Part shown: in pieces, positions 1 to 64,000 of the stretch
How positions within the stretch are numbered: the stretch's first letter is position 1
Layout: each line of letters begins with the position of its first letter
Assembly (NCBI RefSeq): GCF_016862895.1
Contig: NZ_BONV01000002.1
Coordinates: forward strand, 1-64,000
DNA from: Planotetraspora kaengkrachanensis
Lineage (GTDB): Bacteria; Actinomycetota; Actinomycetes; Streptosporangiales; Streptosporangiaceae
Length of the DNA: 64,000 bases
Reading direction: 5' to 3'
Program-made: the position numbers and the translations under genes
The notes under the pieces: generated by a model
What the model was told of the DNA's origin: nothing
Database searches by the model: none
The model's input: the letters and a program-made list of their open reading frames with translations, nothing else

Positions 1-1
1 T

Positions 2-868
2 CTAGAAACCTCGGGGGCGGGACGCGCTGACCAGCCAATGGCTGCAGTCCAGTCGGGCGCCGCCGGGTCCCTCGTACGGTTCGAAATTCACGGTGACCTC
101 CTCGCGCGCCCGGTCGACGGCTCGAGGATCGGCGTCGCGGAGGTTGTAGCGCATCGGTCCCATGGCGAAGATGAACCGGGCCGCGTCGGCCGCGTCCCAG
201 CCGAAGATCATGGGCGCTGTCACGGCTTCGTGCGTCACGTCGGTGAAGCCTGCGGCGCCCAGCACCTCGTGGATCCGGCCGGGGTCGGCGAATGAGCCCG
301 GCCCCTGCCGCCGGCCGCCCGCCCCGTCGTCGTCGGGAGTGTGCCCGCCGAGCAACGCGTAGAGCGGGCGGAGCACCCGCGCGAAGTCGCCGTCGGCGTC
401 CCGCAAGCACATGAAGGCCAGGCGTCCGCCTGGACGCAGCGCGTCCCCGATGTTGGTGAACGCGACGACCGGGTCGGCGAAGAACATGACCCCGAACCGG
501 CTGACCGCGACGTCGAACGCACCGCGTGGGAAAGGGTGGACCTGGGCGTCGCCCCGTTCGAAGGCGACATTGGCGATCGTCTCCGCCGCCGCGGCGGCAC
601 GTGCCTGCTCCAGCATCGGGGCCGACAGGTCGACGCCGACGGCCCGTCCCCGGGGCGCCCGGCGAGCGGCAAGCCTGGTGACCTGCCCGTTGCCGCATCC
701 GATGTCGAGCACGTGGTCTTCTTCGCCGATCGACGCCGCGGCAAGAAGCGGTTCGTTGAAGCCGCTGTTCATGGCGTCGTAGCGGTCCCGGTTCTCCGCC
801 CAGTGCGCACCTTCGTAGCCGTTCCACGCTTCGGCCTGCTCGGTGTTGACGATGTTCGCGCCACTCAC
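2..868 (-). CDS. class I SAM-dependent methyltransferase
   Basis: This 288-residue protein is a Rossmann-fold methyltransferase of the Methyltransf_11/25 type. Motif I, VLDIGCGNG, lies at about residues 53-61, followed by an acidic residue after strand 2 (GVDLS) and motif GDAQVHPF around strand 4, then a LRPGGRL motif typical of motif post-III. The substrate cannot be read from sequence; small-molecule or quinone-type methylation is usual for the family. I chose the GTG at 868 because AGGAGG stands 10 bases upstream; a longer frame to 916 lacks a ribosome site. The stop codon is at the very edge of the window, so the gene is complete. Upstream and on the same strand a short open frame ends in a GTGA overlap with this start. 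Confidence 0.85.
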   Translation of the reverse strand: MSGANIVNTEQAEAWNGYEGAHWAENRDRYDAMNSGFNEPLLAAASIGEEDHVLDIGCGNGQVTRLAARRAPRGRAVGVDLSAPMLEQARAAAAAETIANVAFERGDAQVHPFPRGAFDVAVSRFGVMFFADPVVAFTNIGDALRPGGRLAFMCLRDADGDFARVLRPLYALLGGHTPDDDGAGGRRQGPGSFADPGRIHEVLGAAGFTDVTHEAVTAPMIFGWDAADAARFIFAMGPMRYNLRDADPRAVDRAREEVTVNFEPYEGPGGARLDCSHWLVSASRPRGF

Positions 869-1047
869 CTGGACATCACCTCCTGGGGCCTCCCGGCCTG
901 GACGTGGCCGCGGCACGTTTCCCGCCGCGCGAACTCCTCGTTGAACTTCATGAACATCCGGGCCTTTCCGCGAGGTCTCGTAAGCGCCGCCCGGCGTGCG
1001 GACGGATCCACAACCTCGATAGTGGCCTGTCCGCCGGCCACCGTCAT
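865..1047 (-). CDS. possible 60-residue ORF overlapping the methyltransferase start
   Basis: A short open frame ends with TGA at 867-865, sharing four bases (GTGA) with the methyltransferase start, the arrangement used for translational coupling elsewhere in this window. It contains a clustered middle (MFMKFNEEFARRE) that looks less random than its ends, but there is no convincing ribosome site before its ATG, and no recognisable family. It may be a leader peptide or chance. The rest of 869-1126 shows no other gene. Confidence 0.2.
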   Translation of the reverse strand: MTVAGGQATIEVVDPSARRAALTRPRGKARMFMKFNEEFARRETCRGHVQAGRPQEVMSR

Positions 1048-1126
1048 CGGACGTGAGGAGGCGGTTGCGCCTACTTCGCCGGCGGCGGTCCCCGGCGGGA
1101 CTACGTCGCGGGAAGTAGGGCGGATC

Positions 1127-2167
1127 TCATGAGGCGGTCGGCGCGGCGGCGCTCGTGACGGGAGCGGCCGACCCCCGCACGATCAGCTCGGTGGCCAGTT
1201 CGACGTGATGGGAGTCGATCTTCTCGCCCGCCGCCAGGCGCAGCGCCGTACGGACGGCGACGCCGCCCATCTCCCGCAGGGGCTGGCGGACGGTGGTCAG
1301 CGGCGGCGAGCTCATCCGGGCGACCTGGGTGTCGTCGAAACCCACGATGCTCAGGTCATCGGGGATGCGCAGACCCCGCGCCCGGGCGGCCTCCATGACT
1401 CCGAGGGCGGTCTCGTCGCTGCACGCGAATATCGCCGTGGGGGCCGCCGGCAGGTCGAGCAGCTCCGCGCCCAGCTCGACGCCGTCGTTGTAGAGGAAGT
1501 GCCCCTCCCGCACGTAGCCGGGGCCCATGGGCACCCCGGCGCCCTCCATGGCGGCCCGGTAGCCGTGCATGCGCGCCTGGTTGCAGGCCGCGGTCGCCGG
1601 GCCGCCGATGTAGGCGATGCGGCGGTGGCCGAGGGAGAGCAGGTGCTGGGTCGCCGCGAGGCCGCCGGCGAAGTTGGTCGACCCGACGCTGGTCACGTCG
1701 GTGCGCGGCAGGTTGAGCGGGTCGATCACCACCAGCGGCAGGTTGACCCGCGACAGCGCGGCCAACTGCCTGGCGGTCATCTCCGCGGTGACGGCGATCA
1801 CCGCCCTCCGCCCGGCGGAGACCAGGTCGCGGGCCCACACGGTGGTCCGGTCCGCGCCCCTCCGGATGCTCACGACGATGCCGACGCCGACCTCGGCCCC
1901 GGCGTCGACGGCGCCCTGGATGATCTCGGTGGAGTACGCGTTGATGTCGGTGTCGAACTCGACCTCGATCGTGTCCGCCGCGGTCGCGTCGCCCCGCCGC
2001 GGCGGCGGGGCGACGTAGTCGTGCTGCAGCAGCAGCGACTGCACCAGTGAGCGCGTCGTCGGCGCGACGTCGCTGCGGCCGTTGAGCACCTTGGAGACCG
2101 TCGCGACGGACACCCCGGCCGAGGCCGCGACGGTGGCCAGAGTGGCGCGCCTAGGATTGACCGGCAT
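1127..2167 (-). CDS. LacI-family transcriptional regulator (GH3/ABC cluster)
   Basis: The 346-residue protein starts with the LacI helix-turn-helix (residues about 5-50, ATLATVAASAGVSVATVSKVLNG, with the hinge-helix region after it) and continues as a periplasmic-binding-protein-like sensor domain (VGFDDTQVARMSSPPLTTV near the C-terminus is the usual LacI signature). ATG at 2167 has AGGAGG six bases upstream. Its first 17 bases overlap the end of the GH3 gene upstream on the same strand, so it is probably cotranscribed with it and autoregulated. It likely senses a sugar released by the GH3 enzyme and controls the GH3 gene and the divergent ABC importer, which share two similar operator-like sequences. 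Confidence 0.9.
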   Translation of the reverse strand: MPVNPRRATLATVAASAGVSVATVSKVLNGRSDVAPTTRSLVQSLLLQHDYVAPPPRRGDATAADTIEVEFDTDINAYSTEIIQGAVDAGAEVGVGIVVSIRRGADRTTVWARDLVSAGRRAVIAVTAEMTARQLAALSRVNLPLVVIDPLNLPRTDVTSVGSTNFAGGLAATQHLLSLGHRRIAYIGGPATAACNQARMHGYRAAMEGAGVPMGPGYVREGHFLYNDGVELGAELLDLPAAPTAIFACSDETALGVMEAARARGLRIPDDLSIVGFDDTQVARMSSPPLTTVRQPLREMGGVAVRTALRLAAGEKIDSHHVELATELIVRGSAAPVTSAAAPTAS

Positions 2168-4694
2168 CTCTTCCCTCCTGCTGCCCGGCGGCTGTGTCGG
2201 ACGCCGGAACCACATCCACCGGTGTGACGAGCCGCCTGTCGTGCCCGACGACCCGCAACGGCCCGGTCAGCCGGACGCCGCCGCGGCTGGGGAGGTCGGC
2301 CGCCGAGGTGCCGACGAGCACCTCGATGTCTCCTGGCTCGACGATCCGCCGCAGGTCACGACCGGTGAACGCGGTCCGGTCGGCATGCACCTGGAACCGC
2401 ACCTCCGCGCTCGCACCGGGCTCGAGACGAACTCGCTTGAACCCCGTCAGCTGCTTCACCGGCCGGGTGACCTGGGCGACGACGTCGCGCAGGTACAGCT
2501 GGACGACCTCGTCACCCGCTCGGCCGCCCGTGTTGGTGACGCGGACCGACACGGTGAACTCGCCGTCGGTGGGGACCTCCGTGCCGTCGATGCGGAGCCC
2601 GTCGACCTCGAAGGTGGTGTACGAGGTGCCGTACCCGAACGGGAACAGCGGGGTCGGGTCGACGTTGCTGATGCCGTGGCTGTCGTCACCCAGCGGCGGC
2701 TGCAGGTAGGTGCCCGGCTGCCCCCCGGGCCTGCGGGGGATCCGCACCGGCAGCTTGCCGCCCGGCTGGACACGGCCGGAAAGGACGCCGGCGATCGCCG
2801 CCGCTCCCTCCTCACCGGGCATGAACGCCTGAACGAGCGCGGCTGCTCCGGCGTGCACGTCGCCCAGGGCGTACGGCCGGCCGGAGACGACGACCACGAC
2901 GACCGGTGTGCCCGTCGCGGCGAGCTCGGCCAGCAGGTCCGCCTGCACACCGGGCAGCCTGAGGTCCTCGGCGTCGCAGCCCTCGCCCGAGGTACCGTGC
3001 CCGAACAGGCCGGCGAGGTCGCCCACGACGGCGACGCACAGGTCCGCGTCGCGGGCCGCGGCCGTGGCCGCGGCGAAGCCCGAGCGGTCCGCGCTCTGAA
3101 CGTCGCAGCCCCGCTCGTGGACGATCTCGGCGTCCGGCAGTTCGGCCCGCAGCGCGTCGAGCACGGTGGGCGCGGCGATGCCGAGACCGAGGCCGGGGTG
3201 GCGGGGCAGGACGTGGTTGGGGAAGGCGTAGCACCCCATGAAGGTGCGCGGGTCCGCCGCGGACGGTCCGACCACGGCCACGCGACGCGGCGCAGGACGC
3301 CCCTCTCCGAGCAGGGGCAGCGCGGTGCCGGCGTCGAGCAGGACGATGGAGCGCTCGGCCATCTCGAGGGCGAGGGCGCGGTTGGACGGCGAGTCCAGAT
3401 CCGTCGCGGCGGCCGCGGCCACCGACCCCTCGGGCGTCCAGTCCTCGTCGAGCAGCCCGAGCTGCACCTTCTGGGTGAGCAGGCGGCGAGCCGCACGGTC
3501 GACCAGGGACTCCGGAACCTCTCCCCTGCGCACCCTCTCGACCAGATGTTGCCCGAAGCCGAGGGTGTCGGGGAGTTCGACGTCGACGCCCGCGGTGAGC
3601 GCCTGAACGCCGGCGTCGTCGGTGTCCGCGGCGACCCCGTGCATCGACGCGAGGAACGGGACGGCCCAGTAGTCGGACACGACGGTCCCGGTGAATCCCC
3701 ACTCGTCGCGCAGCACCTCGGTCAGCAGCCACGGGTCGGCCCCGGCGGGGACGCCGTCGACGTCGGAGTAGGAGCACATCACCGATCGGGCGCCGCCGAG
3801 GGCGACGGCGGCCTCGAACGGGGGCAGGATCATGTCCATGAGCTCGCGGCGTCCCATCGGGACGGGTCCGTGGTTGCGCGCCGCCCGGGACGCGGAGTAG
3901 CCGGCGAAGTGCTTGAGGGTGGCGATGATCCCCGTGCTCTCCAGGCCGCGGACGTAGGCGGCGCCGAGCATCGCGACGAGATGGGGGTCCTCGCCGATCG
4001 TCTCCTCGACCCTCCCCCAGCGGTAGTCGCGGACGACGTCGAGCAGAGGCGACAACCCCTGGTGTACGCCCACGGCGCGCATGTCGCGCCCGATGGCGGC
4101 GGACATGCGCTCCACCAGATCGGGGTCGAACGTCGCGCCCCACGCGATGGCCGCCGGGTAGACGGTCGCGCCGTAGGTCGTGAATCCGGTGAGGCACTCC
4201 TCATGGACGAGGGCCGGGATGCCGAGCCGGGACCGCTCGATGACCGCCCGCTGCAGCCGGACGACCTCCGCGGCGCCTTCCGCCGGGGTCACCGGGCCGC
4301 TTCCGAAGACGCGGGTCAGATGACCGAGCCCGTACCGTGCCGCCTCCTCGATCGGGATCGTCCCGGACGCCGCGAACACATCCTGCATCGGCGCGACGTT
4401 CAGCGTCGCCGCGTCGTCCGCGTCATCCGCCTCGTCTGCATCCGCTCCGCCGGATCCATGGCCGGCGCCGTCCGCACCCCTGACAGCACCCGCATCGGCA
4501 CCCGACACAGCATCGGGCTCGGCATCGCCGGCCTGCATGTCGTTGCCGATCCACCGGCTGCCGAGCTGCCCGACCTTCTCCTCCAGGGTCATCTCCGCAA
4601 GGAGGGCATCGACCCGGTCGGCCACGGAAAGCGCCGGGTCCTGCCATGCACGCAGAACCTGCTCCGACGTGGGGGTCCGGTCTAGAGCCGTCAT
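2151..4694 (-). CDS. glycoside hydrolase family 3 (beta-glucosidase/beta-xylosidase type)
   Basis: An 847-residue GH3 enzyme that removes terminal beta-linked sugars from oligosaccharides. The N-terminal TIM-barrel carries the nucleophile motif VVSDYWAV with Asp341; a second alpha/beta sandwich domain follows, and the end is a fibronectin-III-like domain (GDEVVQLYLRD, then VKQLTGFKRV), the architecture of actinobacterial beta-xylosidases and beta-glucosidases. There is no signal peptide, so it should act in the cytoplasm on imported sugar. Residues about 52-96 are an acidic Ala/Asp/Gly-rich insertion not usual in the family. ATG at 4694 follows GAAGGAG by about 8 bases; earlier in-frame starts lack a site. 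Its 3' end overlaps the LacI gene. Exact specificity (xylose, glucose or arabinose) cannot be fixed from sequence. Confidence 0.9.
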   Translation of the reverse strand: MTALDRTPTSEQVLRAWQDPALSVADRVDALLAEMTLEEKVGQLGSRWIGNDMQAGDAEPDAVSGADAGAVRGADGAGHGSGGADADEADDADDAATLNVAPMQDVFAASGTIPIEEAARYGLGHLTRVFGSGPVTPAEGAAEVVRLQRAVIERSRLGIPALVHEECLTGFTTYGATVYPAAIAWGATFDPDLVERMSAAIGRDMRAVGVHQGLSPLLDVVRDYRWGRVEETIGEDPHLVAMLGAAYVRGLESTGIIATLKHFAGYSASRAARNHGPVPMGRRELMDMILPPFEAAVALGGARSVMCSYSDVDGVPAGADPWLLTEVLRDEWGFTGTVVSDYWAVPFLASMHGVAADTDDAGVQALTAGVDVELPDTLGFGQHLVERVRRGEVPESLVDRAARRLLTQKVQLGLLDEDWTPEGSVAAAAATDLDSPSNRALALEMAERSIVLLDAGTALPLLGEGRPAPRRVAVVGPSAADPRTFMGCYAFPNHVLPRHPGLGLGIAAPTVLDALRAELPDAEIVHERGCDVQSADRSGFAAATAAARDADLCVAVVGDLAGLFGHGTSGEGCDAEDLRLPGVQADLLAELAATGTPVVVVVVSGRPYALGDVHAGAAALVQAFMPGEEGAAAIAGVLSGRVQPGGKLPVRIPRRPGGQPGTYLQPPLGDDSHGISNVDPTPLFPFGYGTSYTTFEVDGLRIDGTEVPTDGEFTVSVRVTNTGGRAGDEVVQLYLRDVVAQVTRPVKQLTGFKRVRLEPGASAEVRFQVHADRTAFTGRDLRRIVEPGDIEVLVGTSAADLPSRGGVRLTGPLRVVGHDRRLVTPVDVVPASDTAAGQQEGRDAGQS

Positions 4695-4723
4695 GTGCCG
4701 CTCTCCTTCAAAGGGGGGTTGGT

Positions 4724-4748
4724 GTCGCAAGTTCTCGCAACATTTCGG
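4724..4748 (-). promoter_or_regulatory. LacI-type operator before the GH3 gene
   Basis: On the minus strand this reads AAATGTTGCGAGAA followed by CTTGCGAC, nearly the same as the site at 4915. It lies 30-54 bases upstream of the GH3 start codon, suitable for repression of the GH3-lacI unit. Confidence 0.5.
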
Positions 4749-4867
4749 CGCCGGGAAGCGAATCTGGGGCGGATCCTCCTTGACACCGACTGACCAGCGT
4801 GACGCCCGTGCGAGCGTACCCCACACGCGCCTCACCGAACCCAGTTCGAGCCGGCTAGTCAGAGGTA

Positions 4868-4896
4868 TTGACACACCATCTACCGAAATCTAAATT
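4868..4896 (+). promoter_or_regulatory. promoter for the first sugar ABC operon
   Basis: TTGACA (4868-4873) and TAAATT (4891-4896) are separated by exactly 17 bases, a good vegetative-sigma promoter. The expected transcription start is about 4903, just before the operator-like site at 4915, so a bound LacI repressor would block elongation or open-complex formation. Confidence 0.6.
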
Positions 4897-4914
4897 GACG
4901 ACCCGCGCGGTCAT

Positions 4915-4939
4915 GTCGCAAATGTTTCGAGAAGGTTGC
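4915..4939 (+). promoter_or_regulatory. LacI-type operator downstream of the ABC promoter
   Basis: The sequence contains AAATGTTTCGAGAA with a central CG, the usual centre of LacI-family operators, flanked by GCAA and TTGC. A 13-of-14 match lies in the opposite orientation near 4724, next to the GH3 start. Assignment to the LacI protein at 1127-2167 is by position. Confidence 0.5.
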
Positions 4940-5053
4940 TCAAGGAGGAAATGAAGAGCGGCATCGGGGGGTGCTGATCCATGACCGCCGGCCGACGCAT
5001 TCGATGATCAACGAGCCGCGGCCAGCCCCCGGCATTCGAGTACGGAGATCAGC

Positions 5054-6394
5054 GTGGATTCCAGGAACACATCTCGCCGCACCTTCCTCGGCCTCAGCAT
5101 GGGCCTGCCCCTCGGGGCCGCGCTCGCGGCCTGCGGCACCTCGGGCCCGGCCAAGCCGGGTGGAGGCGCCAGCGGCGGTGGCGCCGGCGCCAGCTACTGG
5201 TACCTGTCGGTCCAGCCACAGGAGGGCGTGCGCACCAGAGCCGTCGAGCGGTTCAACAAGGCCAACCCCAGTGGCCAGATCAAGGGAACCCCCTTCCAGA
5301 ACGACGCGTACAAGACCAAGATCAAGACGGCGATCGGAGCCGGCCAGGCGCCCACGATCATCTGGGGCTGGGGCGGCGGTACGCTGCGCTCATACGTGCA
5401 GGCCGGTCAGGTCGAGGACCTCACCTCGTTCTTCGACCAGAACGCCGCGGTGAAGGACCGCCTGTTCCCCTCCTCGTTCGGCGCCGCGACGATCGACGGC
5501 AAGATCTACGCGATGCCGTGTGAGACGGTGCAGCCCATCGTCCTGTTCCACAACAAGACGGCCTTCGAGAAGATCGGCGCCGAGCCGCCCCAGTCGTGGG
5601 GCGACATCATGGACCTGGTCCCCAAGTTCAACAAGGCCGGCATCGCGCCGTTCTCCCTCGGCGGCCAGTCCCGCTGGACGAACATGATGTGGCTGGAGTT
5701 CCTCCTCGACCGCATCGGCGGCACCGAGGTGTTCCAGGCAGTGTTCGACGGCGAGAAGGGCGCCTGGTCCAACCCCGCCGTCCTCGACATGCTCACCAAG
5801 GTGCAGGAGCTCGTCAAGGCGAACGGGTTCATCAAGGGCTTCTCCTCGATCACCGCCGACTCCAACGCCGACCAGGCCCTGCTGTACACCGGTAAGGCCG
5901 CGATGATGCTGCACGGCACGTGGACGTACGGCGGCATGTCCCAGGACGGCGGCGACTTCGTCCCGGGCGGCCACCTCGGCTACACGAACTTCCCGGGGGT
6001 CGACGGCGGCAAGGGCGACCCCACCAACACCGTCGGCAACCCCGGCCAGTACCTGTCGATCTCCTCCAAGGCGACCCCCGAGCAGAAGGAGATCGCCAAG
6101 AAGTTCTTCGCCCAGGGCGTCCTCACCGACCAGGAAGCGAAGGAGTGGGTCGAGACGGGCGGCGTGCCGATCCTCAAGGGCGCCGACTCGGCGTGGGCCG
6201 GCTCCAAGGACGCCGACTTCCTGAACTTCGTCTACGGCATCGCGAGCAACGCCAAGGTGTTCGCCCAGTCCTGGGACCAGGCGCTCAGCCCGACCGCGGC
6301 CGAGGTGCTGCTGGACAACATCTCCAAGCTGTTCCAGCTGTCGATCTCGCCGCAGCAGTGGGTGGACAACATGAACGCGGTCATCGGCCAGTGA
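5054..6394 (+). CDS. sugar ABC transporter substrate-binding lipoprotein
   Basis: A 446-residue extracellular solute-binding protein (SBP_bac_1 family, CUT1 class) that delivers oligosaccharide to the two permeases encoded next. The N-terminus has a twin-arginine motif (SRRTFLGL, residues 7-14) and a lipobox ending at Cys27 (ALAAC), so it is probably a Tat-exported lipoprotein anchored outside the membrane. A Gly/Ser-rich linker follows the cysteine. GTG at 5054 is the only start placing the signal correctly; the ribosome site is weak (GGAG). The downstream permease starts at a GTG that overlaps this stop by four bases. A promoter and LacI-type operator lie just upstream. Confidence 0.92.
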   Translation: MDSRNTSRRTFLGLSMGLPLGAALAACGTSGPAKPGGGASGGGAGASYWYLSVQPQEGVRTRAVERFNKANPSGQIKGTPFQNDAYKTKIKTAIGAGQAPTIIWGWGGGTLRSYVQAGQVEDLTSFFDQNAAVKDRLFPSSFGAATIDGKIYAMPCETVQPIVLFHNKTAFEKIGAEPPQSWGDIMDLVPKFNKAGIAPFSLGGQSRWTNMMWLEFLLDRIGGTEVFQAVFDGEKGAWSNPAVLDMLTKVQELVKANGFIKGFSSITADSNADQALLYTGKAAMMLHGTWTYGGMSQDGGDFVPGGHLGYTNFPGVDGGKGDPTNTVGNPGQYLSISSKATPEQKEIAKKFFAQGVLTDQEAKEWVETGGVPILKGADSAWAGSKDADFLNFVYGIASNAKVFAQSWDQALSPTAAEVLLDNISKLFQLSISPQQWVDNMNAVIGQ

Positions 6395-7317
6395 GCGCAT
6401 TCGCGCCCACAGCTCGGAAGGGGACGCCGCCCGCCGCCACGCGTGAGGGGCGTGGCGGCGTCCTGCCGTGGCTGGCCGTGCCGGCCCTGGTGATCTTCGT
6501 GGGCTTCGGAGTGATCCCGCTCATCGGCGTGCTGTTCCTCAGCTTCACGTCCTGGGACGGGCTCGGCGAGATCAACCTGTCGGGGCTCACAAGCTGGCAG
6601 GCCGTGCTCAGTGACCCCGGGCTGCCGCACGCGCTGTGGATCACCCTCCTGGTGATGCTCGCGTCCTGGGCGTTCCAGACGCCGCTCAGCCTCCTGATCG
6701 GCGTGTTCCTGGCCGGGCGCCAGCGTTACCGCGCGGTCCTCGCGGTGCTGTTCTTCATCCCGCTGCTGCTCAGCCAGGCGGCCATCGCCATCGCGTACAA
6801 GGCGCTGCTCGATCCGAACTTCGGGCTCGGCGCGGGGCTGCACATCGACCTGCTGGTGCAGGACTGGCTCGGCAGGCCCGTCCTCGCCTTCAGCGTCGTG
6901 ATCTTCGTGGTGTCCTGGCAGTTCATCCCGTTCCACTCGCTGATCTACCAGGGCGGAGTGCGGCAGATTCCACGGAGCATGTACGAGGCCGCGGAGCTGG
7001 ACGGCGCGGGGCGGGTGCGCAAGTTCTTCAGCATCACGCTGCCGCAGCTCAAGTACACGATCATCACCTCCTCCACGCTCATGGTCGTCGGATCGCTCAC
7101 CTTCTTCGATCTGATCTTCGTGCTGACCGCGGGCGGTCCAGCTGACGCCACCCGGGTGCTCGCCCTGGACATGTACAAGCGCGGCTTCCAGGCCAACCTC
7201 ATGGGTCCGGCCAGCGCGATCGCCGTCATCCTCGTCCTCGTGGGCCTCGCCCTGGCGCTCCTGCTGCGCCGGCTCGGCGGCCGTGACCCCCAGGCCAGCC
7301 AGATGGAAGGGGCGTGA
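6391..7317 (+). CDS. sugar ABC transporter permease (MalF-type)
   Basis: A 308-residue inner-membrane permease of the CUT1 class with six predicted membrane segments; the first is at LPWLAVPALVIFVGFGVIP. The cytoplasmic EAA loop, which docks the ATPase, is present (EAAELDGAGRVRKFFSITLP). The GTG start overlaps the binding-protein stop (GTGA), meaning coupled translation. It pairs with the next permease. No ATPase gene is in the operon, so a shared MsiK-type ATPase encoded elsewhere is expected. Confidence 0.92.
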   Translation: MSAFAPTARKGTPPAATREGRGGVLPWLAVPALVIFVGFGVIPLIGVLFLSFTSWDGLGEINLSGLTSWQAVLSDPGLPHALWITLLVMLASWAFQTPLSLLIGVFLAGRQRYRAVLAVLFFIPLLLSQAAIAIAYKALLDPNFGLGAGLHIDLLVQDWLGRPVLAFSVVIFVVSWQFIPFHSLIYQGGVRQIPRSMYEAAELDGAGRVRKFFSITLPQLKYTIITSSTLMVVGSLTFFDLIFVLTAGGPADATRVLALDMYKRGFQANLMGPASAIAVILVLVGLALALLLRRLGGRDPQASQMEGA

Positions 7318-7319
7318 AC

Positions 7320-8213
7320 ATGGACGTGACCCAGACGACGGGACGCGACCGGACGTCCGCGTCGGGAACGCACCGGCGCCCATCGCGGGCGGGCTCGGAG
7401 AGCCGCAACTGGCTGGGCGGAATCGCCGGATGGCTGTGGCTGGCCGTGGTGATCATCCCGATCTACTGGATCGTGATCACCAGCTTCAAGGCGCAGAGCA
7501 GCTACTACGCGACCAACCCGCTGGCGCCGCCGTCCGAGCCGACCCTGGCCAACTACCGGATGGTCATCGAGTCGGACTTCCCGCTGTACTTCGTCAACAG
7601 CCTCATCGTCACCATCGGCGCGGTCGTCCCGGCGGTCGTGGTCTCGTTCATGGCGGCCTACGCCATCGTCCGGGGCAGCGCCCGTCGCTTCCTGCGCGGG
7701 GTCAACTCGCTGTTCCTCATGGGGCTGGCCATTCCGCTGCAGGCGACCATCATCCCGGTCTACCTGATCATCATCAGGCTGCACCTGTACGACTCTCTGC
7801 TGGGGCTGATCCTGCCGTCGATCGCCTTCGCGATCCCGCTGTCGGTGCTGGTGCTGTCCAACTTCATCCGCGACGTCCCCAAGGAATTGTTCGAGTCGAT
7901 GCGGCTGGACGGCGCGAGCGAGTGGAAGACGCTCTGGCGTCTGACGTTCCCGCTGACCCGGCCGGCCGTGGTGACGGTGACGATCTACAACGCGCTGCAG
8001 ATCTGGAACGGGTTCCTGCTGCCGCTCATCCTCACGCAGAGCCCGGACAAGCGCACCCTGCCGCTCGCCCTGTGGAGCTTCCAGGGGCAGTACAGCGTGA
8101 ACGTGCCGGCGGTGCTGGCCTCCGTCGTCCTCACCACGCTGCCCATCCTGATCCTCTACGTGGTGGGCCGGCGTCAGCTCCTCAGCGGCCTGACCGCCGG
8201 GTTCGGGAAGTGA
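7320..8213 (+). CDS. sugar ABC transporter permease (MalG-type)
   Basis: The 297-residue second permease of the importer, with six membrane segments and an EAA-type loop (ESMRLDGASEWKTLWRLTFP). The ATG at 7320 is preceded by GGAAGGGG at good spacing; a GTG six bases earlier (7314) overlaps the upstream stop and is the alternative. The gene ends 15 bases before a strong hairpin that probably terminates the operon. Confidence 0.92.
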   Translation: MDVTQTTGRDRTSASGTHRRPSRAGSESRNWLGGIAGWLWLAVVIIPIYWIVITSFKAQSSYYATNPLAPPSEPTLANYRMVIESDFPLYFVNSLIVTIGAVVPAVVVSFMAAYAIVRGSARRFLRGVNSLFLMGLAIPLQATIIPVYLIIIRLHLYDSLLGLILPSIAFAIPLSVLVLSNFIRDVPKELFESMRLDGASEWKTLWRLTFPLTRPAVVTVTIYNALQIWNGFLLPLILTQSPDKRTLPLALWSFQGQYSVNVPAVLASVVLTTLPILILYVVGRRQLLSGLTAGFGK

Positions 8214-8228
8214 CCCATTGCGGCTCGG

Positions 8229-8266
8229 GGGGTGGACCGAGGCGGTGACGTCCGCCGGTCCACCCC
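8229..8266 (+). terminator. hairpin terminator after the first ABC operon
   Basis: GGGGTGGACCG (8229-8239) pairs perfectly with CGGTCCACCCC (8256-8266), and the loop contains a further GCGG/CCGC pairing. There is no T tract, as is common in actinomycetes. It lies between the convergent permease and LacI genes and may serve both. Confidence 0.7.
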
Positions 8267-8307
8267 TCGGCCGAGGCGCGAGCCCGGCGGGCCGCGCCGA
8301 CGGCGCG

Positions 8308-8343
8308 GACGGCCCCGTGGACGGTCCTGTGGACGGCCCCGTG
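8308..8343. repeat. 12-bp tandem repeat, three copies
   Basis: GACGGCCCCGTG, GACGGTCCTGTG and GACGGCCCCGTG are head to tail, followed by a partial copy. It lies between the terminator and the end of the LacI gene on the other strand. Confidence 0.7.
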
Positions 8344-8348
8344 GCCGG

Positions 8349-9374
8349 TCAGCGGATCGTCGGCGGGGCGGCCGAGTCCCTGATGACCAGACGGCACGGC
8401 ATGCGGTGGATCCCGCTGGTGGCCCGTCCCTCGATGGCGGCGAACAGGTGCTGCGCCGCCGTACGGCCGAGCAGTTCGAGGTTCATGTCCATGGTGGTCA
8501 GCGGCGGCCGCGTCTCCTCCGACAACACCTCCCAGTTGTCGTAGCCGACCACCGCGATGTCATCGGGCACCCGCCGCCCCCGTTCCCGCGCCGCCTCGAT
8601 CAGCCCCGCCGCGATCTGGTCGCTGCCGCAGAAGACGGCGTCCACCTCGGGGTCGGCGTTGAGCACGATCTCGGCCGCGTGCCGTCCCCAGCGTTGTGAC
8701 CAGGCTCCGTAGACGACGCGGTCACCGGACAGCGGAAGCCCGGCCGTCTGCAGCGCGGCCAGCGCCCCCTCCGCGCGCTCTCGTGCGGCGGTGTAGTGCG
8801 TCGGGCCCGTGACGTGGGCGATCCTCCGGCGTCCCAGCGCGATCAGGTGCCGTACGGCGTCGCCCGAGCCGGCCACGTCGTCGGGGACGAACGACACGTC
8901 CTCCGGGTGGTCGGACGGCGCGTAGGCGTAGACGACGGGGATGGGCAGGTCGCGGCTGATGGACGGCCGCGGGTCGGTGCTCTCCCCCACGACGATCAGC
9001 CCGTCCACCCGCCGGGCGAGCAGCGTGCGCAGGTAGTGCTGCTCGCGGAAGGCGTCGCCCCGGGCGTCGCACAGCAGCACCGCGGTCTCGCCCGAGCCGA
9101 ACGCGTCCTCGGCGCCGAGCATGACGGGGATGCCGAAACGGCCCACGCTGTCGCTCGTCAGCAACCCCACCGTGCGGGTCTGACCGGTCACCAGGCTGCG
9201 GGCCAGCGGGTTGGGCTGGAAGGACAGCTCGCGGGCGGCGGCGAACACCCGGTCCCGGGTCTCCGCCCGCACCTGGCCCCGCCCGTTGAGCGCCTTTGAC
9301 GCGGTCGCGATCGAGACCCCGGCCAGGGCGGCGACGTCGTTGATCGTGACCGCGCGTGGTCGCTCAGGAGGCAT
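8349..9374 (-). CDS. LacI-family regulator, paralogue A (arabinoside locus)
   Basis: A 341-residue LacI repressor: helix-turn-helix at residues about 7-30 (TINDVAALAGVSIATASKALNG) and a sugar-sensing domain with motif GYDNWEVLSEETRPPLTT. It is closely similar along its whole length to the regulator at 18454-19500 (shared FHPNPLAR/FQPNPLAR, LCDARGD, GRHAA, CGNDQIA/CGSDQIA blocks). ATG at 9374 was chosen because a purine-rich AGGAAAAGG lies about 8 bases upstream; that ribosome site is embedded in the GAAAACCTTTTC operator, so the protein probably represses its own translation-initiation region. It faces away from the second sugar ABC operon, which it likely controls. Confidence 0.92.
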   Translation of the reverse strand: MPPERPRAVTINDVAALAGVSIATASKALNGRGQVRAETRDRVFAAARELSFQPNPLARSLVTGQTRTVGLLTSDSVGRFGIPVMLGAEDAFGSGETAVLLCDARGDAFREQHYLRTLLARRVDGLIVVGESTDPRPSISRDLPIPVVYAYAPSDHPEDVSFVPDDVAGSGDAVRHLIALGRRRIAHVTGPTHYTAARERAEGALAALQTAGLPLSGDRVVYGAWSQRWGRHAAEIVLNADPEVDAVFCGSDQIAAGLIEAARERGRRVPDDIAVVGYDNWEVLSEETRPPLTTMDMNLELLGRTAAQHLFAAIEGRATSGIHRMPCRLVIRDSAAPPTIR

Positions 9375-9375
9375 T

Positions 9376-9391
9376 GTGAAAACCTTTTCCT
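9376..9391. promoter_or_regulatory. LacI operator copy 1 (over lacI-A ribosome site)
   Basis: Core GAAAACCTTTTC at 9378-9389 has perfect five-base arms around CC and matches the site family CCGAAAACCTTTTCGG. It covers the ribosome-binding region of the LacI gene. Confidence 0.65.
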
Positions 9392-9447
9392 CGGGAACAT
9401 CACTGTCGCCAGAGAGCTCGATCAACCGTTCACGCAGACCATAACGG

Positions 9448-9470
9448 TGGTTGCGACATCACGGCAACCA
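9448..9470. promoter_or_regulatory. inverted repeat in the lacI-A/ABC divergent region
   Basis: TGGTTGC and GCAACCA are separated by nine bases. It lies between the two divergent genes and could be a further protein-binding site; function unknown. Confidence 0.35.
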
Positions 9471-9488
9471 GCGGCCCCGCCGCGCCCA

Positions 9489-9517
9489 TTGACAGCGCAT
9501 CAGATGACGTTTACGTT
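9489..9517 (+). promoter_or_regulatory. promoter for the second sugar ABC operon
   Basis: TTGACA (9489-9494) and TACGTT (9512-9517) with a 17-base spacer. The transcription start would fall in operator copy 2 immediately downstream. Confidence 0.6.
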
Positions 9518-9518
9518 T

Positions 9519-9534
9519 CCGAAAACCTTTTATT
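9519..9534. promoter_or_regulatory. LacI operator copy 2 (at the ABC operon start point)
   Basis: CCGAAAACCTTTTATT matches the shared palindrome in 13 of 16 positions. It directly follows the -10 element of the ABC promoter. Confidence 0.65.
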
Positions 9535-9641
9535 TTGCTTCACACCGGTGCGATCGCAAGCAGTTGCTTGGTTGGGGCGTGATCACCGGGCATCGGCCGT
9601 CGTGGCGGACGGCGACCCCCCAGTAGTGCAAGGAGCAGGAC

Positions 9642-10919
9642 ATGGCAAAAAGGTTTTCGGCGGCGATAGCCGCTGGGCTCTTGGTGACAGCACTCGCCGC
9701 ATGCGGCGGCGGCGAGACGGCCGAGGGCGGTGCGTCCGGCGCCCCCGACAGCGGAACGACGATCACGATGTGGACCCGGGCGGCCACACAGGCGCAGAGC
9801 CAGCGGCTCGTGGACGCCTACAACAAGACCCACAAGAACCAGGTCAAGCTGACCGTGATCCCGATCGACAACTACCAGCCGCGCATCGCCGCCGCGGCCG
9901 GCGCCGGGCAGCTTCCCGACATCTTCGCCGCCGACGTGATCTTCGTGCCCAACTACACGTCGCAGGGGCTGTACCTGGACATCACCGACCGGGTCGCGAA
10001 ACTGCCCTTCAAGGACTCGCTCGCCGCCTCGCACATGCGGCTCGGGACGTACGAGAACCGGATGTACACCCTTCCGCACACCCTCGACCTGTCGGTGTGG
10101 TTCTGGAACAAGGATCTCTACGAGAAGGCCGGACTCGACCCGGAGAAGGGCCCGACCACCCTCAAGGAGTTCGCCGCCCAGGCGACCACGGTCCAGGAGA
10201 AGCTCGGCAAGGACGGCAAGGTCCACGGCACCTTCTTCGGCGGCAACTGCGGCGGCTGCTACGTCTTCACCTTCTGGCCCTCGGTCTGGGCGGCCGGCGG
10301 CCAGGTCATGAACGAGCAGGGCACCAAGTCGCTGGTGAACCAGTCGCCGATGACCGACGTCTTCCAGATCTACAAGGACCTGTACGCCAAGGGCATCAGC
10401 GGGCCGACCACGAAGGAGGAGCAGGGGGCGACCTGGACCGGCTTCTTCCCCAAGGGGGAGATCGGCGTGATGCCCATGCCGTCCACCACGCTCGGCTCCA
10501 TGCCGGCCGACATGAAGATCGGCGTCGCCCCGATCGCCGGGCCCGACGGCGGCCAGTCCACGTTCGTGGGCGGCGACTCGATCGGCATCTCCGCCACCAC
10601 CAAGAACGCGGACGCGGCCTGGGACTTCCTGTCCTGGACGGTCGGCGACGAGGCCCAGGTCGAGGTCCTCGCCAAGAACAAGGACGTGCTGGCCAGGACC
10701 GACCTCGCCAGTAACAAGTACTCCGAGGCCGACCCCAGGGTCGTCCTGATCAACTCCCTGGTCGCCAAGGGGCAGACGCCGTTCGCCCTGCGCTTCGGCC
10801 AGACCTTCAACGACCCCCAGGGTCCGTGGCTGCGCTTCGCCCGGGAGGCGGTCTTCGGCGACCCCGCCAAGCTGGCCGAACTCAACACCGCCGTCGACAA
10901 GTCGCTCACTCAGTCATGA
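9642..10919 (+). CDS. sugar ABC transporter substrate-binding lipoprotein
   Basis: A 425-residue extracellular solute-binding protein of the CUT1 class. A short Sec lipoprotein signal ends at Cys21 (TALAAC), followed by a Gly/Glu/Ser linker, then the two-lobed sugar-binding fold (TITMWTRAATQAQSQRL start of domain). ATG at 9642 follows AAGGAG by six bases. Codons 2-7 carry a copy of the LacI operator (AAAAAGGTTTTCGG), so the operator sits inside the coding sequence. The next permease begins at an ATG overlapping this stop. Position next to GH127 suggests an arabinose-containing oligosaccharide as ligand; this is inference. Confidence 0.92.
   Translation: MAKRFSAAIAAGLLVTALAACGGGETAEGGASGAPDSGTTITMWTRAATQAQSQRLVDAYNKTHKNQVKLTVIPIDNYQPRIAAAAGAGQLPDIFAADVIFVPNYTSQGLYLDITDRVAKLPFKDSLAASHMRLGTYENRMYTLPHTLDLSVWFWNKDLYEKAGLDPEKGPTTLKEFAAQATTVQEKLGKDGKVHGTFFGGNCGGCYVFTFWPSVWAAGGQVMNEQGTKSLVNQSPMTDVFQIYKDLYAKGISGPTTKEEQGATWTGFFPKGEIGVMPMPSTTLGSMPADMKIGVAPIAGPDGGQSTFVGGDSIGISATTKNADAAWDFLSWTVGDEAQVEVLAKNKDVLARTDLASNKYSEADPRVVLINSLVAKGQTPFALRFGQTFNDPQGPWLRFAREAVFGDPAKLAELNTAVDKSLTQS
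9645..9660. promoter_or_regulatory. LacI operator copy 3 (inside the binding-protein gene)
   Basis: GCAAAAAGGTTTTCGG, 14 of 16 positions matching CCGAAAAGGTTTTCGG, begins at the fourth base of the gene. Together with copy 2 about 126 bases upstream it could support a repression loop. Confidence 0.6.
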
Positions 10920-11833
10920 CACGTCTCGCCTCGCCCCGCGCGGGCCGTGACCTCGGCGAGGTCACGGTCCGCGCGGCCCACGCCCGTGGCCGTCCCGGCT
11001 CCCGCGGCTACGTCGGGTGGCTCTACGCGGCTCCGACCGCCGTCATCGTCTCGGTGCTGTTCCTCGCCCCGCTCGCGCTCGTCGTCTGGATGTCGCTGAA
11101 CAAGTGGCCGCTGCTGGGCCAGCCGAGGCTCAACGTCCCCGACAACTACACCAAGATCTCCGACGACCCGTTGTTCGTGGACTCGGTGTGGTTCACGCTG
11201 AAATACACCGTGATCATCACGGTCCTGCTGTCGGCGGTCGCGCTCGGCCTGGCGCTGCTCGTGCAGAACCGCCGGCCGGGGGTCGCCTTCTTCCGCACGG
11301 CCTTCTTCCTCCCCGGCGCGGTCGGATTCGCGGCGGCCTCCCTGCTGTTCTACGGCATGCTCAACCCCGACTTCGGGCCGCTCGGCTTCATGGACGTGAA
11401 ATGGATCGGCACGCCGAACATGGCGCTGTTCTCCACCATCGGGCTGGTCCTTTGGCGCTTCGCCGGGTTCAACATGCTGATCCTGCTCACCGGCCTGCAG
11501 GCGATCCCGATCCAGGTCTACGAGGCCGCCAGGACCGACGGCGCGACCAGGTGGCAGACCTTCACCAAGATCACTCTGCCTCTGCTGCGGCCCACGATCG
11601 CGCTGATGCTGATCCTGAGCATCACGGGCTCGCTGCTGGCCTTCGACCAGTTCTTCATCTTCACCAACGGCGGCCCCGACAACAGCACGGTGTCGATGGT
11701 CATGGTCATCTACCGCAACGCGTTCTTCCGCTTCGACCTCGGCGGAGCCGCGGCGCTGTCCGTCGTGCTGCTGGCCGCGCTGGTCGCGCTGAACGCCCTG
11801 CAGTTGCGTGTCCTCAGGGGAGGCGACAAATGA
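10916..11833 (+). CDS. sugar ABC transporter permease (MalF-type)
   Basis: The 305-residue permease has six membrane segments after an N-terminal cytoplasmic tail; the first is around YAAPTAVIVSVLFLAPLALVV. The EAA loop is present (EAARTDGATRWQTFTKITLP). ATG at 10916 overlaps the stop of the binding-protein gene (ATGA), which decides the start over earlier in-frame codons. Confidence 0.92.
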   Translation: MTRLASPRAGRDLGEVTVRAAHARGRPGSRGYVGWLYAAPTAVIVSVLFLAPLALVVWMSLNKWPLLGQPRLNVPDNYTKISDDPLFVDSVWFTLKYTVIITVLLSAVALGLALLVQNRRPGVAFFRTAFFLPGAVGFAAASLLFYGMLNPDFGPLGFMDVKWIGTPNMALFSTIGLVLWRFAGFNMLILLTGLQAIPIQVYEAARTDGATRWQTFTKITLPLLRPTIALMLILSITGSLLAFDQFFIFTNGGPDNSTVSMVMVIYRNAFFRFDLGGAAALSVVLLAALVALNALQLRVLRGGDK

Positions 11834-12636
11834 GGCGCACCGGCTCGTACTCCGCCACGTCGGCGCTGGCCGTGCTGTTCCTGTTCCCGCTGGTCTGGAG
11901 CGGGTGGTCGTCCATGAAGGGGCAGCCGGGCAGCGGGCAGACCAGCGGGTACGGCTTCGGCAACTACTCGAGGATGGCCCAGTTCGGCGAGGGCCTGACC
12001 GCCTATCTCACCAACAGCCTGCTGGTGTCCGCGATGACGGTCGCCGGGACGCTGGTGGTCTCGGCGCTGGGCGGCTACGCGTTCGCCAGGTTCGCCTTCC
12101 CGGGAAAGAACCTGCTGTTCCTGGCGACGCTCGCGATCCTCATGGTTCCGTACGCGACGATCCTGATCCCGCTCTACGTGCTGCTCGGCAAGATCGGCCT
12201 GCAGAACTCCCTGGTCGGGCTCAGCCTCGTCTTCGTCATGTTCCAACTGCCGTTCGCGCTCTACATGATGCGCAACTCGTTCGAGGCGGTGCCGCGGGAG
12301 TTGGATGAGTCGGCGCTGGTCGACGGGTGCGGCACGTTCCGCGCGTTCACCCTGATCCTGCTGCCCGCGGTCCGGCCCGGTCTGGTCACGGTCGGGCTGT
12401 TCGCCTTCCTCGCTTCGTGGAACGACTTCCTCGCCCCCTTGATCCTGCTCAACGACGGGGCCAGCTTCCCGCTCCCGGTCGCCGTGTGGAGCATGACGCA
12501 GCGCACGTTCGGGGCGATCGACTACGGGATGCTCGAAGCCGGGGTCATGGTCATGGCCATTCCCTGTCTGCTCCTGTTCATCGTGCTTCAGCGCTACTAC
12601 GTGCGCGGATTCATGTCAGGCGCGCTGCGCGGCTAG
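11830..12636 (+). CDS. sugar ABC transporter permease (MalG-type)
   Basis: The 268-residue partner permease, with an EAA-type loop (ESALVDGCGTFRAFTLILLP) and six membrane segments. ATG at 11830 overlaps the preceding stop and has GGGGAGG upstream. Like the first importer, this operon has no ATPase gene, so it should depend on a shared ATPase such as MsiK. The GH127 gene follows after 38 bases. Confidence 0.92.
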   Translation: MRRTGSYSATSALAVLFLFPLVWSGWSSMKGQPGSGQTSGYGFGNYSRMAQFGEGLTAYLTNSLLVSAMTVAGTLVVSALGGYAFARFAFPGKNLLFLATLAILMVPYATILIPLYVLLGKIGLQNSLVGLSLVFVMFQLPFALYMMRNSFEAVPRELDESALVDGCGTFRAFTLILLPAVRPGLVTVGLFAFLASWNDFLAPLILLNDGASFPLPVAVWSMTQRTFGAIDYGMLEAGVMVMAIPCLLLFIVLQRYYVRGFMSGALRG

Positions 12637-12674
12637 CGGCTTCACTTCGCATGAGAACTCTGAAAAGGACAAAT

Positions 12675-14624
12675 GTGACTGGCATCGTCGAAAGACACAC
12701 CTCCGCTGTCGCCCCCGTCGTTCCGCGCGGCGGGGTGTTCGCCCCGCTCGGTCTTGATGAGTCACGTCTCGCCGGAGGATTCTGGGGGGAGCGCCAGGAG
12801 CTCAACCACGACGCGATCATTCCGCACGCACTCCACTGGCTGGAGCGTGCGGGCTGGACGGGGAACTTCGACAACGCCGCGGCCGGCCGGCCGTACGAGC
12901 ATCGGGGCATGCAGTTCGCCGACTCCGAGGTCTACAAGATCATCGAGGCGGTCGCCTGGGACCGGGCGCGAAGCGGCCCGTCCGCCGACCTCGACGCCGA
13001 CCTCGACGCCGCGCTGGACGGGCTCGTCGACCGGCTGGCGGAGGCGCAGGACGCCGACGGCTACCTGCACACGTTGTTCGGCCGGGCCTGGCAGCGCCCC
13101 AGGTACTCGGACATCTCCTGGGGGCACGAGCTCTACTGTTTCGGGCACCTGCTCCAGTCGGCGGTCGCCAGTTCCCGTGCGGGTGCCAACGCCAGATACC
13201 TGCAGGTGGCGAGGGCGCTCGCCGACCACGTCTGCGTGATGTTCGGGGAGAACGGGCTGCGCACGGTGTGCGGCCACGCCGAGATCGAGCTCGGCCTGGT
13301 CGAGCTCTACCGGCTCACCGGCGAACGCCGCTACCTGGACCAGGCGGCGCTGTTCATCGAAAGGCGCGGCACTGGAACGCTCCCCCGCATCGAGTACGGC
13401 AGCGCCTACGCGCAGGACGACGTTCCGGTGCGCGAGGCCACCGTGCTGCGCGGCCACGTGGTGCGAGCCCTCTACCTGTCGGCGGGGGCCACGGACGTCG
13501 CCGTGGAGACCGGCGACGCCGAACTGCTGCGCACTCTCGAGACCCAGTGGGCCAACACCGTCGCGACCCGCAGCTACGTCACGGGCGGGATGGGATCTCA
13601 CCACAACGACGAGGCGTTCGGCCTCGACTACGTCCTGCCGCCCGACCGCTCCTACTGCGAGACGTGCGCGGGCGTCGCCTCCATCATGTTCAGCTGGCGG
13701 CTTCTCCTGGCCACGGGGAAGAGCCGGTACGCCGACCTGATCGAGCGCACCCTGTACAACGTCCTCGCGGCGTCCCCGGCACGCGACGGCCGGTCCTTCT
13801 TCTACGCCAACACACTCCACCAGCGGTCGGTGAGCGTTCCCGCGCCGGTCAACGACGACGGCCTGTGCCTGAGGGGGGCGAGCAGCCGGCGCGAGGCGTG
13901 GTTCGAGTCGTCGTGCTGCCCCACCAACCTGGCCAGGACGCTGGCGAGCCTCGGCGCCCTCTGGGCGACCAAGGACGACGAGGGCGTGCAGATCCACCAG
14001 TACGGCGGCGCGTCGGTCGACACGGTCCTCGCGGACGGCCGGCGGGTCAGCCTCGACATGGAGACCGAGTACCCCCACGAGGGCACGATCAGGATCACGA
14101 TCCGCGAGTCCCCGGGCACTCCGTGGACGGTCTCGTTGCGCGTCCCCGAGTGGGCCGAGGGCGCGACCGTGACGGTGAACGGGACGGCCGAAGCGGCCGC
14201 GCCGGGTGTCTTCTCGGTCACCAGGGCGTTCGCCCCGGGAGACACGATCACGCTGGAGGTGCCGATCGAGGCACGGTTCGTCTTCCCGCATCCCCGCGTC
14301 GACGCGGTCAGGGGCTGCGTCGCGGTTGAGCGCGGCCCCGTCGTCTACGCCCTGGAGTCGGTCGACCTGCCCCCGGGCTGGAGTACGGAGGCGGCGGTCG
14401 TCGACGTGTCGAAGCCGCCCCGCTCGGATCGGGACGGCGTGCACGTCCGTCTCTCCTCGATCGACGAGGCCGCGTGGGACCTTCCGTACACGGCCGACGC
14501 CGCGGACGCCCTCCCCCGCCTCGCCGCCTCGGCCGAGGTGCCGCTCACGCCGTACCACGACTGGGCGAACAGGGGGCCCTCGACCATGCGCGTCTGGATC
14601 CCCGCGGAGGTCGCGACGGCGTGA
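12675..14624 (+). CDS. GH127 beta-L-arabinofuranosidase (DUF1680 family)
   Basis: A 649-residue (alpha/alpha)6-barrel enzyme with C-terminal beta-sandwich domains. In characterised GH127 HypBA1 a zinc held by one Glu and three Cys positions the nucleophilic Cys; the matching residues are all here: Glu329 and Cys331 (YCETC) and Cys414-Cys415 (SSCCPTN), with the first of the paired cysteines the expected nucleophile. No signal peptide, so it should cleave beta-L-arabinofuranosides after import by the operon's transporter. I chose GTG at 12675, preceded by AAAAGGAC; ATG at 12651 is possible. Last gene of the ABC operon, followed by a perfect hairpin. Confidence 0.92.
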   Translation: MTGIVERHTSAVAPVVPRGGVFAPLGLDESRLAGGFWGERQELNHDAIIPHALHWLERAGWTGNFDNAAAGRPYEHRGMQFADSEVYKIIEAVAWDRARSGPSADLDADLDAALDGLVDRLAEAQDADGYLHTLFGRAWQRPRYSDISWGHELYCFGHLLQSAVASSRAGANARYLQVARALADHVCVMFGENGLRTVCGHAEIELGLVELYRLTGERRYLDQAALFIERRGTGTLPRIEYGSAYAQDDVPVREATVLRGHVVRALYLSAGATDVAVETGDAELLRTLETQWANTVATRSYVTGGMGSHHNDEAFGLDYVLPPDRSYCETCAGVASIMFSWRLLLATGKSRYADLIERTLYNVLAASPARDGRSFFYANTLHQRSVSVPAPVNDDGLCLRGASSRREAWFESSCCPTNLARTLASLGALWATKDDEGVQIHQYGGASVDTVLADGRRVSLDMETEYPHEGTIRITIRESPGTPWTVSLRVPEWAEGATVTVNGTAEAAAPGVFSVTRAFAPGDTITLEVPIEARFVFPHPRVDAVRGCVAVERGPVVYALESVDLPPGWSTEAAVVDVSKPPRSDRDGVHVRLSSIDEAAWDLPYTADAADALPRLAASAEVPLTPYHDWANRGPSTMRVWIPAEVATA

Positions 14625-14642
14625 GACGCGAGCCGTCGCGAC
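14610..14642 (+). terminator. hairpin overlapping the GH127 stop codon
   Basis: GTCGCGACGGC (14610-14620) and GCCGTCGCGAC (14632-14642) form a perfect 11-bp stem with an 11-base loop containing the stop codon. No T tract follows. Likely the end of the ABC-GH127 transcript. Confidence 0.65.
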
Positions 14643-14671
14643 ATTGAGCGACCGGCTCCGTGAGCCACGAC

Positions 14672-15333
14672 GACGGGTCACTTGCGCAGCCCGTCGTGCA
14701 CGGTTCGCGGATCGACCGGTTCGGCGCCCGGGGCCGGGTTTCGCCTTGAGCCCCGCCCCGGGCGCAGCCCATCCGGAATCGGGTCCCGCCCGGCCGACAT
14801 GCCGCGCGCTCCACCGGGTCTCCGTCACCGACCCCGACGCGCTGGCGGCGGTCGTCGCCCGGGTCCGGCCCCGGCTCATCTGCCATCTGGCGGCGCAGAT
14901 AGACGTCCGGGCCTCGGTCGCCGGCCCGGCGGCCGACAGTACATCGCCCTGTCCAACCGCCTCCACGGCACCACTCACTCCGTGTTGCGCCTGGCAACGT
15001 CTACGGCCCGCGCCAGGACCCGGCCGATGAGGCGGGAGTGGTCGCCGTCTTCTGCGGCAAGGTCCTGCGCGGCGAGCGGCCCGTCATCTACGGCGACGGC
15101 ACCCAGACACGCGACTACGTCCACGTCGCCGACGTGGCCGCGGCCTTCCTGGCGGCGGCGGACCTTCCCCAGGCGGGGGTGTGGAACATCGGCACCGGCG
15201 TCGAGACCGGCATCCTCACACTGGCCGAGGTCATCGGCAGGCGACGGGCCGGCGCGTCGAGGCGGAGTTCGCCTCCGCCCGGCCCGGGGAGCGGCGGAGG
15301 AGGGGGCCCTCCTCCGCCGCCGACATCCGACCG
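14672..15333 (+). pseudogene. decayed NAD-dependent sugar epimerase (galE-like)
   Basis: Fragments of an extended SDR epimerase appear in order but in different frames: SVTDPDALAAVVARVRP with CHLAAQIDVRASVA (about 14818-14939), then YIALSNRLHGTTHSVLRLA (to about 14997), then NVYGPRQDP and VIYGDGTQTRDYVHVADVAAAF to WNIGTGVETGILTLAEV (14996-15235), then EFASARPGE (about 15262-15290). The region that should hold the catalytic YxxxK is deleted, and there is a one-base loss near 14996 and another shift near 15240. The N-terminal glycine motif is eroded. In life the enzyme would have been a UDP-glucose 4-epimerase-like protein; this copy cannot work. Confidence 0.75.
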
Positions 15334-18192
15334 CTAGCGGTCGTAGATCTTGATTTCGGTCAGCCCCGACTTCGCGCCGGACGCGTTGGTCATCAACACC
15401 CGCACCCGCTGGGCGGTGACCGGGGTGAACCGGACCACGTTGTAGTTGCCCTGCGGCGTGCTCGGCGTCTTGACCTGGGACGCGGCGTTGGTCCACGTGC
15501 TGCCGCTGAGGTACTGGATCTGGTAGGCGGACGGCGGCCGGTAGGTGCCGCTGGCCGGACGGCTGTCCTTGAAGTAGAGCCTGACCTCGTCGAGGGTCTT
15601 GGCACTGCCGAAGTTCACCTCGTACCAGTCCTGGGCGTTGGGCGAGCCGCCCGCACCCCAATAGGGCTCGTTGACGGGGTACCCGTCGACCGCTCCGCCG
15701 GTGCCGGTCCCGCCGGCGGTGTAGGAGGCCGACACGGTCGCGCCCTGGGCGAGGTTGGTCAGGTTGGCGGTGAGGTCGACTCCGGCCTTGGCGAGCTCGT
15801 CGACGACGCGCGCGTCGGACTGGACGACCTGCTGCGGCGACCGGAGCCCGGATATCGCCGTGCTGTAGGCGACCGTCCCTGTGGTGCCGCTGAAGGTGAC
15901 CGCGCCGGTGTCGGGGTTCCACACGAAGGGCACGAGCTGGTTCAGCGTCGCGGCCCGCGTGCCGTTGATGTAGATGGAGTAGCCCTGGGGCACTCCGGGG
16001 TACTTGACCACGCCGTCGGCCGGGTCGTCCCAGACGATGGACAGGTCGGCGTTGCGGTACCTGATGTTGTTGACCGCGAAGTTGGCCCATCCGATGTTGA
16101 TCGGCGACAGCTCCACCCTGTTGTCGTTGCGGGGCCGCAGCCCGGCGACGTCCTCGATCAGCGTCCAGTTGCTGCTGCCGAGGATGTTGTGGTGGATCCA
16201 CGAGCGGTAGGTGATGGACGAGCCGTTCCAGTTGGCCCAGAACTCGTTGGCGTCCGGCCACTGGGTGTTGCCCCCGACGTACTGGGCCCAGGTGTTCCAG
16301 TACAGGAGCTTCTTGTAGTCGGTGGCGGTGATGTAGGAGCTGGGGTAGTTGCGCAGGGCCGACGAGAAGAGCCGGAACTGCACGGTCGAGTTGATCGTGG
16401 AGAAGTTGTTGCTGCCCGGGCTGCCCGCGGCCGCTGCGGCCGCCTTGTCCTTCTGGTTGGCCGTGTAGAAGGGGAAGAGCGGGTACTCGGCCGGGTCGGT
16501 GAACAGGCGCAGCGCCTCGCGGTACGTCGCCGTGTTGGGCATCAGCCCCACTGAGTACGGATAGAAGTTGTTGATCTCCTTCCACGGGTCGAGCGCGTTG
16601 GTGGCGACGTGGCGGTGCTGCGGCACCCGGGCGGTCGGGTTCCACAGCACGTTGACCACCGCGTTCTGCACGCGGGTGGCGAGCGTGCGCATCTCGGCCG
16701 CCTTGGTGGTGTTTCCGATCGCGTCGTACGCCTGAGCGGCCGCCATCGCCCCGCTGTAGACGTACGCCGACTCGGTGCGGTCGAGGTTGCCGCTGCGCCA
16801 GTGGAACGAGACGGCGTCGGCGTCGTTGCCGGTCAGCGCGCCCCAGTCGTACTCGATCAGGCCGTTGTTGTCGTGGTCGTAGAAGCTGAGCTGGCCCTTC
16901 GCGTCGCCTTCCGCGTACTTGGCGAGGCTGGCCGCGATCGCGGGCTGGCCGCCGTGGATCTGGTAGCTGCGCCAGGCCGCCTCCCCGATGTACTGCGTGT
17001 AGCTGTTCGACCAGTTGGCCGGGTCGCCGGGGTTGTCGAGGAACCTGCCGCCCTTGGAGATCTGGCCGACCGACAGCCAGTCGCCGTACGCGTAGAGCGG
17101 GGTGCGCAGGTACTTCAGGTCGTCGATGTGCATCGGCTGGGTGAGCGCGATGGCGTTGTTGTACCCGAGCGCGCCCTCGACCGAGGTGGGGAACTGGTAG
17201 GTCTGGCCGGGCAGGTTGGCGTCGAGGTTGTTGAACCTCATCAGCCACCATCGGTAGTAGTAGTTCTTCTTGATGGCCGGCTCGGGCGAGTCGAAGTACG
17301 GGATGTTCTGCGCCCACCACAGGTTGTACGCCCGTACGTGCGTGGCGAACGCGGTGGCGTTGCTGTAGCCCTTGTACGCGTTGTACTCGGTCAGCGACTC
17401 GGGGATCTCGTTGGTGCTGAAGCCCATCACGACCTTGGCGGTGACGGTGGCGCCGGCGCCGACGGTCACCGAGCGGTTGAGGCCGCCGCTGCTGACGGTG
17501 AAGCCGTCACCGGAAAGGCGCGTCGAGATGGTCGTGAGGTTGTTGAAGGAGTTGCGGCTGCCGGTCAGCTCGTTGCCGCTGCCGGAGGTCGCGTACGGCG
17601 AGGTGGCCCGCAACTGCAGAGTGGTCGCCGCGCTGCCCGAGTTGGTGATCGAGAGGTTCGCCACGGCGACGTTGTTCTGGGTGATGAACTTGGTCTGCTC
17701 GACGCGGACCGAGCCGCTCGTGTGCACGCTCTTGAAGTAGCTGGGCGCCTGCCAGCGCTGGGATACCTGCTCGGTGAAGGTGCCCGGCGTGATGGCCACG
17801 GTGAACGCGCTCTGGTTGCTGATGCTCTCGATGTAGGCCACGTTGCCGGCGAAGCCGAGCGTCCCGGGGTTGTGGGTCTTCATGAACAGCGCGCGGCCGC
17901 GGGTCATCAGGATGCCGCCGTCGGCGTCGGAAGGATCGCTGCCGGAGCGGCTGAGCAGCCGGTCGATCCAGAAGTTCGTGCCCGAACTCTCGGAGTCGTA
18001 GATGGCCTGCATCATGTTGCCGGTGTTGTAGGCGACCGGAGGCGCGGGCACGGCGGGCCCGGTGAAGGTCGGGTATCCGATGGTCTGGGCCGCGGACGCC
18101 TGCGGTCCTGGGGCCACGATCGCGGCGGCGACGAGGCAGAGCGTGGCCAGGATGACCAATGTTCTCGATCTGGAGCGGGCGTGCACCAGCAT
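15334..18192 (-). CDS. secreted (alpha/alpha)6-barrel glycoside hydrolase with discoidin domain
   Basis: A 952-residue exported protein. Residues 1-35 form a Sec signal (RSRTLVILATLCLVAAAIVA, then ASAAQT cleavage). An N-terminal beta-sandwich is followed by an (alpha/alpha)6 region resembling MGH1-like/clan GH-G hydrolases (motifs WWAQNIPYF, YYYRWWLMRF, DHDNNGLIEYDWG, NNFYPYSVGLMP). The last about 150 residues are an F5/8 type C (discoidin, CBM32-like) domain (GYPVNEPYWGAGG, DWYEVNFGSAKTLDEVRLYF). Start ATG 18192 has GAAGG seven bases upstream. The gene is divergent from lacI-B and has a LacI operator in its leader, so it belongs to the arabinoside regulon. Substrate not assignable from sequence. 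Confidence 0.8.
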   Translation of the reverse strand: MLVHARSRSRTLVILATLCLVAAAIVAPGPQASAAQTIGYPTFTGPAVPAPPVAYNTGNMMQAIYDSESSGTNFWIDRLLSRSGSDPSDADGGILMTRGRALFMKTHNPGTLGFAGNVAYIESISNQSAFTVAITPGTFTEQVSQRWQAPSYFKSVHTSGSVRVEQTKFITQNNVAVANLSITNSGSAATTLQLRATSPYATSGSGNELTGSRNSFNNLTTISTRLSGDGFTVSSGGLNRSVTVGAGATVTAKVVMGFSTNEIPESLTEYNAYKGYSNATAFATHVRAYNLWWAQNIPYFDSPEPAIKKNYYYRWWLMRFNNLDANLPGQTYQFPTSVEGALGYNNAIALTQPMHIDDLKYLRTPLYAYGDWLSVGQISKGGRFLDNPGDPANWSNSYTQYIGEAAWRSYQIHGGQPAIAASLAKYAEGDAKGQLSFYDHDNNGLIEYDWGALTGNDADAVSFHWRSGNLDRTESAYVYSGAMAAAQAYDAIGNTTKAAEMRTLATRVQNAVVNVLWNPTARVPQHRHVATNALDPWKEINNFYPYSVGLMPNTATYREALRLFTDPAEYPLFPFYTANQKDKAAAAAAGSPGSNNFSTINSTVQFRLFSSALRNYPSSYITATDYKKLLYWNTWAQYVGGNTQWPDANEFWANWNGSSITYRSWIHHNILGSSNWTLIEDVAGLRPRNDNRVELSPINIGWANFAVNNIRYRNADLSIVWDDPADGVVKYPGVPQGYSIYINGTRAATLNQLVPFVWNPDTGAVTFSGTTGTVAYSTAISGLRSPQQVVQSDARVVDELAKAGVDLTANLTNLAQGATVSASYTAGGTGTGGAVDGYPVNEPYWGAGGSPNAQDWYEVNFGSAKTLDEVRLYFKDSRPASGTYRPPSAYQIQYLSGSTWTNAASQVKTPSTPQGNYNVVRFTPVTAQRVRVLMTNASGAKSGLTEIKIYDR

Positions 18193-18309
18193 TGTGTCAC
18201 CTTCTTCGGGGGGTGAACTGGCGGTGGGGCTGGCGGGGGGTGCGGTGTATCGAGAGATGCGATTCGTGCCGACGCGCCCGGGATGCGTCACTTCCGTTCA
18301 CGATCGACT

Positions 18310-18325
18310 CCGAAAAGGTTTTCGG
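18310..18325. promoter_or_regulatory. LacI operator copy 4 (best palindrome)
   Basis: CCGAAAAGGTTTTCGG has perfect seven-base arms around GG. It lies about 120 bases before the secreted hydrolase and 130 bases before lacI-B, so it can govern both. A TTGACA on the minus strand lies upstream at 18374-18369. Confidence 0.75.
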
Positions 18326-18365
18326 CAACGTTGAATTTCAATAACCAGAGCCCGGCGGCAAAGTG

Positions 18366-18394
18366 TTGTGTCAAAGAGATCTTCCACATAAGCT
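18366..18394 (+). promoter_or_regulatory. possible promoter for lacI-B
   Basis: TTGTGT (18366-18371) and TAAGCT (18389-18394) with a 17-base spacer, facing the LacI gene. Confidence 0.35.
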
Positions 18395-18426
18395 CTGGAA
18401 ACGCGCCATAACCGACTTTGTCGGCA

Positions 18427-18454
18427 TCGCGAAACGCTTGCGAAAGGTTTTCGG
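18427..18454. promoter_or_regulatory. LacI operator copy 5 plus adjoining palindrome
   Basis: TGCGAAAGGTTTTCGG (18439-18454) matches the shared site in 13 of 16 positions and covers the ribosome-binding region of lacI-B. The abutting TCGCGAAACGCTTGCGA (18427-18443) is a second partial palindrome with central CG, typical for LacI proteins. Confidence 0.6.
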
Positions 18455-19500
18455 TGGGCCGACGTCGCTCAGAAACGGTGACCCTCGCCGACGTGGCCAA
18501 ACTGGCCGGGGTCTCCGTCTCCACGGCCTCCAAGGCGCTCAACGGGAAACCCGAGGTCGCCGACGCGACCCGGGCACGCGTCCGCCACGCCGCCGCGGAG
18601 CTGGCCTTCCATCCCAACCCGCTCGCCCGCGGGCTGATCTCCGGCCGCACCCGCACGATCGGGCTGCTCACCGACGAACTCGGCGGCCGGTTCTCCATGC
18701 CGGTACTGCTGGGCGTCGAGAACGCCCTGGGCAACGAGGAGATGTCGGTGGTGCTCTGCGACGCCCGCGGTGACTCCATCCGCCGGCAGCACTACATCCG
18801 CACGCTGGTCGCCCGTCAGGTCGACGGGTTCATCATCCTCGGCGAGAGCAACGACCTGCGCCCGTCCCTGACCCGCGACATCCCGGTGCCCGTGGTCTAC
18901 GTGTACGGAGAATCCGGCGACCCCGGAGACCTGTCGATCCTCGCCGACGACGAGGGCGGAGCCCGCCTCGCCGCCGAGCACCTCATATCCCTGCAGCGGC
19001 GGCACGTCGGGCACATCACGGGCCCGGTGCTGTACCGCGCCGCACGCGACCGGGCGGCCGCTCTGCGCCAGGTGCTGCACGACTCCGGGCTGGACCTGGC
19101 CGGCGGGGAGCCCCTCCACGGCGAATGGTCGCGCCGCTGGGGCCGGCACGCGGCGCACATGCTGGTCACCGCCGACCCCGACGTCGACGCGATCTTCTGT
19201 GGCAACGACCAGATCGCCGACGGCGTCTGCGAGGCGCTGACGAACCTCGGGCGGCACGTCCCCGACGACGTCGCGGTGGTGGGCTACGACAACTGGGAGA
19301 CGCTCGCGGCCGACTGCCGGCCGCCGCTGACCACCATCGATCTGAACCTGGAGCAACTGGGCGCCGTCGCGGTGGAGCACCTGTCCGCGGCCCTCGACGG
19401 GCACCGCACCACCGGCGTCATCCGTCACCCGGGCCGGCTGGTCGTCCGCGAGTCGACCGGCCCCTCGCCGCGCCGCCCGTCGGCCGCCGTACGTGCCTGA
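18454..19500 (+). CDS. LacI-family regulator, paralogue B (arabinoside locus)
   Basis: A 348-residue LacI repressor with HTH at residues about 8-32 (TLADVAKLAGVSVSTASKALNG) and a ligand domain containing LCDARGDSIRRQHYIRTL and GYDNWETLAADCRPPLTT. It is a close paralogue of the regulator at 8349-9374. GTG at 18454 has AAAGG six bases upstream, preferred over TTG at 18418. The same palindrome overlaps the ribosome site of both paralogues. Its 3' end overlaps the end of the convergent PAP2 gene by 76 bases. Confidence 0.9.
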   Translation: MGRRRSETVTLADVAKLAGVSVSTASKALNGKPEVADATRARVRHAAAELAFHPNPLARGLISGRTRTIGLLTDELGGRFSMPVLLGVENALGNEEMSVVLCDARGDSIRRQHYIRTLVARQVDGFIILGESNDLRPSLTRDIPVPVVYVYGESGDPGDLSILADDEGGARLAAEHLISLQRRHVGHITGPVLYRAARDRAAALRQVLHDSGLDLAGGEPLHGEWSRRWGRHAAHMLVTADPDVDAIFCGNDQIADGVCEALTNLGRHVPDDVAVVGYDNWETLAADCRPPLTTIDLNLEQLGAVAVEHLSAALDGHRTTGVIRHPGRLVVRESTGPSPRRPSAAVRA

Positions 19501-20165
19501 GGCCGCGGGCGCGGTTCCGCGCGCCGGTACAGGATCGCGCGCGCGGCGACCGTGACACAGCAGACGCCGAGCAGCAGGCCCCACGCGACGTCGGTGGGGA
19601 AGTGCATGCCCCGGTACAGGCGGGAGAAGCCGACGTTGAGCGGGACCGCGACGGCGAGCACCCAGATCACCACCCGTGCCGCTCTGTCACGGATGTGCGA
19701 GGTCAGAATGAGCGCGATCCCGCAGTAGAACCCGACGGCGGCGCTGACGTGGCCGGAAGGGAAGCTGGAGGTGGGCGGAGCGGGGTCGAGGTGCTGCACC
19801 GGCGGCCGGTGCCGGCCGATGAGCTCGGTGGTGGCGAGGAAGACGAGCGACTGACCCCAGACGGACGCGATGAGGAAGGCAGATTCGCGCCAGCGCCGGT
19901 AGACGAGCCTGAACACGATCACGGCCACCGCGGTGAGCGGCACTATGTACGGCATGTCCGACAGGCTGGTGCCGTAGTCCGTGAGCGTGTTCAACAACGA
20001 GGTGCGGTCGGCGGCCAGTGCCCTGTTCACGGCCGCCTCACCGGTCGGCCACCTGAGGATCAGCTCGCCCACGCCGTAGGTCACCGCGGCCAGCGCGAGC
20101 AGCGGTACGACGATCGCTGACGCGTAGTACTTCACGTGCTGGGTCATGGCTGTGGGCGTCTTCAC
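19425..20165 (-). CDS. PAP2-family phosphatase (second of pair)
   Basis: A 246-residue membrane protein of the PAP2/undecaprenyl-diphosphatase-like superfamily, which removes phosphate from lipid phosphates. The three phosphatase motifs are GRHRPP, SFPSGHVSAA and SRLYRGMHFPTDV, set between about six membrane segments. GTG at 20165 overlaps the upstream PAP2 stop (GTGA) and has GGAG eight bases before it; ATG 20147 is an alternative. The C-terminal tail is Arg-rich and its coding sequence overlaps the end of lacI-B on the other strand by 76 bases. Confidence 0.88.
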   Translation of the reverse strand: MKTPTAMTQHVKYYASAIVVPLLALAAVTYGVGELILRWPTGEAAVNRALAADRTSLLNTLTDYGTSLSDMPYIVPLTAVAVIVFRLVYRRWRESAFLIASVWGQSLVFLATTELIGRHRPPVQHLDPAPPTSSFPSGHVSAAVGFYCGIALILTSHIRDRAARVVIWVLAVAVPLNVGFSRLYRGMHFPTDVAWGLLLGVCCVTVAARAILYRRAEPRPRPQARTAADGRRGEGPVDSRTTSRPG

Positions 20166-20884
20166 CGGCTCGGCTCCATTCCCTCGGTCAGCGGTGCGGC
20201 CGGCCTGTGGCCGTGGTCTCGCCGCCACGTCTCGAACGCCGCCGCGGTCGCGGCGACCACCGCTGCGCCGAGCACGGTCCCGGCGACCACGTCGCTCACC
20301 CAGTGCACGCCGAGGGCGATCCTGGTGTAGCCGACCGACAGGACCACGAAGCTCGCGAGGGCCCAGGCGACGCGCCGCCCCCACGGAGGCAGCATGGGCA
20401 GGACGAGCAGGACGATGACCCCCGCGCCCAGCGTCACGTTGACGGCGTGGCCCGACGGGAACGACTCACCCGGTGCAAGCGCGACGGGGTCCGGCAGGCT
20501 CGGCCTGGCCCGGGCGACGACGACCTTGAGTGCGAGGCCGAGCAGGCCGCCCACGGTCACGGTGGTGAGCGCCCAGACCGCCAGCCTGGGCGCACCCCGG
20601 CGCAGCAGCCAGACGGCGAACGCGGCGACCGCGACGCGCCACGGCCACGGCCCGAACAGGTCCGTCCACACGACGAGCAGCCTGGTCACCCCGGGATGGG
20701 CGAGCGCGTACTCGTGCAGGTCCTCGGCCACCTCCGCGTCCAGCCGGTTGACCGGCATCTTGGCGATGACGAGCAACGCGGTGAAGGGCACCATGGCGAG
20801 CGCCACGGCGAGGCCGGCGACCGTCAGCCGCAGGCCCAGACCGCGGTCGCGGTCGGCGTACGCCTTGAACCACGGATGTGTCAC
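20162..20884 (-). CDS. PAP2-family phosphatase (first of pair)
   Basis: A 240-residue integral membrane lipid phosphatase with motifs KVVVARARPSLPD, SFPSGHAVN and GYTRIALGVHWVSDV, where the two histidines and the arginines form the active site. GTG at 20884 is chosen because AAGGAG lies exactly six bases upstream; GTG 20899 is possible. Translationally coupled to the second PAP2 gene and divergent from a diacylglycerol-kinase-like gene, suggesting opposing phosphorylation and dephosphorylation of lipids. Confidence 0.9.
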   Translation of the reverse strand: MTHPWFKAYADRDRGLGLRLTVAGLAVALAMVPFTALLVIAKMPVNRLDAEVAEDLHEYALAHPGVTRLLVVWTDLFGPWPWRVAVAAFAVWLLRRGAPRLAVWALTTVTVGGLLGLALKVVVARARPSLPDPVALAPGESFPSGHAVNVTLGAGVIVLLVLPMLPPWGRRVAWALASFVVLSVGYTRIALGVHWVSDVVAGTVLGAAVVAATAAAFETWRRDHGHRPAAPLTEGMEPSR

Positions 20885-21020
20885 CGCCGGCTCCTTCACG
20901 ATCGGGGGTCGTCCTTGATCCGCATCCGCTCACGGCTACCCCGACCGGAGGCGCTGACTCCTGTTCCGCGCCGTCGATGGCGATCATTTTGAAAACCGTC
21001 GCCGAGGGTAGCCGGAAGGC

Positions 21021-21914
21021 ATGTCCCCCACCGTGGCGGTCGTCGCCCACCGCAAGAAGACTCTCGGCGCCGGTCTGGACAGGCTGCGCGTGCTGCTCAG
21101 CGAGCAGGACGTCGGCGACCTGCTCTGGTACGAGGTGCCCAAGAGCAGGAAGGCGCGCAAGAAGGTCCGTGACGCGCTCAAGCGCGGCGCCGGCCTGGTG
21201 TTCGTCTGGGGCGGCGACGGCATGGTGCAGCGGTGCGCCGACGCGATGGCAGCCTCCGGCGTGCCGATGGCGATCCTTCCCGCGGGGACCGCGAACCTGT
21301 TCGCGGGCAACCTCGGCATCCCCGCCGACCTCGAGGAGGCGGTGCGCATCGGCTTCCACGGCCGCCGGGAGAAGCTGGACCTCGGGATGCTGAACGGCGA
21401 GCACTTCGCGGTGATGGCCGGTGCCGGATTCGAGGCCGAGATGGTCGCCGACGCCGGTGGGAAGGCCAAGAAGCGGCTCGGACGGCTGAGTTACATGAGG
21501 GCGGCCGTCCGGCATGTCGGCGGCCCGCTCGTGCCGATGAAGATCAAGATCGATGGGGTGACCTGGTTCGACGGGGACGCCAGTTGCCTGCTGCTGGGCA
21601 ACGTGGGCACGATCGCCGGCGGCATCGAGGCGTTCGACGACGCCCGGCCCGACGACGGCCGGCTCGAGGTGGGCGTCTCCACGGCCAAGGGCCCGGTGCA
21701 GTGGGCCCGGGTGCTCGGGAAGATGGCCACAGGACGCTCCGAGGAGTCACGGTTCGTCCGGATCACCCGCGCCAGGACGGTCTCCGCCCGGTTCGGTTCC
21801 CCGCTGCTGTACGAACTCGACGGCGGCGAGCGCGAGGCCACCACTCGGATCGAGGCCGAGGCCGTACCGGGTGCGCTGACCGTCTGCCTTCCTCAGCCGG
21901 GCGACGGCTCCTGA
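21021..21914 (+). CDS. diacylglycerol kinase-family lipid kinase
   Basis: A 297-residue DAGK catalytic-domain protein (YegS/DgkB type). The nucleotide-binding GGDG motif (VFVWGGDGMVQR) and the following LPAGTANLFAGN motif are intact, and the C-terminal beta-sandwich is present. It phosphorylates a lipid hydroxyl such as diacylglycerol, or is a sphingosine-kinase-like relative. The ATG at 21021 has GGAAGG only one base away, so a slightly later start (GTG 21033) cannot be excluded. It is divergent from the PAP2 pair. Confidence 0.88.
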   Translation: MSPTVAVVAHRKKTLGAGLDRLRVLLSEQDVGDLLWYEVPKSRKARKKVRDALKRGAGLVFVWGGDGMVQRCADAMAASGVPMAILPAGTANLFAGNLGIPADLEEAVRIGFHGRREKLDLGMLNGEHFAVMAGAGFEAEMVADAGGKAKKRLGRLSYMRAAVRHVGGPLVPMKIKIDGVTWFDGDASCLLLGNVGTIAGGIEAFDDARPDDGRLEVGVSTAKGPVQWARVLGKMATGRSEESRFVRITRARTVSARFGSPLLYELDGGEREATTRIEAEAVPGALTVCLPQPGDGS

Positions 21915-21943
21915 GGCGAAGGCGCGGATGGCGGCCTCGTCGC

Positions 21944-23179
21944 TCAGGGCGTGGGCTCGGGGGCCGCCTCGCTCCTGGCCACGCCGGCGGCCCGCCGATC
22001 ACCCGTGCGGAGAACGCCGGCGAACACGGCGAGCCCGGCCGCGAGCGCCGTCACCACGCCGAACGACACCACCAGGCTGGTGGCGTCGGCGATCGTCCCG
22101 ATGGCGAACGGCGCGATGAGGCCTGAGGTGTAGGTGACGGTGGCGACGCCCGCGATCGCCTGACTGGGGTTGGGCCCCCTGCGTCCCGCGGCGGCGAACG
22201 CCAGCGGTACGACGACCGCGATGCCCACGCCCAGCAGCGCGAAGCCGGCCATCGCCACCAGCGGATGCGGAGCCGCCATCACCAGCAGGCCGCCGGCCGC
22301 GGCGATCACACCGCTGGCCCGCACGGTGCGCACCGACCCGAACCGGTCCACCAGGGCGTCGCCGGCGATCCTGGCCACGGCCATGGTGAGCGTGAATCCG
22401 GTGGTCGTCGCCGCCGCCATGCCCGCCGAGGCCGTCAGGACGTCGCGCAGGTACACCGCCGACCAGTCCAGGCTCGCGCCCTCGCCGAAGGTGGCACAGA
22501 ACGCGACCGCACCGATGAGCAGGGCCGACCTGGGCGGAAGCGTGAACCGCGGAGGCGGTTCCTCGTCCTGTTCGGGACGCAGGTCGAGGACGAACCGGCA
22601 GGCGACGAGGCCGATCGTCATGAGGATCACGGCGGCAACGGCGTGGTGGATCTGGGCGTTCACCTCGAGGTGGGCCGCGAGCGTGCCCATCGCGGAGCCG
22701 ATCAACGCGCCGACGCTCCACATTCCGTGCAGCCCGGACATGATCGACTTGTCGAGCCGGCTTTCGACGTCGAGGCCCAGCGCGTTCATCACCACGTCGC
22801 ACATCCCCGCCGACGCGCCGAAGACGAACAACGCCAGGCACAACGTCAGCAGGCCGGGCGCAAGCGACGGCGGGATCAGGGCCAGCGTCCACATGACGAG
22901 CAGGGCGCGCTGCGCCGGACGGGCGCCGAAACGGTGGCTCAACCGGGCCGCGAGGGGCATCGACAGGGCGGCGCCGATCGCCGGGAAGGCCAGCGCGACA
23001 CCGAGTTGACCCGCGCTGAGCCCGGCGTGTTCCTGGATCCACGGAACCCGGGTCGCGAAGGAGCCGGTCACCGCGCCGTGGACGCAGAACACGACGGCCA
23101 CCGCATACCGGGCCCGCCTGACGGTGCGCTGGTCATAGCGTGCCAACGGGAGACCCCCGGGTGTCCGATCGGCCCACAT
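21944..23179 (-). CDS. MFS transporter (12 TM)
   Basis: A 411-residue major facilitator with twelve membrane segments, resembling YbjJ-like or sugar-efflux-type MFS proteins (opening FCVHGAVTGSFATRVPWIQE, GAVTGSF loop and PLAARLSHRFGAR between TM2 and TM3). Substrate unknown. ATG 23179 has GGGG at suitable spacing; GTG 23191 is the alternative. It is divergent from a TetR gene, with a palindrome between, so it is probably TetR-repressed and induced by its own substrate. Confidence 0.85.
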   Translation of the reverse strand: MWADRTPGGLPLARYDQRTVRRARYAVAVVFCVHGAVTGSFATRVPWIQEHAGLSAGQLGVALAFPAIGAALSMPLAARLSHRFGARPAQRALLVMWTLALIPPSLAPGLLTLCLALFVFGASAGMCDVVMNALGLDVESRLDKSIMSGLHGMWSVGALIGSAMGTLAAHLEVNAQIHHAVAAVILMTIGLVACRFVLDLRPEQDEEPPPRFTLPPRSALLIGAVAFCATFGEGASLDWSAVYLRDVLTASAGMAAATTTGFTLTMAVARIAGDALVDRFGSVRTVRASGVIAAAGGLLVMAAPHPLVAMAGFALLGVGIAVVVPLAFAAAGRRGPNPSQAIAGVATVTYTSGLIAPFAIGTIADATSLVVSFGVVTALAAGLAVFAGVLRTGDRRAAGVARSEAAPEPTP

Positions 23180-23206
23180 CGGCCGCCCCACGACACATTA
23201 TGCTCA

Positions 23207-23228
23207 ATACCGACCAAGTGGTAGGTAT
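23207..23228. promoter_or_regulatory. TetR operator palindrome
   Basis: ATACCGACCA and TGGTAGGTAT are separated by AG; the 10-base arms differ at one position only. It lies between the divergent MFS and TetR starts. A CATAAT -10-like sequence for the MFS gene (minus strand, 23202-23197) is immediately adjacent. Confidence 0.75.
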
Positions 23229-23258
23229 CCGCCTTGGGTATCTGCCTTGGGCATCCGC
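23224..23258 (+). repeat. 13-bp tandem repeat before tetR
   Basis: GGTATCCGCCTTG and GGTATCTGCCTTG are head to tail, followed by a partial GGCATCCGC. The first copy begins in the operator right arm. Confidence 0.7.
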
Positions 23259-23276
23259 TGGAAAGAGACGGAGACG

Positions 23277-23876
23277 GTGACCGCCGGGACTGGGCACGGC
23301 TACGAGAAGGGCCGTGCGAAGCGACGCGAGATCATCGACCGCGCCATGGCGTCGTTCGGCGAGGTCGGTTACCGCGGCGCCTCCCTGCGCGAGATCGCGG
23401 CCCGCTGTGGCATCTCCCATCCCGGCCTGCTGCACCACTTCCCGACCAAGGAGTCGCTGCTGCTCGCTGTGCTCAGGCACCGCGACGAGGCGGACGGCCG
23501 ATGGCTGGCCGCCGACGAGGCCACCGGCCTGGAGGCGCTGCGCCGGCTGGTCGGCCTCGTCGCGCTGAACGCCACGCGCCGGGGCATCGTCGAGTTGTTC
23601 GCCGTGCTGTCCGCCGAGGCGACGTCGGCCACGCATCCGGCCCACGACTACTTCGTCGACCGTTACCGCACGTCGGTGGCGTCCTTCGAGGTGGCCTACA
23701 CGCGGGCTCACGACGAGGGGGTCCTGCGGCCCGGCATCGATCCTCGTACGGCGGGGCGCCAGCTCGTCGCCCTCATGGACGGCCTGCAGGTCCAGTGGCT
23801 GCTCGACGACTCCGCGACGGACATGGCCGAGGTCGTCAGGGCCCACGTCCAGGCTCAACTGACCGTGCCGCTGTGA
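23277..23876 (+). CDS. TetR-family regulator
   Basis: A 199-residue repressor with N-terminal TetR helix-turn-helix (about residues 15-60, FGEVGYRGASLREIAARCGI, then LLHHFPTKESLL) and an all-helical ligand domain. GTG at 23277 has a purine-rich GGAAAGAG/GGAG region upstream; TTG at 23247 is possible. It probably binds the palindrome at 23207 and controls the divergent MFS gene. Its last codons lie in a 14-bp tandem repeat. Confidence 0.88.
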   Translation: MTAGTGHGYEKGRAKRREIIDRAMASFGEVGYRGASLREIAARCGISHPGLLHHFPTKESLLLAVLRHRDEADGRWLAADEATGLEALRRLVGLVALNATRRGIVELFAVLSAEATSATHPAHDYFVDRYRTSVASFEVAYTRAHDEGVLRPGIDPRTAGRQLVALMDGLQVQWLLDDSATDMAEVVRAHVQAQLTVPL

Positions 23877-23914
23877 CCGTGCCGCTGTGACTGTGCCGCT
23901 GTGACCGTGCCGTT
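23861..23914 (+). repeat. 14-bp tandem repeat over the tetR stop codon
   Basis: The unit CTGTGACCGTGCCG is repeated about four times with small changes, starting in the final tetR codons and running past the stop. Because the unit contains TGA, expansion would not lengthen the protein. Confidence 0.75.
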
Positions 23915-23984
23915 GTGAGCGCCCAGGTGGGGCCCTTCTGAGCAACCCCGCGGCTTCTCCCGGTAGATCCGACCGCTTGCCGGA

Positions 23985-24000
23985 ATACCCTAGGGGGGTA
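23985..24000. promoter_or_regulatory. CsoR operator
   Basis: ATACCCTAGGGGGGTA, a GC-tract pseudo-palindrome with TACCC and GGGTA arms, is the kind of site recognised by CsoR repressors. It lies 41-56 bases before csoR. Confidence 0.65.
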
Positions 24001-24040
24001 AGGTGTTCCCCAAGGGACGAACCGATTCCCGGGTGGAGAA

Positions 24041-24322
24041 ATGGCCGGATACACACACAGTAAGGACGACCACCTCAGGCGGCTGCGCCGCATCGAGGGT
24101 CAGGTCCGCGGCCTGGAGCGGATGGTCGAAGAGGACAAGTACTGCATCGACGTCCTCACCCAGGTGTCGGCCGCCAACAGGGCGCTGCAGGCCTTCGCGC
24201 TGGAGTTGCTCGAAGAGCATCTGGCGCACTGCGTCGCCGACGCCGTCGCCAAGGGAGGCGCCGAGGCCGACGCCAAGGTCAAAGAAGCCTCCGACGCCAT
24301 CGCCCGCCTTGTCCGTTCCTGA
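24041..24322 (+). CDS. csoR: copper-sensing repressor CsoR
   Basis: A 93-residue all-helical CsoR/RcnR-family repressor. The Cu(I) ligand set is intact: Cys35 (KYCIDVL), His60 and Cys64 (EEHLAHC), and the N-terminal HLRRLRRIEGQVRGLERM region is the conserved DNA-binding/tetramer surface. Cu(I) binding releases the operator. First gene of a copper operon with copZ, a secreted protein and copA. The operator lies directly upstream. Confidence 0.92.
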   Translation: MAGYTHSKDDHLRRLRRIEGQVRGLERMVEEDKYCIDVLTQVSAANRALQAFALELLEEHLAHCVADAVAKGGAEADAKVKEASDAIARLVRS

Positions 24323-24357
24323 TCGACAGCATTCGGATCCAGAGCAGGAGTAGTCAT

Positions 24358-24570
24358 ATGACCACCGCGACCTACACCGTCAACGGCATGACCTGCGGCC
24401 ACTGTGTCTCATCTGTCACGGAGGAGGTCGGGGGGATTCCCGGGGTCTCCGGCGTCCGGGTCGACCTCGGCACGGGCCTGGTGACAGTGGAGAGCGACGC
24501 TCCCGTCGACGCGGCGCTGATCAGGAACGCCGTCGTCGAAGCCGGATACGAAGTGGCGGATCCGTCGTGA
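24358..24570 (+). CDS. copZ: copper chaperone CopZ
   Basis: A 70-residue heavy-metal-associated (HMA) domain protein with the Cu(I)-binding motif MTCGHC at residues 11-16. It carries Cu(I) in the cytoplasm, to the CopA ATPase or CsoR. It follows csoR by 35 bases with an AGCAGGAG ribosome site, and its stop overlaps the next start (GTGA). Confidence 0.92.
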   Translation: MTTATYTVNGMTCGHCVSSVTEEVGGIPGVSGVRVDLGTGLVTVESDAPVDAALIRNAVVEAGYEVADPS

Positions 24571-25511
24571 ACGCCCCCGCCAAGCTGGGCGCGTACGGGC
24601 TCGGCCTCGTGGTGATCTTCAGCGCGGCCCTCGGGGTGGGCGGCGCCGTGGGCGCGGTCGGCCCGTCGCCGGCCGGTGACGGCCACGCCGCCCACGCTCC
24701 CTCCTTACCGGCCCGTCCGGCCGCGCAGGTCGTCCCGGCGGGCCTGCAGGTGTCCCAGGACGGCTACACGTTCACGCCGGAGACGACGACGTTCACCCCC
24801 GGTGAGCCCGCCACGTTCCGGTTCACAGTGACCGGACCCGACGGCAGGCCGGTGACCCGCTATCAGGTCGCCCATGAGAAGAAGCTGCACTTCATCGTGG
24901 TCAACCGCGACCTGGGCGGATTCCAGCACCTCCATCCCACGGAGGCCGGCGGCGGAGTCTGGTCGGTCCCCCTGACCCTCCCCCGGGCCGGGACCTATCG
25001 CGCCTTCGCCGACTTCGTCCCGGAAGGCGGCCAGGGGCTCACCCTCGGCACCGACCTGTTCGCCCCGGGCGACCACACCCCGCAGCCGTTGCCCCCCGCC
25101 GTCCGTACGGCCGAAGCCGACGGATACACCGTGAAGCTCGACGGCGAGCTGACGCCGGGCACGTCCAGCAGGCTCACGCTGACGGTCAGCAGGGACGGCG
25201 CTCCCGTCACCGACCTGGAGCCCTACCTGGGCGCCTATGGTCATCTGGTGGCGCTGCGCGCGGGCGACCTGGCGTACCTGCACGTGCACCCGAACGGCGC
25301 GCCGGGGGACGGGACGACCCGCCCCGGGCCGGCGATCGTCTTCGAGGCCGAGGTGCCGAGCCGCGGCGACTACCGGCTGTTCCTCGACTTCCAGCACGGG
25401 GGAACCGTTCACACCGCAGCCTTCACCCTCCGAGCCGTCCCGCCGCCGGCAGGCACGACCCCTGCAGGCACGACCCCGGCCGAGCCCGATCACGAGCACG
25501 GCGGCCACTGA
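24567..25511 (+). CDS. secreted or membrane-anchored protein of the copper operon, function unknown
   Basis: A 314-residue protein with one N-terminal hydrophobic segment ([20 protein letters not shown]) and an extracytoplasmic domain. It has several His-rich spots that look like metal sites: HAAHAP after the membrane segment, [20 protein letters not shown] and a C-terminal DHEHGGH. The two beta-rich halves (about residues 50-170 and 180-290) each contain an HLHP or HVHP motif, suggesting a duplicated cupredoxin- or FixG-like fold. GTG at 24567 overlaps copZ, and copA follows after 26 bases, so a role in periplasm-side copper binding is likely, by inference. No family recognised with certainty. 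Confidence 0.75.
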
Positions 25512-25537
25512 CGCCCGGGACGCGGAAAGGAGTGACG

Positions 25538-27787
25538 ATGACCCCCACCACACACGAAAGACCACCGGCAGCCGGTGACGCGGTCGAACTGTCGATCGGC
25601 GGCATGACCTGCGCGTCCTGCGCCGCCAGGATCGAGCGCAAGCTCAACAAGCTCGACGGCGTGACCGCGTCGGTCAACTACGCGACGGAGAAGGCCAAGG
25701 TGACCTTCCCCCGGGATCTCGACCCGGTGCTGCTCGTCGCCGAGGTCGAGAAGGCCGGATACACCGCCAGGCTGCCCGAGCCGGCCGGGGCGGCGCCCGG
25801 CGCCACGGGAGAGGAGCCGGACGAACTCCGGCCGCTGCGGACCCGGCTGATCACCTCGGTGGTCCTGGCCGTCCCCGTGATCGCGCTCGCGATGGTGCCG
25901 GCGTTGCAGTTCACGTACTGGCAGTGGCTCTCGCTGACGCTCGCGGCGCCGATCGTGGTCTACGCGGGACTGCCCTTCCACAAGGCCGCGTGGACGAATC
26001 TTCGGCACGGCGCCGCCACCATGGACACGCTCGTGTCGCTGGGCACGATCGCCGCGTTCGGCTGGTCGCTGTGGGCGCTCTTCCTCGGTACGGCCGGCAC
26101 CCCCGGCATGACCCACGGGTTCGACCTCACCATCGCGCGCGGCGACGGCACGGGCGACATCTACCTGGAGGCGGCCGCGGGCGTGACGGCGTTCCTCCTG
26201 GCGGGCCGTTACTTCGAGACCCGGTCCAAGCGCCGCGCGGGCGCCGCGTTGCGGGCTCTGCTGGAGATGGGGGCCAAGGACGTCGCCGTGCTCCGCGACG
26301 GAGCCGAAGAGCGCATACCCGTCGACCGGCTGGCCGTGGCCGACCTCTTCGTCGTACGGCCGGGCGAGAAGATCGCCACCGACGGCGTGGTCGAGGAGGG
26401 CTCATCGGCCGTCGACGCGAGCATGCTGACCGGTGAGTCCGTGCCCGTCGAGGTCGGACCGGGCGACACCGTGACCGGCGCGACCGTCAACGCGGGCGGC
26501 CGGCTGGTGGTCCGCGCCACCAGAGTGGGCTCAGACACCCGGCTCGCCCAGATGGCCAGGCTCGTGGAGGAGGCCCAGACCGGCAAGGCCCGGGTGCAGC
26601 GCCTCGCGGACCGGATCTCTGCGGTCTTCGTGCCGGCCGTGATCGCGCTGGCGGTCGGCACCCTGGGCTTCTGGCTCGGCACGGGTTCGGGCGCCGGGGC
26701 GGCCTTCAGCGCCGCGGTGGCCGTGCTGATCATCGCCTGCCCGTGCGCGCTCGGGCTGGCCACTCCGACCGCCCTGCTGGTCGGCACCGGCAGAGGGGCC
26801 CAGCTCGGCATCCTCATCAAGGGTCCGGAGGTGCTGGAGTCCACTCGCAGGATCGACACCGTCGTCCTGGACAAGACGGGCACCGTCACCGAGGGCAGGA
26901 TGACCCTGGTCGACGTCGTCACCGCCGCCGGCGAGGACCCCGACGAGGTGCTGCGCCTGGCCGGGGCCCTGGAGAACGCCTCCGAGCACCCGATCGCCCA
27001 GGCGATCGCACGAGGCGCCGCCGAGCGGGTCGGCGCCCTGCCCGCACCCGAGGAGTTCGCCAACGTCGAGGGCCTGGGCGTGCAGGGCGTGGTGGACGGC
27101 CACGCCGTGCTCGCCGGGCGGCCGCGACTGCTCGCCGAGTGGTCGCAACATCTTTCCGACGACCTGGAACGGGCGCTGCACGCGGCGCAGGACGCCGGCC
27201 GTACGGCCGTCGCCGTCGGCTGGGACGGCAAGGCGCGCGCGGTCCTCTCGGTCGCCGACGTCGTCAAGCCCACCTCGGCCGAGGCCGTCTCCCGGTTGCG
27301 CGCGCTGGGGCTGACTCCGGTGCTGCTGACGGGTGACAACGAGACCGTCGCGCGGTCCGTCGCCGCCGAGGTCAGCGTCACCGAGGTCGTCGCGGAGGTG
27401 CTGCCGGCAGGCAAGGCCGACGTCGTCAGGGCTCTACAGGCCGAGGGCAAGGTCGTGGCCATGGTCGGCGACGGCGTCAACGACGCGGCCGCGCTCGCCC
27501 AGGCCGACCTCGGCCTGGCCATGGGCACCGGCACCGACGTGGCCATCGAGGCCGCCGACCTGACGCTGGTCCGCGGCGACCTGCGGGTGGCGGCCGACGC
27601 GATCCGGCTGTCGCGCCGGACGCTGCGCACGATCAGGGGCAACCTGTTCTGGGCGTTCGCCTACAACGTGGCCGCCCTGCCGTTGGCCGCGCTCGGGCTG
27701 CTCAATCCCATGATCGCCGGTGCGGCGATGGCGTTGTCCAGCGTCTTCGTGGTGAGCAACAGCCTCCGGCTGCGCCGGTTCCGGTGA
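25538..27787 (+). CDS. copA: Cu(I)-exporting P-type ATPase CopA
   Basis: A 749-residue P1B-type ATPase that exports Cu(I). It has one N-terminal HMA domain (MTCASC, Cys25 and Cys28), eight membrane segments, the actuator motif LTGESVPV, the membrane Cu site CPC (Cys401 and Cys403), phosphorylation motif DKTGT (Asp445), the SEHP motif, and hinge [12 protein letters not shown] 25538 has AAAGGAG five bases upstream. It is the last gene of the CsoR-controlled operon and is followed by a hairpin terminator. Confidence 0.95.
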
Positions 27788-27795
27788 TCGGGTCC

Positions 27796-27824
27796 GGGGC
27801 CTCCGGAGTGACTTCAGAGGCCCC
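27796..27824 (+). terminator. terminator after copA
   Basis: GGGGCCTC and GAGGCCCC form a perfect 8-bp stem with a 13-base loop, nine bases after the copA stop. Confidence 0.75.
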
Positions 27825-27994
27825 GTCACCCCACCGATCGTTCATCGAGAACTTTCCGCCCGTGTGCCCGATTCCTGGTCAGGCAGACGCGATAATCGTC
27901 GGGGCGCCGGGAAGCGACGGCAGCCCGGAACTCGTCCCGCGGCCTGACGTCCGATGCCGCCGGGGCGGTTTCCGACGACAGGAAGGCCTGACTC

Positions 27995-28417
27995 ATGCGC
28001 ATGTACACGGCGCGGATCATCGAAACACCGGGTGAGGGCATACGCCTCCAGCCCACCGATGACGCCGACGTCCCCGATCGACCGAGCGAGATCAACCTGC
28101 TCGGCCTGGCCGTGGCCCTGGCGCTGGGCAGCGCGGGATACGAACATCACCCCGAGCCCCGGAACACGGAGATCCAGACGATCGAGGCGCTGCTTGAGGG
28201 CACGGCCACCATGCCGTGGCGGTCCCGAGCGGGCGGCGCCGCGGCGCGTGACGGCGGCGAAACCGGGGCCGCGCAGGAAACCGGGGCCGCGCAGGAAACC
28301 AGGGCCGCGCAGGAAACCGGGGCCGCGCATGAAACCGCGCCCTTCATCGTGTGCGAGCGCGCGGATTCCGGAGTGTCGAAATGCCGGGTTGAGCACCGGC
28401 CCGTGGAGACGCCGTAG
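27995..28417 (+). CDS. hypothetical protein with ETGAAQ repeats
   Basis: A 140-residue protein with an excellent ribosome site (AGGAAGG, 8 bases before ATG). The first about 75 residues look folded (TARIIETPGEGIRLQP, INLLGLAVALALGSAGYEHH); after that come four copies of ETGAAQ encoded by an 18-bp DNA repeat, then a short tail with two cysteines. No family recognised. It is followed by the Spo0M-like gene on the same strand. Confidence 0.6.
   Translation: MRMYTARIIETPGEGIRLQPTDDADVPDRPSEINLLGLAVALALGSAGYEHHPEPRNTEIQTIEALLEGTATMPWRSRAGGAAARDGGETGAAQETGAAQETRAAQETGAAHETAPFIVCERADSGVSKCRVEHRPVETP
28259..28330 (+). repeat. 18-bp in-frame tandem repeat, four copies
   Basis: The unit GAAACCGGGGCCGCGCAG occurs four times, with single-base changes in copies 3 and 4 and a partial fifth copy. 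It codes for ETGAAQ. Confidence 0.85.
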
Positions 28418-28535
28418 GCCCCGCGTCCGCACCGAGGAGTGCTCATCCGGAGGAGGAGAACCGCCCCCAGGGGAGGGAGCAGGAACCCGAGCGCGGCGCC
28501 GTCCGTTGACCGCGGACAAGCCGAGTGAGGGGTGA

Positions 28536-29309
28536 ATGGTGTTCCGGAAGTTGATGGCCGCATTAGGGGCCGGCGTCGAGGTGGACACGGTCCTGAGCAC
28601 GCCGCGGGTACGCCCGGGCGGGCTTCTCCAGGGCGAGGTGCGTTTCCAGGGGGGCTCCTCCGACCACAAGGTCGACGAGATCACCGTCGACTTCACCGCG
28701 GTGGTGGAGGTCGAGCATGGTGACAGCGAGCACCACGTCACCTACACCTTCCTGAGGTCCCGCGTCAGCGGGCCGTTCGAGCTCAAGGCGGGCGAGGCCC
28801 GCACCCTGCCGTTCTCGATCCCCGTTCCGTGGGAGACGCCCGTCAGCGCGATCGGTGGGCACCCGCTCCGCGGGATGCGCCTCGGGGTCGCCACCGAGCT
28901 CGCGCTCGCGGGGGCCCTCGACAAGGGCGACCTCGATCCGCTGCACGTCGAGCCGCTGCCCGAGCAGGGACACCTGCTCGCCGCACTCGACCGGATGGGC
29001 TTCCACTTCAGCCGCGCCGACCTGGAGAAGGGCACGCTGCGCGGCTCGTCGATGCCCTTCTACCAGGAGATCGAGTACCACGCCGGCCCGGAATGGCGCC
29101 GCCACTTCAACCAGCTCGAGCTGACGTTCATCGCCGGGCCGCACTCGATGGACGTGATCCTCGAGGCCGACACGCGGGGCGGCTTCCTCACCTCGAGCCA
29201 CGACGTCTACAACCGTTTCCAGGTGCGCTACGGCAATCACCCGGGAGCGGTGGAACAGTCGTTGCGCGACGGTCTGGCCGCCATGGCCCGCAACCGCGGC
29301 TGGTTCTGA
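28536..29309 (+). CDS. sporulation-control protein Spo0M family
   Basis: A 257-residue arrestin-like beta-sandwich protein of the SpoOM family, which in Bacillus influences sporulation and is found widely in actinomycetes. Typical features are the start MVFRKLMAALGAG, the VDTVLSTPRVRPGG strand region, and the C-terminal MDVILEADTRGGF motif. The start has GAGGGG just before it. Role in this organism unknown; may act in cell shape or differentiation. Confidence 0.85.
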   Translation: MVFRKLMAALGAGVEVDTVLSTPRVRPGGLLQGEVRFQGGSSDHKVDEITVDFTAVVEVEHGDSEHHVTYTFLRSRVSGPFELKAGEARTLPFSIPVPWETPVSAIGGHPLRGMRLGVATELALAGALDKGDLDPLHVEPLPEQGHLLAALDRMGFHFSRADLEKGTLRGSSMPFYQEIEYHAGPEWRRHFNQLELTFIAGPHSMDVILEADTRGGFLTSSHDVYNRFQVRYGNHPGAVEQSLRDGLAAMARNRGWF

Positions 29310-29327
29310 CGAAACCGGCCGGTTTCG
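29310..29327. terminator. palindrome after spo0M-like gene
   Basis: CGAAACCGGCCGGTTTCG is a perfect 18-bp palindrome starting at the base after the stop. Related blocks (GGAAACCGGCTGG, GGAACCGGCCGGCTCC) follow in the next 70 bases. It lies between convergent genes and may end both transcripts. Confidence 0.5.
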
Positions 29328-29418
29328 AAAGGGAAACCGGCTGGATCCAGCGGAGCCGCCCGGTTGCCATCGGAACCGGCCGGCTCCCCCGGCCACGCCG
29401 TCCCATGCAGGCGGGCCG

Positions 29419-30048
29419 CTATCCGTACGTGGGATGTTGCGGCCAGCCGGACGGGGAGTCCTCCCAGTCCTCCTGCCTGCCGTAGGGGGTCAGGTCGAGG
29501 ATGCTGTGCGTGAAGACGAGCCGGTCCACGCCGCGCGAGGTGGTGCCGTACGTCCGGTGGACGTCCTCGCCGTCGCGGAGGAACACGCTGAGCATGAAGC
29601 CGCCGCCCGCGCCGCAGTCCTCCGCGAACGACGTCCCGTGCGACGAGACGAACGGAATCGTCCAGCCCCGCCGTGCCTTGTACGCCTCGATCTGGGCGAG
29701 CGGCATGTTCGACACGTTCACCCAGGTGACCCCGCTGTCGGCCAGCGCGGCCGGCGCGGTCACGGGGATGTTGTCCGTGAACTTGGTGCAGCCCGGGCAG
29801 TAGTGGTCGGGCCCGATGTCCATGAACTGGTAGACGACCAGCTGTCCCCGGCCCTCGAACAGGTCCAGGAGCGTCCTGGCGCCCGCCGGGGTGTCGAACA
29901 CGTACCCGCTGTCGAACGTGACCATCGGGAGGCGGCGCCGCCGCGCCGCGAGCGCGTCCTGAGCGCGCGTGACTTCCTTCTCGGCCTTGAGCAGCTCGTC
30001 ACGGGCCAGCTGCCACTCTTCGGCCGATACGATCGGTGGCTTCTCCAT
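29419..30048 (-). CDS. DUF899 thioredoxin-like protein
   Basis: A 209-residue DUF899-family protein with a thioredoxin-like fold. The motif CPGCTKFTDN (about residues 84-93) gives a CxxC pair, and DLFEGRGQLVVYQFMD is the family core. Function not established; likely redox related. The gene follows the SDR and DJ-1 genes on the same strand, so it may be part of one stress-related transcript under the LysR regulator at 31835. Confidence 0.85.
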   Translation of the reverse strand: MEKPPIVSAEEWQLARDELLKAEKEVTRAQDALAARRRRLPMVTFDSGYVFDTPAGARTLLDLFEGRGQLVVYQFMDIGPDHYCPGCTKFTDNIPVTAPAALADSGVTWVNVSNMPLAQIEAYKARRGWTIPFVSSHGTSFAEDCGAGGGFMLSVFLRDGEDVHRTYGTTSRGVDRLVFTHSILDLTPYGRQEDWEDSPSGWPQHPTYG

Positions 30049-30150
30049 GCGGCGATTGTCTCCGCGGGCACCGACAAAATCAGGCCGTCCGCTCCGAGGG
30101 CCGCACGCCGCACGGGTCTCCCCCGCCCCACGGCCGGCTGCGACCGGAGA

Positions 30151-30945
30151 TCAGACGACCGCGAGCAACTGCCGCGTCAGCTCCCCGAGGCGACGGCGGT
30201 GGTCCGGATCGTAGGCCTCCTCGGCGGCGCGCGCCTCCTTCTCGCCCTCGAAGTAGCGGCCGGTGATCTCGGCCGTCTCCGGATCGTCGACCAGGCGCCG
30301 GGTGGCCGCCACCCCCTGCTCCAGGGAGTCGACGACCTCCATCCCGGACCTGCTCGACATCGCGGTCGGCATGTACGTCGCGGGATGGACGCTGTTCACC
30401 GTTACGCCGCTTCCGGCGAGCTCCTCGGCGAGGTCGAAGGTGTGGGCGATGAGGGCGAGCTTGGATCGGCAGTACGCGGCCACGTCGGTGTATCCGCGCT
30501 CCAGTTGCGGGTCGTCGAAGTCGATCGGGGCCTGGCCGATCGAGGCGACGTTGACGATCCGGGAGGGCGCCGACCGGCGCAGCAGCGGGAGCAGTTCCCG
30601 GGTCAGCAACACGGGTGCGAGGTAGTTGACCGCCAGGCGCAGTTCATGGCCGTCGGCCGACGTCTCCCGTGAGACTCCGTCCTTGTGGAATCCGATCCCG
30701 GCGTTGTTGACGAGTACGTCCAGCCGGTCGTGCGATTCGGCGATCTGCGCCGCGAGCCGCCGGACGTCCGCGAGGGACGAGAAGTCCGCCGTGAACGTCT
30801 CGCCGCCGGTCGCGTCCGCGACCTCCGCGAGCCGCCGGGCGTCCCGTCCGTGGAGCAGCAGCCGGTGCCGGCCCGCGGCGGCGAGGTCCTCCGCCGACGC
30901 ACGGCCCAGGCCGTCCGACGCGCCCGTGATGAGAATCGTTGCCAT
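30151..30945 (-). CDS. short-chain dehydrogenase/reductase
   Basis: A 264-residue classical SDR. The dinucleotide-binding TGASDGLG is at residues about 8-15, NNAG is present, and the active site has Ser in NVASIG and YCRSK. The AAGRHRLLLHGRD segment suggests NADP(H). Substrate unknown. ATG 30945 is preceded by AAAGG with 8-base spacing. It lies 61 bases after the DJ-1-like gene, probably in one operon. Confidence 0.88.
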   Translation of the reverse strand: MATILITGASDGLGRASAEDLAAAGRHRLLLHGRDARRLAEVADATGGETFTADFSSLADVRRLAAQIAESHDRLDVLVNNAGIGFHKDGVSRETSADGHELRLAVNYLAPVLLTRELLPLLRRSAPSRIVNVASIGQAPIDFDDPQLERGYTDVAAYCRSKLALIAHTFDLAEELAGSGVTVNSVHPATYMPTAMSSRSGMEVVDSLEQGVAATRRLVDDPETAEITGRYFEGEKEARAAEEAYDPDHRRRLGELTRQLLAVV

Positions 30946-31006
30946 GTCTTCGACCTTTCGATGAGGGTTTCGTTCCACGCCCCGGGCGTGGCTTCGCGCC
31001 GTCGGC

Positions 31007-31702
31007 TCAGCTCAGCGCCTTGAGCAGTTCCGCGGCCAGCGGGGCGGAGGAGGCGGGGTTCTGCCCGGTGTGGACGTTGCGGTCGACGACCACGTGGGGT
31101 GCCCACGGCTCGCCCGCGGAGAACCGCGTGCCCAGCGCGGCCAGCCGGTCTTCCAAGATCCACCTGGCCCGCTCGGCGAGCCCCGTCTGGGTCTCCTCCG
31201 CCTTGGTGAAGCCGGTGATCCGGTAGCCGGTGAACGGCGAGGTCCCGTCCGGAAGCTCGGTGGCCAGGAGGGCCGCCAGACCGTGGCACATCAGGCCCAC
31301 CGGCTTGCCCGCGTCCATGGCCTCGACGAGAAGGCGGGCCGACTCGGTGTCGACCGCCAGATCCTCCATCGGGCCGTGACCACCGGGATAGAAGATCGCG
31401 GCGTATTCGGCCAGGTCGGCGCTTTCCAGCGTGATCGGACGCCGGAGTTGGGCGGCGGCGTGGAGGGCGGCGGTCATCGCGGCGACGACGTCCCGGCCGC
31501 CTGCCATCTCGGGGGTGAGGCTCGCCTGGTCGACCGGCGGCACGACACCGCCGGGGGTGGCCACGACGATTTCATGCCCGGCGGCGGTGAACGCCTGCTG
31601 GGGAGCGACGAACTCCTCGGCCCAGTAGCCGGTCGGGTGCTCGGTTCCGTCGGCCAGCGTCCAGTGGCGGGCGCCGGTCATCACAAAAAGAATCTTCGCC
31701 AT
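31007..31702 (-). CDS. DJ-1/PfpI (Hsp31-like) class I glutamine amidotransferase-like protein
   Basis: A 231-residue DJ-1/PfpI-superfamily protein. The nucleophile elbow is GLMCHGLAAL with Cys139, and a glutamate-bearing WAEEF motif (Glu29/Glu30) lies at the position of the Hsp31/glyoxalase III acid. The family includes chaperones and methylglyoxal-detoxifying enzymes. Divergent from a LysR gene, first of a likely operon with an SDR and DUF899 protein. Confidence 0.88.
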   Translation of the reverse strand: MAKILFVMTGARHWTLADGTEHPTGYWAEEFVAPQQAFTAAGHEIVVATPGGVVPPVDQASLTPEMAGGRDVVAAMTAALHAAAQLRRPITLESADLAEYAAIFYPGGHGPMEDLAVDTESARLLVEAMDAGKPVGLMCHGLAALLATELPDGTSPFTGYRITGFTKAEETQTGLAERARWILEDRLAALGTRFSAGEPWAPHVVVDRNVHTGQNPASSAPLAAELLKALS

Positions 31703-31834
31703 TCTCCGTGCTCATTTCCGCAGCCCCTCGCACGAGGCGAGGAGAGAAGAACCGACGAGTCTCTGCTTCTCGTCAGCGGGAACGATGCCGATCGTAGGTC
31801 GCCGATCCATAGGAGAACCAATAGCATTGTCACT

Positions 31835-32785
31835 ATGAGCCATAGGCAGACCGATACCTCAGGGCTAGTCGTGGCCGGACAGGCGGACGACGGGCCGCTG
31901 GACCTGATGCTGCTGCGGACGTTCCTGGCCGTGTACCGCGCCGGTTCCTTCACCGCGGCCGGCGCGATGCTGGGCCTGTCCCAGCCGACGGTGACGGGTC
32001 AGATACGGGCGTTGGAGGCACAGCTCGATCGCCAGTTGTTCGAGCGGCTGCCCCGGGGCGTGGTCGCCACGTCCGTGGCCGACGAACTGTCCGCACAGGT
32101 CGCCGGGCCTCTGGACGAGTTGGCGGCGGTGGCCGGACGCGGCCGGCCGGGAGGCGCGCCCTCCGAGCCGGTGCACCTCGGGGGCCCGGCCGAGGTGCTG
32201 AGCGCCCAGGTCCTGCCGGCCCTGGCGCCACTGGTCGAACTGGGCCTGCGCCTGCGGGTCACCACCGGCCTGGCCGACGATCTGCTCGACGGCCTGCGGG
32301 CGGGGCGTTTCGACCTGGTCCTGTCCGCGATCCGGCCGCGCGGGCGTTCCGTGGTCGCCGTGCCGCTCATGGACGAGGAGTTCGTCCTGGTGGCCGCACC
32401 CGCGTGGGCCGACAGGATCGGCCCCGTCGTCGCCGGTGACACAGGCCCCCTGGACGACGCCCCGCTGGTCGCCTATGCCGAGGACCTGCCCATCGTCCGC
32501 CGGTACTGGCGTCACGTCTTCCGTACGCGGCTGACCCGTTCACCAGCGGTGGTCGTCCCCGATCTGCGCGGAGTCCTGGCGGCCGTCGTCGCCGGAGCCG
32601 GAGTAACGGTGCTCCCCCGGTATCTCTGTGCCCGTGAACTCGGTACCGGCGAACTGGTGACGCTGCTCGACCCTGAGGATCCGCCCATCAACACCGGCTA
32701 CCTCGCGCAACGCCCGGGCGCGCCCGAGCGCCATCACGTCGCACTGGTCCGCGACCATCTGTTGCGCGCGGCCCGGTCCTGGTGA
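31835..32785 (+). CDS. LysR-family regulator
   Basis: A 316-residue LysR protein with winged HTH (residues about 24-85, LMLLRTFLAVYRAGSFTAAG) and a periplasmic-binding-like effector domain. No Shine-Dalgarno site lies close to ATG 31835; a TAGCAT box 8-13 bases upstream suggests a leaderless message. It is divergent from the DJ-1/SDR/DUF899 genes, which it probably regulates. CTATG-AGC-CATAG lies over its start codon and could be part of its binding site. Confidence 0.88.
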   Translation: MSHRQTDTSGLVVAGQADDGPLDLMLLRTFLAVYRAGSFTAAGAMLGLSQPTVTGQIRALEAQLDRQLFERLPRGVVATSVADELSAQVAGPLDELAAVAGRGRPGGAPSEPVHLGGPAEVLSAQVLPALAPLVELGLRLRVTTGLADDLLDGLRAGRFDLVLSAIRPRGRSVVAVPLMDEEFVLVAAPAWADRIGPVVAGDTGPLDDAPLVAYAEDLPIVRRYWRHVFRTRLTRSPAVVVPDLRGVLAAVVAGAGVTVLPRYLCARELGTGELVTLLDPEDPPINTGYLAQRPGAPERHHVALVRDHLLRAARSW

Positions 32786-32787
32786 AG

Positions 32788-32820
32788 CGGCCGTCCGGCC
32801 TTCGGAACGTGTGACGGCCG
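32788..32820 (+). terminator. terminator after the LysR gene
   Basis: CGGCCGTC and GACGGCCG pair perfectly (8 bp) around a 17-base loop, just after the LysR stop. Confidence 0.6.
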
Positions 32821-33026
32821 GAGTGCCCCGCCTGTGTGACCGAGGCGGCGTTGCCGTACCAGGCTGCTGTACGGGGGTCCGGCCTTCACAGGGGCTTGTG
32901 AGGCCCGCGTGTGACCGTCGGTCCGCCGACCAGTGCAAAATTGCGGTCGGGTCCACCGCACCACTGGGTTGGACTTGCTTGCAGCCCGTTCGAAGACAGG
33001 CCCGACCCAGACGTTAGGGAGCCCCC

Positions 33027-33608
33027 ATGGCCTACATCCACCACACCACCATGACGCCCACCAAGCTGGAGCTGCTCTCCGAGTGGCTGCCGAAGCAGAG
33101 CTGGTATGTGGGCGACACGGGAACGCCCGAACTGGTCAGGGCCGGTGGGTTCCGGCTGGACGATCCAGAGGGCGAGGTCGGGATCGAGTTCATGGTCGTC
33201 GTGGACACCGCCGCGCAGGACCCGGTGGCGTACCTCGTGCCGATGAGCTACCGCGGTGCGGCTCTGGAGGATGTGCCCGGCGAGCCGCTGATCGGCACCT
33301 CTGAGCATGGCGTACTCGGCCTCCGGTGGATATATGACGGTGTCCACGACCCGGTGGTGATGGCGCAGTTGCACGCGCTCCTGCGCGGTGAGGCGATTCC
33401 GCAGCAGCAGAGCAAGAGCGACACCCCGGACCCGACCGTCATCGTCCACGGAGTCGCCCCCGACGACGAGTTCGACGTGCAGGTCAACCGCGTCCTGCGG
33501 CCGGCGGCGGAGGCCGCTGAGGGTTCATCCGGACGCGTCGTCGCCGGCTGGACCTGGCCGGACGGAACGGCCGCGCGAGGCGTCTTCGCGACCGTCACTG
33601 GGCGGTAA
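33027..33608 (+). CDS. stand-alone maltokinase N-terminal cap-like domain protein
   Basis: A 193-residue protein similar to the N-terminal cap of actinobacterial maltokinases (MaK_N_cap), starting MAYIHHTTMTPTKLELL and containing GDTGTPELVRAGGFRL and LRWIYDGVHDPVVMAQLHAL. The kinase domain is absent. Similar free-standing cap proteins occur in actinomycetes, with no established function. ATG has GGGAG upstream. Confidence 0.75.
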   Translation: MAYIHHTTMTPTKLELLSEWLPKQSWYVGDTGTPELVRAGGFRLDDPEGEVGIEFMVVVDTAAQDPVAYLVPMSYRGAALEDVPGEPLIGTSEHGVLGLRWIYDGVHDPVVMAQLHALLRGEAIPQQQSKSDTPDPTVIVHGVAPDDEFDVQVNRVLRPAAEAAEGSSGRVVAGWTWPDGTAARGVFATVTGR

Positions 33609-33647
33609 GGCCTCGAGGCGCGATGCGCCCAGGAGCCCTCTGGGGAG

Positions 33648-33947
33648 ATGGACGGACCCATGCCTCGGGCATCGGCCCCTTCATTAGGCGAACCAGTTCT
33701 CGGCCCTCGGGTACGGACCGCTCTCGTGGAACACGACAAGGTCGTGGCCTGCCTCGTTCTGCCAGTGCTCGGCGACGATCACCGTCGGTACAGTCCGTTT
33801 ACAACTCAGTCGCTGTGCACGTCTCCGGTCGACCATGCGTTCCAGAAGTTCCACCGCTGGCACGTCCGAGGCATCGCCCCAGGTGAAGCCTTCATCGCAC
33901 CATTGGACGAGGGCGGAACCAGTACGTCATGGCGTAAGGATGCCTGA
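33648..33947 (+). CDS. uncertain 99-residue ORF, possible gene remnant
   Basis: An open frame in a 380-base gap with composition visibly less GC-rich than its neighbours. The C-terminal half (VRTALVEHDKVVACLVLPV, HAFQKFHRWHVRGIAPGEAF) could be coding, but GGGGAG abuts the ATG without spacing and no family is recognised. It may be the remains of a transferred gene next to the Imm21-like gene. Confidence 0.25.
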   Translation: MDGPMPRASAPSLGEPVLGPRVRTALVEHDKVVACLVLPVLGDDHRRYSPFTTQSLCTSPVDHAFQKFHRWHVRGIAPGEAFIAPLDEGGTSTSWRKDA

Positions 33948-33988
33948 CGCGAATCAGGGAGTGTCCGCGGCGGCGCGACAATGGATCA

Positions 33989-34588
33989 GTGCGAGGACCG
34001 TGGGTGCATACTGGCCGACTCTGGACGAGCGGTGATCCGTTTCTCGCTGTCGACGCTTCACTGCGCGGCGCATGGCGTGGGTTCAGCGACGATCAATACG
34101 ACGACATCGTGGATCTCGGTCAGGAGGGGACCAGCATCCCGGTCGGAACCGGCAGGGCAGCCATCGTCGGCGCGGACGGAGTCGTCGGCGATGACAGCTG
34201 GATGGAGGTCTTCCAGGCCGAAGACGGCGACATCGCCGTAGTGCAGGCATCCGGCCCCGACTACCCACGTGTGCTGACCGAGGCCCTCCTCTATCCGGAC
34301 ACCGACGATGAAGTCGGCGACCCGCTCGTCGTCGGCAGCGGTGAACTCGCCTTCTTCAGCGCCGCGTGCGACGGCGACGGACCACACTCGGTACCGCTGG
34401 CGCCTGCCCTGCCAGGCCCCGTGCCCCTGGTGTATGGGCCACCATCGCGAGAGAGCGACCCGGGCCTTCTGATGACGACGGCGTACACGACGTTCGCGTT
34501 CAAGGTGCGCTGGTACACCCTGTTGGACGAAGAGAACTGTTTCGCGCGGTGGCTGCTGACCCCCGTACGAACCGGCGACACGCGTTAA
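33989..34588 (+). CDS. Imm21-like immunity protein, orphan and possibly frameshifted
   Basis: A 199-residue protein resembling polymorphic-toxin immunity family Imm21 (SIPVGTGRAAIVGADGVVGD, then FQAEDGDIAVVQA, then YPDTDDEVGDPLVVGSGELAFFSAA). No toxin gene is adjacent. The GTG start has no ribosome site. A neighbouring frame from ATG 33981 reads ILADSG, the usual family opening, just where this frame reads odd residues, so a small insertion near 34027 may have shifted the frame. Family match is by eye. Confidence 0.5.
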   Translation: MRGPWVHTGRLWTSGDPFLAVDASLRGAWRGFSDDQYDDIVDLGQEGTSIPVGTGRAAIVGADGVVGDDSWMEVFQAEDGDIAVVQASGPDYPRVLTEALLYPDTDDEVGDPLVVGSGELAFFSAACDGDGPHSVPLAPALPGPVPLVYGPPSRESDPGLLMTTAYTTFAFKVRWYTLLDEENCFARWLLTPVRTGDTR

Positions 34589-34661
34589 TCGGGTTCCGAG
34601 GCTGAAACCAACCACGGGCGCACGTCATATCGGGTGATGCTCGCCGATTCGAGGGGCGGGC

Positions 34662-34781
34662 TCAGCGCAGGAGCACGTTGACGATCCCGGTCAGCACCAG
34701 CGAGAGGACGATCGACAACACGATCATGGCGAGGCAGCCTGCCGCGCCGCCGACGGGTCGGATCTTGAAGTTGCGCGTCAT
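34662..34781 (-). CDS. 39-residue single-pass membrane peptide
   Basis: This short gene codes for a basic N-terminus (MTRNFKIRPVGG) followed by one clear membrane helix (CLAMIVLSIVLSLVLTGIVN). GAGGGGGC lies 10 bases before the ATG. It sits between the Imm21-like gene (convergent) and the STAS gene (same strand, 59 bases upstream). Similar tiny membrane proteins are common in actinomycetes; function unknown. Confidence 0.55.
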   Translation of the reverse strand: MTRNFKIRPVGGAAGCLAMIVLSIVLSLVLTGIVNVLLR

Positions 34782-34840
34782 AGAGGTGTCGCCCCCTCAC
34801 TCCGCGTACGCCTCCGGCCGGGCCCGGCGGGCGGGCCGCA

Positions 34841-35173
34841 TCAGTTGCGCGACCGGCGCTCCGCCTGAACCGGGTCGAGCCGGTGATCGAGGGAAAGGAT
34901 CGACAGCAGCCGCTCGACCCTGGGCGTGACGTGCAGCAGGATCAGCGTGCCGCCCTCCTTGCTGAGCCGCACCTTCGCGTGGATCAGGGCCCGAAGCCCT
35001 GAGCAGTCCATGAAGGGCACGCCGCTCATGTCCACCTCGAGGTACCCGACCTCCGGCCGGAGCAGAGCTTCGTCGAGCGCACGTTCGAGGAGGTACGCGG
35101 TGGCCAGATCGAGATCGCCCCGTGGGCGGACCACGGCGGGCTGGTGTTCTACGGTGACGTTCAGGCCCTCCAT
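34841..35173 (-). CDS. STAS-domain anti-sigma factor antagonist
   Basis: A 110-residue STAS protein of the SpoIIAA/RsbV type, which frees a sigma factor by binding its anti-sigma kinase when unphosphorylated. The phosphorylation loop is VPFMDCSGLRALI, with the serine after Cys as the expected site. ATG 35173 has GGAGG with 5-base spacing; an upstream in-frame ATG at 35230 lacks one. No anti-sigma or sigma gene is adjacent. Confidence 0.85.
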   Translation of the reverse strand: MEGLNVTVEHQPAVVRPRGDLDLATAYLLERALDEALLRPEVGYLEVDMSGVPFMDCSGLRALIHAKVRLSKEGGTLILLHVTPRVERLLSILSLDHRLDPVQAERRSRN

Positions 35174-35287
35174 CGCCTCCTCCAGAGGTCGAGCCCCGGG
35201 GTATGTGCCGTCATGGCGAGTGCCCCCCATGCCCTTGCTAACAGATCGGCCGCCCTCCGTGAGCGATGACTAGGTCAAACCCCCGCA

Positions 35288-35319
35288 ATATGTCCGAGAC
35301 CCGGTAAATCTCGACATAT
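35288..35319. promoter_or_regulatory. inverted repeat upstream of the STAS gene
   Basis: ATATGTCCGAGA and TCTCGACATAT pair over 11 positions with one bulged C around a nine-base loop. It is AT-rich against the local background and lies 115-146 bases before the STAS start, in the 244-base gap after the alcohol dehydrogenase. Could be an operator or a transcript hairpin ending the dehydrogenase message. Confidence 0.45.
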
Positions 35320-35417
35320 CAGGTCGGATGAGCATCTCCCGAGGACGCGCGTCCCGTCCCGGCCATTCCCGCGCATGGCACTCTCGCCCCACACGCGATG
35401 GGGCCGGGGCCCGTGCG

Positions 35418-36569
35418 TCAGCCGAGCTCGCCCGGGTGGATGACGACCTTGGTCCAGCCGTGGTCCCGGCGGTCGAAGTGCTCGTAGCCGTCGGGCGCCT
35501 CGTCCAGGTTCAGCTCCTGCGAGACGACCCAGGACGGCCGGGCCCTGCCCTCGTGGATGAGCGTGCAGAGCTGCCGGTTGTAGCTCTTCACGTTGCACTG
35601 GCCGTTGCCCATCGTCTGACCCTTGAACCAGAACATCCCGTAGTCGAAGGCGATCTCGCCCAGTTTGTAGAGATCATCCGGGCTGCCGGGGTCGGATGGG
35701 ACGAAGACGCCGACGACGCCGATGGTCCCGGTGAACTTGACCGACCTGACGAGGTCGTTGAGCGTCATGTTGGGGTGTTCGTGCCCCTGCGGATCGTGCG
35801 CCTGGAAGCCCACGCACTCGCAGCCGCAGTCGGCGCCCAGGCCCTGGGTGAGCTCCATGACCTGGTCGACCGGTGAGACCTGGGAGTCGTCGATCGGTAT
35901 CGCGCCGATCTCCTCCGCCTTGGCGAGCCGGTCGGGGTGACGGTCGACGATCATCACCTTGCCCGCGCTCCTGAGCACGGCGGAATAGGCGGCCATCAGC
36001 CCGACGGGCCCGGCTCCGTAGATCACGACCGAGTCACCCGCCTCCATGCGGGCGAGCCGGGTGGCGTGCCAGCCGGTCGGCAGGATGTCGGAGAGCATCA
36101 CGTAGTCGTTCTGCCTCTCCTTGGCGTCCTCCGGGAGCACCAGGCAGTTGAAGTCGCCGTACGGCACGCGCAGGAGCTCGGCCTGGCCCCCGCTGTAGGG
36201 ACCCAGGTCCGCGAAGCCGTAGGCCGCCCCGGCCATTCCCGGCTCGGGGTTGGTCGTGAGGCAGTAGGCCGTCAGGCCCTTCTCGCAGTTCCCGCAGGAA
36301 CCGCATGCGATGTTGAACGGGATGCAGACCATGTCGCCGACGCGGACGCGGTCGACGGCCGATCCGATCTCGATCACCTCGCCGAGGTTCTCGTGCCCGA
36401 GGACCCGGCCCGCCTCGAAATCGGTCCGGCCTTCGTACATGTGCAGGTCCGACCCGCAGATGTTGCTCGTGGTGACGCGGACCAGGACGTCGGTGGGCCG
36501 TTCGACGCGCGCGTCAGGGACTCTCTCGACGTTGACCTGCCGAGGTCCCTCGTAAACGACGGCTTTCAT
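35418..36569 (-). CDS. zinc-dependent alcohol dehydrogenase (glutathione-independent formaldehyde dehydrogenase-like)
   Basis: A 383-residue medium-chain dehydrogenase. Catalytic zinc motifs are NICGSDLHMYEG and GHENLGEV; the structural zinc cysteines are CGSCGNCEKGLTAYC; the NAD-binding site is VVIYGAGPVGLMAA. The long form with the insertion GHEHPNMTLNDLVR resembles the FdhA-like (glutathione-independent formaldehyde dehydrogenase) class. ATG 36569 has GGAGGG four bases upstream. It follows clpB by 68 bases on the same strand and may be in the chaperone transcript. Confidence 0.88.
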   Translation of the reverse strand: MKAVVYEGPRQVNVERVPDARVERPTDVLVRVTTSNICGSDLHMYEGRTDFEAGRVLGHENLGEVIEIGSAVDRVRVGDMVCIPFNIACGSCGNCEKGLTAYCLTTNPEPGMAGAAYGFADLGPYSGGQAELLRVPYGDFNCLVLPEDAKERQNDYVMLSDILPTGWHATRLARMEAGDSVVIYGAGPVGLMAAYSAVLRSAGKVMIVDRHPDRLAKAEEIGAIPIDDSQVSPVDQVMELTQGLGADCGCECVGFQAHDPQGHEHPNMTLNDLVRSVKFTGTIGVVGVFVPSDPGSPDDLYKLGEIAFDYGMFWFKGQTMGNGQCNVKSYNRQLCTLIHEGRARPSWVVSQELNLDEAPDGYEHFDRRDHGWTKVVIHPGELG

Positions 36570-36637
36570 GATTCCCTCCGGTGATTGCGAAGCCGGTGCG
36601 GCGAGCGCTCCGGCGGCATCGGCCGAGGATCGTGTGG

Positions 36638-39256
36638 TCAGGCCTCCGGGTTCTCGTACGTGACCGTGAGCGTCCCCTCCGACAGGCCGACGCGGATGAC
36701 CGCGCCGTCGAGGACGTCGCCTGCGACCAGGGCGCGGGCGATGCGGGTCTCGACCTCCCTGGCGATGAAGCGGCGCAGCGGGCGGGCGCCGTAGACCGGG
36801 TCGAAGCCCCGCTCGGCGATGTGCCGGACCGCCTCGGGGCTGACCTCCAGCGTCATCCTGCGGTCGGCGAGACGTGACCTCACGTCCGTGAACATCAGCC
36901 AAACGATCTGTTCGACCTCCGCCTCGGTCAGCGGCTTGAACAGGACGATCTCGTCGATCCGGTTGAGGAACTCGGGACGGAACCTGGCGCGCAGCTCGGC
37001 CATGACCATCTCGCGCACCTCGGGGTCGATCTCGCCCGCCGGCGCGGCCTTCTCGCTCAGGTAGTGCGAGCCGATGTTGGACGTCATGATGATCACGGTG
37101 TTGCGGAAGTCGACCGTGCGGCCCTGTGCGTCGGTGAGCCTTCCGTCGTCGAGCACCTGCAGCAGAGTGTTGAAGACGTCCGCGTGCGCCTTCTCGATCT
37201 CGTCGAAGAGCACCACCGAGTACGGCTTGCGCCGCACTGCCTCGGTGAGCTGGCCGCCCTCCTCGTATCCGACATATCCGGGTGGTGCGCCGACCAGCCG
37301 GCTGACGGTGTGCCGTTCCTGGTACTCGCTCATGTCGACGCGGACCATGTTGTCCTCGGTGTCGAACAGCGCCTCCGCGAGCGCCCTGGCCAGTTCGGTC
37401 TTCCCGACACCCGTCGGGCCGAGGAAGATGAACGAGCCGATGGGCCGGCGTGGATCCTTGATGCCGGAGCGCGCCCGGATGACGGCGTCCGCGACCGCCT
37501 GCACGGCCTCGTCCTGGCCGATCACCCGCTCGTGCAGGATCTGGTCGAGCCGCAGCAGCTTGTCCCGCTCGCCCTCCTGGAGCCGCTGGACCGGGATGCC
37601 CGTCCAGCGGGACACGATGCCCGCGATCTCCTCCTCGGTCACCACCTCGCGCAGCAGCCGGCGCCCGCCCTGCTTCGACTCCAACTGCTCCTCGGCCGCG
37701 GCGAGTTTGCGCTCCAGCTCGGGAAGCCTGCCGTGCATCAGTTCGGCGGCCCGGTTCAGGTCGTACGTCCGCTCGGCCTGGTCCGCCTCCCGCCGCACGT
37801 TCTCGATCTCCTCGCGCAGTTGCTGCACCTTGTGCAGAGCGTGCCGTTCGGCCTCCCACTGCGCGCGCATGGCGTCGGCCTGGGCGCGCAGGTCGGCCAG
37901 TTCGCCGCGCAGGGCCTCAAGGCGGTCCTTGCTCGCCGCGTCGTCCTCCTTGGCCAGCGCCGCCTCCTCGATCTCCAGGCGCATCACCACGCGGGTGAGC
38001 TCGTCCAGCTCGGCGGGCATGGAGTCGATCTCCGTACGGAGCATCGCGCACGCCTCGTCGACCAGGTCGATGGCCTTGTCCGGGAGGAATCGGTCGGAGA
38101 TGTAGCGGTGGCTCAGCACGACCGCCGCGACGACGGCGCTGTCGGTGATCTTCACGCCGTGGAACACCTCAAGGCGCTCGCGCAGGCCGCGCAGGATGGA
38201 GATCGAGTCCTCCATGGACGGCTCGTCCACGAAGACCGGCTGGAGACGGCGCTCCAGCGCCGCGTCCTTCTCGATGTGCTTGCGATACTCCGTGATCGTC
38301 GTCGCCCCGATCATGTGCAGCTCACCGCGGGCCAGCATCGGCTTGAGCATGTTCCCCGCGTCCATGGCGCCCTCGGCGGCGCCGGCGCCCACCACGGTGT
38401 GGACCTCGTCGACGAACAGCAGGATCCGGCCCTGCGACGCCGTCACCTCCGTGAGCACGGCCTTGAGGCGCTCCTCGAACTCGCCTCGGTACTTCGCCCC
38501 CGCGACGAGAGCCCCCATGTCGAGACTGAAGATCGTCTTGTCCTTCAGCCCCTCGGGCACGTCGCCGCGGGCGATGCGCTGGGCGAGCCCCTCCACGATC
38601 GCGGTCTTGCCGACGCCCGGGTCGCCGATGAGCACCGGGTTGTTCTTCGTCTTGCGGGACAGGATCTGCACGACCCTGCGGATCTCGCCGTCCCGGCCGA
38701 TGACCGGGTCCAGCTTGTCGGCCCTCGCCGCGGCGACCAGGTCGCGGCCGTACTTCTCCAGGGCCTCGTAGGCGACCTCCGGCATGGCGGAGGTGACCCG
38801 CTGGTTGCCGCGCACCCGGGTGAGGACCTCGAGGAAACGCTCACGGTTCAGCCCGTGCGCCTGCAGCAGCCGCCCGGCGGCGCTGTCGGTTCCCTCGTCG
38901 AGCAAAGCCAGCAACAGGTGCTCGACGGAGACGTACTCGTCCTTCAGCCGTCGCGCCTCCCGGTCGGCCGCGTCGAGCAGCCGGGACACGCGCTGGGTGA
39001 GATAGACCTGGCCGGGGGCCGCGCCGGGACCGGTGACCCGGGGCCGCCGCTCCAGTTCCGCCTCGAGCTCCAGCCGCAGCTTGTCCGCGTCCGCGCCCGC
39101 GGCGGACAGGAGCCGGGGAACGAGTCCCTCGGGCTGCTCGAGCAGTGCCGACAGGAGATGCTCGCCGTCGACCTCCGTGTGCCCGTGGCGGATCCCCTTG
39201 GTCTGGGCGTCGTGCAGGGCCTCCTGCGACTTCTGGGTCAGACGGTTGACGTCCAC
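36638..39256 (-). CDS. clpB: ATP-dependent disaggregase ClpB
   Basis: An 872-residue Hsp100 protein that, with DnaK/DnaJ/GrpE, recovers protein from aggregates. It has the N-domain (Clp repeats, about residues 1-145), AAA+ domain 1 with Walker A GDPGVGKT, the coiled-coil middle domain (about 395-525, rich in Glu/Arg/Leu), and AAA+ domain 2 with GPTGVGKT, ending in the ClpB-type C-domain. GTG at 39256 has GGGAGG six bases before it and overlaps the cbpM 3' end by 19 bases. Last chaperone gene of the operon. Confidence 0.95.
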
Positions 39257-39558
39257 GATCGACCTCCCGTCGTGCCGGATCGGATGCGCAGCTCCGTCTC
39301 GAGTTCCGCGATGCGATCGAGCAGGTCCGTCACCAGGCCGAGTGAGGCGTAGTTGACGGCCAGCCCCGCGTGCAGGCGCTGCAACCGGCCCGCCGCGGCG
39401 AGCTGGGAGAGCGGGAAGCACAGGTCGCCGCCCGTGTCCGGGGTGGCGTCGATCAGGCCGAGGGCCACCAGGCGGCGCACCAGTTCGGGATGCAGACCCG
39501 TGGCCCGCGCGAACGACTCGAGGTGCAGATGCGGCGACCGTGCAAGGAACCGACTCAT
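39238..39558 (-). CDS. cbpM: chaperone modulator CbpM (MerR-like)
   Basis: A 106-residue MerR_2/CbpM-type protein with an N-terminal winged HTH-like fold ([24 protein letters not shown]) and a C-terminal coiled segment ([14 protein letters not shown]). In other bacteria CbpM binds the J-domain of CbpA and inhibits it. The alternative, a DNA-binding HspR-like repressor, is less likely because of its length and the lack of an HspR basic tail. Its start overlaps the dnaJ stop (ATGA). Confidence 0.8.
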
Positions 39559-40538
39559 GATCGCGTCCTCCCTCCGGATCGCGGGGCGAAGGCCGAGACT
39601 CCCGCCAGCTGTTCGTAGAGGCGGCGCTCCTCGTCGGTCAGCGTGGGCGGGACCATGATCCGGGCCTCGGCGAGCAGGTCGCCCGGCCGGCCGCGCGGGT
39701 CGGGCATGCCCTGGCCGCGCAGGCGCAGGCGCCGTCCGGAGGAGGTGCCCGGGGGTATCTTGACCTTCGCCTCCCCGCCGGGGGTCTCGACCGCGACGGT
39801 CGCCCCCAGCGCGGCCTCCGAGGGGGTGAGCGGCAGCTTGACGTGGATGTCGCGCCCCTCGAGGCGGTAGCGGGGGTGGCCGGCGATCCGCGCGATGAGA
39901 TAGAGGTCGCCCGGCTGCGCGCCTTCGCCGCCCTCGCCGCCCTGCCCCGCGAGCCTGATCCGCTGTCCGTCGGTGACGCCCGCGGGGATGTCGACCTTCA
40001 GCGTGCGCGTCCTGCCGCGGCTGGGAAGGGTGATGGCGCGCCTGCCGCCGCGGTAGGCCTCCTCGACCGTCAGCGGCAGCTCGGCCTCCTGGTCGGCGCC
40101 GGGGACCGGCCCCCAGCCCCGCCCGGCGGCCCTCCCGCGCCGTCCGCGGCCGCCGAACATCTCCCCCAGCAGGTCGTCGAGGTCGATGCCCTCTCCGGTG
40201 GCGAACCGGATGTCCTCCCCCGCGGGGCCGCGCGCCCATCCGGCCCCCGGTCCTGCTCCGGCGCGCGCGCCTTCACGGGCCCTGGCGTACGCCGCGGGAT
40301 CCACCCCCTCGGGCACCTGCCGGAAGTCCCGGCCGAAGGCGTCGTAGCGCCGGCGCGTCTCGGGATCGGACAGCACCTCGTACGCTTCCGACACCTCCTT
40401 GAAGCGATCCTCCGCCCCTGGGTCCTTGTTGACGTCGGGATGGTAGGAACGCGCGAGCTTGCGGTAGGCCCGCTGGATCTCCTCCCGGTCCGCGGTTCTC
40501 GGCACCCCGAGGATCTCGTAGAAGTCCTGGGCGGCCAT
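39555..40538 (-). CDS. dnaJ: DnaJ/CbpA-type co-chaperone without zinc finger
   Basis: A 327-residue J-protein. The N-terminal J-domain has HPD (SYHPDVNKD), then a Gly/Phe/Ala-rich linker, then two C-terminal beta domains; the CxxCxGxG zinc repeats of classical DnaJ are missing, so it is a CbpA-type (class II) protein. It stimulates the DnaK ATPase and presents substrate. Its ATG overlaps the grpE stop by one base, and its stop overlaps the cbpM start. Confidence 0.92.
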
Positions 40539-41191
40539 CAGTCCTCCGCTTTGGTGGACACGACGACCGATGCGGGCCGGAGCTGGTCCGGGCCGTCGCC
40601 GTAGCCGGGCCGTACGACGGCGACCACGGTGCCCGGCTCGGCCTCGGGGTCCTCGGCCGTGCTCACGGCCTCGTGCCTGGCTGGATCGAAACGGGCGCCG
40701 AGGTCGTCGATGCGTGGGAAGCCCAGACGGGTGAGCAGGGCCACCGCCTGGTCCCGGACGGCGCGGACCCCCTCGACGACCGCCTCGGCGCCGGCGTCCG
40801 CATGCTTGAGCGCCAGCTCAAGGTTGTCGACGATCGGCAGCCATTCCGCCGCGACCCTGGCACGTTCGTCGAGCCGTTGCCTGGCGACGTCCCTGACCGT
40901 TCGCTTCCGCAGGTTGTCCAGCTCCGCGACCGCCCGTAGCCAGCGGTCGTGCAGCTCCGCGGCCTTCTCCGCGGCCTTCTCCGCGGCCTTCTCCGCGGCC
41001 TTCTCCGTGGCCCCGGTCTCCTCGGGCGTCACCGTCTCCGTCTCCGGCTCCGGTGACTCGGCGGCCACCGGGACCTCGGGAGCCGATTCTGCGACGCGCT
41101 CGGCGGCCGCCTCCTCCGTGATGCGGTCGGCGGCCTCGGCCTCCTCCGGGTGCCTGTGCTCAGGGAACTCGTTCTCGACCATGTCGGGCAC
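40538..41191 (-). CDS. grpE: nucleotide exchange factor GrpE
   Basis: A 217-residue GrpE, the ADP/ATP exchange factor of DnaK. A long acidic N-terminus leads into an (AAEK) repeat helix, then the dimeric coiled coil (LHDRWLRAVAELDNLRKRT) and the C-terminal beta domain (GTVVAVVRPGYG). The GTG at 41191 is three bases after the dnaK stop; ATG 41182 is equally possible, as neither has a strong ribosome site. Confidence 0.92.
   Translation of the reverse strand: MPDMVENEFPEHRHPEEAEAADRITEEAAAERVAESAPEVPVAAESPEPETETVTPEETGATEKAAEKAAEKAAEKAAELHDRWLRAVAELDNLRKRTVRDVARQRLDERARVAAEWLPIVDNLELALKHADAGAEAVVEGVRAVRDQAVALLTRLGFPRIDDLGARFDPARHEAVSTAEDPEAEPGTVVAVVRPGYGDGPDQLRPASVVVSTKAED
40957..41012 (-). 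repeat. 12-bp tandem repeat in grpE
   Basis: The unit GAGAAGGCCGCG (minus strand) occurs four times plus a part, coding AEKA repeats that lengthen the GrpE helix. Such in-frame repeats can change copy number without breaking the frame. Confidence 0.8.
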
Positions 41192-41194
41192 CCG

Positions 41195-43078
<1,884 letters not shown>

Positions 43079-43485
43079 CTCTCCACCCCCTGACGATCCA
43101 CATCAGGACGATCCGCATCAGGCCTCCCGCGGGCCTCGGCGGCGAGTTCCGGAGCGACCAGGACGTGGTCGCCGCCGGCGGCGACGTGCCCGGCGGGGAG
43201 GCCGGGCCGAGAAACGTGGGCCGCCGCCCGTGGTCACCGGGCTGGATCCCTGATTCCATCGGCCACGGCTCGAAACGGCGACGACCGGACCTCGGACCCT
43301 TCAACAACCAGCCAAACCGCGGGCGCGTATCCCCGAAACCCTCAAACAGCCATGTTTGGATCAAACTCCGAAGATCGTCGGCCGTCTCCCCCGCGCCGGC
43401 CGGGGAGCCCCTGGATCCGGTGCCTCACGATCCCGGCGGCTGCGTCGTCATCTCCTGCAGCAGACCCCCGAAGGAGACAGACACC
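43079..43485. other. divergent intergenic region between dnaK and lipocalin-like gene
   Basis: This 407-base gap has no convincing gene. It holds a 15-bp direct repeat (GATCCACATCAGGAC and GATCCGCATCAGGCC, 43094-43123) and one inverted repeat at 43343. No HAIR element (CTTGAGT and ACTCAAG) for HspR and no CIRCE element was seen. Confidence 0.5.
43343..43358. promoter_or_regulatory. inverted repeat in the dnaK/lipocalin gap
   Basis: CAAACA and TGTTTG are separated by four bases (GCCA), in an AT-richer patch. Candidate operator for either flanking gene. Confidence 0.4.
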
Positions 43486-44592
43486 ATGACCCAGCAGGCG
43501 AGCATCGCCCGTACCGACGCGGACTACCGGCGCATCGGCATCCGCCCCGACCTCGTCGCGGAGTGGGAGGACGGCGCCCGCACCGACGGGCGCCGGGGCA
43601 CCTACGAGTGGTGGTACTTCGACGCCCACCTCGACGACGGTGCCTCACTCGTCGTCATCTTCATGACCAAGGACCTGTCCACGCCGGGCAAGCCGCTGAG
43701 CCCGGTGATCCGGCTGAACCTCGACCTGCCGGACGGCCGCAGGTTCAACATCATCCAGGACTTCCCCGCGGCGTCGTTCTCGGCCCGGACCGACCGCGCC
43801 GACGTCCGGATCGACGGCAACGTCTTCTCCGGCGACCTCGCTCACTACGAGATCCGGGCCGACGTCGGCGGCGTGCGGGTCGACGTCACCCTCGACGCCG
43901 AGATCCGGCCGTGGCGCCCGCACACCGGCTACCTGCTCTTCGGGGACGAGCGCGATCTCGAGTTCTCGTGGCTCCCCGCCGTCCCCCAGGGGACGGTGCG
44001 CGGCTCCTACGAGGTCGCCGGCGTGCGCACCGAGGTGAGCGGCGTCGGCTACCACGACCACAACTGGGGCAATGTGGGGATGATGGCGATCATCCACGAC
44101 TGGTACTGGGCCCGCGGCCAGGCCGGCCCCTATTCGGTGATCGCCTCGTACATCACCGCCCACGAGAAGTACGGCTACGAGCCGATCCCGATCTTCATGC
44201 TCGCCCGCGACGGCCACGTCGTCGCCGACGACGCGTCGCGGGTGCGCTTCGAGGCGCTCGACGCCTACATCGACGGGAAGACCGGCAAGCCCGTGGCCCG
44301 TACCACCCGGTATCTCCACGACGACGGCGACGACTGCTACGTCGTCACCTTCACGAAGCACCGCGACCTTGTCGCCAACACCTTCGTCGAGCAGATGAAG
44401 GGCTGGCGCAAGGTCGCCGCGCGGCTGATCGGCGTCGACGGCGCCTACCTCCGCTTCACCGGCGACCTCACGATCGAGCGCCGCAAGGACGGCGAGACCG
44501 TCGAGACGTTCACCGAGGAGGCCATCTGGGAGCTGATGTACTTCGGCCGCGCCCGCACCGAGTCGCTCACGCGATCGGGTGCCGCGAGCTGA
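43486..44592 (+). CDS. CrtC/AttH lipocalin-like protein
   Basis: A 368-residue protein with the two-lipocalin-barrel architecture of the AttH/CrtC (hydroxyneurosporene synthase) superfamily. Key blocks are TYEWWYFDAHLDDG near the N-terminus, GVGYHDHNWGNV and the following WYWARGQAGPYSV. CrtC hydrates carotenoids, but most actinobacterial members are uncharacterised and no carotenoid gene is nearby. ATG 43486 has AAGGAG with 9-base spacing. No signal peptide. Confidence 0.78.
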   Translation: MTQQASIARTDADYRRIGIRPDLVAEWEDGARTDGRRGTYEWWYFDAHLDDGASLVVIFMTKDLSTPGKPLSPVIRLNLDLPDGRRFNIIQDFPAASFSARTDRADVRIDGNVFSGDLAHYEIRADVGGVRVDVTLDAEIRPWRPHTGYLLFGDERDLEFSWLPAVPQGTVRGSYEVAGVRTEVSGVGYHDHNWGNVGMMAIIHDWYWARGQAGPYSVIASYITAHEKYGYEPIPIFMLARDGHVVADDASRVRFEALDAYIDGKTGKPVARTTRYLHDDGDDCYVVTFTKHRDLVANTFVEQMKGWRKVAARLIGVDGAYLRFTGDLTIERRKDGETVETFTEEAIWELMYFGRARTESLTRSGAAS

Positions 44593-44609
44593 CGCGGTGA
44601 GCCGCCGGC

Positions 44610-44640
44610 GAGTGGCCTGCGCGCAGAGGGCAGGCCACTC
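44610..44640. terminator. bidirectional terminator
   Basis: GAGTGGCCTGC and GCAGGCCACTC form a perfect 11-bp stem with a 9-base loop between two convergent genes. It reaches the last codon of the NDH-2-like gene. Confidence 0.75.
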
Positions 44641-45730
44641 ACGCCACATGCAGCGGCTGCTCCGGGGTCCGGACCAGATCCGCGACGGAGTCGTGGATCC
44701 TGTGCTGGTACGGCAGGCGTGAGCCGTACCCGAGGGAGGCCGCGACGTTGCCGCCGGCCAGCCTCCCCTGGCGCAGGGCATGCCGGCCGCTCATCGGAGT
44801 GATCTTGCCGGGCCTGGTGGGGTCGGGGACGGCGGCCACGTCGCCGCAGGCGTGGATCTCGGGATGGCCGGGCACGGCGAGGTGCTCGTCCACCCTGATC
44901 CTGCCCTGCTCGGCGGCCAGCCCCAGGTCGGTCACGAGCGGGTCGGGGCGGACCCCGAAGCTCCACACGATCGTGCGGGTGGCGACGAACTCGCCGTCGG
45001 TGAGCCGCAGTCCCCGGGAGGTGACCTGGCCGAGCGAGGTCCGCGTCCGGACCTCCACTCCCCGCGACCGCAACATGCGCGCCGTGATCCTGGACAGGCG
45101 GTGCCGCATGTCGGGCAGCAGCCGCTCGGCGGGATCGGCCAGGATCCAGCGGATCGGCTGATCGCGCAGCCGCGGGTCGCGGCAGGCGATCGACCGGGAC
45201 AGCGCCTGCCCGGCGGAGGCAGCCGCCGTACCCGCGTATCCCGCGCCGAGCACGACGAACGTGCAGCGTGCCGCGCGTTCGAACGGGTCGGTGCTCGCGG
45301 CGGCCAGGGAGAGCTGCCGGTGGATGTGATCGCGCAGTTGGAGGGCCTGGCCGACGTTGTGAAAGCCGACGCTGTGCGCCGAGACCGCGGAGACCTGGGC
45401 GACCTCGCTCACGCCTCCCGCCGCGACGATCAGCCGGTCGTATGCCAGCACACCGCCGTCGTAGAGCACCCGCCGGGCCTGGGCGTCGATGTGGGTGACC
45501 GTGCCCAGGACCACCCGCACGCCCGGCAGCGTCCCGGCCAGCGGCACGCTCACCCGATCCGGGCTGAGCGCGCCCGTCATCACCTGCGGGAGCAACTCGG
45601 GACGCAGCGCGACACCGGTCGGGTTGACCAGCACGATCTCCGCGCCGTCTCCCACCCGCCGCGAAAGGGTGCGGGCCGCCTGGTAGCCGGCGACCCCGGC
45701 TCCGACGATCACCACCTGTGGCCTTGTCAC
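44639..45730 (-). CDS. NDH-2-like NAD(P)H dehydrogenase, short at the C-terminus
   Basis: A 363-residue flavoprotein of the type II NADH dehydrogenase family. FAD motif VVIVGAGVAGYQAAR, the RPELLPQVMTGAL segment near the flavin, the second dinucleotide motif VVLGAGYAGTAAA and the ACGDVAAV motif are all present. Family members usually run to about 420-460 residues, ending in a hydrophobic membrane-binding part; here the protein stops at PLHVA, right at a terminator hairpin. GTG 45730 has GGGGAG six bases upstream, two bases after the cytochrome b stop. See finding. Confidence 0.82.
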   Translation of the reverse strand: MTRPQVVIVGAGVAGYQAARTLSRRVGDGAEIVLVNPTGVALRPELLPQVMTGALSPDRVSVPLAGTLPGVRVVLGTVTHIDAQARRVLYDGGVLAYDRLIVAAGGVSEVAQVSAVSAHSVGFHNVGQALQLRDHIHRQLSLAAASTDPFERAARCTFVVLGAGYAGTAAASAGQALSRSIACRDPRLRDQPIRWILADPAERLLPDMRHRLSRITARMLRSRGVEVRTRTSLGQVTSRGLRLTDGEFVATRTIVWSFGVRPDPLVTDLGLAAEQGRIRVDEHLAVPGHPEIHACGDVAAVPDPTRPGKITPMSGRHALRQGRLAGGNVAASLGYGSRLPYQHRIHDSVADLVRTPEQPLHVA

Positions 45731-45732
45731 CG

Positions 45733-47148
45733 TCATCTCCCCGACGTGATCGCCGGCTCCTGGCTCTCCCGCCGCGCCGGAGCCAGTCGCTCGTGGTATC
45801 CGCCGTCCGGGGACCGCGTGATGATCCCGGTCTCCACCCCGTGCTCGGCCACCTCGTGATCCGTCTGCTGGAGTGCGACGCAGATCCACCGGGTGACGAA
45901 GAAGGCGATGACGGGGCCGATGACCACGGCGAACCTGAAGAAGACCGTCACGGCCTCGACGGAGAGGCGGAACTGGACGGCGATCTGGTCGTTCGCCGCG
46001 GCCGACCACAGCAGGCCGTAGAACGTGACGCCGGCCACCGCGATGGCCGTCTTCACCGGCGACTCGTGTGGCCGATCGAGCACGTCGTGCGTGAACGTTT
46101 CGTGGGCGATGCGGCCCGTGGTCTTGGGCCGGCCCAGTGCGTCCCGGCGGCCGCGTCGCGAGAGGAGAAAGTGCTCGGCCATCGGGTAGGCGGCCAGGGC
46201 GGTGAAGAAGACGCCGGGGACGACCAGTGTGGGGAGGAGGACCGCGAGGCTGAGCGTGTGGTCCCCGATGGTGAGTTCCCACCCGGGCATGATCCGGAGG
46301 GCGCCGTCGAGGAATCCCATGTACCAGTCGGGAACCGATCCCGCCGAGATCTGCGTCGGCCGGGCAGGGCCGTACAGCCAGATGGGGGCGATCTGGAACC
46401 CGAACCCGAGGATGATCAGCATGCCGATCGTCACGAGCGCCATCGCCGGGCGCGCTCGCCGCCGGGACGGCACCGAGGAGGCGAACCGGGAGTGGCCGTG
46501 CCGCCGCACCAGCAGTTCACGGGCGATCAGCAGCGCGGCGATGACGACCGCGATCAGCAGGTGCCCCCCGTACATGACCGGAATGACCCTGTCACCGGGG
46601 AAGTCCGGGCCGAACAGCAGCGACTGCGCCCAGCCGCCCACCACGGGGATGGACCGCACGACCGACACGATCAGCCACAGGCTCCCGCCCGACATCAGGT
46701 CGTCGGGCAGCACGTTGCCGGTCTCGCCCGCGGCCATGCCCAGAGCCAGCAGCGTCACCCAGATCAGCCACTGCCTGGTGCGCGGGCGGCGGAACGCGCC
46801 GGTCAGGAACATGCGCAGCAACTGCAGAAGGACGGCCGCCACGAAGACGAGCGCCGCCCAGTGGTGGACCTGGCGGATGAGCAGGCCGCCGCGCACCTCC
46901 AGGCTCAGATGCATGGCCGAGTCGAACGCCCTGCTGACGAACAGTCCGCGCAGCAGGCCGTACGAGCCGTCATAGGTCACCTGGGACATGCCGGGGTCGT
47001 AGAACACCATCAGCGCCCCGCCGGTCACCAACAGGACGACGAACGACCAGATGGCGATTTCCGCGAACATGAACGACCAGTGGGAGAACTGAAACGAGCG
47101 GCGCTTGGCCGGTGTCGAACGCAATTGGGGCCCCCTAACCTTCCTCAC
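45733..47148 (-). CDS. cytochrome b (QcrB-like) lacking one heme ligand pair
   Basis: A 471-residue homologue of actinobacterial QcrB, the cytochrome b of the bc1 complex, with eight or nine membrane helices. The Qo-site motif PDWY (GSVPDWYMGF) is present. Of the four heme histidines, His95 and His196 remain, but the partners 14 residues later are Gln109 and Arg210. No qcrA or qcrC is adjacent; the next gene is an NDH-2-like flavoprotein. The frame begins at GTG 47148; TTG at 47124 has a much better ribosome site (AGGGGG, 6-base spacing) and may be the true start. Numbering is from 47148. Confidence 0.88.
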   Translation of the reverse strand: MRKVRGPQLRSTPAKRRSFQFSHWSFMFAEIAIWSFVVLLVTGGALMVFYDPGMSQVTYDGSYGLLRGLFVSRAFDSAMHLSLEVRGGLLIRQVHHWAALVFVAAVLLQLLRMFLTGAFRRPRTRQWLIWVTLLALGMAAGETGNVLPDDLMSGGSLWLIVSVVRSIPVVGGWAQSLLFGPDFPGDRVIPVMYGGHLLIAVVIAALLIARELLVRRHGHSRFASSVPSRRRARPAMALVTIGMLIILGFGFQIAPIWLYGPARPTQISAGSVPDWYMGFLDGALRIMPGWELTIGDHTLSLAVLLPTLVVPGVFFTALAAYPMAEHFLLSRRGRRDALGRPKTTGRIAHETFTHDVLDRPHESPVKTAIAVAGVTFYGLLWSAAANDQIAVQFRLSVEAVTVFFRFAVVIGPVIAFFVTRWICVALQQTDHEVAEHGVETGIITRSPDGGYHERLAPARRESQEPAITSGR

Positions 47149-47212
47149 TCACATGACGGAATCGGGCCGGGGACTGTGACGACGAATAGGGCGTCTGCGA
47201 CGGTGATTCCCG

Positions 47213-48616
47213 TCACTGCCGTCCGTCGTCGGGGCGGGCCTGCGTCGTCGCCGACCCGCGTGCGAACCACGCCGCCGAGGCCGCGCACACCACGGCCGCG
47301 AGCAGGAACGCGTACGTCGAGCCGGTCCCGAGGCTGATGGTCGCTCCCATCGCGGCGACGCCGAGGGTGGCGCCGCTTTGGCGCGTGGCGTTGAGAAGGC
47401 CGCCGACGGCTCCGGCCGTGCCGTCCGGGGCGGCGCCCATGATCGCGGTGACCAGTGCGGGCAACGCGGACGACACCCCGAGCCCGGTGAGCAGCAGGCC
47501 GAAGGCCGGCAGGACGTATCCGGCGTCCCACCGCACCGCGCAGAAGAGCACCAGACATCCCGCGGTCATCAGCGTCATCCCGGCCAGGATGGGCGGGCGC
47601 GGGCCGAACCGCAGCACGATCCTGCCGGTGATCGGCGGGTTGAGGGCGAACGGCAGCGTGAGCGGGAGAAACGCAAGCCCGGTGGCGATCGGACTGAGCC
47701 GGTACTCCTGCTGAAGCAGCAACGGCAGGACGAACAGTCCTCCGGAGAGCGTGAAGTTCACCGCGGCGCCGACGGCGAGCCCGGCCCCGACACCTTCGGC
47801 CCGGAGCAGCACCCGGTTGACGACCGGGGCCGGGCTGCGCCGCTCCGCCAACACGAACACGGCCCCGGCGAGCACCGCCGCGGCCCCCGATCCGGCGGCA
47901 TGCGGCCACGACCGCCCGCCCGCGGCGATGAGCGCGTCGGTCCCCAGCGCCAGCGCCACGCAGCCGGCCGCCTGCGCGGCCCAGTCGATCCGCCGGTGGC
48001 CGCGCGGACAGCGGACCGCCCGCCCTGCGGTGAGCACCAGCACCAGGGCCGCGATCGGAACGTTGACCAGGAAGACCGCGCGCCAGCCCGCCAGTCCGAC
48101 CAGTGCTCCGCCGGCGATCGGGCCCGCCGCCATCGCGGCTCCGCTCGTTGCCGCCCACGTCGCCACCGCGCGAGTCCGTTCGGCCGCGTCAGGATAGAGC
48201 CGCGTGATCATCGCCATCGAAGCGGGCACGCAGGCCGCCGCCGCCACGCCGAGGACCGCCCGCAACCCGACCAGGATTCCGAGTGCCGGCGCGAGGGCGC
48301 ACATGAGCGAGCCGACTCCGAACACGGCGACGCCGGCGCGGAAGACCCGATGCACGCCGTGACGGTCGGCGACCGCCCCGGAGGACGGCAGGAGCGCGGC
48401 GAACACCACCGTGTAGCCGGTGGTGGCCCACTGCAGACCGGCGGTCGAGGTGTGCAGCGAGGCGGCCAGATCCGGCTCGGCGACCGAGAGCACGGTCGTG
48501 TCCAGCAACACCATGAAATACGCCAGCGAGATGCCGAACAGCGTGACGGTCCGGCGACGTGCCCGCGGGGCGACCTGTGTCCGCTCGCCGGGCGGCGAGG
48601 ATTCGATGATGCTCAT
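47213..48616 (-). CDS. MFS transporter, DHA2 (14-TM) type
   Basis: A 467-residue drug/proton antiporter-type MFS protein. Motif A-like VADRHGVHRVFRAG and the antiporter motif C region (GPIAGGALVGLAGWRAVF) are visible. Probably exports a toxic small molecule. Divergent from a LysR gene with a perfect palindrome between them, so it is likely regulated by that protein. Confidence 0.88.
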   Translation of the reverse strand: MSIIESSPPGERTQVAPRARRRTVTLFGISLAYFMVLLDTTVLSVAEPDLAASLHTSTAGLQWATTGYTVVFAALLPSSGAVADRHGVHRVFRAGVAVFGVGSLMCALAPALGILVGLRAVLGVAAAACVPASMAMITRLYPDAAERTRAVATWAATSGAAMAAGPIAGGALVGLAGWRAVFLVNVPIAALVLVLTAGRAVRCPRGHRRIDWAAQAAGCVALALGTDALIAAGGRSWPHAAGSGAAAVLAGAVFVLAERRSPAPVVNRVLLRAEGVGAGLAVGAAVNFTLSGGLFVLPLLLQQEYRLSPIATGLAFLPLTLPFALNPPITGRIVLRFGPRPPILAGMTLMTAGCLVLFCAVRWDAGYVLPAFGLLLTGLGVSSALPALVTAIMGAAPDGTAGAVGGLLNATRQSGATLGVAAMGATISLGTGSTYAFLLAAVVCAASAAWFARGSATTQARPDDGRQ

Positions 48617-48672
48617 GCGGCCCACTGTCCGACCCCGGCGCCGGAGGCTCCACCGGAGCATCCGTACACTCC

Positions 48673-48689
48673 GTTCGGAAATTCCGAAC
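48673..48689. promoter_or_regulatory. LysR box palindrome
   Basis: GTTCGGAAATTCCGAAC is a perfect 17-bp palindrome that contains the T-N11-A motif of LysR sites. ACTCC occurs directly on both sides. It lies between the divergent MFS and LysR starts. Confidence 0.75.
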
Positions 48690-48706
48690 ACTCCTGATGG
48701 GGGCTG

Positions 48707-49594
48707 GTGAGCGGCGTGGAACTGCGTCAGCTGAGGACCTTCGAGGCGGTGCTCAGGCACGGCACGGTGACCGGCGCCGCCGACGCCCTCGACCAGGCCC
48801 CGTCCAGCGTGTCCGAGCAGATCCGCACCCTGGAGCGGTCGCTGGGCGTGACGCTGTTCGCCCGGACGGCGAAGGGCATGCGCCCGACCGAGCAGGGCGA
48901 GGTCCTGTCGCGCTGGGCCCGCGCCATCCTCGACCAGGTCGAACAGGCACGCCGTGAGGTCACCGGGCGGCCTCAGGCGGTACGGCTCGGCGCGCTGGAG
49001 ACGATCGTCGCCACGTACGTGCCGAAGGTTCTGGCCAGGCTCGCCGAGCGCCGTCCGGGCGTCGTCGTCGAGGTCCGGGCCGAGACGAGCCGCGACACGC
49101 TGCTCGCCGACGTGACCGCGGGGCGGCTTGAGGCGGTGTTGCTCCTGGACACCGGGGACGCCCTGGGCGATCTCGGCTTCCCGACGCCCGCCGCGCCGCT
49201 GACCTTCGTCGACCTCGATCCGGTGCCGCTGGTCCTGGTGGCCGCGCCCGATCACCGGCTCAGCGGCCGCCGCCACCTGGAGCCCGGCGACCTGTCCGGC
49301 GAGCGACTGCTGGTCAACGTGCCGAACTGCTCCTTCCGGATGGCGGCCGACAAACTGCTCGGCCCCGGCCCCCGGCGGGTCCAGGCGGGCGGTGTCGCGG
49401 TGATGCGCGCCTGGGCGGAGCAGGATCTCGGCATGGCGCTGCTCCCCGCCTTCGCCGTGGACGCGGCCCTGCGGTCCGGCACGCTCGTCGACCTCGGGCT
49501 CGCCGCGCCCGACCTGCTCCTGCGGTTGGTCTGGCGTGCCGACAGAGAGGAACTCCCCGGGCTGCGCGACGTCCTCTACGCCGCAAGCGCCTGA
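48707..49594 (+). CDS. LysR-family regulator
   Basis: A 295-residue LysR protein with HTH at residues about 4-65 (LRQLRTFEAVLRHGTVTGAA, then SSVSEQIRTLERSLGVTLF). The effector domain follows. GTG 48707 is used; GTG 48716 is possible. Likely activator or repressor of the divergent MFS gene through the palindrome at 48673. Confidence 0.88.
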   Translation: MSGVELRQLRTFEAVLRHGTVTGAADALDQAPSSVSEQIRTLERSLGVTLFARTAKGMRPTEQGEVLSRWARAILDQVEQARREVTGRPQAVRLGALETIVATYVPKVLARLAERRPGVVVEVRAETSRDTLLADVTAGRLEAVLLLDTGDALGDLGFPTPAAPLTFVDLDPVPLVLVAAPDHRLSGRRHLEPGDLSGERLLVNVPNCSFRMAADKLLGPGPRRVQAGGVAVMRAWAEQDLGMALLPAFAVDAALRSGTLVDLGLAAPDLLLRLVWRADREELPGLRDVLYAASA

Positions 49595-49652
49595 GCCCGA
49601 CGGCGGGCCTGCCTTCGTCTGCCGCGCAGCGCCCATTTCAGAAGCGCCCACT

Positions 49653-50414
49653 TCACAGAGACACCAGTCGCCCGCTGCGACCTCGCAGGCGGACCGAGGC
49701 CAGGCTGTCACACACCAGCGCCACGCAGACGAGCACCCCGCAGGCTACGGCCACACTCCGCGCGTCGCCCGCGAGAGCGCCCTGCAGACCGCGGACGGCC
49801 CAGTAGCCGGGCGAGATCGGGGCCGCGGCCGCGACCCAGGAGGGCAGGACGGCGAGCGGGACCAGAGCCCCGCCGAGACTGCTGAGCAGCATGCCCCCGA
49901 TGTCATAGGCGGCCGAGAGCTCACCCATGCTGCGGACCAGGACACCGAGGAGTGCCCCGAGCCCGAGCAGCGCGCAGCTCCAGCTGAGCAGGACGCCCAG
50001 CAGCAGGAGGGGGTGCGGCACGCGCAGGCCGAGGGCGCCCACGCCGAAGCCGACGATGACGAGCTGCTGGGCGAGCAGGGCCGCGAAGACGGGGACGGCC
50101 TTGCCGACGAGCACCTCAGCGGGATGGACCGGCGCACCGCGCAGGCGGTCCCAGGTGCGCCCGAGCCGTTCGGTGAGGATCGTGCTGCCCGCGATGCTGA
50201 GCGCGAGCAGCGAGAAGGTGACCACCGTGCCGACGACCGCCTGTTCTGTGCCCGCCGTACGGCCTTGTGCGGCCACGTACAGGGGCCGCAGCAGGGTGAC
50301 GAAGGCGAGCGGAAGGATCATCCGGCTCAGCAGCGGGCCCGGTTCGCGGAGCATCAGCAGCAGGTTGTGACGCACCAGGGCGCCCGTGCGGAAGGCGGAT
50401 TCACGCGGCGACAT
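49653..50414 (-). CDS. ABC-2 type transporter permease
   Basis: A 253-residue ABC-2 family membrane protein with six helices (LLLGVLLSWSCALLGLGALLGVLV is typical), of the drug or lipid exporter type (DrrB-like). ATG 50414 has GGAGG six bases upstream and overlaps the ATPase gene by 14 bases, so the two are coupled. Confidence 0.9.
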   Translation of the reverse strand: MSPRESAFRTGALVRHNLLLMLREPGPLLSRMILPLAFVTLLRPLYVAAQGRTAGTEQAVVGTVVTFSLLALSIAGSTILTERLGRTWDRLRGAPVHPAEVLVGKAVPVFAALLAQQLVIVGFGVGALGLRVPHPLLLLGVLLSWSCALLGLGALLGVLVRSMGELSAAYDIGGMLLSSLGGALVPLAVLPSWVAAAAPISPGYWAVRGLQGALAGDARSVAVACGVLVCVALVCDSLASVRLRGRSGRLVSL

Positions 50415-51282
50415 CACGGGCCTCCTGCTCGCCCTCGCCTGCGCCGGCTTCCATCGAACGGTAGAGGTCGTCCAGGCTGGGGCGGCGTACGTCGACGGAG
50501 ACGGGGACGCGTCCGGAGGCGAGAAGTGCGGCGAGGTCGGCACCGGGATCCGTCGTCGGCAGACGCAGATCGGGTTCGCCCGGGTCGGCGAAGGTGACCC
50601 GGAGCTCACCGGGCAGATGGCGGGTGAGCTCCCGCTGGGTGCCGCGCGCGATGACGCGCCCGGCGCGGGCGAGCGCCAACGTGGCGTCGAGGTCGACGAG
50701 TTCCGGCAGATAGTGAGTGGTGTACACAACGGCGGTGCCGGCCTCCGCACGGGTCTTGACGGCGGCCAGCAGGGCGGAGCGGGTCTCCGGGTCGGCGCCG
50801 GCGGTCGGCTCGTCCAGCAGCAGCAACGGCGGAGCGGCGACCATCGCCGTGGCCGCCTGGACACGGCGGCGCTGGCCACCGGACAGGACGCCCACGAGCC
50901 GGTTCGCGAGCGCGGACAGGTGGAGCTCGTCCAGGACCCGGGCGATCTCCTCGTCACGGCGCCGCCCGCGCAGCCCGGCGATCCCGGCGAACAGCCGCAG
51001 GTTCTCCCGCACGGTCGCGCGGTTGTAGAGCGCGAGCTCCTGCGGAGCCACACCGAGCAACTGGCGCGCGGCACGACCGGCACGCAGCGCGTCGAGCCCC
51101 CCGATCCGCACGTTGCCCCTGTCGGGGCGCACCAGGCCGGTGACGACCTCGACGAACGTGGTCTTGCCCGCACCGTTGTGGCCGATCAGTCCGACGATCT
51201 CGCCGGGCGCGACCTCGAGGTCGAAGCCGTCGAGCGCCGGACGGCGGCCGAAGATCTTCACCAGACCCTCTGCGATGAGCAT
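50401..51282 (-). CDS. ABC transporter ATP-binding protein (exporter)
   Basis: A 293-residue ABC ATPase of the DrrA/CcmA class. Walker A GHNGAGKTT, signature LSGGQRRRVQ, Walker B LLLLDEPTAGAD and the switch His (VVYTTHYL) are intact, followed by a C-terminal regulatory domain. ATG 51282 has GGAGG. It forms an exporter with the permease downstream and is divergent from a TetR gene with twin operators. Confidence 0.92.
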   Translation of the reverse strand: MLIAEGLVKIFGRRPALDGFDLEVAPGEIVGLIGHNGAGKTTFVEVVTGLVRPDRGNVRIGGLDALRAGRAARQLLGVAPQELALYNRATVRENLRLFAGIAGLRGRRRDEEIARVLDELHLSALANRLVGVLSGGQRRRVQAATAMVAAPPLLLLDEPTAGADPETRSALLAAVKTRAEAGTAVVYTTHYLPELVDLDATLALARAGRVIARGTQRELTRHLPGELRVTFADPGEPDLRLPTTDPGADLAALLASGRVPVSVDVRRPSLDDLYRSMEAGAGEGEQEARDVAA

Positions 51283-51294
51283 CCCGCCTCCAAT

Positions 51295-51324
51295 GTCTAC
51301 AGCGTATACGTCTACACTGTAGAC
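51295..51324. promoter_or_regulatory. twin TetR operators
   Basis: Two 15-bp palindromes abut: GTCTACAGCGTATAC (51295-51309, imperfect) and GTCTACACTGTAGAC (51310-51324, perfect). The second ends two bases before the TetR start codon, the first begins 13 bases before the exporter ATPase start, so they fill nearly the entire 44-base gap. Confidence 0.8.
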
Positions 51325-51326
51325 CC

Positions 51327-52004
51327 ATGGGTGGCAGGCGGGAAGAGATCCTGGACGCGGCACTGTCCATCGCCGACGAGCACGGCCTCGACGCGGTCTC
51401 GATGCGGGCGGTGGCCGACCGCGTCGGAGTCACGCCCATGGCGCTCTACCGGCACGTCAGCGACAAGGCCGCGCTGCTGGACGGCGTCGTCGGGCGGTTG
51501 TTGTCCACGCTCCTGGCGTCGGACGCCGACGCGGGCCAGGCCTGGGGCGAACGCCTCAACACCCTCGCGCACGCCTGCCGCGCGATCACTCGACGTCATC
51601 CGTGGGCGGCGCACCTGCTCTTCTCCCGCCCGGCGGTCACGCCGGACGCCGTACGCGCGGTGGACGTCATCTACACCGCGCTCCTCGACGCCGGGGTGCC
51701 CGAGCGAGAAGTGCCCCGGCTGGAACGCCTGATCAGCACCTTCGTGCTCGGCTTCGCCGCATCCGAGGCCTCGGGGCGATTCGCCCCCGGCCCCGTCGAC
51801 CCGCGCGGCCGCCGAGGCAGGCTCCCGGACGGCGACCTGCCCGGCCACACCAGAATCGCGCCGTGGCTTGACCTGCCCGTCGACCTCGGGACCGAGTTCG
51901 AGGCCGACCTGGACGACATCCGGCGGCTGATCGAGGCGGTCGCCACGCGAGCAGAGGTGAAGGACGCGCCCTCCCCCGAGACGGCCCGCTCCGCGAATTC
52001 GTGA
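51327..52004 (+). CDS. TetR-family regulator (TetR_C type)
   Basis: A 225-residue TetR protein with HTH at residues about 5-50 (REEILDAALSIADEHGLDAV, then RVGVTPMALYRHVSDKAALL) and a C-terminal domain of the TetR_C class found with drug exporters. No ribosome site precedes ATG 51327; the operator abuts it and TACACT lies at a -10-like distance, so the message is probably leaderless. Represses itself and the divergent ABC exporter. Confidence 0.9.
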   Translation: MGGRREEILDAALSIADEHGLDAVSMRAVADRVGVTPMALYRHVSDKAALLDGVVGRLLSTLLASDADAGQAWGERLNTLAHACRAITRRHPWAAHLLFSRPAVTPDAVRAVDVIYTALLDAGVPEREVPRLERLISTFVLGFAASEASGRFAPGPVDPRGRRGRLPDGDLPGHTRIAPWLDLPVDLGTEFEADLDDIRRLIEAVATRAEVKDAPSPETARSANS

Positions 52005-52014
52005 GCCCGCCGTT

Positions 52015-52031
52015 CTCGTCCGCCGGACGAG
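52015..52031. terminator. palindrome between convergent tetR and P-loop genes
   Basis: CTCGTCCG, one base, CGGACGAG: perfect 8-base arms in a 39-base gap between convergent genes. Confidence 0.45.
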
Positions 52032-52043
52032 GCCCCGGCCACC

Positions 52044-52682
52044 TCACGAGGCGCGGTCGGCGGGCCGGACGTCGAACCGGATGTCGGCCAGCCGGTCGGC
52101 GGCGCCCCGGTCCAGCACGGTGACGCTCGCCGCCGGAGGCAGCCCGCCGGAGCGAGCCTGCCGTATCAGCAGCCGCCAGCGCCGGCAGTGCCGGGCGAAG
52201 GTGGCCGTGGTGACGACCCTCCCGCGTGAGTACTGCCCGGCGCGGGCCGTCTGCGGCGGGGTGTCGAGCAGGATCACGTGAAGATCGCGGCCCCGGCGCC
52301 GGGCGAGCCAGGCGAAGCCGTGCAGGATGTGCGGCCAGGTGCCGCGGGTGTGCGCGACGACGGCGTGGCCGCGCAGCACCGCCCGTGCGATGCGCAGCAC
52401 GTGCGTGGTGTGCACGAGCGGGGTGCGCGCCCGTGAAGGGACGGGCCCGAGGAAGCGCGCCCACCAGTTGCGCGCCTGGCGGGAGTCGACCACGTGCACG
52501 CCGCCCGCCACCACCGGTTCCGTCTCGTCGCCGTTCAACCCGTACAGGCGGTCGAGGAGCGTGCTCTTGCCGGCTCCGGGCAACCCCGCCAGCAGCACCA
52601 GCGATCCGACGGGGTAACGCAACTCCTCGTCGTGCGCACGGCATGGCTCGCGTCGCGGCGGCATGGTCGGCTCAGGCGTCAT
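52044..52682 (-). CDS. P-loop AAA-family ATPase/kinase-like protein
   Basis: A 212-residue nucleotide-binding protein with Walker A GLPGAGKST (about residues 34-42) and an ILLDTPP motif further on. It resembles small zeta/uridine-kinase-like P-loop kinases annotated as AAA family ATPase. Substrate unknown. ATG 52682 has GAGG close by; the next ATG at 52664 is an alternative. Confidence 0.75.
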   Translation of the reverse strand: MTPEPTMPPRREPCRAHDEELRYPVGSLVLLAGLPGAGKSTLLDRLYGLNGDETEPVVAGGVHVVDSRQARNWWARFLGPVPSRARTPLVHTTHVLRIARAVLRGHAVVAHTRGTWPHILHGFAWLARRRGRDLHVILLDTPPQTARAGQYSRGRVVTTATFARHCRRWRLLIRQARSGGLPPAASVTVLDRGAADRLADIRFDVRPADRAS

Positions 52683-52851
52683 CGACCTCACGTCATCCAC
52701 TCGGGAGCCCGGCGAACCGCCGATGGCGGGTCGCAGCTCCTGTCGGCCCGTCGACAAGGACAACGCGCGGGGAGCGCCGTGAGTTTCAGACCCCGTACGG
52801 CCGGGCCTTCAGTGGGCCGGTCGATTCACCCGGTTTCCTGCCCATCCGCCG

Positions 52852-54066
52852 CTACACGCCTGGCTGGGCGGCGACGTGGCGAAGCAGAGTGAGGCCGGGG
52901 ACGGGCACGCGGGCGAGTTCGCGCCCGTCCCTGGCGTCGAGTCGGACGGCTCCCCCGTCGACGCCCGCGTACAGGCTCCCGTCAGGGCCCACGGCCAGCC
53001 CGCGTGGGCGTCCCGGCGTCCTTGCGGTGTGCAGCACGGACAGGGAGTCGAGGTCGACGGCGGACAGCGAGCCGCCGGCTGCCACGTGCAGGGCGCCGGC
53101 CGACACGGCGGCGAAAGCCGGGCCGGGCGATGCGAGGAGCGCGCCCACTTCGCCGATGGCCAGTTCCTGCACCCCCGCTCGCACGAGACGTCCACTGGCG
53201 CCGTCGAACACGTAGACGTCGTCGGCGGAGACGGCGATGGCGTGCCCCTCCGCCGGCCCGTGCCCGAACGGTTCTGGCAGGTCGAGGCAGTACGCCCAGC
53301 GCTCGGTCAGGCTCAGCACGTGCACGAACGCGTGGACGCCCGTCGACCGGCCGGCGACCAGGTCCCTGGAGTGCAGGTGATTGGCCTGATGGGTGTAGAG
53401 CGTGTAGAGCCTGTCGCGGCCGGGAGACAGCACGGCGAGCCGGCTCTCCCCGCGCATGGTCTCCTCCTCGGCCACCGGAGTCTTCTCCCTGCTGAGGACC
53501 GGGCCCACCTCGCGGGACGTCAGGTCGAGCATCCGGACGCGGTACGCCTCGGGAGCCGTTGACGGGAGGTACTGCAGCACGAACAGCGCACCGCCCTCCG
53601 CCGAGAAGGAGTCGGGCTCGTAGTTCCCGTCCAGTTCGACGACCGTGGCCTCGCGGCGGCCGGAGGGATCGGCGATCACCAGGCGGGTCGTGCGACGTCC
53701 GGGCGAGCCGTACGGCGTGGCGGGCGCGGGGTCGCCGAGAGCCGCCAGGGCTCCGTCCGGCGAGACCACCCGGACGGCCTTGGAGGGGGGCACACCGATG
53801 CTGGAGATCGTGCGCCCGGTGACGGCGTCCACGGCCACCAGGGAGTTTCCTGAGAGGGTGAACAGACGGGTCCAGTCGGCCGCGGGGACTGTGGCCGGGG
53901 AATTCGCGAGGCTGCGCCCGCTCCGCGTCTCCACGGCGGCCAGCCCGGACGTCGTGTCGGCGTAGAGGAGGTGGGCCGGCTCTTTCTGCGTCACCGGTCC
54001 GGCACACGCGCCGACGCCGACCAGCGCCGTTCCGCCGCAGATCTTGAGGAAGTCGCGTCGCTCCAT
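52852..54066 (-). CDS. Tat-exported lipoprotein with beta-propeller
   Basis: A 404-residue protein beginning with a twin-arginine signal (ERRDFLKICGG) and a lipobox (GVGAC, Cys21). The rest is built of repeated beta-blades (LYADTTSGLAAVETRSG, DDVYVFDGASGRLVRAG, SLSAVDLDSLSVLHTARTPG), as in PQQ/YVTN-type propellers. Likely an extracellular binding protein; no ligand can be given. Confidence 0.72.
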   Translation of the reverse strand: MERRDFLKICGGTALVGVGACAGPVTQKEPAHLLYADTTSGLAAVETRSGRSLANSPATVPAADWTRLFTLSGNSLVAVDAVTGRTISSIGVPPSKAVRVVSPDGALAALGDPAPATPYGSPGRRTTRLVIADPSGRREATVVELDGNYEPDSFSAEGGALFVLQYLPSTAPEAYRVRMLDLTSREVGPVLSREKTPVAEEETMRGESRLAVLSPGRDRLYTLYTHQANHLHSRDLVAGRSTGVHAFVHVLSLTERWAYCLDLPEPFGHGPAEGHAIAVSADDVYVFDGASGRLVRAGVQELAIGEVGALLASPGPAFAAVSAGALHVAAGGSLSAVDLDSLSVLHTARTPGRPRGLAVGPDGSLYAGVDGGAVRLDARDGRELARVPVPGLTLLRHVAAQPGV

Positions 54067-54126
54067 GTGATGTCTACACCGGGCGGGGCGGAAAGGTTCG
54101 CGTCCCGTCCCGCCCCGTCCCGCGGC

Positions 54127-54732
54127 TCAGGCGAACAGCGCGACCACCTGGTCCGAACTCAGGCAGCCGGCCGTCGCCAGATCCAGGTTGGCCAGCGACA
54201 TGCGGTGGACCTCGTCGGTCGCGGCCGTGACGCAGTCACTGACCGGGTGGACGGTGAGGCCGAGGTCGGTGCCGTGCCTGGCCGTCTGCTCGACGGTCAG
54301 ATTGGTGGCGACTCCGGTCACCAGCAGCGTGTCGATCCCACGCTCGGCCAGCCACGCGGGGAGGTCGTCGCCGGCCAGGCCCGACAACTTCTGGTTGTCA
54401 ACCACCCAGTCACCCTCGGCCGGAGTGCACATCTCCGGGATCAGCTGGGCCCCCGGAGCGTCCGGGCGGAAGGCCTCCTGCGCGTCGCCGACGGCCTTCA
54501 TGAAGCCCGTGTTGCGGACCAGGCCGCCTTCGCCCACGGGCACGGTGAACCGCGTGAAGATCACCGGCACCCCCGCGGCGCGCATGGATTCGTGGAACCG
54601 CACGGCACGCCCCACGACGCCGCTGCGCGCGACCGGCTCGCCGAGCATCGCGCCGAAGAACCCCTCGGGCTTGATGACGTTCACCTGCCAGTGGAGGGCG
54701 AGAACGGCGGCGGTCCGCGGGTCGTAGGTCAT
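54127..54732 (-). CDS. isochorismatase-fold protein with altered active site
   Basis: A 201-residue cysteine-hydrolase (isochorismatase) superfamily protein. The fold motifs are clear (LLVTGVATNLTVEQTARHG), but two residues of the Asp-Lys-Cys triad are changed: His14 stands where Asp is usual (ALHWQVNVI), and Thr146 where Cys is usual. Lys115 is kept (DNQKLSG). It may be non-hydrolytic or use another mechanism. ATG 54732 has AGGA seven bases before. Confidence 0.82.
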   Translation of the reverse strand: MTYDPRTAAVLALHWQVNVIKPEGFFGAMLGEPVARSGVVGRAVRFHESMRAAGVPVIFTRFTVPVGEGGLVRNTGFMKAVGDAQEAFRPDAPGAQLIPEMCTPAEGDWVVDNQKLSGLAGDDLPAWLAERGIDTLLVTGVATNLTVEQTARHGTDLGLTVHPVSDCVTAATDEVHRMSLANLDLATAGCLSSDQVVALFA

Positions 54733-55047
54733 GTCATGATCCTGCCGCACCCCGCCCCTCGCCGGAAGACCTCCGCGGCGGCACGCCAGCCAAGATCGGA
54801 CATAAGCGCCATACCCGTTGAAAGATGCACTAAGGGCATCACATATAGTTGCCCTCGGCAACCAGATAGGGCGGTCAGGACATCGAGGATGCGTCGCACG
54901 CATCCGCGTCCTCGTACCGCCGTCGCGAGACCCTCGGCAACGCCGGCGAGGTGATCGCCGAACTTCCCCGCACAGCCAGGCCCCCATACTCCCGCCGCGC
55001 ACGCCTCCCGCACCCCCGCCACGCACGGCTCCCCTGAAAGGACCCAG
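54733..55047. other. divergent intergenic region before the MFS fusion gene
   Basis: This 315-base gap carries an AT-rich promoter-like patch (TTGAAA at 54818, ACATATAGT at 54841-54849) and the palindrome at 54848. No gene was seen. Confidence 0.45.
54848..54862. promoter_or_regulatory. palindrome, possible MarR operator
   Basis: GTTGCC, CTC, GGCAAC: perfect six-base arms, directly at the end of a TATAGT -10-like box. It could bind the MarR protein encoded at the end of the downstream gene run. Confidence 0.5.
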
Positions 55048-57534
55048 ATGACAACCGCAGTACCGGCCGAGGCGCGGGGCGTTTCCCGTGATCTCGCCGG
55101 CCCGATGTCGCACCGGCAGATCCTGGAGGCGCTGTCGGGACTGCTGATCGGCCTGTTCGTGGCGATCCTGGCGGCGACCGTCGTGTCGAACGCACTGCCC
55201 ACGATCATCGCCGACCTGCACGCGAGCGAGACCACCTACACCTGGGTGATCACCACCGACCTGCTCGCGACCACGATCTCCACTCCCCTGTGGGGCAAGC
55301 TCGCCGACCTGGTGAGCAAGAAGGTGCTCGTCCAGCTGAGTCTGATCATCTTCGTGGCCGGCTCGGCCGTCGCCGGGCTCGCGCAGAACCCCGGGATGTT
55401 GCTGGGCGCCCGGGTCGTCCAGGGCATCGGCGCCGGCGGCCTCACCGCCCTCACCCAGGTGATCATGGCGGTGATGATCGCGCCGCGCGAGCGCGGCCGC
55501 TACTCGGGCTATCTCGGCGCGGTCTTCGCCCTCGCCACCATCGGCGGCCCGCTCATCGGCGGTGTGATCGTGGACACCTCCTGGCTGGGCTGGCGGTGGT
55601 GCTTCTACGTGGGCGTGCCGTTCGCCGTGCTCGCGCTGATCGTTCTGCAGAGGACGCTCCGTCTTCCCGTGCTCAAGCGCGAGGTGAAGATCGACTGGAC
55701 CGGCGCGGTGCTGATCGTGACCTCGGTCTCGCTGCTTCTCATCTGGGTCTCGTTCGCCGGCAACAAGTACGACTGGCTGTCCTGGCAGACCTATGCGATG
55801 GTCGGCGGCGCGCTGGTGCTGGCCCTGCTCTTCCTCCTCGTGGAGATGAAGGCCCGCGAGCCGGTCGTGCCGCTGCGTCTGTTCCGCAACCGCACGGTCA
55901 GCCTGGCCGTGGTGTCCAGCCTGCTCGTCGGTGTCGCCATGTTCGGCGCGACCACCTTCCTGTCCCAGTACTTCCAGCTCGCGCGTGGTGAGTCGCCCAC
56001 CAAGGCGGGGATCATGACGCTGCCGCTGATCCTCGGCCTGGCCGTGTCGTCGACCGCGGCCGGGCAGATCATCACCCGCACCGGCCGCTGGAAGATCTTC
56101 CTGGTCTCCGGCGGCCTGTTCCTGACCGCCGGGTTCGGGTTCATGGGAACGCTGCGGTTCGACACCAACTACTGGCTGCTGGCCGTCTACATGGTCGCCA
56201 TCGGCATGGGCGTCGGCCTGACCATGCAGAACCTCGTCCTGGCCGTACAGAACCAGGTGCGGCAGCAGGACCTGGGCGCGGCCAGTTCCGTCGTCGCGTT
56301 CTTCCGTACGCTCGGCGGCGCGATCGGCGTCTCGGCTCTCGGCGCCGTGCTGGGTCACCGGATCACCGACTACCTGAACGAAGGCCTGTCCAGGCTGGGC
56401 GTGCAGAGCGGGCTGAGCGACGGTTCGGTTCCCCGGCTGTCCGAGCTGCCCGCGCCCATCCGCGCGGTGGTGCAGAGCGCGTACGGCCACGGCGTGGGCG
56501 ACGTGTTCCTCTACGCGGCCCCGAGCGCGCTGCTTGCACTGGTGGCCATCGTCTTCATCAAGGAGATCCCGCTGCGAAGCTCCGGTTCCGAGCAGCCCGC
56601 GGACGTGGAGGCGCCGCCGGCGGAGGTCCCGGCGCCCGGCCGTCACGCGCACCGCGACACGCGGGAGCCGGTGCCGGTGGGCGCCGACGCCCACGGCGGG
56701 CGCGACGGTCTGGCCAGGACGGCGGTGGCGGCACAACACGTGGTGTCCGCCTCGGCCGACACCGTCGAGACCAGGGTCGGCAGCGGGATCCGCGGCTTCG
56801 TCCGTGGCGCTGACGGCACACCGGTGGCCGACGCCACCCTCACCCTGATCGACGTACGGGGACACCAGCTCGGTCGCGCGGTCACGACGGCCGACGGCGG
56901 GTACGGCCTGTGGGCCCCCGGGGGCGGCACGTACGTGCTGATCGCCTCCGCCGGAGAGCACGACCCCCAGGTCGCGACGCTCGTGGTGGGCGACCGTCCA
57001 CTGGACTTCGACCTGGTGCTCGCGGGCTCGGGCAAGCTGTCCGGCACCGTGCGCGACGCGAACGGCACACCGGTGGCTGAGGCGATGGTCATCCTGACGG
57101 ACGTCCGCGGCGAGGTGGTCACCACGGCGACGACGGACGCCGACGGCGCGTTCGGCTTCACGGGGGTCGTCGCCGGCGCGTACACCCTCGCGGTCAGCGC
57201 CGCCGGGCTCCGTCCGGCCGCGGTGCCGGTCGAGGTCGGTACCGGCATGACCCGGCAGGACGTCGACCTGCTGCCCGGCGCCCACGTGCGCGGCACGGTC
57301 CGGGTCAAGGGCGCGGGCGGTCCGCTCGCCGACGCCCGGGTCACGCTGCTCGACGCCACCGGAGACGTCGTCGGCACGGCGACGACCGGTGAGGACGGGC
57401 AGTACGCGTTCGCCGACCTCGCGGACGGCCGGTACACCCTGATCGCCACCGGGTACCCGCCCGTTGCGAGCCCTCTCGACCTGTCCGGCCAGGGCGACGA
57501 CGAGTACGACCTGTGGCTCGGGCACGCGGAATGA
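55048..57534 (+). CDS. DHA2 MFS transporter with three C-terminal carboxypeptidase-regulatory-like repeats
   Basis: An 828-residue fusion. Residues 25-510 form a 14-helix drug exporter (motif GKLADLVSKKVLVQ; antiporter motif GGPLIGGVIVDTSWLGWRW). After a Pro/Ala/His-rich linker come three beta-sandwich repeats of about 85 residues (IRGFVRGADGTPVADATLTL, LSGTVRDANGTPVAEAMVIL, VRGTVRVKGAGGPLADARV), of the CarboxypepD_reg/Cna-B-like type, normally found outside cells. ATG follows AAAGGA by five bases. The stop overlaps the YceI gene start (ATGA). Confidence 0.9.
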   Translation: MTTAVPAEARGVSRDLAGPMSHRQILEALSGLLIGLFVAILAATVVSNALPTIIADLHASETTYTWVITTDLLATTISTPLWGKLADLVSKKVLVQLSLIIFVAGSAVAGLAQNPGMLLGARVVQGIGAGGLTALTQVIMAVMIAPRERGRYSGYLGAVFALATIGGPLIGGVIVDTSWLGWRWCFYVGVPFAVLALIVLQRTLRLPVLKREVKIDWTGAVLIVTSVSLLLIWVSFAGNKYDWLSWQTYAMVGGALVLALLFLLVEMKAREPVVPLRLFRNRTVSLAVVSSLLVGVAMFGATTFLSQYFQLARGESPTKAGIMTLPLILGLAVSSTAAGQIITRTGRWKIFLVSGGLFLTAGFGFMGTLRFDTNYWLLAVYMVAIGMGVGLTMQNLVLAVQNQVRQQDLGAASSVVAFFRTLGGAIGVSALGAVLGHRITDYLNEGLSRLGVQSGLSDGSVPRLSELPAPIRAVVQSAYGHGVGDVFLYAAPSALLALVAIVFIKEIPLRSSGSEQPADVEAPPAEVPAPGRHAHRDTREPVPVGADAHGGRDGLARTAVAAQHVVSASADTVETRVGSGIRGFVRGADGTPVADATLTLIDVRGHQLGRAVTTADGGYGLWAPGGGTYVLIASAGEHDPQVATLVVGDRPLDFDLVLAGSGKLSGTVRDANGTPVAEAMVILTDVRGEVVTTATTDADGAFGFTGVVAGAYTLAVSAAGLRPAAVPVEVGTGMTRQDVDLLPGAHVRGTVRVKGAGGPLADARVTLLDATGDVVGTATTGEDGQYAFADLADGRYTLIATGYPPVASPLDLSGQGDDEYDLWLGHAE

Positions 57535-58424
57535 CGCCGGACTCCCCCGCCGGCAGGGACGGGACGCACCCCGGCCCTCCGGCCTCCGCGTCCGTGCCCG
57601 GGGAGCGACGCGGCCTTCGCGCGCGGGTGCGGACGAAGGACGGCTGGCCGATACAGCACGCGGTCGTCACCGTGACCGACCCGTCCGGCCGCCAGGTCGT
57701 ACGGGCCGGGGCGGACGACGACGGGGCGGTGCTGACCGGCCCGCTCGCACCCGGCGTCTACACCGTCGTCGTCACCGCGGTCGGGTACGCCCCGGCCGCG
57801 TCGACGGCGATCGCGACCGCGTCCGGCTCCGCCGAGATGGGCACGCTCGTGCTCACGCGGCTGGGCGGCGCGGGGCTCCCGCCGCCCGGCGTGTGGACCA
57901 TCGATCCGGCTCACTCCATCGTCGCCGCGACGGCGCAGCACCTCGGCCTGTCCAGCGTGCAGGGACGGTTCGGCCGGTTCTCCGGCCGGATCGACATCGG
58001 CGCGACCCCCGAGACGTCCGGCGTGACGGCCGAGATCGACGCCTCGTCGATGGACACGGGCAACGGCACGCGGGACGACCACCTGCGCTCGGCCGACTTC
58101 CTCGACGTCGAACGGCACCCGACGATCACCTACTCGAGCACCGGGCTGTCCGCCACGGGTCAGAATCGGTGGACGCTGCACGGTGTGCTGAGGATGAGCG
58201 GCGTCGCCCGGCCGGTCGACCTCGATCTGACCTACCTCGGCACCGGCCCCGACCCGTGGGGCGGCCTGCGGGTCGCGTTCCGCGCCTCCACCGAGTTGCG
58301 CCGCGAGGACTTCGCGATGAACTACAACCAGGTGGTGCAGGCGGGCATCTCACTGATCGGGGCCACGGTGAAGGTGGAGCTGGACATACAGGCGGTTCAA
58401 GGTGAATCGCCCCCTCCGGCATGA
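57531..58424 (+). CDS. YceI-family protein with N-terminal carboxypeptidase-regulatory-like domain
   Basis: A 297-residue protein: a CarboxypepD_reg-like domain (about residues 30-110, LRARVRTKDGWPIQHAVVTV) followed by a YceI lipocalin-like domain (about 118-290, GVWTIDPAHSIVAATAQHLG, then VRGVARPVDLDLTYLG-like core). YceI proteins bind polyisoprenoid lipids. No signal peptide is visible. ATG overlaps the transporter stop. The same accessory domain appears in its upstream neighbour. Confidence 0.88.
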   Translation: MTPDSPAGRDGTHPGPPASASVPGERRGLRARVRTKDGWPIQHAVVTVTDPSGRQVVRAGADDDGAVLTGPLAPGVYTVVVTAVGYAPAASTAIATASGSAEMGTLVLTRLGGAGLPPPGVWTIDPAHSIVAATAQHLGLSSVQGRFGRFSGRIDIGATPETSGVTAEIDASSMDTGNGTRDDHLRSADFLDVERHPTITYSSTGLSATGQNRWTLHGVLRMSGVARPVDLDLTYLGTGPDPWGGLRVAFRASTELRREDFAMNYNQVVQAGISLIGATVKVELDIQAVQGESPPPA

Positions 58425-58482
58425 TCGTCATGCTCGGCCCGGAATCCACACCGGGGGTTCGGACGCAGGAGGTGACGGCACG

Positions 58483-58950
58483 ATGACCGGGACGCACGCG
58501 GCGGCCACCGTCGAGGCGCGTGAGGCGTACTGCGAGCTCGAGCACCAGCTCGGCGTCCTGTTCCGCCGATCTCGCGCGCTGTCGGCCGAGATGAGGCGGG
58601 ACGTCCATCCCGAGCTGGACCCCGGCGCGTACGGGTTGCTGGTCCGCATCGACGAGGCCGCTCCGGCGCGTCCGAGCGACCTGGCCGCCTACTACGGCAT
58701 CGGCAAGGCCACCATCAGCCGCCAGTTGAAGGCGCTCGAGACTCTCGGGCTGATCGGGCGCACCCCCGACCCGGTCGACGGCCGCGCCCACCTCCTCGAG
58801 CTGACCGGCGAGGGCCGGCAGAGGCTCGACCGGGCGCGGAGGGCGCGCCAGGAGCGGTTCCGTGCGTTGCTCGACACCTGGCCGGAGGACGAGGTCCGGC
58901 TGCTGGGGGCGATGTTGTCCCGTTTCAACACCCTCACAGAGACCTTCTGA
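58483..58950 (+). CDS. MarR-family regulator
   Basis: A 155-residue winged-helix MarR protein (DLAAYYGIGKATISRQLKALETLGLI, then DPVDGRAHLLELT wing). ATG 58483 has GGAGG ten bases upstream. Third gene of the MFS-YceI-MarR run and probably its repressor. Confidence 0.9.
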   Translation: MTGTHAAATVEAREAYCELEHQLGVLFRRSRALSAEMRRDVHPELDPGAYGLLVRIDEAAPARPSDLAAYYGIGKATISRQLKALETLGLIGRTPDPVDGRAHLLELTGEGRQRLDRARRARQERFRALLDTWPEDEVRLLGAMLSRFNTLTETF

Positions 58951-59143
58951 GGCGGCGCGCCCAGGAGCGCGGCACGTCACCTCCCGGGCAGGCCGGCCGT
59001 ACGCCCCGGGGGGCCGCCGTCCGGGCTCGGCGCGGAGGGCCGGCCCACCGCGCCTTTACCGGATCATGCTCACACTGGTGTCATAGGATCATCACCGGTC
59101 GCGCCGGGGCGGTACCCGGTCCATCACCACCTGAGAGATTCAA

Positions 59144-59476
59144 ATGATCTTCATTACAGCGAAGTTCCGCGTGCTGCCCGAGTATGCCGACCAGTGGATC
59201 GAGATCACGCGCGACTTCACTCAGGCCACCCGCGACGAGCCGGGTTGCATGTGGTTCGACTGGTCGCGGAGCGTCGAGGACCCCGCTGAGTACGTCCTCG
59301 TCGAGGCGTTCCGGGACGGCGACGCCGGGGCCGCGCACGTCCAGTCCGAACACTTCAGGCAGGCGCAGCGCACGCTGCCCGGGCACCTCGCGGAGACTCC
59401 CCGGATCGTCAACATGACGGTCCCGCAGGACGACTGGTCCCTTCTGGGCGAGATGGCCGTCCCCGACCGGAGCTGA
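59144..59476 (+). CDS. antibiotic biosynthesis monooxygenase (ABM)-domain protein
   Basis: A 110-residue ferredoxin-fold ABM protein, similar to quinol monooxygenase YgiN (FITAKFRVLPEYADQWIEIT, CMWFDWSRSVEDPAEYVLVE, HVQSEHFRQ). The dimeric fold oxidises quinol-type aromatics without cofactor in characterised members. ATG has GAGAG upstream. Confidence 0.85.
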   Translation: MIFITAKFRVLPEYADQWIEITRDFTQATRDEPGCMWFDWSRSVEDPAEYVLVEAFRDGDAGAAHVQSEHFRQAQRTLPGHLAETPRIVNMTVPQDDWSLLGEMAVPDRS

Positions 59477-59488
59477 CCTCAGCCGACT

Positions 59489-59552
59489 CGGGACCTGACG
59501 ACCCCGGGACCTGACAAGCCTGGGGTCTGACAAGCCTGGGGTCTGACAACCC
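59489..59552 (+). repeat. 16-bp tandem repeat, four copies
   Basis: Units CGGGACCTGACGACCC, CGGGACCTGACAAGCC, TGGGGTCTGACAAGCC and TGGGGTCTGACAACCC, starting shortly after the ABM gene stop. Confidence 0.8.
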
Positions 59553-59628
59553 GGGGTGCGCCGCCCGTCGGCCGCGAGCGCGGACGTAACGTGGAAAGTG
59601 GTCCATCCAGCAGGGGCTGGAGGCGGCG

Positions 59629-59955
59629 ATGCGACGGTCGAGCAAGGTGTTCTTCGTGGTGCTCATCGGCTTCGCCGTCATCCTCGTGGCGACCTTCGTC
59701 CGCGATGTGTTCGCCTGGGAGAGCTGCGGGGATGACGTCGGGCCGGCGGTGGCCGACACCGAGATGTACGGAGCCCCCTCCGCCGCCGAGTGCTCCATCG
59801 TCAGGAATCAGCCCACCGGGTTGACGCCCTTGCCCTGGCTGGGGGCGATGTCAGCGCGGACCGCCGGTTCCGGCCTGCTCGTCGATCACCCCGTCATCTG
59901 TGCCGCATGGGCCCTGAAAAGCCTGGAGAGCGTGAAGAGCAGGCCCATGCCGTAG
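59629..59955 (+). CDS. hypothetical membrane-anchored protein
   Basis: A 108-residue protein with one N-terminal membrane segment or uncleaved signal (VFFVVLIGFAVILVATFV), followed by a small domain with three cysteines (ESCGDD, AECSIV, VICAAW). GGAGG lies five bases before the ATG. No family recognised. Confidence 0.65.
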   Translation: MRRSSKVFFVVLIGFAVILVATFVRDVFAWESCGDDVGPAVADTEMYGAPSAAECSIVRNQPTGLTPLPWLGAMSARTAGSGLLVDHPVICAAWALKSLESVKSRPMP

Positions 59956-59982
59956 CCGCGGGGCCGGGTCAGGCGGGGCCCG

Positions 59983-60276
59983 TCACTCCGGAGACCACTC
60001 GTCGTCGTAGCCTTCGCGGTGCCGGTAACCCCTGGCGAGCAGGCGGAGAGTGCGGCACGGCACCCCGTGCTTGGTGCCGCAGGTCTTGCATGCCGGGATC
60101 TGCATGACCCGCGTGTCCTTCCCGATCCCGGTCACCTGGACGATGCCGTGCTCGTCGAGGACGGCCAGTGCCGCGTCGCAGCGGGCGATCGTGTCGCGAG
60201 GGTCCTGCTCCGTGGCCAGCGCGACGGCCTTGTCGGCCTCGATGGTGGCGCGGAGCCACGAACCCAGAACGCTCAT
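59983..60276 (-). CDS. DUF6221-family protein
   Basis: A 97-residue protein resembling DUF6221 (SVLGSWLRATIEADKAVALA, DPRDTIARCDAALAVLDEHG), often found in actinomycetes and their phages. Near the C-terminus is a four-cysteine-like patch (ACKTCGTKHGVPC). ATG 60276 has GAGG eight bases upstream; an earlier in-frame start at 60309 has none. Confidence 0.7.
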   Translation of the reverse strand: MSVLGSWLRATIEADKAVALATEQDPRDTIARCDAALAVLDEHGIVQVTGIGKDTRVMQIPACKTCGTKHGVPCRTLRLLARGYRHREGYDDEWSPE

Positions 60277-60387
60277 CCTGCTCGCCTCCTCCTGTCCGAC
60301 GACGTGCACGATCGGTCAGGGGCCTCCATCCCTCACGCTAGTCCGGCCGGCCGGAGTACGGCAGGGCGGCCTCGGCAGCTGACATGA

Positions 60388-60422
60388 GAAAGCCTGGCCA
60401 TCTTGTGGATGACCAGGCTTTC
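60388..60422. terminator. hairpin terminator
   Basis: GAAAGCCTGG and CCAGGCTTTC form a perfect 10-bp stem with a 15-base loop, ending in TTTC on one side. It lies upstream of the DUF6221 gene and downstream of the GH92 gene on the minus strand. Confidence 0.65.
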
Positions 60423-60445
60423 GGCCCGCCCGACAGGGGAGGGAC

Positions 60446-60492
60446 GCCGCCGGTGAGCGGGGCCGTGATCACGCGCCCCGCTCACCGGCGGC
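60446..60492 (-). terminator. very strong hairpin after the GH92 gene
   Basis: An 18-bp perfect stem (arms 60446-60463 and 60475-60492) with an 11-base loop that itself contains CGTGATCACG. Ten bases after the GH92 stop. The longest perfect inverted repeat in the window. Confidence 0.8.
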
Positions 60493-60501
60493 TTCGGTTG
60501 A

Positions 60502-63500
60502 TCAGTTCGAGCCGGTGACCGTGAAGGGCAACTCCACCCGGGCCGCCGAACCGGAGCCGGCCAGCGTGATGCCGGTCGAACCCGGCTTGGCCGTACCCGG
60601 AACGCTGACGGTCTGTCCGGTGACGATGCCGTCCCCGTTCGCGTGGACGGTGGTGGCGGACAGGCCGTCACCGAAGGTGATCGTGATCGCCTCACCCGGG
60701 GCGAACCCGTTGGCGTCGATCACGATCGCCGTACCGCGAGGCCCGGAGGTCGCGGAGGCGAGCGCCTCCGGCCGGTACACCGGTGCCACGGGCTCCTCGG
60801 TCACCTGCACGGTCGCCGTCGCCGGCGTCTGCGAGGACGCCCCGGCGGCGGTGACGGCGTACAGGCCGGGCTCGGCGTCACCGGACGCCTCGACCGACGC
60901 GTGCACCGCTCCCGTGGCGGAGGCCGCGACCGTCAGGCTCCGCACCGGGCTGGTGCCGAGCTTCACGGTCACCTGCTCGCCGGCGGCGAACCCGCTGCCG
61001 TCGACGGTGATCGGGTCACCGGCGAGGGCCGAGGGCGTCACCGCGATCGACGGCTGACGTCCGGACCGCGCCACGGTCACGGTGAACGACTCGGTCCTGC
61101 TGGACCGCGTGTCCCACGTGGTGACGTGCACCGTGTAGGTGCCCTCCTGCGCGTAGGTGTGCCGTGCGCCGATCTTGCCGGACGCGTCCACTGCCGCGTC
61201 GTCGGGAACCGTGCCGTCGCCCCACTGGACGCGTGCGTGGTAGCCCTCCGAGCCGGTGACGCCGCCGGCGACCGTACCGAGATCCGCGGTGAAGACCTGC
61301 CCCGCGGTGGCCTTCTGGGCCTGGGGCGCGGTGGTCTCCAGCACGGGAGCCGGCGTGCCGTCGTCGGCGACGGCGAACACGTGGATCCTGCCCGCCGACC
61401 CCGGGTCGCCGGTCTGCGCCGGCAGGGTCACGGAGACCAGCTTCTTGCCCGCCGGGACCTGGTACGGCGCGGTGGCGAACAGGAACGGCTGCGCGCTGTC
61501 CCTGCTCGTGCCGTACAGCCGGTACGCCGCCTTGGCGACGACGATGTTGCCGTACGACGGGGTGCCGTTCGCGTTGCCGCCCAGCGTCCAGTCGCTCATC
61601 TGGATCGGGAGGGAGGCGGTGCTGCCGTCGCTGAACGTCGCGATGGCGGTGGTGCTCTGGTTGCCCTGAGTGCCCGCGCCGATGAACGAGATGCTCTTCG
61701 CGTCGTCCGGCAGGTCCAGCACGATCGTCTTGCCGTTGCCGGTCGCGTCGTCCGCCTGACCCGCCGGGATCTCCGGCAGCGTGAAGTGCAGCGCCGTGCC
61801 GGGCACGTCGTGCCGCTCGCCCTGGGTCACGCCCGCCTCCGCGAGAGCGGCACGGGAGTACGCCCACGACTTGGCGTCGCAGTTGGCCGCGACGACACCC
61901 TGGTCGCCGATGCACACGGTGTCGAAGGCCGCGGTCAGGCCGGAGGCCGGCGCGTAGGCCACCTCGACCCCTGCCGTGTCCGAGCCCTGCCCGTCGCCGT
62001 CGGTCACCGTGACGCCGGCCTGGTAGTAACCCGGCGTGGCGTAGGTGTGCGAGCCGCCGACGCTGTAGACGCCCCGCGAGCTCAGGGTCACGGTGCCCGG
62101 GGTGGCCGGCGTGCCGTCGCCCCAGTCGATCGTGGCCTGGTAGCCGCTCGCGTCGCCACCGGTGACGGTGGCCAGCGGCGCCGACACCGCGGCGCCGGAC
62201 CGCGCCTGGACGCCGCTCACGCCGGTCACCACGATGTCGTCGCCGGTGAGTTGGACGTCGCCGCCGGAGAGCAACTCGATCTCGGACAGGTTCGTCTGCG
62301 CGGCGCCGACGGACTTGGTCACGACCAGGCGGAACTGGGTGAACCGCCCCGGGTGGTCGATCTTGAAGGACCGGGTCTGGTTCCGCCACGGGAAGACCTC
62401 TCCCTTACGGGAGTCGACGGTGGTCCAGGTGATCCCGTTCTTGGAACCCTGCAGACGCCAGTCGGCCGGGTCGCCCGCGTTCGCCCCCGAGGTGAGGGTG
62501 TAGTACGTCGGCTTCTGCCTGCCTCCGCGGTAGGTCCAGTTCACCTGCGGCGTGCCGGAGGTGAAGGTCATCTGCGTGGTCGACGTGTCGTCGAACAGCT
62601 TCGACGCGTCCTGCCCGCCGGTCGCGGTCGCGGTGCCGAGACCCGGGCCGGTGGTGTCCTGGAACGGCTTGGGCGCCTCGTCGCCCTTGGTCAGCGACGG
62701 CGGGGCGTCGTGCTTGCCGGTGCCCCAGGACGACGGCTTGGAGCCCATCTGGAAGTCGATCCTGCCGCCGTGGGCGAGCTCGGACGAGTCGATGGACACC
62801 GAGTGCTGCGTCCTGCCGTTGACCTTCACGCCCTGCACGTAGACGTTCTTCGTGCTGTTGTCCGGCGCGTTGACCACGATGTCGCCGGTCTTGCGGTGAA
62901 CGGTCATCTGGGTGAACTGCGGCGAGCCGATGGCCCAGTTGGACGAGCCGGCCTGCAGCGGGTAGATGCCGAGCGAGCTGAGGACGTACCACGACGACAT
63001 CTCGCCGTTGTCCTCGTCGCCCAGGTAGCCCTGGCCGATCTCGCCGCCGACGTAGAGGCGCTGGAGGATCTCCCGCACGATGGCCTGCGTCTTCGACGGA
63101 GCCCCGGCGTAGTCGTACATGTACGGGATGTGGTGCGAGGGCTGGTTGCTCATGCCGAGCTGGCCCAGACGCACCGCACGCGCTTCGAGCATCTCGTGGA
63201 TGAGGGTGCCGTACCCGCCGAAACGGTCGGCGTTCTCCGGGGTGGCGAAGAACTGGTCGAGCTTGTCCCGCAGGGCCTTCTGCCCGCCGAACAGGTTGGC
63301 CAGGCCCTGGCCGTCCTGCTGCGCGGTGAACGCGAAGTTCCAGCCGTTGGTCTCGGTGTAGACGCCGCCCCAGTCGAGCGGGTCGCCGGTCAGGAAGTTG
63401 CCGGCGGCGTCACGGCCGCGGAAGAACTTCGTCTTGGTGTCGAAGAGGTTGACGTAGTTGCGAGCCCGCTCGAGGAAGTACTCCGACTCCTCCTTGAGCC

Positions 63501-64000
63501 TGGCGCGCTCCGACTTCGGCGTCGCCGGGTCCTTGGCCAGGGCCGCGCCCATGTTGCCGATGCCGTAGTCGTTGATGAAGCCTTCGAGCGCCCACGACAC
63601 CGACTCGCCGGTGGAGGTCGGCGTGTAGCCCAGGAACAGCGACGTCTCGATGCCCTTGCGGCCGACCTCGCTGCGCCCGGAGGCCACGGTCGCGTCCTTG
63701 ACCGCGGAGTCGTACGCGGCGAGGGGGTCGGGCAGCTTGACGCCGTTGAGGTAGGCCTCGGCCAGTGCGACGTTCGCGCTGGTGCCTGTCATCAGGTCGG
63801 CGTAGCCGGGGGACGACCAGCGGGCGACCCAGCCGCCGTCACGGTACTGCTGGACGAACCCGTCGGCGATCTTGGCCGCGACGTCCGGGTACAGCAGCGA
63901 GTACGCGGGCCACACCGTGCGGTAGGTGTCCCAGAACCCGTTGTTGACGTAGATCTGCCCGTCGACGATCTTCGCGCCGGTCTGCGTCGCGGTCGACGTG
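60502..64000 (-). CDS. secreted GH92 alpha-mannosidase, 5' end outside window
   Basis: At least 1166 residues are visible; the start lies beyond 64000. The GH92 catalytic part contains GFWDTYRTVWPAYS and, later, GDEDNGEMSSWYVLSSLGIY, both conserved in exo-alpha-1,2-mannosidases that use calcium. The tail has a discoidin (F5/8C) domain (WRLQGSKNGITWTTVDSRKG), a PKD domain (TIDWGDGTPATPG), an NPCBM-like sandwich (MSDWTLGGN), a second PKD-like domain (RVQWGDGTVPDD) and two Ig-like repeats ending at TVTGSN. It would trim mannose from glycans outside the cell. Confidence 0.88.
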   Translation of the reverse strand, partial: TSTATQTGAKIVDGQIYVNNGFWDTYRTVWPAYSLLYPDVAAKIADGFVQQYRDGGWVARWSSPGYADLMTGTSANVALAEAYLNGVKLPDPLAAYDSAVKDATVASGRSEVGRKGIETSLFLGYTPTSTGESVSWALEGFINDYGIGNMGAALAKDPATPKSERARLKEESEYFLERARNYVNLFDTKTKFFRGRDAAGNFLTGDPLDWGGVYTETNGWNFAFTAQQDGQGLANLFGGQKALRDKLDQFFATPENADRFGGYGTLIHEMLEARAVRLGQLGMSNQPSHHIPYMYDYAGAPSKTQAIVREILQRLYVGGEIGQGYLGDEDNGEMSSWYVLSSLGIYPLQAGSSNWAIGSPQFTQMTVHRKTGDIVVNAPDNSTKNVYVQGVKVNGRTQHSVSIDSSELAHGGRIDFQMGSKPSSWGTGKHDAPPSLTKGDEAPKPFQDTTGPGLGTATATGGQDASKLFDDTSTTQMTFTSGTPQVNWTYRGGRQKPTYYTLTSGANAGDPADWRLQGSKNGITWTTVDSRKGEVFPWRNQTRSFKIDHPGRFTQFRLVVTKSVGAAQTNLSEIELLSGGDVQLTGDDIVVTGVSGVQARSGAAVSAPLATVTGGDASGYQATIDWGDGTPATPGTVTLSSRGVYSVGGSHTYATPGYYQAGVTVTDGDGQGSDTAGVEVAYAPASGLTAAFDTVCIGDQGVVAANCDAKSWAYSRAALAEAGVTQGERHDVPGTALHFTLPEIPAGQADDATGNGKTIVLDLPDDAKSISFIGAGTQGNQSTTAIATFSDGSTASLPIQMSDWTLGGNANGTPSYGNIVVAKAAYRLYGTSRDSAQPFLFATAPYQVPAGKKLVSVTLPAQTGDPGSAGRIHVFAVADDGTPAPVLETTAPQAQKATAGQVFTADLGTVAGGVTGSEGYHARVQWGDGTVPDDAAVDASGKIGARHTYAQEGTYTVHVTTWDTRSSRTESFTVTVARSGRQPSIAVTPSALAGDPITVDGSGFAAGEQVTVKLGTSPVRSLTVAASATGAVHASVEASGDAEPGLYAVTAAGASSQTPATATVQVTEEPVAPVYRPEALASATSGPRGTAIVIDANGFAPGEAITITFGDGLSATTVHANGDGIVTGQTVSVPGTAKPGSTGITLAGSGSAARVELPFTVTGSN

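Follow-up and report, generated by a model that had tools for sequence, protein, structure and literature searches.

Between a copper chaperone gene and a copper pump gene, the window (the whole 64,000-nucleotide stretch of Planotetraspora kaengkrachanensis DNA analysed here) encodes a 314-residue protein, hereafter X (24567–25511, + strand), that is built from two similar domains, each carrying an H-x12-H-x-H histidine triad new in this analysis. The gene order, the coupling to copZ, the internal duplication, the invariant histidine triads, the linkage to copper genes and the operator-like sites described below are results of the computation. With moderate confidence, we propose that X works outside the cytoplasm and under CsoR control, accepting or buffering copper on the CopA path. 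The partner that takes copper released by CopA at the outer face of the membrane is known best from Gram-negative bacteria (CusF and alike), and a conserved, CsoR-controlled protein encoded between the inner chaperone and the pump is a direct candidate for that partner in monoderm actinomycetes. The family of X is uncharacterised and probably widespread; it is new as a defined group, with a Streptomyces member seen before in regulon lists. No Pfam or NCBIfam model scores above its cut-off in the members scanned, and one name could therefore serve for many ‘hypothetical proteins’ encoded in copper operons and on metal plasmids.

The list of open reading frames and profile searches of the window give the operon order csoR-copZ-X-copA, all on the + strand. 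It begins with a csoR-like gene for a copper-sensing repressor of 93 residues (24041–24322, +; PF02583, E 6.5e-31), which scores 151.9 bits against the RicR model NF052430 with its cut-off of 175, and continues with a copZ-like gene for a copper chaperone of 70 residues (24358–24570, +; HMA, E 1.4e-16; 67.4 bits against TIGR00003, above the cut-off of 62). The GTG start of X at 24567 lies inside the copZ stop (TGA, 24568–24570), giving a 4-bp overlap. Downstream lies a copA-like gene for a copper-exporting P1B ATPase of 749 residues (25538–27787, +; E1-E2_ATPase, 8.1e-54; 535.5 bits against TIGR01511, above the cut-off of 397), for which ATG 25538 was taken as the start and GTG 25532 is an alternative. 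These neighbours and the overlap bear out the initial annotation, which had placed X between copZ and copA and in translational coupling with the former. X is single-copy in the genome (96 contigs, 8.77 Mb searched), and its closest named relatives are in Planotetraspora species, with 88% identity in locus L018. Two tandem repeats lie near the operon: a 14-bp unit in 4.2 copies (TGACCGTGCCGCTG, 23860–23918) overlaps the end of the TetR gene that precedes csoR, and an 18-bp unit in 4.4 copies (GAAACCGGGGCCGCGCAG, 28259–28337) lies downstream of copA.

Upstream of csoR, a pattern match locates an unstranded palindrome resembling a CsoR type 2 operator, TACCCTAGGGGGGTA (23986–24000). It is the single match to TACCC-N3..7-GGGTA in the 64-kb window, where shuffled sequences give an expectation of 0.02. 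Its letters fit the TAC-N9-GTA elements with G-tracts that are described for Streptomyces lividans CsoR operators (PMC3902906), and the transcription unit appears to have a type 2 operator upstream, as expected of a CsoR regulon member.

X starts with a hydrophobic segment, approximately residues 8–32 (24588–24662, +), with a best 19-residue Kyte–Doolittle mean of 2.12. Its hydropathy makes it a probable membrane anchor or signal peptide, which is as far as the earlier label ‘exported’ is supported; a comparable segment (mean at least 1.0) is found in 133 of 142 loci. A histidine-containing linker joins it to the domain pair. Domain 1 (residues 60–168; 24744–25070, +) is a predicted beta sandwich with H103, H108, H121, H123 and D149, and includes the HLHP motif (residues 121–124; 24927–24938, +). 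Domain 2 (residues 181–290; 25107–25436, +), with H226, H239, H241 and the HVHP motif (residues 239–242; 25281–25292, +), duplicates domain 1. The C-terminal tail (25437–25508, +) ends in DHEHGGH (308–314) and is mostly disordered in the model. When profiles of the two domains, cut from one family alignment, are compared by hhalign, they match at 99.0% (E 3e-18), with 30% identity over 101 columns and the histidine motifs in register. Judged from these profiles, the two halves are a real duplication, and the paired HLHP and HVHP motifs in two similar halves, as originally claimed, hold up.

The AlphaFold2 model, computed from a 33-sequence alignment, shows two beta sandwiches with pLDDT above 90 over most of residues 60–290, whereas residues 1–58 and the tail are unordered (pLDDT below 50 for 302–314). 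Among the matches listed by Foldseek and VIA-align, the nearest folds are macroglobulin-type Ig-like domains for domain 1 (96 residues, Z up to 9.6) and filamin repeats for domain 2 (94 residues, Z 8.8). Sandwiches of these kinds are common folds, and the predicted resemblance is uninformative on the function of X. Profile matches to ubiquitin chains in the PDB were dropped as artefacts of short repeated stretches. The zinc- or copper-bound structures of Zcp (9mhl, 9mhm) were likewise set aside, with Foldseek TM-scores of 0.21–0.30 that unrelated Ig-like matches equal; zcp is named as a Zur-regulated gene in one Neisseria paper.

Across 63 representatives, obtained by clustering 96 homologues at below 85% identity with the distant match L013 left out, H108, H121, H123 and H226 are present in 63 of 63, and H103, H239 and H241 in 62 of 63. 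In an alignment of 12 homologues with 25–58% identity, which span six phyla (Actinomycetota, Halobacteria, Bacteroidota, Bacillota, Cyanobacteriota and Pseudomonadota), 11 columns are invariant in 12/12 (H108, H121, H123, P124, G142, D149, G222, H226, H239, H241 and F259). Six of these 11 are the triad histidines H108/H121/H123 and H226/H239/H241, and because all six are invariant across the 12 homologues, the two H-x12-H-x-H triads define the family. The 12-residue spacing holds in 23 of the 24 triads; the second triad of the Leptolyngbya protein has 16. The AlphaFold2 model predicts strands 107–113 and 119–122, and likewise 226–231 and 237–240. Hairpin arithmetic on each pair of predicted strands would set the first histidine of each triad beside the HxH, which would suit the binding of one metal per domain at each three-histidine site.

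The invariant paired triads in 12/12 homologues suggest that the family is metal-binding, as the initial annotation had supposed. X has no cysteine and no methionine after the start in its 314 residues, and an all-histidine site of this kind is unusual for Cu(I); zinc or Cu(II) would be bound as easily. The weight earlier put on the DHEHGGH tail finds no support. The tail is present at 308–314, but it is variable in actinomycetes (H309 in 16/63 representatives) and absent from the non-actinomycete homologues in the 12-homologue alignment, and is therefore not part of the conserved core. H277 is also not conserved outside actinomycetes. The invariant triads tell which residues to change.

The link to copper operons extends far past this genome. 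A tblastn search of all homologue loci for CopA-like ATPases finds a copper-type P-ATPase in 68 of the 80 loci of the largest set, 23 of the 29 loci of the relatives set and 13 of the 16 loci of the phylum sample; chance expectations, from 371 ATPase matches in 370 Mb, are 0.97, 0.18 and 0.10 loci, respectively (approximately 1%). The initial annotation had named homologues lying mostly outside copper operons as evidence against it; by these counts, most lie inside them. The 80-locus set leans to close relatives, as only the best 80 of 184 confirmed candidates were taken, and the three sets overlap (for example, L018 is L106 and L019 is L108, both from Planotetraspora). The relatives set consists of 29 loci besides the window; its other listed places, mostly weak, lie outside these counts, and among them the neighbours of G217:C4 and G247:C1 were read. 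L013, which tblastn did not recover, is left out of linkage and CsoR-site counts, and the phylum sample without L013 and L017 has the ATPase in 12 of 14 loci. At 12 of the 80 loci of the largest set, the stretch contains no ATPase, so a dedicated CopA partner is not required.

Two layouts are predominant among 134 loci: 47 have copZ-X-copA on one strand, and in 39 X is divergent from copZ-copA. An overlap of -4 or -1 bp is present at 28 of the 55 loci, the window included, in which copZ precedes X on the same strand. The distribution of X is sporadic: it occurs in 13 of 198 genomes sampled evenly over the phylum (window genome included) and in 26 of 60 relatives. Individual loci vary around the same theme: CopZ-X-CopA-YHS-CsoR in Micrococcus, CopZ-X-CopA-CsoR in Rhodococcus, a P-ATPase near the homologue in Hymenobacter, Nostoc and Halorientalis, and CopZ adjoining the Staphylococcus homologue. 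Some neighbourhoods, such as that of the Priestia homologue, have no copper gene. Among plasmid records, 17 of 140 have a match, and the 15 annotated regions read were picked for spread and are non-random. The Hymenobacter homologue (L099:4659-5606) combines the domain pair with a heavy-metal-binding HMBD domain (PF19335) in one protein; the plasmid cluster around it also encodes a P-type ATPase, a cupredoxin, DUF305 and an RND efflux system.

On the side of the pump, no fixed CopA column separates X-linked from unlinked proteins (21 versus 20 CopA sequences). The outward loop motif GMxH is found in 19/21 X-linked and 12/20 unlinked pumps, a difference that kinship alone may explain. The X-linked CopA of the window (25538–27787) has an outward loop that the second CopA of the genome (L164) is without.

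CsoR-type sites accompany the family even away from the pump. Of 123 homologue loci, counted without L013 and without L017, which is the second piece of the L012 gene, 108 have such a site in the 700 bp before X; the chance expectation is 0.012 per stretch (13 sites in 798,329 bp of the same loci). By class, the site is present at 92 of 103 CopA-linked loci, at 2 of the 3 that have CopZ alone and at 14 of the 17 that have neither gene. The unlinked loci are mostly from Streptomyces (11/17), so not all are independent, and the relatives set is poorer, with a site at 1 of 4 unlinked loci; rows without copA are scattered over several branches of the tree. Read from DNA motifs, the sites at unlinked homologues are the strongest new evidence for a response of X itself to copper, and would make it a copper-response gene in its own right that need not be a dedicated CopA partner. 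At divergent loci, one CsoR-type site may serve copZ-copA instead of X.

One homologue has probably been met before. Streptomyces homologues of X are divergent from copZ-copA, in a place that matches SCO1044 of Streptomyces coelicolor, numbered directly before copZA1 (SCO1045/1046). In locus L002, the sequence that separates X from the divergent copZ contains a match to the CsoR-binding operator of S. lividans copZA1, with 2 mismatches in 29. By position and not by sequence, SCO1044 is very probably the Streptomyces counterpart of X. The naming of SCO1044 among CsoR targets reportedly goes back to Dwarakanath 2012. In the passages that name it, SCO1044 is listed as ‘putatively repressed by CsoR’, with 2.0- and 2.2-fold increases in two comparisons of strains or conditions with altered copper (PMC6414726), and it appears as a ‘possible secreted protein’ that is down (-2 log units) in one developmental comparison (PMC3897704); copZA1 is described as staying basal under the copper stress used (PMC3902906). 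The regulation evidence in these passages is thus mixed, and they give no function, site or partner for SCO1044. A literature search, mostly outside subscription papers, found no published function for this protein. The statement that the role is not described was nearly right; it overlooked that SCO1044 is already listed in such passages as a putative CsoR-repressed secreted protein.

Among known copper proteins, the closest in theme are the YtkA-like proteins (PF13115). X scores 22.3 bits against the Pfam model, below the gathering cut-off of 25.9. All 8 distant homologues scanned also stay under it (best 25.0), and 29 of the 33 members of the homologue alignment match at E up to 1. CtaK/YtkA of Bacillus subtilis is described as an extracytoplasmic, copper-tied protein of beta-sandwich type with a conserved histidine and a histidine-rich C-terminal end (PMC9145763), in line with what is predicted for X, and CtaK and the YtkA domain of YcnJ serve cytochrome oxidase (PMC9145763, PMC13344008); a 2025 paper counts these two B. 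subtilis domains as the only YtkA domains studied experimentally (PMC12362106). CtaK differs in having one domain with conserved histidine and methionine and a role in cytochrome oxidase assembly, whereas X has a tandem pair with H-x12-H-x-H and no internal methionine. MPAHRHG or MDGHAHEG is found in 2 of 7 accepted actinomycete YtkA members and in none of the other 5, and X has neither methionine nor a motif of this type. From these scores, X may share fold and theme with YtkA but falls outside the family by the cut-off. X might be a delivery chaperone for cuproenzymes outside the membrane, acting as CtaK does in CuA assembly rather than in detoxification. The sub-threshold match speaks for this, as do the conserved histidine, histidine-rich end and loss-of-function histidine mutant described for CtaK (PMC9145763) and the functional overlap of the YcnJ YtkA domain with CtaK (PMC13344008). 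The loci read, however, tie X to export pumps and an excess-copper repressor and not to oxidase genes, the hhalign match of the X-family alignment to the 7 YtkA members is at 20% (E 0.0011; domain 1 alone 13%), and the two domains of X stand against one. We regard delivery as improbable.

Other extracytoplasmic copper proteins are further away. The CopC domain of CopC and YcnJ is a copper-binding sandwich outside the membrane, as is predicted for X (PMC12362106, PMC13344008), but CopC is tied to import through CopD and X to export, and the CopC profile is absent from the Pfam matches of X and its homologues up to E 1. The cupredoxin-like fold that the initial annotation proposed to look for finds no support: among the matches listed, the solved structures nearest to X are Ig-like, macroglobulin and filamin-type, and X, with no cysteine and no internal methionine, does not have the type 1 copper ligands (His, Cys, His, Met). 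A weak Cupredoxin_1 match occurs in 10 of the 33 alignment members (best E 0.0035); the ligands speak against a cupredoxin, and by fold the listed Foldseek and VIA-align matches leave room for families outside them. CusF, PCuAC and other periplasmic Cu(I) chaperones use methionine-containing sites. They receive copper at the membrane's outer face, the same role as proposed for X, which has no methionine after the start, no cysteine and no profile match to chaperones of this type. The secreted proteins cg3280 and cg3286 of Corynebacterium glutamicum, compared by description only, lie like X in a copper-export region, and cg3286 is reported as induced 53-fold by copper (PMC3140484).

Overall, the copper-operon link and the metal-binding look of the initial interpretation stand, and the cupredoxin-like fold and the emphasis on the tail lack support. 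In the mechanism we propose, a csoR-copZ-X-copA transcript would be repressed by CsoR until Cu(I) rises, making X a copper-induced envelope protein. Through its N-terminal segment, X would expose a tandem pair of Ig-like beta sandwiches outside the membrane, with a three-histidine site in each domain: H108/H121/H123 (possibly with H103 and D149) in one and H226/H239/H241 in the other. The two sites would bind copper at the outer face, mainly that exported by CopA, and then buffer it or pass it on, while CopZ would feed CopA from inside. We infer that X is placed at the membrane, that copper is its metal and that it accepts copper from CopA and contacts it. In a possible though doubtful alternative, X would be a cell-surface sponge for copper or mixed metals; copper would induce it, but its metal would come from the medium and not from CopA. 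It would sit well with the CsoR-type site kept at 14 of the 17 unlinked homologues and with the histidine-rich linker and tail in actinomycetes, and buffering needs only the two core sites; the strong linkage to the pump across phyla and the coupling to copZ point instead to the export path.

A different reading, which we think unlikely, takes the domain pair as a general metal-binding module for either side of the membrane, with cytosolic forms pairing with MFS transporters and with zinc or another metal bound in some branches. In 9 of 142 loci the homologue has no N-terminal hydrophobic segment, which speaks against the mechanism proposed above; among them are the Staphylococcus form beside copZ, bounded by an upstream stop, haloarchaeal forms and three actinomycete loci near MFS genes. 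In favour of the module reading, segment-less homologues adjoin an MFS gene (PF07690) in the actinomycetes L158 (5150–6010, -), L159 (5565–6422, -) and L163 (5126–6154, -) and in the haloarchaeon L098 (4974–5753, +), and three of the four have a CsoR-type site close upstream. Against this reading, the window protein and most relatives (133/142) have the segment, and the copper-type operators argue for copper. The segment-less proteins with MFS genes are a possible second, cytosolic copper module. Returning to X as an outer-face acceptor, a broader and more tentative proposal, which we would not call likely, is that X founds a family of twin tri-histidine beta sandwiches in actinomycetes, haloarchaea, cyanobacteria, Bacteroidota and Bacillota. 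The family would be the missing outer-face acceptor of CopA copper in bacteria without a periplasm, with its two sites as a relay, and the segment-less branch would have the equivalent role in the cytoplasm, together with an MFS exporter.

Within the segment-less group, the MFS genes of L158 and L163 are alike and that of L159 differs, and a CMD-family gene lies in between in L163. Genes in the loci without copA were called by third-position GC in high-GC DNA, and their starts are rough. In the Micrococcus luteus homologue (L103:4842-4968), the annotated start at 4968 lies too far downstream, and an ATG overlapping the copZ stop restores the membrane segment.

Follow-up and report, generated by a model that had tools for sequence, protein, structure and literature searches.

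Stand-alone QcrB derivatives of actinobacteria with a dismantled heme bH site, a kept heme bL site and an ECF41-type promoter

Cytochrome bc complexes are defined by their pair of b hemes, placed across the membrane. Here, we describe a QcrB-like cytochrome b from Planotetraspora kaengkrachanensis in which the site of heme bH has been dismantled and the site of heme bL is kept. The gene lies in the window, by which we mean the whole analyzed stretch of 64,000 nucleotides. The loss of the site, the kept bL site, their conservation, purifying selection, the promoter motif and the gene pairing can be read directly from the sequences. We lean, somewhat beyond an even judgment, toward a conserved group of stand-alone, Rieske-free QcrB derivatives with an ECF41-type promoter, co-regulated with NDH-2-like flavoproteins and acting as stress-induced one-electron proteins of the menaquinone pool on the p-side.

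The protein and its heme sites

In bovine numbering, H83 and H182 hold heme bL, and H97 and H196 hold heme bH. The features of the locus, all on the minus strand, are the following:

45733 to 47124, minus strand: stand-alone QcrB-like cytochrome b, both heme bH ligands gone (ORF and translation, Pfam, NF050120, PDB, fold, orthologous starts)
46864 to 46866, minus strand: His95 (CAC), heme bL ligand, bovine H83, kept (alignment and codon reading)
46561 to 46563, minus strand: His196 (CAC), heme bL ligand, bovine H182, kept (alignment and codon reading)
46822 to 46824, minus strand: Gln109 (CAG) in place of a heme bH ligand, bovine H97 (alignment and codon reading)
46519 to 46521, minus strand: Arg210 (CGT) in place of a heme bH ligand, bovine H196 (alignment and codon reading)
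46759 to 46761, minus strand: Trp130 in place of a bH packing glycine, bovine G116 (alignment)
47062 to 47064, minus strand: Ala29 in place of a bH packing glycine, bovine G34 (alignment)
46321 to 46332, minus strand: PDWY, Qo-site motif (alignment)
44639 to 45736, minus strand: NDH-2-like FAD/NAD(P)H flavoprotein, 365 aa, without the C-terminal membrane anchor of NDH-2 (Pyr_redox_2, PDB)
47155 to 47181, minus strand: ECF41-type promoter CGTCACA-n16-CGTC (single match in the window, conservation, published consensus)

The protein has 463 aa when read from the TTG at 47124 and 471 aa from the GTG at 47148, and the TTG is probably the translation start. Orthologs carry ATG at this position, and the TTG is preferred because an in-frame TAG lies upstream of this ATG in two congeners. 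Furthermore, the GTG is disfavored since the transcription start expected behind the promoter would fall there.

The window ORF matches cytochrome b in Pfam, its best matches among solved structures are the QcrB of C. glutamicum and of mycobacteria (E 7e-100, PDB sequence search), and the structure model (pLDDT 78, pTM 0.80) displays the QcrB fold, with Z 40.8 to 9gy6_B over 426 aligned residues. By its cytochrome b fold and its similarity it is thus a QcrB. On the other side, it reaches 465.9 bits with the NCBIfam model NF050120 (QcrB), below the cut-off of 500, and possesses neither all four heme-binding histidines nor all four packing glycines (G34, G48, G116, G130), nor are Rieske (qcrA) and cytochrome c (qcrC) genes co-encoded. 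A second "QcrB-like" match of a regular expression in the window was discarded as a shadow ORF.

The original prediction had named H95 and H196 as kept and Q109 and R210 as replacing residues, and reading the letters confirms all four codons. In an alignment with the solved mycobacterial and corynebacterial QcrB, Q109 and R210 fall at the ligand positions of heme bH, so the lost ligands are indeed those of the Qi-side heme, and the bL pair as well as PDWY are present as had been claimed. Of the two H-x13-H pairs on which this claim was built, the one in helix D needs correction: actinobacterial QcrB has H-x14-H there, and the window protein carries a one-residue deletion. Nevertheless, the ligand assignment holds because relatives without this deletion carry Arg exactly in register at the ligand position, by which an alternative alignment with histidines at the ligand sites was also rejected. 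The bH site is altered more thoroughly than in its two ligands, since both bH packing glycines are replaced as well. Those of the bL site (bovine G48 and G130; G43 and G144 in the numbering of Ala29 and Trp130) are kept.

Conservation among relatives

A DNA pattern scan over 84,980 species yielded 87 loci in actinobacteria of several families, with the genera Nonomuraea, Planotetraspora, Streptosporangium, Actinomadura, Actinoallomurus, Agromyces, Leifsonia, Microbacterium, Microlunatus, Nocardioides and Actinoplanes. Together with similarity hits, these loci gave 107 aligned members, and relatives from Streptosporangiales as well as from Microbacteriaceae and Propionibacteriales have the altered bH site in common. 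The bL site (G48, R80, H83, G130, H182) is invariant in 107 of 107 members, and the bH site is changed in every one of them. Here, Arg occupies the H196 position in 105 members, and the G116 position is filled by Trp (67) or Leu (39), together 106 of the 107. The dismantled bH site and the invariant bL site support the reading as a one-heme protein.

Gln at the H97 position was part of the search pattern, so its count among the pattern-found members is biased, and its apparent invariance was rejected as a sampling effect. The similarity-based sample varies at this position. It comprises 33 members, picked out by Trp at G116, and all homologs in this sampling were either of this Trp-bearing kind or canonical. 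Trp is accordingly present in 33/33, Arg at H196 in 31/33, and the H97 position holds Gln in 24, His in 8 and Leu in one. Apart from the eight members that keep His97, which count against our main reading, this sample agrees with the larger alignment. The acid of the Qo site is replaced by Gly (PDWY to PGWY) in 15 of these 33 members, in the S-clade for example in L150, L178 and L180.

None of these bH changes occurs in the canonical or the stand-alone four-histidine QcrB that were compared. The common trait of the family is the loss of H196 together with a filled bH pocket, and the loss of H97 usually goes alongside, as in the window. Because this state is kept across more than 100 genomes, the altered bH site lies beyond chance. 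The Arg conserved in both clades would also fit a second cofactor or a quinone in the former bH pocket, bound via the Arg/Gln pair. We regard this as very improbable, since a porphyrin would presumably collide with the Trp or Leu at G116.

Selective constraint

As the other outcome, the original prediction had named a decaying paralog. Within the genus Planotetraspora, omega (Nei-Gojobori) is 0.385 for the one-heme cytochrome b gene, 0.31 for the flavoprotein gene and 0.106 for the canonical qcrB. The dN/dS of the one-heme gene is therefore about 3.6 times that of canonical qcrB, which by itself would speak for decay. However, a value of about 0.39 indicates purifying selection rather than neutral decay, so that this selection is real, yet weaker than on the respiratory copy. 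Furthermore, the reading frame is open in more than 100 orthologs, and the internal stops that had been reported for two congeners precede the actual start codon. Two clades show the same replacements, with an invariant bL site alongside a bH site packed with bulky residues. The relatives with intact ligands belong to other, sister lineages. Decay is refuted by the open frames, the dN/dS and the conserved replacement residues, and we leave it next to no probability.

Evolutionary origins

An initial tree, in which canonical outgroups were few, was compatible with a single origin. After the canonical QcrB of Microbacteriaceae were included, the Micrococcales-type clade groups with those canonical sequences and the Streptosporangiales-type clade (support 100/100) groups with a stand-alone four-histidine QcrB of its own order. 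Forcing the one-heme members into a single clade is 52 log-likelihood units worse (AU p = 0.018), by which a single origin was rejected. At least two independent origins of the bH loss are favored, with the long branches as a caution. Convergence would be easier because His to Gln and His to Arg require one base change each. A QcrB-like protein of Actinoplanes solisilvae (L083), in which H97 is Gln, H196 is Ser and Gly116 is kept and whose gene has an ECF41-type site upstream, may represent a third origin or an intermediate.

The four-histidine sister L160 and its like are stand-alone themselves, and no Rieske gene was found in the 14–15 kb around L160 and similar four-histidine stand-alone QcrB genes. 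Since these sisters have no Rieske gene nearby, the Rieske partner was probably lost before heme bH.

Genome G195 has a tandem pair of four-histidine stand-alone QcrB genes that are separated by an ECF41-type site (L247), and the related four-histidine stand-alone QcrB L245 of genome G310 has an ECF41-type site, too. ECF41 control may predate the bH loss.

ECF41-type promoter

The consensus of ECF41 sigma factors is TGTCACA-n16-CGTC (PMC3426412). The window gene has a site of this type directly upstream, about 30 bases before the cytochrome b start, which is one base off the consensus, and many orthologs carry TGTCACA. The pattern YGTCACA-n16-YGTC matches once in the 64-kb window, with 0.23 matches expected. 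An ECF41-type site precedes 71 of 112 non-redundant one-heme loci (or the leading NDH-2 gene) in comparison to one of 39 four-histidine canonical QcrB genes (Fisher p 2.4e-12, a significance inflated by related sequences); the remaining 41 one-heme loci have no recognizable site. The site is present in both clades and in L083.

Throughout the genome of the window organism, 13 ECF41-type sites were found versus 3 for reversed controls. Apart from the cytochrome b gene, the genes behind such sites encode an ECF sigma factor with a SnoaL-like C-terminus, an epimerase, an alcohol dehydrogenase, a carboxymuconolactone decarboxylase and a second NDH-2-like flavoprotein; several others of the 13 sites resemble chance matches. 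Published targets are a carboxymuconolactone decarboxylase, an oxidoreductase or an epimerase, which were the only detectable target genes (PMC3426412), and because the target types match, the site set is a recognizable ECF41 regulon. This suggests that the one-heme cytochrome b gene is under the control of an ECF41-type sigma factor.

The second NDH-2-like flavoprotein (G000:C14:195119-196432; L147, L204) is 54% identical to that of the window, and about 80 bases ahead of its gene lies a separate ECF41-type site, TGTCACATTCCGGTCCGCCGAATCGTC.

Gene neighborhood

The ATG of the flavoprotein gene overlaps the stop codon of the cytochrome b gene (ATGA), i.e., both are translationally coupled. The flavoprotein matches the NDH-2 structures 4nwz/5kmq (E 9e-36) and contains the FAD and NAD(P)H domains; the C-terminal membrane-anchoring domain it lacks is present in the partners from Microbacteriaceae. 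A close ortholog was found in 16 genomes of the order, all of which also encode the cytochrome, and it is adjacent in 15. Neighbors were compared all-against-all at ORF level with a codon-position filter against the shadow ORFs of GC-rich DNA. In Planotetraspora and Nonomuraea the flavoprotein is coupled downstream of the cytochrome b, and in Leifsonia, Agromyces and Microlunatus a full-length NDH-2 lies upstream and overlaps the cytochrome start. At the Leifsonia locus, two further genes stand alongside, an NmrA-type gene and one for an ECF sigma factor with a SnoaL_2 domain. Most Streptosporangiales loci have no adjacent partner, the flavoprotein being adjacent at a minority only. The proposed link to the adjacent flavoprotein is therefore upheld by the coupling, by the same kind of partner in a second clade and by the ortholog that occurs only with the cytochrome; as an obligatory partnership it does not stand, and across the loci compared it is common. 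An upstream MFS gene was rejected as a partner, since it is not conserved.

Several further neighbors were observed. In Microlunatus, Leifsonia poae and L118, a fumarate-reductase/succinate-dehydrogenase-like flavoprotein is encoded in the vicinity of the one-heme gene, downstream in L050 (directly after it) and L096 and upstream in L118. In the window, a gene on the plus strand (43165–44592) for a lipocalin-like protein, probably CrtC-type as judged by eye, converges on the operon, and a homolog also lies near the one-heme cytochrome b of Microbacterium yannicii (L104). A dnaK-grpE-dnaJ-hspR-clpB heat-shock cluster (named by eye; 38003–43078, minus strand) adjoins the operon.

The original statement that no qcrA or qcrC is nearby was correct: neither a Rieske nor a multi-CxxCH cytochrome c gene was found in the window or in 785 kb around 114 loci. 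Two more QcrB copies are present in the own genome, and a Rieske gene accompanies one of them. These copies are in line with the main rival explanation, a mixed dimer with normal QcrB inside the bcc-aa3 supercomplex, in which one Q cycle would be disabled and bL electrons could cross to the bL of the partner. The invariant bL site fits such a dimer, the stand-alone QcrB3 of S. coelicolor co-purifies with the bcc-aa3 supercomplex and Nar1 (PMC7931247), and electrons do cross from bL to bL in engineered dimers in which one bH has been knocked out (PMC4330944). However, the gene is paired with NDH-2-like rather than qcr or cta genes, a sigma-type promoter of its own precedes it, the protein is 50–100 aa shorter than canonical QcrB, and the Qo acid is lost in almost half of the sampled members (15/33). 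Hence, we consider the mixed dimer unlikely, if clearly worth keeping in mind.

Proposed function

Our preferred reading is that of a stress-induced protein of the menaquinone pool. A single heme (bL), the sigma-factor control, the quinone chemistry and the electron path are predicted features of it. Stress would be sensed by ECF41, and the cytochrome b gene would share a transcript, or else a regulon, with NDH-2-like NAD(P)H dehydrogenases. Menaquinone would be reduced by the flavoprotein at the expense of NAD(P)H, with the one-heme cytochrome b serving as an outer (p-side) one-electron redox protein of the quinone pool. Without bH, no electron would return to the inner (n-side) face, and without a Rieske partner no Q cycle would run; with both missing, a Q cycle appears impossible. 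This is in line with an engineered bH knockout, in which the Qo and Qi sites are no longer connected (PMC4330944). Since the filled bH site leaves a cytosolic flavoprotein no obvious direct path to bL, the link between them would have to run via diffusing quinone. Quinol oxidation at a standard Qo site is not general, because the Qo acid is not kept throughout the sample.

A more specific version states that bH was removed from QcrB at least twice, each time under ECF41-type control and often beside an NDH-2-like gene, and that the product moves single electrons from menaquinol to an extracytoplasmic acceptor under stress. We put this forward tentatively.

Alternatively, the protein might be a heme-b sensor or a structural quinone-binding protein, whose bL senses the quinone or redox state or only stabilizes the fold, without turnover. 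The bL site as the one fully invariant feature, the dispensable Qo acid, the often solitary gene and the stress-type promoter ahead of it would agree with this. The coupled NAD(P)H dehydrogenases of two clades speak instead for electron transfer, which makes a sensor or structural role rather improbable to us.

Comparison with known systems

The stand-alone, menaquinone-linked protein proposed here resembles the QcrB of the actinobacterial bcc complexes (M. smegmatis, M. tuberculosis, C. glutamicum) in its fold (Z ~40, ~41% identity), the bL site, PDWY and the C-terminal domain. It differs in the missing bH ligands, the replaced bH glycines, the absence of qcrA and qcrC nearby, the shorter length and the ECF41-type promoter. 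Carried by some soil actinobacteria as an extra QcrB copy, it represents a conserved new variation on a textbook protein rather than a damaged one.

A search confined to open-access papers revealed no account of a naturally bH-less, one-heme or orphan cytochrome b. The literature on QcrB paralogs yielded S. coelicolor QcrB3 (SCO7236), which is likewise a stand-alone QcrB paralog (PMC7931247). In contrast to the window protein, it is 55% identical to canonical QcrB and has a size of ~61 kDa. Among QcrB copies other than SCO7236, nine extra or canonical ones from further actinobacterial genomes were examined, and all have the four histidines.

So far, bH knockouts of cytochrome b are known as engineered mutants. 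In the H212N mutant of R. capsulatus the loss of a bH ligand also leaves bL only (PMC4330944). However, this is a laboratory mutant of one ligand, whereas here both ligands and the packing glycines have been changed naturally and the change is conserved. A natural one-heme form, which seemingly evolved more than once, would reveal what the bL half can do alone.

The flavoprotein partner resembles NDH-2 in that it matches NDH-2 structures and that the Microbacteriaceae partners look full length. In contrast to NDH-2, the partner in the window has no C-terminal membrane anchor and an altered AQxAxQ-type motif (SGRHALRQ).

The ECF41 regulon shares the TGTCACA-n16-CGTC signature and, in Leifsonia, the adjacent ECF-SnoaL gene, but a cytochrome b is absent from its published targets (PMC3426412). 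The widespread ECF41 sigma factors, with small redox and decarboxylase genes as known targets, would thereby gain a membrane bioenergetic target.
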